DNA of 21,207 nt, from positions 1 to 21,207 of IMG/VR virus record IMGVR_UViG_3300042987_002154; one strand, written 5' to 3'. The notes beneath the pieces are model-generated. The model ran no database searches and had not been told where the DNA came from. It worked only from the letters and a program-made list of their open reading frames with translations. Below, one piece after another: positions 1-21,207 of the stretch; positions within the stretch are counted from its first letter, which is position 1, and each line of letters starts with the position of its first letter. The position numbers and the translations under genes were made by a program. This DNA is from a virus.

Positions 1-45
1 GATGTGATTGAAGAAGAACACATTTACATGATTGAGCGTGAGTAA
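1..45 (+). CDS. C-terminal end of an upstream gene (partial)
   Basis: Frame 1 is open from the left edge to a TAA at 43-45, giving 14 residues that end in MIERE. The next gene has an ATG one base after this stop, a spacing typical of the tight packing seen throughout the window. The piece is acidic and far too short to assign a function. It also argues against the upstream TTG (32) and GTG (38) starts for the methyltransferase, since those would lie inside this gene. Confidence 0.55.
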   Translation, partial: DVIEEEHIYMIERE

Positions 46-46
46 A

Positions 47-1045
47 ATGAACTATCGAATCATCCAAGGAGATTGTCGTGAAGCCCTCAAGCAGATCGAT
101 GCTGGTTCCGTGCATACCTGTGTCACTTCTCCTCCCTACTTCGGGTTAAGATCATATAACGGAGGAGAAGATGAAATCGGAACCGAGGATGAAGTCGAGG
201 AGTATGTCAATGCAATGGTTGATGTATTCCGTGAGGTTCGCCGTTGTCTTCGTGATGATGGCACTCTGTGGCTGAACCTCGGTGACTCCTACATGGCTCA
301 GAAGAATGTTGCTCCTCCACCACAGACAATCGGTGGGCAGCGCGACATGCCCACATTCATTCCTGGCAATCGCAGGGAGCAGAAGGGTCTGAAGCACAAG
401 GATCTCATTGGCATTCCTTGGCGCGTGGCATTTGCCCTACAGGCAGATGGTTGGTGGCTGCGTCAGGATATCATCTGGCACAAGCCGAATCCGATGCCCG
501 AATCGGTCACTGATCGCTGCACCAAGGCTCATGAATATATCTTCCTGCTCTCAAAGAAGTCTCATTACTACTATGACAATGAGGCAATCAAGGAGCCTCT
601 TGCTGAGGCATCTTTTGGTAGGGCTGAGAGAAAGAAGAAACTAATAGAGAGAACTGGTCTTGGTACATTGGGTAAGCAAGTTGATGATGGTGTTGATTCA
701 ACTCATGGATATGCTGGACTTGCGATGGGTAGAAATGGCAAGACAGGTTATTCCGATGATGGAATGAAGAACAAGCGTTCGGTATGGACGGTGAATACCA
801 AGGGCTACAAGGGAGCGCATTTCGCAGTATACCCAAAGAAACTTATAGAACCTTGTATTCTTGCAGGATGCCCTGAAGGCGGAACCGTCCTAGACCCGTT
901 CACGGGATCAGGCACGACTGCTGTTGTTGCTCTTGAGAACAATAGAAACTTTGTCGGTACTGAACTTAATCCCGAGTATATCAAGATTGCAGAGAATAGA
1001 ATCAAAGAAGAGATCCCGAATACCCTTGCCTCAGTCATGGGCTGA
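47..1045 (+). CDS. DNA methyltransferase, beta class (N4-cytosine or N6-adenine)
   Basis: This is a 332-residue S-adenosylmethionine-dependent DNA base methyltransferase. The catalytic motif IV (TSPPY, residues 27-31) comes before the AdoMet-binding motif I (DPFTGSGTT, residues 283-291), which is the beta-class order. SPPY rather than DPPY is most common in N4-cytosine enzymes, though some N6-adenine enzymes carry it. The stretch around residues 190-240 is charged and probably belongs to target recognition. I chose ATG 47 because it follows the upstream stop by one base; TTG 32 and GTG 38 are in-frame alternatives. No restriction endonuclease is visible beside it, so it looks like an orphan phage enzyme that protects phage DNA from host restriction or marks it; that role is inferred. 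It lies just upstream of the polymerase, whose putative promoter overlaps its 3' end. Confidence 0.9.
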   Translation: MNYRIIQGDCREALKQIDAGSVHTCVTSPPYFGLRSYNGGEDEIGTEDEVEEYVNAMVDVFREVRRCLRDDGTLWLNLGDSYMAQKNVAPPPQTIGGQRDMPTFIPGNRREQKGLKHKDLIGIPWRVAFALQADGWWLRQDIIWHKPNPMPESVTDRCTKAHEYIFLLSKKSHYYYDNEAIKEPLAEASFGRAERKKKLIERTGLGTLGKQVDDGVDSTHGYAGLAMGRNGKTGYSDDGMKNKRSVWTVNTKGYKGAHFAVYPKKLIEPCILAGCPEGGTVLDPFTGSGTTAVVALENNRNFVGTELNPEYIKIAENRIKEEIPNTLASVMG

Positions 1046-1053
1046 GGTATACT
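1026..1053 (+). promoter_or_regulatory. Predicted sigma70-like promoter, leaderless, for DNA polymerase
   Basis: A -35-like TTGCCT (1026-1031) and a -10-like TATACT (1048-1053) are 16 bases apart and are followed by TACCTAC and then the polymerase ATG. Transcription starting about 7 bases after the -10 would begin at the ATG. There is no Shine-Dalgarno at normal distance; the only GAGG ends 13 bases upstream of the ATG. The same arrangement precedes the helicase gene at 18142. It overlaps the end of the methyltransferase gene. Confidence 0.5.
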
Positions 1054-1060
1054 TACCTAC

Positions 1061-3595
1061 ATGAAGTTCTACACCAATGTTGCTATCCGTGGTAATCGTA
1101 TTCTTCATCGCGGCTACGAGAATGGACAGCCGTTCACCGAAGAGGAGGCTTACAAGCCCTCGCTCTTTGTATTGAGCAAGCGGTCGCAGACATGGAGGAC
1201 GCTCGACGGGAAGTATGTTGAGCCAATCGTGTTCGATTCCATCGACTCCGCACGGGAGTTCACGGACAAGTACAGCGATGTAAAGTCATATCCGATCTAC
1301 GGAAACACCGACTATCTGTATCAGTTCATCGGGGAGGAGTATTCCGATGAAATCAACTACAGCATGGATCAGATGCGTATCGCCTACATCGACATCGAAA
1401 CCGAGTCTGAGGAAGGATTCCCCAATATAACCACCGCGAACGAGAAGGTGAATGTCATCACCCTCATCTGCGGTACAAAGAAGTATACATTTGCTCTTGG
1501 CAAGGTTGACAAGTCCAAGATGCCCACTGACTTTCTTGTGAACCTCTATGAAAACGAGGAACAGATGCTTGGTGACTTCATGCTCACATGGCAGTCTCTT
1601 GGCATCGACATCGTGACGGGATGGAATGTCCAGTTCTTTGACATTCCATATCTTGTCCACCGAATGCAGAGGTTGTTTGGGGAATATTTCCCGAAGAAGT
1701 TCTCTCCGTGGGGAAAGTTGAAAGGGAGAAAAGTTGAGATCAATGGGCGCGAGAACATAGCCTATGACATTGTGGGAATCAACACCCTTGACTATTACGA
1801 CCTCTACAAGAAGTTCACATATGTAACCCGCGAGTCCTACAAACTCGACCACATCGCGTCTGTCGAACTTGGGGAGAAGAAGGTCTCGTATCAGGAACAC
1901 GACAACTTCGCGGATTTCTATCGCAACGACTTCACCAAGTTCGTGCAGTACAACATACAGGATACCATCCTTGTGCAGAAACTTGAGGCAAAGTTGAGGT
2001 TGCTTGAACTTGCAATCTCCCTTGCCTACTCTGCCAAGGTAAACATGCAGGATGTATTCTCCCAAGTACGGACTTGGGATCAGATCATCTATCACTATCT
2101 TCATGCAAAGAAGATCGTTATTCCCCCCAAGAAGAAAGGAAAGAAAGATGCGTCATTCGAAGGTGCGTATGTCAAGGATCCGCAGGTCGGTATGCATAGG
2201 TGGGTTGTGTCGTTCGACCTCGACTCTCTATATCCCCACCTCATCATGCAGTACAACCTGTCGCCGGAAACTAAGACAATGGAAGGTCTTAGAAGGGTCA
2301 TCACTCCCCAGTCTGTACTCAAGGGCGGTAAGGTCACTGAGGCTACGATCAAGGCGGCAGTCGAATCAAATCTCGTTCTTGCTGCGAATGGTACGACATA
2401 TCGACGGGATGTTCGCGGATTCCTTCCCGAACTCATGGAGAGCATGTATGAGCAGAGGAAGCACTATAAGAAACTCATGCTTGAGGCCAAGGCGCAACTC
2501 AAGAACGATTCTGATTCCCTTGACAAGGGAACTGTAGAGTCTCTGAAGAACCTGATATCCAAGTACCACAACTTTCAGTTGGTGCGTAAGATTCAGTTGA
2601 ACTCGGCATTCGGTGCAATCGGAAATGAGTGGTTCCGCTACTATGACGAGGAGATCGCTGAAGCCATCACACTGTCGGGGCAGTTGTCGGTGCAATGGAT
2701 AGAACGGGAACTCAACAAGTATCTCAACAAGGTGATTGGGAGCAAGGATGTGGATTATGTGGTTGCAATCGACACGGACTCTGTCTATCTCAATCTCGGA
2801 CCACTGATCGACAAGGTCATGCCGAACGAGACCGACGACAGGAAAATAACTTTATTCATAGACAAGATCTCGAATGATTCTATTCAGAAGGTCATAAACA
2901 AGTCATATGATTCACTTGCCGAGCACATGAATGCCTATGAGAACAAGATGCGAATGAAACGGGAGACGATTGCATCCAAGGGTATATGGACTGCCAAGAA
3001 GAGATACATGCTGAATGTTCGCATGGGTGAGGAGAATGTCTACCTAAAGGAGCCAGAACTCAAGATCATGGGTATTGAGACGGCTCGTTCATCCACCCCC
3101 GAGGTAGTTCGCAATGCTCTTAAGGATGTTATCTCAGTCATCATGAATGGGGATGAGTCCGCAGTGCATCGGTTTGTTGCCAAGTTTAGGGATGATTTCC
3201 ATGGACTTCCTGCGGAGAAGGTTGCATTCCCCCGAGGTTGCAATGGATTGTCTGAATATTATGACCCCAACAACATCTACAAGAAGGGTACTCCAATTGC
3301 AACCAAGGGTGCATTGATCTATAATAATGCCATTCGAAAGATGAATTTGACTGGAAAGTTTCAGGAGATTCGTGAAGGAGATAAATTGAAATTCCTTTAT
3401 CTCAATAGTCCAAATCCGATTGGAGAAAGGGTGATTGCTTTCAGTCGCAAGATCCCAGATGAATTTAGTCTTGGTGGTTTCATTGACTATGAGACTCAGT
3501 TTGAGAAGACATTTCTTGAACCACTGCGTACCATCCTTGGCGTTCTTGGATGGACGGATGAAAAGGTCGATAGTCTTGAAAGTCTCTTTGGCTGA
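1061..3595 (+). CDS. 43: DNA polymerase, family B, T4 gp43-like
   Basis: This is the replicative phage DNA polymerase with proofreading exonuclease, 844 residues, a little shorter than T4 gp43 (about 900). Exonuclease motifs are complete: Exo I DIE (111-113), Exo II WNVQFFD (188-194), Exo III YNIQD (297-301). Polymerase motif A is FDLDSLYP (385-392), motif B is K510 to NSAFG (514-518), and motif C is DTDS (571-574). Motif B has Phe where most relatives have Tyr. The C-terminus ends in SLESLFG, which resembles the sliding-clamp-binding tail of gp43; that is inference. The ATG at 1061 fits the N-terminus of the family and follows the putative leaderless promoter. It acts with the helicase, primase and recombinase encoded downstream. 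No intein or split is visible. Confidence 0.97.
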   Translation: MKFYTNVAIRGNRILHRGYENGQPFTEEEAYKPSLFVLSKRSQTWRTLDGKYVEPIVFDSIDSAREFTDKYSDVKSYPIYGNTDYLYQFIGEEYSDEINYSMDQMRIAYIDIETESEEGFPNITTANEKVNVITLICGTKKYTFALGKVDKSKMPTDFLVNLYENEEQMLGDFMLTWQSLGIDIVTGWNVQFFDIPYLVHRMQRLFGEYFPKKFSPWGKLKGRKVEINGRENIAYDIVGINTLDYYDLYKKFTYVTRESYKLDHIASVELGEKKVSYQEHDNFADFYRNDFTKFVQYNIQDTILVQKLEAKLRLLELAISLAYSAKVNMQDVFSQVRTWDQIIYHYLHAKKIVIPPKKKGKKDASFEGAYVKDPQVGMHRWVVSFDLDSLYPHLIMQYNLSPETKTMEGLRRVITPQSVLKGGKVTEATIKAAVESNLVLAANGTTYRRDVRGFLPELMESMYEQRKHYKKLMLEAKAQLKNDSDSLDKGTVESLKNLISKYHNFQLVRKIQLNSAFGAIGNEWFRYYDEEIAEAITLSGQLSVQWIERELNKYLNKVIGSKDVDYVVAIDTDSVYLNLGPLIDKVMPNETDDRKITLFIDKISNDSIQKVINKSYDSLAEHMNAYENKMRMKRETIASKGIWTAKKRYMLNVRMGEENVYLKEPELKIMGIETARSSTPEVVRNALKDVISVIMNGDESAVHRFVAKFRDDFHGLPAEKVAFPRGCNGLSEYYDPNNIYKKGTPIATKGALIYNNAIRKMNLTGKFQEIREGDKLKFLYLNSPNPIGERVIAFSRKIPDEFSLGGFIDYETQFEKTFLEPLRTILGVLGWTDEKVDSLESLFG

Positions 3596-3612
3596 AGTAA
3601 ATAGAATATTTT

Positions 3613-3660
3613 TAAATCGTTGATTGTCGGTATAACTATGCTAGAGTGTGTATAACCCCA
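3613..3660 (+). promoter_or_regulatory. Possible promoter region upstream of the 3678 gene
   Basis: The 82-base gap between polymerase and the next gene is the longest intergenic stretch in the window. It holds TTGATT (3620-3625), 16 bases, then TAGAGT (3642-3647), each four of six to sigma70 consensus, and two copies of GTATAAC (3630-3636 and 3650-3656). No clear hairpin terminator is visible. The match is weak; the gap length and the strong ribosome site that follows are the main reasons for listing it. Confidence 0.3.
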
Positions 3661-3663
3661 AAC

Positions 3664-3670
3664 AAAGGAG
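3664..3670 (+). promoter_or_regulatory. Ribosome binding site AAAGGAG
   Basis: AAAGGAG ends 7 bases before ATG 3678. It fixes that start over an in-frame GTG at 3648, which lies upstream of the site. Confidence 0.75.
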
Positions 3671-3677
3671 ACTGGAA

Positions 3678-3983
3678 ATGAATGTGAAGTTGATTAGACT
3701 GCGAACAGGTGAAATGCTTCTTGCTGATACCACCGACAATGGTGGAGCCTACAATCTCAAGAAGCCAGCATGGATTGCACAGGTAAAGTCTGGAGAATTT
3801 GCCCTCGTTCCTTGGCTTCCGCTGGCCAAGGAGGATGCTGTTGATATCTCCAAGGATAATGTGATCTATTGTGTCGAGCCTGAGACAGGAATTGAGAATG
3901 AGTACAATACTGCCTTTGGATCTGGTCTTGTGATGCCAAATAGTGGAGTCAAGCCAGTCAGCCTCAAGTTGTCAGGAGAGTAA
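3678..3983 (+). CDS. Small conserved phage protein between polymerase and uvsX
   Basis: A 101-residue soluble protein with no signal peptide or membrane segment. Its start [17 protein letters not shown], followed by short hydrophobic strands and an IYCVEPETG segment, predicts a small beta-rich fold. It resembles, from memory, small proteins found beside uvsX in T4-like cyanophages, sometimes likened to Sm-like folds; that comparison is not verified here. The strong AAAGGAG site selects ATG 3678. Its stop lies one base before the uvsX GTG, so the two are probably translated together, which suggests a role in replication or recombination. No catalytic motif is visible and no function is assigned. 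Confidence 0.8.
3974..3980 (+). promoter_or_regulatory. Ribosome binding site AGGAGAG for uvsX
   Basis: AGGAG (3974-3978) lies 6 bases before GTG 3985, inside the end of the preceding gene. It decides for the GTG start of uvsX instead of the in-frame GTG at 3943. Confidence 0.7.
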
Positions 3984-3984
3984 A

Positions 3985-5010
3985 GTGAACTTCCTAAAGC
4001 AGATCGTGAAGGAATCTGGCAACAAGTTTGCCAGCATCGTTGAGGATGGAATCGAAGGTGCAGATGTCGCGGGATTCGTTGACACAGGCTCCTATGCTTT
4101 CAATGCGCTTCTTTCGGGATCATTGTACGGAGGAGCAGCGGACAACAAGATCATCGCCCTTGCGGGTGAGTCTGCAACAGGAAAGACCTATTTCACCCTT
4201 GGGATTGTGGCGCAGTTCCTCAAGAACAATCCCGAGGGCATGGTTCTTTACTTTGATTCTGAGCAAGCCGTGACTTCAGATATGTTCGAAGGTCGCGGTG
4301 TGGATGCCAAGAGGGTTGCCGTGTTCCCTGTGGCTACCATTGAGGAGTTCAAGACTCAATGCGTGAACATCGTTGACAAGATTCTTGAGATGGACGAGAG
4401 CGACAGGAAGCCGATGATGATCGTCCTCGACTCGCTTGGAATGTTGTCCACCGAGAAGGAAGTCAATGATTCAGCGGAGGGCAAGAATGTTCGTGACATG
4501 ACGAGAGCGCAAGGTGTCAAGGCGACATTCCGAGTTCTTACGATGAAGTTGGGTAAGGCAAGGATTCCCCTTGTGATGACCAACCACACCTATGATGTCG
4601 TTGGTGCATATGTCCCTACGAAGGAAATGGGTGGTGGCAGCGGCCTGAAGTATGCCGCATCCACGATTGTATATCTTTCCAAGAAGAAGGATAAGAATGC
4701 AGATGGAGATGTAGTTGGAAACATCATCCATTGCAAGTTGTACAAGTCCCGTCTCACGAAGGAGAATCAGCAGGTCGATGTTCAGTTGAACTACGATACG
4801 GGTCTGAACCGCTACTATGGTCTGACCGAGATCGCACTCAACCACAACATCTTCAAGAAGATCTCTACGCGCATTGAACTTCCCGATGGCACAACGGCAT
4901 TTGAGAAGAACATCAATGAGAATCCCGAGAAGTATTTCACAGAGGAAGTGATGAAGCGGCTTGAAGAAGCCGTTGCCAAGGAGTTCAAGTATGGCGGATC
5001 GCAAGGTTAG
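3985..5010 (+). CDS. uvsX: UvsX-like RecA-family recombinase
   Basis: A 341-residue strand-exchange ATPase of the RecA/UvsX family; T4 UvsX has about 390 residues. Walker A is GESATGKT (61-68), Walker B is MMIVLDS (144-150), and TNHTY (199-203) is at the position of the RecA sensor before the DNA-binding loop. It would coat single-stranded DNA, pair homologous strands and support recombination-dependent replication with the gp41-like helicase and the polymerase in this window. I chose GTG 3985 because it follows the upstream stop by one base and has AGGAG at ideal distance; the longer frame from 3943 begins inside the upstream gene and adds residues unlike the family. Its last 20 bases overlap the first glycan gene. 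Composition is like the other replication genes. Confidence 0.95.
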
Positions 5011-5683
5011 GATTCTCTGCAAGTTTCCATCCAGGTCACGACCAGAGAAGTTCAAGGAAGTATTTTCCCTGTACAAGAACATGGCATCTGGAAAGCACGA
5101 ATTTATTTTCGTGCTTTCTTTTGATTCTGATGATGAATCGATGAACAACGATGACATGAAGAAGTGGTTGTCTGAGCAGGGGGAGAATGTCCATTGGTTC
5201 TATGGAGACTCAACAACAAAGATATCCGCAGTCAATGCGGACATGGATCGTGGGTGGGAGTTCGATATCCTGCTGTTAGCATCTGATGATATGATTCCAA
5301 TCAAGCCTGGTTATGATGATAACATCGTCAAGGACATGCTTGAACATTTCCCCAACTTCGATGGAGTTCTTCACTATAATGATGGAATTCGTGGAGACAA
5401 ATTGAATACTCTTTGTATTCTTGGCAAGAAGTATTTCGACCAGTTTGGATACATCTATCATCCATCGTACATCAGCGTGTTTGCAGATAATGAGTTCACT
5501 GAAGTCAGCAATGCTCTTGGAAAAGCAAAGTACATCGACAAGGTAATCATACAGCACAGGTGGATGGAGCAGGGTAAGGATGCCCTCTATCAGAGGAATG
5601 AAAACCCTGCTCTCTATCAGAAGGATCATATGGTCTATTCATTGAGGAGGTCGAATGGCTATCCATACATCCCAAGGAACTAA
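4991..5683 (+). CDS. Glycosyltransferase-like protein, copy A of a paralogous pair
   Basis: A 230-residue protein resembling GT-A glycosyltransferases. It has an early strand [11 protein letters not shown] (7-17), then FVLSFDSDD (40-48) and LLLASDDM (94-101), where SDD could be the metal and sugar-nucleotide site. It is clearly related to the protein encoded at 9108: both share ASGKH, the spacing of the acidic motifs, FGYIYHP and a DALxQRN segment near the C-terminus. No signal peptide or membrane span is seen. ATG 4991 is preceded by AAGGAG (4978-4983) at 7 bases; an in-frame start at 4961 would overlap uvsX much further. It is the first gene of the glycan block and overlaps the end of uvsX by 20 bases, so it is probably co-transcribed with it. 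Donor and acceptor are unknown. Confidence 0.75.
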
Positions 5684-6593
5684 TATTCTTGTAACTGGTG
5701 GAACTGGTCTTGTAGGATCATCGATTCCATTCGGTATCAAACCGACTCGGAAGCAGATGAATCTTCTTGATCGTCATTCTGTTTTGTCATATATCCAAAC
5801 ATATCCCGAGGTAGACACCATCATTCATGCCGCTGGTTTAGTTGGTGGAGTAAAGGGAAACTCAGACAGGATGTTTGATTTCTTGAATGAGAATCTCATG
5901 ATGGCTTGCAATGTCATGGAAGCCGTTGCCAAGATCGATCACATCAAGGAAGCCACATTCATCCTGTCAACCTGCATCTATCCGCAGGGGGTGGAGTACC
6001 CTGTGAATGCACACGATTTGCACAGGGGAGAACCTCATCCCACGAACTATGGCTATGCCTATGCCAAGAGAATGCTTGAGGTTGGTGCAAGGGCATTGAG
6101 GCAGCAGTATGGCAAGAAGGTACGCTGCATCGTACCATGCAATCTCTATGGTCCAAATGACAACTATGCCCTTGAGAGTGGGCATGTGATCCCGAGCCTG
6201 ATTCACAAATGCTATCTTGCCAAAAAGAATAATACTCCTTTTGTGGTATGGGGTAGTGGGAATGCAGAAAGGGAATTCATGTTTGCTCCAGACATTGGTA
6301 AGGTTCTTACTTCGATTCATTTAGATGGAGTCGAAACAAAGGACATCATGCTAGTTTCCGATGGTCGCCAGCATACCATAAGATCAGTTGTGAACCTCAT
6401 CTGTGAACACATGGGATACGACTTGGTCATCTATGACAAGACTAAGCCAGAAGGAATCATGAAGAAGCCTACCATCAACCATGACTTCATTGATTTTGTG
6501 GATAGGGCTGATATCTCGTTGACTTCATTGGAAGATGGAATATACTCTGCCATACAAGACTTCGTGAGGAGATATCCAAATGTCAGGATGTAA
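5655..6593 (+). CDS. fcl: GDP-L-fucose synthase-like epimerase/reductase
   Basis: An extended short-chain dehydrogenase (312 residues; E. coli Fcl/WcaG has 321). It would convert GDP-4-keto-6-deoxy-D-mannose to GDP-L-fucose by C3/C5 epimerisation and NADPH reduction. Visible hallmarks are the Rossmann motif GGTGLVG (15-21), the Ser/Cys of STCIYP (S105, C107), the catalytic YAYAK pair (Y134, K138), NLYGPNDNY (163-171) and H177 in GHVIP, which correspond to the Ser, Cys, Tyr, Lys and His known for this enzyme. GAGGAGG (5644-5650) precedes ATG 5655, and the gene overlaps its predecessor by 29 bases. The next gene supplies its likely substrate. ColC, which makes GDP-colitose, belongs to the same family, so a 3-deoxy substrate is possible given the RfbH-like gene downstream. 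Confidence 0.88.
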   Translation: MAIHTSQGTNILVTGGTGLVGSSIPFGIKPTRKQMNLLDRHSVLSYIQTYPEVDTIIHAAGLVGGVKGNSDRMFDFLNENLMMACNVMEAVAKIDHIKEATFILSTCIYPQGVEYPVNAHDLHRGEPHPTNYGYAYAKRMLEVGARALRQQYGKKVRCIVPCNLYGPNDNYALESGHVIPSLIHKCYLAKKNNTPFVVWGSGNAEREFMFAPDIGKVLTSIHLDGVETKDIMLVSDGRQHTIRSVVNLICEHMGYDLVIYDKTKPEGIMKKPTINHDFIDFVDRADISLTSLEDGIYSAIQDFVRRYPNVRM

Positions 6594-7581
6594 GACAGCA
6601 ATCATAACTGGTGTAAATGGACAAGATGGATCATATCTTGCGGAACTTCTCCTGTCTAAAGGCTATCGCGTGATAGGTCTCAAGCGCAGAACATCCACGA
6701 TAAACACGGGAAGAATCGATCACATCTATATCAGTGATAAGATTTCCCCCACACAGTTCAAGTTGCACTATTACGATCTGAGTGATGGCTCTGTGATTAG
6801 TAACTTGCTCTCCAAGTATCAACCCGATGAGTTCTACAATCTCGCTGCTCAGTCTCATGTCGCCGTATCATTTGAGGTTCCTGAGTATACCTCCGATGGA
6901 ATCGCTGGTGGAACTTTGAAGATACTTGATGCCATCAAGAACATCAGCCCAAAGACCAGATTCTATCAGGCATCATCTTCGGAGATGTTTGGAGACAGCA
7001 TGGACTACGGATCAAATGGTTACACGGAAGAAAGCAGGATGCTTCCTGTCTCACCATATGCCGTAGCCAAGTTGCATGCCCATCATATGACTCGCGTTTA
7101 CCGACAGGCATATGATATTCATGCATCTTCGGGTATACTATTTAACCATGAAAGTCCGCGCAGAGGTGAGACTTTTGTTACACGCAAGATCACGATGGCT
7201 GCTGCACGAATCAAACTTGGACTACAGAGCAAACTGCTTCTTGGAAATCTTGATGCAAAGAGAGATTGGGGATTTGCTGGAGATTATGTTGAAGCAATGT
7301 GGATGATGCTTCAACAACCCATCGGTGATGATTATGTGGTTTCCACGGGAAGGACATACAGCGTCAGGGAGTTTCTTGAGGTTGTATTCGATCATGCTGG
7401 GTTGGGTTCATATGAAAAGTATGTTGAAATTGATCCTCGCTTGTTCCGTCCAAATGAAGTTCCATATCTTCTTGGCGATCCCACGAAGGTAAGAAAGATT
7501 CTTGGATGGCAACCAAAGACCAGCATGGTTGGTCTAGCAAAAATGATGTATGACAGCGATCTTCAACTCATGAGTAAATAA
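6580..7581 (+). CDS. gmd: GDP-mannose 4,6-dehydratase
   Basis: A 333-residue extended SDR enzyme that makes GDP-4-keto-6-deoxy-D-mannose from GDP-D-mannose, the entry step to fucose, colitose, rhamnose and perosamine. The sequence has the typical NADP-binding GVNGQDGSYL (11-20), LAAQSHV (88-94), ASSSEMFG (131-138), SPYAVAK with Y160 and K164, the RRGETFVTRK segment (194-203) and NLDAKRDWGFAGDYVEAMW (223-241), all hallmarks of Gmd. It is slightly shorter than E. coli Gmd (373). ATG 6580 overlaps the end of the fcl-like gene by 14 bases and GAGGAG (about 6565-6570) provides ribosome binding. Adjacent gmd and fcl is the common arrangement in bacterial fucose clusters. Confidence 0.95.
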   Translation: MSGCKTAIITGVNGQDGSYLAELLLSKGYRVIGLKRRTSTINTGRIDHIYISDKISPTQFKLHYYDLSDGSVISNLLSKYQPDEFYNLAAQSHVAVSFEVPEYTSDGIAGGTLKILDAIKNISPKTRFYQASSSEMFGDSMDYGSNGYTEESRMLPVSPYAVAKLHAHHMTRVYRQAYDIHASSGILFNHESPRRGETFVTRKITMAAARIKLGLQSKLLLGNLDAKRDWGFAGDYVEAMWMMLQQPIGDDYVVSTGRTYSVREFLEVVFDHAGLGSYEKYVEIDPRLFRPNEVPYLLGDPTKVRKILGWQPKTSMVGLAKMMYDSDLQLMSK

Positions 7582-7583
7582 TA

Positions 7584-8192
7584 ATGCCAACACCAAAAGA
7601 TCAAGTTCTCTTCAGTGTACTGATACTATCGATCCCATCGCGTGTAGATAGATTCCTAATGCCTCTTTACAACAAGATGCTCCGACAGGCAGAGGGGCAT
7701 CCCGAGGTTGAGATACTTTGTCTTATCGACAACAAGAGCATGACGATTGGTGAGAAGAGACAGGCACTTCTTGACTCTGCAAGGGGTAAGTGGATTGGAT
7801 TCATGGACGATGATGATGGCATCTCAGATGACTACATCAAGAGTCTGTCCTATGCCATGAAGAACAATCCTGCCGATGTGATTACCTTTGATCAGCATTG
7901 CAGCGTCAATGGTGAGGAGTTCATGGTGAACTTCAGCATCAACAATCCACATCAGCCGTGGATTCCTGGTTCAGGGACAAAGAAGATACTTCGACCACCA
8001 TATCACATGTGCTTCTGGCGCAGCGAGATCGCCAAGAATGCCAGGTTCAAGCCATCATCCTATGGTGAGGATCTTGCATGGTGTATGGAGATGTACCCCA
8101 AGATCAGGACGGAGACCCATATAGATAAGGTACTCCACTACTATCAGTACAGCGACAGCACATCGGAGTCTATACAGTATGCTCGAAAATAA
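7584..8192 (+). CDS. Glycosyltransferase family 2-like
   Basis: A 202-residue GT-A fold glycosyltransferase, short for the family and essentially just the catalytic domain. It has the opening strand FSVLILSIPSR (10-20), the region IGEKRQALLDSARG where GT2 enzymes contact the nucleotide, the metal-binding cluster DDDD (75-78), and GEDLAW (161-166), which matches the catalytic-base ED motif of GT2 enzymes. No membrane segment is present. It starts two bases after the gmd stop with only a weak ribosome site (GAG in CATGAG), so translational coupling is likely. Its 3' end overlaps the GT15-like gene by 14 bases. Donor sugar unknown; a GDP-deoxysugar from the two preceding genes is a reasonable guess. 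Confidence 0.85.
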   Translation: MPTPKDQVLFSVLILSIPSRVDRFLMPLYNKMLRQAEGHPEVEILCLIDNKSMTIGEKRQALLDSARGKWIGFMDDDDGISDDYIKSLSYAMKNNPADVITFDQHCSVNGEEFMVNFSINNPHQPWIPGSGTKKILRPPYHMCFWRSEIAKNARFKPSSYGEDLAWCMEMYPKIRTETHIDKVLHYYQYSDSTSESIQYARK

Positions 8193-9087
8193 TGCTACTA
8201 TAATTTACCTCACTAGGCGACAAGATTTGTGGATATTTCTTCATAGCATAACATTGTTGTGGAGAAATTTTTGTTCCATACACAAATATCCAGTTTTGGT
8301 ATTTCATGATGATTTAAGTGATGAAGATATTTCTCAGGTTAATCAACTGATTGCATCTCGCACCAATGGAGAGATGAATATCTCGTTTGAGAGAATTTGT
8401 TTTCAATTTCCTGAACATATCTCTACGAATCCCTCTCTGTATGAACACCCACAGAATCATCCGATAGGGTTAAGAAATTTTGGATATGGATATCGGCACA
8501 TGTGTAGATTTTTTTCTGGGCTAGTTATGAATCATCCATCCATGAAAAAGTTCAAGTATTACTGGAGATTGGATTCCGATTCTTTCATTTTGTCTAGGAT
8601 TGAAACCGACCCATTTAAGACGATGAAAGACCGCGAATTTGTTTATTGTGATTTTGGAACAAAACCCTTAAACAGAGAAGATGGCTGGAGATACTCGGGT
8701 AAAGAAATACTTTGGGCTAGAGAAAAACTGTGGGAATCCACACAGGAATTCTTACGACAGAAAAAACTTCAAGACTTCGATTATGATGGAGAAGTGTACA
8801 ATACAAATCTGGAGATAGTTGATTTGGATTTCTTCAGAGCAAACGAGTACCAATCTTTCTTCTCGTACATGGATAAAATCGGAGGATTCTATTATAATCG
8901 GTGGGGGGATGCTCCTTTCCGATGGCTTGGTCTAAAGTTATTCTCTTCTCCCGAAAAGGTGTGGTTTGCTCAAGAAACTATTGATTATTGCTATCAACAT
9001 GGTTCATTGGTTGTTGGTATTGATAAACTTGATTATGATTGCCTGAACCTTGTACCAGATGTTTTTAGACGAATGCTGAACAGATAA
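8179..9087 (+). CDS. GT15 (Kre2/Mnt1)-like mannosyltransferase
   Basis: A 302-residue protein with striking resemblance to GT15 alpha-1,2-mannosyltransferases, known mainly from the fungal Golgi. Matching elements in order: GYRHMCRFFSG (104-114), YYWRLDSD (127-134) at the place of the fungal YWRVEPD metal motif, DPF at 144-146, NTNLEIVDLDFFR (208-220) whose E212 matches the conserved Glu of the fungal SNFEI segment, GGFYYNRWGDAP (235-246), and H274 near the C-terminus. Metal ligands would be D132 and D134 rather than Glu and Asp. Fungal enzymes are about 440 residues with an N-terminal membrane anchor; this protein has none and would be cytosolic. Family members use GDP-mannose, the substrate of the nearby Gmd. 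The gene is much more AT-rich than its neighbours, which suggests separate acquisition. The family call rests on recalled motifs. Confidence 0.8.
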   Translation: MLENNATIIYLTRRQDLWIFLHSITLLWRNFCSIHKYPVLVFHDDLSDEDISQVNQLIASRTNGEMNISFERICFQFPEHISTNPSLYEHPQNHPIGLRNFGYGYRHMCRFFSGLVMNHPSMKKFKYYWRLDSDSFILSRIETDPFKTMKDREFVYCDFGTKPLNREDGWRYSGKEILWAREKLWESTQEFLRQKKLQDFDYDGEVYNTNLEIVDLDFFRANEYQSFFSYMDKIGGFYYNRWGDAPFRWLGLKLFSSPEKVWFAQETIDYCYQHGSLVVGIDKLDYDCLNLVPDVFRRMLNR

Positions 9088-9107
9088 TATCTTCGGAGCC
9101 TTATAGT

Positions 9108-9815
9108 ATGCAAACAAGTGACCGCAAGACAATCCTACTGAAGTATCCCACTCGTCAGCGTCAACTCAAGTTCTTTGAGAACCTGATCAATTATCTCAAC
9201 AAGGCATCTGGTAAGCACGATATCCGTGTGGTTGTCAGCATGGATACCGATGATGCTGAGATGAATACAGATGAAGTCAAAGAAGGGCTTGCAAGCCTTT
9301 GTGAAGATTTTGTATTTATCAGTTATAACTATGGACCTAGCCTTGGAAAAATCAATGCCATCAATCGTGATGTTCCCGATGATCATTGGGATATATTGAT
9401 TGCAACGGCAGATGATATGGAGCCAGTCGAAGACGATTGGGATGATATCATTGTGCAGGATATGACGCAAGAATTTCCCGATCTCTGCGGGGCGTTGAAC
9501 TATAACAATGATCCCCGGCTTGAAGCAAAGGGAGCAGAAGGCTACAAGACTCTCATCACGCTGCCTGTGATCGGTAGGAAGTTATATGATAAGTTTGGAT
9601 ACATCTACCACCCTGATTACAAATCAGAATGGTGTGACAACGAGCAGACCGAAGTGTTTGAGACTCTTGGTGTGCTGAGGCACATCAATCGTCGCCCAAT
9701 CATTCATAAGTGGGCAGAGAATCAGGATGCGCTCATGCAAAGAAATATGCAAATCGGATGGAATCACGATAGACAAACATTTATAAACAGAAAGGCATCT
9801 GGATTTCCTCAATGA
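9108..9815 (+). CDS. Glycosyltransferase-like protein, copy B of a paralogous pair
   Basis: A 235-residue GT-A-like protein homologous to the one encoded at 4991. Shared features are DRK near the start, KYPTRQR (12-18), ASGKHD (33-38), VVSMDTDD (42-49), IATADDM (98-104) as likely metal site, FGYIYHPDY (163-171) and DALMQRN (207-213). Similarity extends to DNA: 9203-9220 and 5083-5100 differ by one base over 18. GC is higher than in the genes on either side and like that of copy A, which supports duplication within the same genome background. A GGAG (about 9096) lies upstream of ATG 9108 at longer than usual distance. Its stop overlaps the next start as ATGA. Sugar specificity unknown. Confidence 0.75.
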   Translation: MQTSDRKTILLKYPTRQRQLKFFENLINYLNKASGKHDIRVVVSMDTDDAEMNTDEVKEGLASLCEDFVFISYNYGPSLGKINAINRDVPDDHWDILIATADDMEPVEDDWDDIIVQDMTQEFPDLCGALNYNNDPRLEAKGAEGYKTLITLPVIGRKLYDKFGYIYHPDYKSEWCDNEQTEVFETLGVLRHINRRPIIHKWAENQDALMQRNMQIGWNHDRQTFINRKASGFPQ

Positions 9816-10645
9816 TTGTGCAAATTACTAGGACTAGAAATGAATTATTTCTGTTAAAGGAAATGATGCCTATTTGGGCAAAATATGCAGACGGTTTTGT
9901 TTTTCTGTTAGACACTTGCACTGATGGAACGGATCAGTTTTTGAAGGAATATCAGAAGCAGTATAACATACTTTCTATTCTTGAAATAAAAAAGACCAAT
10001 GATGTACTTGATATTGAATCTGATGACAGACAAATTCTCTTCGATGAAGCATTCAAATATTCCAAGAAGATAATTTGTCTTGACACAGATGAATATCTTG
10101 ATGGAACTATGACAAAGCAAGAATTGGAATCCATTCTTGATCAACATGTTGATACTTTATTTTATCTGTCATGGCTACAATACACCGGAAAGAACACAAT
10201 TCGTGTTGATGGAAAATGGGCTAATCATCCCGTTGATCGTCTAGCATCCTATTCTAATAGATGTACATTTAAGTCACGACAAATGCATTCGGAACATATT
10301 CCAACACCAAATAGAATGGCGCAGATAAATCCTCCGCACTTATTTGTTTCGCATCTTCAATGGCTAGACAAGCAATCTGTTGCTGTCAAACAATACTATT
10401 GGAAAGTGGTTGACTATGTGAACAAGATGAGGTACTCTACAGATGTAATCGATTGCAAAGAGTATGACAAGTCTGTTTCGGATTTCAACTGGTCTGAAGT
10501 ATCTGTTCCTTTCGAGTTGAAAGTGTCTGCCGACATATACAAAAATCAAAATCCGTTTGATGGATACAAATATAAGTTCATTCGTGAAAGCATTGAAAAG
10601 TACAATATTCCAAATCTAAATGATTGGGGATTGGGGATACACTAA
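9812..10645 (+). CDS. Glycosyltransferase family 2-like (Glyco_tranf_2_4 type)
   Basis: A 277-residue protein with the pattern of the family-2 subgroup that begins with a short strand and RNE (VQITRTRNE, 3-11), then FLLDTCTDGTDQFL (31-44) and a CLDTDEYL metal motif (89-96). It lacks membrane segments, and its C-terminal half has aromatic-rich segments but no recognisable extra domain. It overlaps the preceding gene by four bases (ATGA). The DNA is strongly AT-rich: 15 G+C in the 60 bases at 9961-10020, against 31 in 9481-9540 of the preceding gene. That abrupt change suggests a different source from copy B just upstream. Substrate unknown. Confidence 0.8.
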   Translation: MIVQITRTRNELFLLKEMMPIWAKYADGFVFLLDTCTDGTDQFLKEYQKQYNILSILEIKKTNDVLDIESDDRQILFDEAFKYSKKIICLDTDEYLDGTMTKQELESILDQHVDTLFYLSWLQYTGKNTIRVDGKWANHPVDRLASYSNRCTFKSRQMHSEHIPTPNRMAQINPPHLFVSHLQWLDKQSVAVKQYYWKVVDYVNKMRYSTDVIDCKEYDKSVSDFNWSEVSVPFELKVSADIYKNQNPFDGYKYKFIRESIEKYNIPNLNDWGLGIH

Positions 10646-10647
10646 AC

Positions 10648-11997
10648 ATGCAAGAAATTCTAAAACTGGTTGAGCAATATATTCAGACAAAAAATTCTGC
10701 AAAGAACTGGGTTGCTGGAAGAGATTGGGTTCAGTACGCTGGTCCTTATTTTGGACATGAAGAGTATGTTGATTCTGTCAAGACTTTGTTGGAAGGATGG
10801 TTGGTTCTTGGTCAGAATGGAATCCGATTCGAACAGCAGTTTCCCGCCTTAATGGGAAAACAGTATGGTATACTCACCAATAGTGGCAGCAGTTCCAATC
10901 TCTTGATGATGTCCTCACTTACCTCAAGAAGATTGTATGGGTTTCCCAAGGGAACCAAAGTCATAACCCCAATCGCTGGATTTCCAACCACAATAAATCC
11001 AATATTCCAAGTTGGTTTTGAACCAGTATTTGTGGATATTGATCTGGATACACTAAATCTAAACCTAGATCAGGTTGAGCAGAAAGCAAGGGAAGGATGC
11101 AAGGTAATCACCTTTGCCCATGTTCTAGGAAATCCTCCGAACATGAACAGGTTGATGGATATCGTGAAAAGATATGATCTTGTCCTTCTTGAGGATTGTT
11201 GTGATGCGTTGGGATCCAATTACAACGGAAATCCTCTTGGTTCTTTTGGTGAATTTGCAAGTTGTTCTTTTTATCCTGCACACCACATAACGATGGGGGA
11301 GGGAGGCTTTGTTGCTTGTAAGACCCATGAACAGGAGATTGTAGTAAGGAGTTTTAGAGAATGGGGACGAGGCTGTTTTTGTGTCGGGCAGAAGGCTAAT
11401 CTTCTCAAGAATGGTTCGTGCAAGAAGAGATTTTCTAATTGGCTACCTTCCCTTCCTGATGAAATATTTGATCACAAGTATGTCTACGACGAGATTGGCT
11501 ACAATATGAAGCCAATCGATCTACAGGCTGCGATGGGACTGGTTCAGATGAAGAGATTGCCCGATATCGTAGAAAGGAGAAAGAAGAATCACAAGAGACT
11601 TTGTGAGATATTCTCCAAGTACGATGACTGCTTCATCATTCCAAAGGCAACAGAAAACTCGGATCCATCTTGGTTTGCATTTGCCGTAACCATAAAGGAT
11701 GGTGCCAAGTTCAAGAGAAAGGATATAGTTGACTACTTTGAGTCGAATCTGATTCAGACTCGTCCTTACTTCGCGGGAAACATCATGCTACAGCCAGCAT
11801 ATGAAGGAATAATGGACTCAAGTAATGTAATCAAGCAGTTCCCAAATGCCAGAAAAGTAACAACCGATACCTTCTTCTTGGGAACAAGTCCAGTGATTAC
11901 TGATGAACAGTTGGACTACATTGAAAAGACTGTACATGATTTCTTCCACGACAAGAGAGTATCTATATCTGTATTGGGTTGTGGGGATTTTAAATGA
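10648..11997 (+). CDS. rfbH: RfbH-like PLP sugar 3-dehydrase (DegT/StrS fold)
   Basis: A 449-residue fold-type I PLP enzyme of the DegT/DnrJ/EryC1 family. In SFYPAHHITMGEGG (207-220), His (H212) replaces the Lys that normally holds PLP, as in sugar 3-dehydrases RfbH/E1 and ColD. Those enzymes remove the C3 hydroxyl of 4-keto-6-deoxy sugars and do not form an internal aldimine. Four cysteines follow the E1 [2Fe-2S] pattern: C185-X57-C243-X-C245, then C258. The last gap is 12 residues instead of 7. GTK, DIDLDTLNL and EDCCDALGS are also typical. I chose ATG 10648, two bases after the upstream stop, over TTG 10624. No E3 reductase partner is visible. The substrate may be the CDP or the GDP sugar; the nearby gmd favours GDP, the Fe-S cysteines favour the RfbH branch. 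Confidence 0.88.
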   Translation: MQEILKLVEQYIQTKNSAKNWVAGRDWVQYAGPYFGHEEYVDSVKTLLEGWLVLGQNGIRFEQQFPALMGKQYGILTNSGSSSNLLMMSSLTSRRLYGFPKGTKVITPIAGFPTTINPIFQVGFEPVFVDIDLDTLNLNLDQVEQKAREGCKVITFAHVLGNPPNMNRLMDIVKRYDLVLLEDCCDALGSNYNGNPLGSFGEFASCSFYPAHHITMGEGGFVACKTHEQEIVVRSFREWGRGCFCVGQKANLLKNGSCKKRFSNWLPSLPDEIFDHKYVYDEIGYNMKPIDLQAAMGLVQMKRLPDIVERRKKNHKRLCEIFSKYDDCFIIPKATENSDPSWFAFAVTIKDGAKFKRKDIVDYFESNLIQTRPYFAGNIMLQPAYEGIMDSSNVIKQFPNARKVTTDTFFLGTSPVITDEQLDYIEKTVHDFFHDKRVSISVLGCGDFK

Positions 11998-13076
11998 GTC
12001 TATTGCGTAATCCAATTTATCTTTTCGGTGCTGGTGGTGCTGCTTCATGGGTTTTGTCTGGTTTTAAACGAGAGTCTTTGGTGGTGGCTGGATTTTTAGA
12101 CGATGCAGCGGACCAAATAAAACATGTTTGTGGCTTACCTGTTTACAATCCAACAACAAATAGAATCAGCGAATCTGAGAAGCAGAATTCATCTGTTGTT
12201 TTTTGCGTGATGAATCGAAAGATTGACGAATCAGCAATTCTTCAAAAACTCAGAAAAATGGGATGGAAAAACTGTTATGCATTCAGCGAGTTTGGTAAAA
12301 AACTCTTCAGAGAAACTGGTATTCGTTGCGGGATGTTAGATCATCGATCTCTAATATCAAATATGGATAAAATCACATTTGTTCGTTCTATATTATCAGA
12401 TGAGAAAAGTCGTTCTGTTTTTGATGGATTTATAGACTTTTGCCTTACTTTAGATGAAAAAGTATCCATTGATAGCAGTCAGTATTTCCCGAAAGACATT
12501 CCCAGATGGAAAGATAATCTTCGTCTGATAGACTGTGGTGGATATTGTGGAAGTGTTATGATGGATGCAATTGAAAACAAATATTCCCTAGTCGATTGTA
12601 TTTCATTTGAACCCGATCTTATTAATTTTCAAAAACTATCTCAGACAATACGCTCCATGGATGGAGTGATTGCTTGCCCATGTGCAGTTTCAGACAAAAC
12701 TCAACTAATTAAATTTAGGATGCAAGGAGACATGGGAAGTTTTATGGATGATGATGGAGATTTGATGATTCAATCGGTTTCTATAGATGAGATGCTTCCC
12801 ACATTTGCTCCAAATCTTATCAAAATGGATATAGAAGGATCTGAGCAGAAGGCTTTGAGGGGTGCAAGAAAAACTCTAGAAAAATATAAGCCATGTTTGG
12901 CTATATCTATCTACCATATGAGTGATGATCTGTTTGAGATACCTCTATACATAAACCAAATTTATGGGTGTGAGTATGATTATTACATGAGAAAACATAG
13001 TAGGACTATTGCAGACACAATTTTATATGTTTGTCCCAAAAATAAAAGTTTTGATGGTGGAAAGGTGATTGAGTAA
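11994..13076 (+). CDS. FkbM-family methyltransferase with N-terminal Rossmann-like domain
   Basis: A 360-residue protein with two parts. The C-terminal part (about 175-348) is an FkbM methyltransferase: LIDCGGYCGS (178-187) binds S-adenosylmethionine, E206 follows the next strand, IKMDIEGSEQKALRGA (276-291) is the family hallmark, and AISIYHMSDDLFEIP closes the fold. Members O-methylate sugars or polyketides. The N-terminal part (1-110) begins IYLFGAGGAASWVLSGF and contains GFLDD, resembling the nucleotide-binding N-terminal domain of PglD-type sugar proteins, and may be a regulatory or substrate domain. It overlaps the rfbH-like gene by four bases. The DNA is AT-rich. A likely role is capping or decorating the glycan made by the neighbouring transferases. 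Confidence 0.85.
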   Translation: MSLLRNPIYLFGAGGAASWVLSGFKRESLVVAGFLDDAADQIKHVCGLPVYNPTTNRISESEKQNSSVVFCVMNRKIDESAILQKLRKMGWKNCYAFSEFGKKLFRETGIRCGMLDHRSLISNMDKITFVRSILSDEKSRSVFDGFIDFCLTLDEKVSIDSSQYFPKDIPRWKDNLRLIDCGGYCGSVMMDAIENKYSLVDCISFEPDLINFQKLSQTIRSMDGVIACPCAVSDKTQLIKFRMQGDMGSFMDDDGDLMIQSVSIDEMLPTFAPNLIKMDIEGSEQKALRGARKTLEKYKPCLAISIYHMSDDLFEIPLYINQIYGCEYDYYMRKHSRTIADTILYVCPKNKSFDGGKVIE

Positions 13077-13753
13077 TGACCAAACTTGATTTGAATAATG
13101 TAACTCTTCTTTCCTTCAATTGTGTTGATCCTGTTCGTAGTGTGAAAGCACTTCTGTATAGTTCAAAGCATATTAACTTTGCAAAAATGATACTCGTAAG
13201 TGATGCAAAACCAAACAGACTTCCTGCTGACATTGAGTTTGTTCAAACTGATGCAACCACTCATGCCAAAGCATGCGCTTGGACATATACACACCTACCA
13301 TATCTCGTTGACACAGATTACTGTTTGTTCATTCATGATGATGGGTTTGTCATAAATCCTCACCTGTGGAATTCTGAGTGGCTTCAGTATGATTACATCG
13401 GCGCGCCGTGGAAAAACTTTGGGCAAATAAATCGTGTTGGTAATGGTGGGTTCTGTCTCCGCAGCAGGAAGTTCTTTGAACTCATGAAAAAGATACAATA
13501 TCGTGGAACTCATTGCGATACCGAATTGAGCAATGATTACTACAATTATTTTGTTGCCAATGGTTGTCGATATGCTCCTGTCGAGGTGGCAATGAAATTT
13601 TCTCTTGAATCTAGAATTCCTGAATCGGATTACAATCTTGATAATTGCTTTGGATTTCACGGAAGAGGTAAGCCAGAAACAACTAGTGTGCATGATGGCT
13701 ACTATCAACAATTTCAAGAAAAATGTAAATTACTAGATGGTGTAGAGATATGA
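13076..13753 (+). CDS. DUF5672-type protein, likely glycosyltransferase
   Basis: A 225-residue protein matching the recalled pattern of the DUF5672 family common in LPS and capsule clusters: CLFIHDDGFVINPHLW (83-98), YDYIGAPW (105-112), VGNGGFCLRSRKF (121-133), a CDTE segment, YAPVEVAMKFSLE (166-178) and FGFHG (192-196). HDDG could be the metal site of a GT-A fold. The family has no firm enzymatic role known to me, but the order of motifs resembles glycosyltransferases. It shares one base with the preceding stop (TAATG), so translation is probably coupled. No signal peptide or membrane span. Confidence 0.8.
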   Translation: MTKLDLNNVTLLSFNCVDPVRSVKALLYSSKHINFAKMILVSDAKPNRLPADIEFVQTDATTHAKACAWTYTHLPYLVDTDYCLFIHDDGFVINPHLWNSEWLQYDYIGAPWKNFGQINRVGNGGFCLRSRKFFELMKKIQYRGTHCDTELSNDYYNYFVANGCRYAPVEVAMKFSLESRIPESDYNLDNCFGFHGRGKPETTSVHDGYYQQFQEKCKLLDGVEI

Positions 13754-13778
13754 TATCTTACGAAGAAAGTTGGTAAAG

Positions 13779-14450
13779 ATGCAATCTGTAGTTGTTGTTA
13801 CTGGATATGATGATTCTGATTCCACTTCATCCTATCAAGAAGTATTTGATCTCACTCTTCCATCGAAGCAAAGATATTGCCGTGAACGGGGCTACGACCT
13901 CGTTGTTCTTCGTTCAATACCAAAAAGATATCCTTCTTTGGACATCGGTATTCGAAGGTTGATGGTATGCTTGGAACTAACCGAGATGTGGGATACTGTT
14001 GCGTGGATAGATGCTGATACTGTGATAACAGGAAAAACAAACCTGGAGTCTTTTGTTGACGATAATCACTGCTTCTATGCTTCCCATGATTATGGTGATT
14101 GGGCTATCCGCGGAAATTATATTAATACTGGAAATTTTGTTTTGAAAAATGGTGAATCTCTAATCACACTTAAAACCATTACTAATCAGTATTCTGTTTC
14201 GTTTAATAACGAGCAGGAAATGATGAATACCTTAATCCGACAAGGTATGAAATGGATAAGGGTATTGTCCAACGAATATCTGGGATCTCATCCAAAAGAA
14301 ATCCCCCTAATGAAGATTCAAAATGGAGATGGTATACAAGCACCAAATTCAAAACCGTGGAAGGAAACGGATTTGATGGCACATCTTGCCGGTATTCCCA
14401 ATAAGCAAAGAGTAGAACTGTTAAAGAGTAAGTTTGAAAAATATCTTTAA
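13779..14450 (+). CDS. GT34-like (GMA12/MNN10) glycosyltransferase, first of tandem pair
   Basis: A 223-residue protein whose pattern suggests the galactosyl/mannosyltransferase family GT34. Visible are KQRYCRERGYDLVVLRS (30-46), VAWIDADTVIT (74-84) with the metal-binding DAD, YINTGNFVLKN (114-124), NEQEMM (144-149) and a C-terminal AHLAG (201-205). GT34 is best known from yeast Golgi and plants, but bacterial and viral relatives exist; I hold the family name at moderate certainty. There is no membrane anchor. ATG 13779 is preceded by GAAGAAAG; a TTG at 13770 is an alternative. The next gene encodes a divergent paralog, so the two may add successive residues or act on different acceptors. Confidence 0.7.
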   Translation: MQSVVVVTGYDDSDSTSSYQEVFDLTLPSKQRYCRERGYDLVVLRSIPKRYPSLDIGIRRLMVCLELTEMWDTVAWIDADTVITGKTNLESFVDDNHCFYASHDYGDWAIRGNYINTGNFVLKNGESLITLKTITNQYSVSFNNEQEMMNTLIRQGMKWIRVLSNEYLGSHPKEIPLMKIQNGDGIQAPNSKPWKETDLMAHLAGIPNKQRVELLKSKFEKYL

Positions 14451-14466
14451 ACATGGAGTATAACCC

Positions 14467-15192
14467 GTGATTCACAAAAAACGAGTGTTGGTTCTTACTG
14501 GTATGACAGATAATGTAGATGTTGTATTGAATGAGCCTGTTAAAATGACCCCTGTCTATGATGCTACCCTTTCTTCAAAAGAAAGGTATGCTAGAAGGCA
14601 CTCCTATGATTTCATGAGTCTTCGATCTTTTGGTAATGACTCAGAAGGATTGTTGGGGGATGAAATAACTGACGAAACAACAATCCGTGGAACAGGCTTC
14701 TTAAGGGTGTTGCGTGCTTTTCAGATGTTGAATTTTTATGATTATGTCATGTGGATAGACGGAGATTCGTTGATTACGAATGACAACTATACCATAGAAG
14801 ATTTTGAAATGGGAGACAAAGTTTTCTGCGCTTCATATGATTGGGAGTGGAAGAGAAGTTTTAGCACTGGAAATTTTATTATGCAGAAAAATGAGCATAC
14901 ACAAATCTTGATGCAACATTTCTTTGCTATTGCTAGAAATAAAAACTGCCCCCACGAACAGGCGGCTCTAAATTACATACACCGGGCAAAAGAGACGAGC
15001 CATCTGTTCAAAGTTCATGAGCATAGATATCTCGGTGCAATACCAAGCAATGAAATTCATCTTGAATGCTGCAACACCGATAGGACAGTGCTCTATCCAT
15101 GGAACAGCGATTGCTTCTTGGTTCACCTAACTGGTCTAGACAACCAAAGTAGAATGAATATACTTAACACACATTTCAAGTCTTACATGTAA
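14467..15192 (+). CDS. GT34-like glycosyltransferase, second of tandem pair
   Basis: A 241-residue paralog of the preceding protein. The same landmarks occur in order: SKERYARRHSYDFMSLRS (37-54), VMWIDGDSLIT (94-104) with DGD as metal site, SFSTGNFIMQ (131-140), HEQAALNY (163-170) and LVHLTG (218-223). It carries an insertion near residues 55-75 compared with its partner. The start is GTG 14467, supported by GGAG (14455-14458) at 8 bases; no ATG lies near the expected N-terminus, since the first in-frame Met is residue 13, inside the first strand. The gap from the preceding gene is 16 bases. No signal or membrane segment. Substrate unknown. Confidence 0.7.
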   Translation: MIHKKRVLVLTGMTDNVDVVLNEPVKMTPVYDATLSSKERYARRHSYDFMSLRSFGNDSEGLLGDEITDETTIRGTGFLRVLRAFQMLNFYDYVMWIDGDSLITNDNYTIEDFEMGDKVFCASYDWEWKRSFSTGNFIMQKNEHTQILMQHFFAIARNKNCPHEQAALNYIHRAKETSHLFKVHEHRYLGAIPSNEIHLECCNTDRTVLYPWNSDCFLVHLTGLDNQSRMNILNTHFKSYM

Positions 15193-15205
15193 TGAAGGTA
15201 AATGA

Positions 15206-16159
15206 ATGAAAATAGTCTATGTAACGGGATGTCTTGGATTCATTGGCTCTTATGTAACTCGTCTTTGCTTGGAGAAAGGTTGGTATGTCAAGGGGGTAGA
15301 TAAAATTACATACGCTGCCAATCGCGATCTACTCAATGAGTTCGGTCAATATAAGAACTTTTCTTTTACCCAATGTGACATAAATGATCTGAAGTTTTTG
15401 TATGACTGTGATTACATCATAAACACAGCAGCAGAGACTCATGTTGGCAATTCAATTGCTAACAGTGATGATTTTGTGCATTCTAATATCAATGGTGTTC
15501 ACAATCTTTTAGAGTTGATAAGGAACTACAGACCAGAAAACGGTAGGAAGCCGGTTCTTCTACATTTTAGTACTGACGAAGTCTATGGAGACATAGTTGA
15601 TGGAGCGCACACAGAGACCGATTTGCTCAAACCATCGAATCCATATTCCGCAACAAAGGCGGCGGCGGATATGCTCATCCTTGCTTGGGCAAGAACTCAT
15701 TCGATTCCGTTTGTTATAATACGACCGACCAACAACTATGGTATAGGTCAGTATGTAGAAAAACTAATACCGAAGACATGCAAGTTCTTTCATATTGGAA
15801 GAAAAGTTCCACTGCACAACAAAGGAACCCCCGTGAGAACTTGGCTTCACGCAGAAGATACTGCAATGGCTGTGGTCAGTATAATAGAATCTGGAGTAGC
15901 CAATGAGATTTACAATGTTTCTGGTGGATACGAACAATCCAATCTCCAAACTGTCGAGAAGATACTGTCGTGTCTTGCCAATAAAGAAAATGCACGGATA
16001 GAAGATTATATTGATCTTTCTTGTTCGCGAATTGGACAGGATCTCCGCTATTCTCTTGACGACAGCAAATTGAGGAGTTTGGGGTGGGAACCAATAAAAA
16101 AGTTTGATCAAGAACTCCCAAAGATAGTTGAATACTACAAGGATAGATTCATATGGTAA
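15206..16159 (+). CDS. rmlB: dTDP-glucose 4,6-dehydratase-like (RmlB)
   Basis: A 317-residue extended SDR most like RmlB, which makes dTDP-4-keto-6-deoxy-glucose. Hallmarks are TGCLGFIGS (7-15), VDKITYAANRDLL (31-43, the RmlB VDKLTYAGN segment), AAETHVGNSI (75-84), STDEVYG (122-128) with the catalytic Asp-Glu pair, NPYSATKAAAD (145-155) with Y147 and K151, and RPTNNYG. It differs from CDP-glucose dehydratase RfbG, which has a TSDKCY segment instead. RmlA, RmlC and RmlD are not in the window, so the product may be used by the downstream SDR or supplied from host pools. GAAGG (15194-15198) precedes ATG 15206. The end overlaps the transketolase gene by 7 bases. Confidence 0.88.
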   Translation: MKIVYVTGCLGFIGSYVTRLCLEKGWYVKGVDKITYAANRDLLNEFGQYKNFSFTQCDINDLKFLYDCDYIINTAAETHVGNSIANSDDFVHSNINGVHNLLELIRNYRPENGRKPVLLHFSTDEVYGDIVDGAHTETDLLKPSNPYSATKAAADMLILAWARTHSIPFVIIRPTNNYGIGQYVEKLIPKTCKFFHIGRKVPLHNKGTPVRTWLHAEDTAMAVVSIIESGVANEIYNVSGGYEQSNLQTVEKILSCLANKENARIEDYIDLSCSRIGQDLRYSLDDSKLRSLGWEPIKKFDQELPKIVEYYKDRFIW

Positions 16160-16788
16160 ACCATCTAATAAAAGAAAAACAAATTATTCTTGAGTTGGCT
16201 TATAAAAATAAACTATCGCATTTGGGCAGTTATTTTTCGTCGGTAGAAATAATCGACAGCATATACAATACCAAAGCAAAGGATGACATTTTTATATTGT
16301 CTTCGGGACATGCTGCTCTTGCTCTTTATGCCTGTCTTGAAGTTCGTGAAGGAAGAGATGCGGAGTTGCTTTTCAAGAAGCATGGGGGACATCCTCATAG
16401 AGATGAGGAAAATGGCATATTTTGCTCAACGGGAAGCCTGGGTCTTGGTATAACAGTTGCCTTGGGTAGGGCAGTTGCAAATCCAAATAGAAAAGTTTAT
16501 GTGCTGATCAGTGATGGTGAGTGTGCCGAGGGTAGTGTTTGGGAAGCGTTGAAAACTATTTACGAACAGAAAATAAATAATATTGAAATTCATGTGAATG
16601 TAAATGGATATGCTGCTTATATGGAAGTTGACAAGAAATATCTTATTGAAAGATTGACTACATTTCTCCCGTCGATAAAGATATGGCATACAACCGTGGA
16701 GCAACTTCCATGTCTTAAAGGATTGAATGCGCACTATCATGTAATGAGTGAAACGGATTATAATCTTGCTAGAAAGGAAATAGAATAA
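16153..16788 (+). CDS. Transketolase-like, N-terminal (ThDP pyrophosphate) subunit
   Basis: A 211-residue protein corresponding to the first domain of transketolase. Visible are SHLGS (22-26) at the place of the substrate His loop, FILSSGHAALALYA (47-60), CSTGSLGLGITVALGRA (91-107) and the ThDP/metal motif SDGECAEGSVWEA (120-132) with N151 as second metal ligand; Ser replaces the usual first Gly of GDG. Transketolase N-halves are usually about 270 residues, so this is reduced. It overlaps the RmlB-like gene by 7 bases. Its partner domain is the gene at 16844, and the two should form one active site at their interface. A two-carbon ketol transfer onto a sugar precursor is the expected chemistry; the substrate is unknown. 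Confidence 0.85.
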   Translation: MVNHLIKEKQIILELAYKNKLSHLGSYFSSVEIIDSIYNTKAKDDIFILSSGHAALALYACLEVREGRDAELLFKKHGGHPHRDEENGIFCSTGSLGLGITVALGRAVANPNRKVYVLISDGECAEGSVWEALKTIYEQKINNIEIHVNVNGYAAYMEVDKKYLIERLTTFLPSIKIWHTTVEQLPCLKGLNAHYHVMSETDYNLARKEIE

Positions 16789-16790
16789 CA

Positions 16791-16841
16791 ATGAATGGTT
16801 CATCTGATGCTGTATCTTTCAAAATCACTTTTGAGGACTGA
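16791..16841 (+). CDS. Possible 16-codon mini-ORF between the transketolase halves
   Basis: An ATG at 16791, two bases after the preceding stop, opens a frame that ends with TGA at 16839-16841, two bases before the next ATG. AAAGGAAA (16774-16781) lies upstream at a slightly long distance. The peptide MNGSSDAVSFKITFED has no recognisable feature. It may be a translational coupler, a remnant of the lost joint between the two halves, or chance; only its exact fit in the 55-base gap supports it. Confidence 0.25.
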   Translation: MNGSSDAVSFKITFED

Positions 16842-16843
16842 TC

Positions 16844-17320
16844 ATGAGACGAGATTTTGAAAACCTGCTTTATGAAAAGATGGCAAAAAATGCCGATATC
16901 TATCTGATAACTGGTGATCTCGGATATGGGCTGTGGGATAGAATCCGTGATACTTATCCCAACAGATTTTTCAATGTTGGTTCATCTGAGATGGCTATGA
17001 TGGGTATGGCAATAGGTCTTGCAATGGAGGGAAAGATACCATTTGTGTATTCGATAACTCCATTTGCAATCTACAGACCTTTTGAGATGATACGAAATTA
17101 TTTGGATCATGAAAAAATAACAGTAAATATAGTTGGGGGAGGACGAGATAAAGATTATGGTTATCTCGGATTTTCTCACTGGGCAGAGGATGATAGGAGA
17201 ATTATGTCTTCATTTGACAATATTCGAACATTTCATCCAAATAGTGAGTATGAACTTCGTAATTGTGTAGAAGAAATATTTAATATACCGAAGCCAACCT
17301 ATCTTAACTTGAAAAAGTGA
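16844..17320 (+). CDS. Transketolase-like, pyrimidine-binding subunit (minimal)
   Basis: A 158-residue protein corresponding to the middle, pyrimidine-binding domain of transketolase. LITGDLGYG (21-29), FFNVGSSEMAMMGMAIGLAMEG (split here as residues 42-63) with E49 as the conserved Glu that activates thiamine diphosphate, and LGFSHWAEDDRRIMSSF (108-124, matching the usual THxxxED segment) identify it. The third domain present in most transketolases and in the usual C-terminal halves (about 300 residues) is absent. GAGG (16832-16835) precedes ATG 16844. It must pair with the 16153 product to bind ThDP. Small split pairs of this kind occur in surface-polysaccharide clusters, where two-carbon transfer to sugars has been proposed. 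Confidence 0.85.
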   Translation: MRRDFENLLYEKMAKNADIYLITGDLGYGLWDRIRDTYPNRFFNVGSSEMAMMGMAIGLAMEGKIPFVYSITPFAIYRPFEMIRNYLDHEKITVNIVGGGRDKDYGYLGFSHWAEDDRRIMSSFDNIRTFHPNSEYELRNCVEEIFNIPKPTYLNLKK

Positions 17321-17321
17321 T

Positions 17322-18110
17322 ATGACTAGAATATTGATAACTGGTGCTGCTGGATACATCGGGAGAAGTATGGTGTCTTGGTTTTCAAATTTTCCAAACA
17401 CTATAGTTACTCCCCTAACTAGAAACGATGTTGATCTTAGGGATTGCAATTCTCTTGACAACTGGATGAACCGAAAAGAGTTTGATGTTATTATCCACGC
17501 CGCCGCTGTTGGTGGGAGTAGACTTACCACAGATGACAAATCAGTTCTTGAACAAAACCTATCTCTGTTTAGAAACATCTTCAAGTACAAAGATAGAGTT
17601 AAAAAATTTATTTCTTTTGGGTCTGGATCTGAACTTTTCAACCCAAAATCTCCATATGGTATGAGTAAGAGGATCATTGCTGACTCTCTGAGAGAAAACG
17701 CAAATTGTCACAATATAAGAATATATGCCGTATTTGATGAGAATGAATTGCCTACAAGATTCATTAAATCGAACATACTTCGTTGTATTAACAATGAAGC
17801 AATGGTGATCCATGCTAATAAGTTCATGGATTTTTTCTATATGGAGGATTTGTGTAGGCTTACCAATTATTTTATACAGACTAATTCCGATCTACCAAAT
17901 GAAATTGATTGCTCTTACTCAAATCGCAAAACTTTGCTGGAAATAGCACATCAGATAAATCATGCATGTAAGAAATCGGTGGATATTCTATGTTCTTCAA
18001 CTGGGCTAGTAGATTCATATGTTGGGACGAGCAATCTCCCACAAATAGAATTTGTTGGGCTTGACGCAGGATTGGTTGCCACTATTGATGCATTAAGACA
18101 AAGTTCTTGA
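17322..18110 (+). CDS. NAD-dependent sugar epimerase/dehydratase, short
   Basis: A 262-residue extended SDR with the cofactor loop TGAAGYIGRS (7-16), IIHAAAVGGS (57-66), FISFGSGSE (97-104) and the catalytic SPYGMSK (110-116, Y112 and K116), followed by KFMDFFYMEDL (167-177). It is shorter than typical members (about 310) and trimmed in the substrate-binding part. It could reduce or epimerise a 4-keto sugar made by the RmlB-like or Gmd enzymes, or act on the transketolase product; the sequence does not decide. It starts one base after the preceding stop and is the last gene of the glycan block. The DNA is very AT-rich (17 G+C in 17581-17640). Its stop codon lies within the -35 element of the putative helicase promoter. 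Confidence 0.82.
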   Translation: MTRILITGAAGYIGRSMVSWFSNFPNTIVTPLTRNDVDLRDCNSLDNWMNRKEFDVIIHAAAVGGSRLTTDDKSVLEQNLSLFRNIFKYKDRVKKFISFGSGSELFNPKSPYGMSKRIIADSLRENANCHNIRIYAVFDENELPTRFIKSNILRCINNEAMVIHANKFMDFFYMEDLCRLTNYFIQTNSDLPNEIDCSYSNRKTLLEIAHQINHACKKSVDILCSSTGLVDSYVGTSNLPQIEFVGLDAGLVATIDALRQSS

Positions 18111-18134
18111 CTCGACCCTCCCCTGAGATATATT
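18107..18134 (+). promoter_or_regulatory. Predicted sigma70-like promoter, leaderless, for helicase
   Basis: TTGACT (18107-18112) and TATATT (18129-18134), each five of six to consensus, are 16 bases apart and followed by TACCTAC and ATG 18142. The predicted transcription start is at or one base before the ATG. No Shine-Dalgarno lies at normal distance. The element matches the one before the polymerase almost base for base and would let the helicase and primase be expressed independently of the glycan block upstream. Confidence 0.55.
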
Positions 18135-18141
18135 TACCTAC

Positions 18142-19542
18142 ATGATCGAACTAACCATCCTGCGTGAACTGACTCGCAACGATCAGTACTTCCGAAAAGT
18201 CCTCCCCTTCCTCAAGGAGGACTATTTCGCTGATAGGGACACCAAGATTCTATTCAGAATCATCGCGGACTACCTTCAGAAGTACAACTCCATGCCCACC
18301 CGCGGGGCATTGGAGATCATGCTCGACGCGAAGACCAACATCGACCCCGAGACCATGAAGCAGACTATGGAGACCCTTGCCAAGGTCTTCGTGGACGAGA
18401 AGCCGCCAGACATCAACTGGCTTGTCGAGCAGACGGAGAAGTTCTGCAAGGACAAGGCACTCTACAATGCCGTGCTGGAATCCATCCACATCATCGATGG
18501 CAAGTCGAAGGACAAGGATGTGGGTTCCCTGCCGAAGATGCTCTCAGACGCTCTGGCTGTCTCCTTTGACACGCATATCGGTCACGATTACATCGAAGAC
18601 TACGGCAAGCGGTACGAGTTCTATCATCGGGTAGAGAACAAGATTCCGTTCGACATCGATCAGTTCAACATCATCACGAATGGTGGGGTTCCTCGCAAGA
18701 CCCTCAACATCATCATGGCAGGAACGGGTGTGGGCAAGTCGCTCTTCATGTGCCACCATGCATCCGCTTGCCTGACGCAGAACCTTGATGTCCTCTACAT
18801 CACCTGCGAGATGGCAGAGGAACGCATCGCTGAACGCATCGATGCCAACCTGATGGACATCGCTATGGAGGATCTCAAGAAACTTCCTGCCGATCTCTAC
18901 AACAAGAAGATGCAGAAGATTCGAAAGCAGTACACGGGTAGGTTGATCATCAAGGAGTATCCGACTGCAACGGCGAATGCGAATCATTTCCGTGCATTGC
19001 TCAATGATCTCAAGACGAAGAAGAACTTCGAACCCGACATCATCTTCATCGACTATCTGAACATCTGTGCTTCATCCCGTCTGAAGATGAGTGCATCGGT
19101 CAACTCCTATACATTCATCAAGGCAATCGCTGAGGAGATCCGAGGGCTTGCAGTCGAGTTCGATGTCCCGATCTTCTCCGCGACTCAGGTGAACCGAGGT
19201 GGATTCAACAATACCGATGTCGGTCTTGAGAACACATCCGAATCATTCGGTCTTCCTGCAACGGCAGACCTGATGTTCGCATTGATCGGCACTGAGGAAC
19301 TTGAGGAGCAGGGGCAGGTGCTTGTAAAGCAGTTGAAGAATCGATACAACGATGTCTCGCGAAACAAGAAGTTCGTGGTCGGCATCGACAGGGCAAAGAT
19401 GAAGTTGCTTGATGTGGACAGCCCAATCGTGGGAGACGAGGGGTTTGGAAAGAAGGAAGATGAAGATGATGTTAAGGTTGTGACTAAATCATCAAAACAA
19501 TCAACTGGTTCCGATAGATACACGGACTGGAGTTTCGACTGA
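18142..19542 (+). CDS. 41: Replicative DNA helicase, DnaB family, T4 gp41-like
   Basis: A 466-residue hexameric helicase that would unwind the lagging-strand template 5' to 3' and recruit the primase; T4 gp41 has 475 residues. The N-terminal helical part (1-150) is followed by a RecA-like domain with Walker A GTGVGKS (194-200), YITCEMAEERIAERI (219-233, H1a-type Glu at E223), Walker B IIFIDYL (300-306) and SATQVNRGG (346-354) with the sensor Gln Q349. The C-terminus is acidic and Lys-rich, ending in DWSFD. ATG 18142 follows the leaderless promoter element. The DNA is GC-rich (34 G+C in 18361-18420), a sharp change from the glycan gene just upstream. Its stop shares one base with the primase start. 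Confidence 0.95.
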   Translation: MIELTILRELTRNDQYFRKVLPFLKEDYFADRDTKILFRIIADYLQKYNSMPTRGALEIMLDAKTNIDPETMKQTMETLAKVFVDEKPPDINWLVEQTEKFCKDKALYNAVLESIHIIDGKSKDKDVGSLPKMLSDALAVSFDTHIGHDYIEDYGKRYEFYHRVENKIPFDIDQFNIITNGGVPRKTLNIIMAGTGVGKSLFMCHHASACLTQNLDVLYITCEMAEERIAERIDANLMDIAMEDLKKLPADLYNKKMQKIRKQYTGRLIIKEYPTATANANHFRALLNDLKTKKNFEPDIIFIDYLNICASSRLKMSASVNSYTFIKAIAEEIRGLAVEFDVPIFSATQVNRGGFNNTDVGLENTSESFGLPATADLMFALIGTEELEEQGQVLVKQLKNRYNDVSRNKKFVVGIDRAKMKLLDVDSPIVGDEGFGKKEDEDDVKVVTKSSKQSTGSDRYTDWSFD

Positions 19543-20603
19543 TGTCGCTCTTCATTGACAAGAAGTACATAAATCTTCTTTCATCAAGATTAGAATGTTT
19601 TGCATGGAAGAAACAGGATCTTGCAAATTGCCGTTGTCCTCTTTGTGGTGACTCCAAGAAGAACAAGAGGAAGGCACGGGGATATTTCTATCACAGGGAA
19701 AACGACATGTTCTATCGCTGCCACAACTGTGGTGCCAGCCATACCATGTATAAGTTTCTTGAGATGCTTGCTCCGGGATTGTGCAAGGAATACTCTCTTG
19801 AGCGATGGAGGAACGGAGAGACGGGACACTCCAACTATACCAAGCCCAAGGAGGAAGAAGTGCTAGGGAACCTATTCAAGAAACCATTCAAGGTAAATGA
19901 TGATTCACCACTAAAAAACCTGATGAGGGTATCTGATCTTCCCGAAAATCATGTATGTCGGCAATTCGTTGAAACTAGAATGATTCCAAAAAAACACTGG
20001 GATATACTTTATTATGCTCCAAAATTCGGAGCATGGGCGAAGTCTGTTGATCCATCAGTGGTCGTGGAGATGGATCAGCGTCTAGTCATTCCCATATTTG
20101 ACAATCATGGCAACATGGTGGCGGCACAGGGCAGGGCATTGTCGATTGCCCAGGACAGGAATGCAAGAAGAACCGCGAGATACATCACTCTCAAGGGAGA
20201 CAAGACGATTGAGAAGTTGTGGTATGGCATGGAAAGACTGAACAAGGATGGTCTGGTCTATGTTTTCGAAGGTCCGCTTGACTCCCTGTTCATACCAAAT
20301 GCAGTTGCAATGATTGGAATAAATGATGGTTCAAATATTCCAAAACCTTTGCACGGAAGAAAACTAGTATTTGCCCTAGATAATGAGCCAAGAAATACCG
20401 CCGTTGTTCTTCAATTGAAGAAGCACATTGATCTTGGTCATGATGTGGTGGTTTGGGATTCGTCTGTGAAGGCCAAAGATGTGAATGATATGGTAATGGA
20501 TGGAATGGATGTCTCCAGTATCATTGAGATCATGAGAAAATGCACTTGCAGGGGTGCTGAAGCAATGCTGAGGTTCAATCAATGGAAGAAAGTGACGACA
20601 TAG
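19542..20603 (+). CDS. 61: DNA primase, T4 gp61-like
   Basis: A 353-residue DnaG-type primase that would synthesise RNA primers on the lagging strand with the gp41-like helicase; T4 gp61 has 342. The N-terminal zinc ribbon has CPLC (C32, C35) and CHNC (C60, C63). The Toprim catalytic domain shows VFEGPLDSLF (241-250) with the conserved Glu E243, LVFALDNEP (275-283) with D280 and E282, and KDVNDM (312-317). The start overlaps the helicase stop by one base (TGATG), indicating coupled translation. Composition falls in the middle (about 19890-20040 and 20310-20400) relative to the rest of the gene. The last 22 bases overlap the next small gene. Confidence 0.93.
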   Translation: MSLFIDKKYINLLSSRLECFAWKKQDLANCRCPLCGDSKKNKRKARGYFYHRENDMFYRCHNCGASHTMYKFLEMLAPGLCKEYSLERWRNGETGHSNYTKPKEEEVLGNLFKKPFKVNDDSPLKNLMRVSDLPENHVCRQFVETRMIPKKHWDILYYAPKFGAWAKSVDPSVVVEMDQRLVIPIFDNHGNMVAAQGRALSIAQDRNARRTARYITLKGDKTIEKLWYGMERLNKDGLVYVFEGPLDSLFIPNAVAMIGINDGSNIPKPLHGRKLVFALDNEPRNTAVVLQLKKHIDLGHDVVVWDSSVKAKDVNDMVMDGMDVSSIIEIMRKCTCRGAEAMLRFNQWKKVTT

Positions 20604-20797
20604 AAAAAGAACGCATGGAAGCGGAAAGACTCGCTGAGGCTTTTCTGATATTCACACATCACTTTCAAGAATATGTTCGGGAGATGGATCCCGAATTGTG
20701 GAAGCGCGCAGTTGATTATGCAAAGACCTTCACGGAAGTAGAAGGTGTGGAGTTTACATATGCAGAGCCAGCAGGTTGCACGGCAGACGAAGATTGA
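20582..20797 (+). CDS. Small acidic protein of unknown function
   Basis: A 71-residue protein, very acidic at both ends, with a central amphipathic helical stretch (about 10-50) predicted from its Glu/Lys/Leu pattern. No cysteine pair, membrane segment or catalytic motif is visible. ATG 20582 overlaps the end of the primase by 22 bases, with GAGG (20570-20573) at 8 bases; its own end overlaps thyX by 38 bases. Placement inside a coupled series of replication genes supports it being real. I do not recognise a family. Confidence 0.7.
   Translation: MEESDDIEKERMEAERLAEAFLIFTHHFQEYVREMDPELWKRAVDYAKTFTEVEGVEFTYAEPAGCTADED
20749..20752 (+). promoter_or_regulatory. Ribosome binding site GGAG for thyX
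   Basis: GGAG lies 7 bases before ATG 20760, inside the preceding small gene, and supports that ATG as the thyX start despite the 38-base overlap. Confidence 0.6.
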
Positions 20798-21207
20798 TGT
20801 TCTTGACAAGGGTTTCGTTAGGTATATCGACCACATGGGATCTGATCTCATGGTGGTCAATGCAGCCCGAGTATCCTTTGCCAAGGAGAGTTCGTGGGAT
20901 TACACGGATTCCGCCTTTCCAAGTAAGAGTCTGTCTGAAAAAGATCAGAAGTTGATCGCCTATCTCGCCAAGCACAAGCATTGGACTCCATTTGCCCATC
21001 CACAGATTTGCCTTCATATCAAGGCACCGATCTCAATCCGCACACAACTCTTCAAGCATAAGGTCGGGTTCGTGGAGAACGAGGTCTCTCGTCGGTATGT
21101 CAAGGATGAACCCGAGTACTATGTTCCAAGGTGGCGGTCTGCTCCCACCGATGGAGCCAAGCAGGGAAGTTCGGACTTCATGACGGGAATCACTTTTGTC
21201 GAGGAAT
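20760..21207 (+). CDS. thyX: Flavin-dependent thymidylate synthase ThyX (N-terminal part)
   Basis: The frame from ATG 20760 stays open to the right edge (149 full codons plus one base), so the gene is cut by the window. It encodes a ThyX enzyme, which makes dTMP from dUMP with FAD, NADPH and methylene-tetrahydrofolate. Visible family features are VLDKGFVRYIDHMGSD (14-29), NAARVSF (34-40), HWTPFAHPQ (74-82) and the signature region QLFKHKVGFVENEVSRRY (96-113). The last is a variant of the usual RHRxxSxNExSxRY: Lys replaces both Arg of RHR and there is one more residue before Asn-Glu. Full-length relatives have about 200-250 residues, so the C-terminal third lies outside. It would supply thymidine nucleotides for phage replication. 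Confidence 0.92.
   Translation, partial: MQSQQVARQTKIDVLDKGFVRYIDHMGSDLMVVNAARVSFAKESSWDYTDSAFPSKSLSEKDQKLIAYLAKHKHWTPFAHPQICLHIKAPISIRTQLFKHKVGFVENEVSRRYVKDEPEYYVPRWRSAPTDGAKQGSSDFMTGITFVEE

Follow-up and report, generated by a model that had tools for sequence, protein, structure and literature searches.

GT15 glycosyltransferases have been described from fungi: the PF01793 family was confined to fungi among 153 genomes (PMC5225481), and the GT15 structures and papers that we found all deal with fungal enzymes. In Ktr4p the Mn2+ ion is ligated by Glu-262 of an EPN motif and by His-411, and Asn-264 lies at the surface (PMC4546622). In CaMnt1 the metal ligands are Glu236 and His377, Tyr209 (Tyr220 in Kre2) is implicated in catalysis, the donor is contacted by Arg234, Ser315, Asn316, Asp350 and Ala351, guanine by Arg118, Asp149 and Met212, and the acceptor residues are His312, Trp314 and Arg347 (PMC11077754). 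A literature search, which had subscription papers and preprints outside its range, returned no report of a phage GT15; two apparent prior mentions were rejected, as "GT15" is a sampling station in PMC9983427 and a Bifidobacterium strain in several other papers.

The window analysed here, a stretch of 21,207 nucleotides of an IMG/VR virus record, encodes a protein of 302 amino acids that is a member of this family:

8179..9087, plus strand: gene for a soluble GT15 (Kre2/Mnt1-type) glycosyltransferase with GT-A fold, from ATG through stop codon (PF01793; PDB 7boo, 5a07 and 1s4n; AlphaFold; Foldseek)

PF01793 (Glyco_transf_15) is the sole Pfam family of this ORF, with an E-value of 2.4e-41 and an alignment that joins protein residues 3-271 to profile positions 54-322 of 325. 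The profile search proposed in a preliminary description of the window thus gave a strong match, and its score of 142.7 bits against a curated cut-off of 25 bits places the motif resemblance noted there well above chance; the ORF and all quoted motifs (Y105-RHMCRF, W129-RLDSD134, N210-LEIVDLDFFR, G235-GFYYNRWGDAP and the late H274) are present. When the protein was searched against the PDB with phmmer, the only significant matches were GT15 enzymes, CmsA/Ktr4 (7boo, E 7e-25), Ktr4p (5a07, 3e-21) and Kre2p (1s4n, 2e-19), with 27-31% identity over the alignment. A search of NCBIfam gave no match. All 47 of the non-redundant phage members collected in this work likewise carry PF01793 and no other Pfam family at an E-value of 0.001.

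The predicted structure agrees with this assignment. An AlphaFold2 model of the window protein, built on an alignment of the 47 phage members, reached a pLDDT of 94.7 and a pTM of 0.92, and its eleven best Foldseek matches in the PDB are all chains of Kre2, Ktr4 or CmsA (E 7e-20 to 4e-18, TM by query 0.72-0.78), so that the comparison with Kre2 suggested earlier indeed yields a Kre2-type fold; the nearest family outside GT15 is UGGT at 5e-7. A member from a distant cyanophage clade (L046), modelled separately (pLDDT 92.8), matches Kre2, CmsA and Ktr4 at 5e-18 to 1e-15 and the next family at 3e-9. For the window protein and the distant clade alike, the GT-A fold is nearer to Kre2/Ktr4 than to other retaining GT-A families.

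Placement of the active site is based on sequence and profile alignment together with the fold match. The profile of the phage family aligns up to the late histidine of all three fungal chains. Five segments hold the residues concerned:

8491..8511, plus strand: Y105-RHMCRF; Y105 aligns with Tyr220 of Kre2 and Tyr209 of CaMnt1, M108 with Met212, which contacts guanine in CaMnt1; both residues in 75/75
8566..8583, plus strand: R130-L-D132-S-D134-S135; R130 as putative donor contact, D132 aligned with the Glu that binds Mn2+ in fungi, complete DxD motif; R130, D132, D134 and S135 in 75/75
8803..8814, plus strand: T209-N210-L-E212; putative donor-sugar contacts (Ser315/Asn316 of CaMnt1) and E212; N210 in 69/75, E212 in 65/75
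8899..8916, plus strand: R241-WGD244-AP; putative acceptor Arg and donor O4/O6-binding Asp; R241, W242 and D244 in 75/75
8992..9000, plus strand: Y272-Q-H274; position of the second Mn2+ ligand (His-411 of Ktr4p, His377 of CaMnt1); H in 75/75

Eleven residues (Y105, M108, R130, D132, D134, S135, R241, W242, D244, Y272 and H274) are invariant in the 75 full-length phage members, and Y105, R130 and the DxD aspartates show no variation in all 76 aligned sequences. Residues at the guanine- and mannose-contacting positions are mostly retained among the 75; of the guanine positions, D44 is D or E in every one, and R13 is kept in 57. The preliminary description had set D132, D134, E212 and H274 at the Kre2 active site. 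D132 and H274 do align with the Mn2+-binding Glu and His of 1s4n and 5a07, and the metal is most likely bound by this first acidic residue of the DxD and the late histidine. D134 and E212 are weaker assignments than D132, Y105, R130, D244 and H274; for D134 homology does not guarantee an active-site place, because the aligned Asn-264 of Ktr4p sits on the surface. The same description contrasted the phage DSD with a fungal EPD. The three solved fungal members have E-P-x where the window protein has DSD, yet the third position varies in fungi, where EPD and EPN both occur (PMC4546622). Across the phage branch the Glu of E-P-x is replaced by Asp in 76 of 76 sequences and the third position is always Asp, which gives a canonical DxD. 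On the acceptor side the fungal CHFW segment, which carries the acceptor His and Trp and a disulfide Cys, is missing from the window protein; phage members mostly have Tyr or Asn in place of the acceptor Trp and also lack the Cys that fungi have seven residues past the metal-binding Glu. Taken together, these alignments suggest that the metal, donor and guanine sites have been retained while the acceptor side has been rebuilt.

The window is a fragment of a T4-like tailed phage. It encodes a DNA polymerase (polB), UvsX, DnaB helicase and primase that fall into PHROGs of T4-like phages, the polymerase being 50% identical to that of Synechococcus phage S-RIM8. Among 49 related records, the T4 major capsid protein Gp23 occurs in six (E below 1e-89) and genes for photosystem II reaction-centre proteins (PsbA/PsbD) in eleven; part of the family therefore infects cyanobacteria. 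A 177-kb record of the window's own clade has Gp23 and lacks a photosystem gene. A giant-virus origin was rejected on the evidence of Gp23 and PsbA/PsbD, on which the phage assignment leans because the search for an NCLDV capsid, negative in all 49 records, had no positive control. As a separate observation, a cyanobacterial-type SLH-OprB porin is encoded two genes away from GT15 in three records (L036:9667-11130, L046:9664-11124 and L053:9631-11094), the first two of which also carry photosystem II genes.

The GT15 gene lies in a glycan island (5655-18110) flanked by UvsX and DnaB, whose genes include:

5655..6593, plus strand: GDP-L-fucose-synthase-like epimerase/reductase (best match NF047922, below cut-off, 184 of 500)
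6580..7581, plus strand: gmd, GDP-mannose 4,6-dehydratase (TIGR01472, 441.5 bits, cut-off 415)
7584..8192, plus strand: GT2-family glycosyltransferase (PF00535, E 1.1e-6; phrog_8858), overlapping the start of GT15 by 14 bp
10624..11997, plus strand: RfbH-type DegT enzyme, a 3-dehydrase of deoxysugar synthesis (NF011936, 470.6 bits, cut-off 423)

The order is fucose-synthase-like reductase, gmd, GT2, GT15, a glycosyltransferase-like ORF, a GT2-like gene and the RfbH-type enzyme, followed by an FkbM methyltransferase, DUF5672, two GT34-like genes, a dTDP-glucose-dehydratase-like gene, a split transketolase and an epimerase. The gmd gene, earlier said to adjoin GT15, is thus confirmed in the neighbourhood with one GT2 gene in between. 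It occurs at 50% identity or more near 7 of the 76 GT15 loci, and GDP_Man_Dehyd is found among the GT15 neighbours in other clades. Some further features of the region deserve mention. ORFs 4961-5683 and 9108-9815 have no Pfam match and are present in 25-27 of the 76 loci, the latter with a weak match to a glycosyltransferase PHROG. Two adjoining ORFs at 13770-15192 weakly resemble GT34 (GMA12/MNN10), which is known chiefly from eukaryotes. The transketolase (16153-17320) is encoded as separate N- and C-terminal halves within the same island as the RfbH-type enzyme, and nine related loci share it with at least 50% identity. A 23-bp element, CTGAGRTATAYTTACCTACATGA, occurs in the window only at 1042-1064 and 18123-18145, where polB and dnaB have their start codons, and did not arise in 100 shuffles; it may act as a promoter or translational operator common to the two genes.

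The gene is mobile among close relatives. Two records, L014 and L030, are nearly identical to the window in UvsX (97 and 94%) and DnaB (91 and 93%); in both, the flanking genes directly abut where the window has GT15, and a different GT15 (39 and 32% identical) lies farther along. Viewed over the whole stretch 5655-18110, these records combine near-identical replication genes with reshuffled glycan genes and non-orthologous GT15 copies elsewhere. In the window GT15 sits between two copies of an imperfect direct repeat of 19-20 bp, each with a start codon:

8163..8182, plus strand: 5' copy, TCGGAGTCTATACAGTATGC, containing the GT15 start and a GGAG that resembles a ribosome site
9093..9111, plus strand: 3' copy, TCGGAGCCTTATAGTATGC, with the start of the next gene

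Their similarity ranks second of 190 pairs of gene starts in the window, and the L014 junction without GT15 has one repeat copy only. The repeats and this junction are consistent with a cassette of one gene having been inserted or lost via short homology.

Relatives are numerous among viral contigs. Scans of IMG/VR yielded 101 and then at least 130 stretches that encode them, a lower bound because the scans required exact peptide patterns; 76 loci from 69 different metagenome ids were kept from the scan that gave 101. The family was recovered with an alignment of three phage proteins as query, and neither a single-sequence scan of viral contigs nor an exact DNA motif for GGFYYxRWGDAP found any member, both being too strict. 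PF01793 scores above cut-off in all 49 large records, and many records of the long-form clade have two copies. Four different queries gave no GT15 match in 50,697 GenBank phages; there was none in the plasmids searched, or in PHROGs with 32 phage members. Two scans of prokaryote genomes gave no GT15 with patterns so narrow that absence from bacteria is not established. The phage branch is under purifying selection, with a median dN/dS of 0.054 (range 0.018-0.116) over 80 close pairs. In an unrooted tree a branch with 100/100 support divides three fungal rows from 47 phage rows; among the latter, a long-form clade, to which the window protein belongs, is separate from a short-form one. Of the two possibilities raised in the preliminary description, cross-domain transfer or an unrecognised branch, the second is borne out for viruses, and a recent transfer into the window phage is not supported. 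We conclude that these proteins make up a branch of GT15 in phages that is coherent and has so far gone uncharted.

How this branch came to share a family with fungi is a question of origin that is compatible with the function proposed below. We give about even chances to an ancient transfer, either from a phage or bacterial GT15 to fungi or in the opposite direction, in which giant viruses or unsampled bacteria served as intermediaries. The phage sequences sampled, 47 rows with long inner branches, are more diverse than the three fungal rows, and the best fold match in BFVD is a Megaviridae environmental protein, A0A5J6VLB3 (TM 0.70, 301 columns), a likely giant-virus relative and the one that this database contains; against this, the tree is unrooted with few fungal rows and bacterial genomes were scanned with narrow patterns only. 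The more specific proposal that the soluble DxD lineage of phages (or of phages and unsampled bacteria) is the older and more diverse one, from which the anchored E-P-x mannan synthases of fungi derive by transfer, strikes us as rather improbable.

The analysis shows the family, predicted fold, residue conservation, phage context, selection and mobility among relatives; the donor, linkage, acceptor and biological role given in what follows are inferred. With good confidence, we propose that the window protein is a soluble, cytoplasmic GT15 of the phage branch that acts in a phage glycan pathway. It would bind GDP-mannose, the likely donor, together with a metal ion that D132 and H274, and perhaps D134, would ligate. 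Transfer of the sugar onto a growing glycan would proceed with retention, giving an alpha linkage, and Y105 would occupy the reaction centre like its counterpart in Kre2. Alpha-1,2-mannosyltransferase (or mannosylphosphate) activity with GDP-mannose characterises the family. In the cytoplasm it may act on a glycan that the island produces, whether lipid-linked, free or bound to protein, the putative partners being gmd, RfbH, the dTDP-glucose-dehydratase-like enzyme and several other glycosyltransferases. The product might coat the virion or alter the host surface against superinfection, alternatives that we weigh equally; phage virion glycans are known, namely from mycobacteriophages (work to which PMC12691614 and PMC12619734 refer).

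Because the segment with His312, Trp314 and the disulfide Cys is absent or changed in the phage proteins, they may use another acceptor, and possibly another donor sugar, than fungi do. As gmd consumes GDP-mannose, a GDP-6-deoxyhexose would be a possible donor. It is nevertheless unlikely that the GT15 fold serves another chemistry here, be it transfer of such a GDP-sugar made via the gmd route or of a sugar phosphate: a fucose-synthase-like gene and gmd are nearby, acceptor-site residues are altered and some fungal members are mannosylphosphate transferases (PMC4546622), but gmd at 50% identity or more lies near only a few of the loci, and the Asp that contacts O4 and O6 of mannose in the fungal model (PMC11077754) is invariant here as D244, in keeping with a hexose that carries O6. 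Some phage glycosyltransferases have DNA as their substrate (work cited in PMC12619734); that GT15 adds sugar to modified bases in the phage's DNA instead of to a surface glycan is nonetheless very unlikely, since RfbH, dehydratases, the FkbM methyltransferase, the split transketolase and several glycosyltransferases are more typical of a complex glycan and the window proteins that were scanned included no recognisable product of a base-hydroxymethylation gene. Recent capture of a fungal gene by the window phage alone, or fungal DNA joined in assembly, to which the fungal description of PF01793 and a GC content of 0.37 against 0.47 in the phage core might point, is highly improbable, and recent capture is already refuted, in view of the many related viral stretches, the fully supported branch between fungi and phages, the low GC of the whole island (0.40), the overlap of GT15 with a phage neighbour and the failure of fungal-only patterns to find any fungal-type member in viral contigs.

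GT15 enzymes underlie the mannan of the fungal wall (Kre2, Ktr4, CmsA), and members are antifungal targets. The phage branch offers natural soluble homologues for work on structure and mechanism, its DxD in place of E-P-x is a natural test of the debated retaining mechanism, and it provides a test case for the relations between eukaryotic and viral glycosylation families. For phage biology the gain is a predicted alpha-mannosyl step in the glycan islands that aquatic T4-like phages, among them cyanophages, carry.

T4-like cyanophages and further phages of aquatic habitats have glycan islands (GT2, GT25, GT11, gmd, FkbM) that lie among replication genes and mix nucleotide-sugar with glycosyltransferase genes, as that of the window does; the difference is GT15, of which no member was found in the GenBank phage records or PHROGs. 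The Megaviridae protein, 536 residues long and from a giant virus of eukaryotes, is a candidate relative by fold match and is 17% identical to the window protein. Fungal enzymes have an N-terminal anchor and stem, whereas the phage proteins have neither and are presumably cytoplasmic: as stated earlier for the window protein, a membrane anchor is absent (beta-1 begins at residue 6 of the model, and the maximum 19-residue hydropathy is 0.96), and no membrane or hydrophobic segment was found in any of 76 phage members. The type II anchor, E-P-x motif, CHFW segment and disulfide cysteines that mark the fungal Golgi Kre2/Ktr subfamily are all wanting. With Kre2p/Mnt1p, Ktr4p and CmsA (1s4n, 5a07, 7boo) the phage proteins have in common the Pfam family, the GT-A fold, the RWGDAP motif, the Y/M/R/D/H active-site set, the predicted Mn2+ site and the guanine contacts. 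They are a soluble, diverged version of GT15 in bacterial viruses of lakes and the sea, and the family is wider than had been thought.
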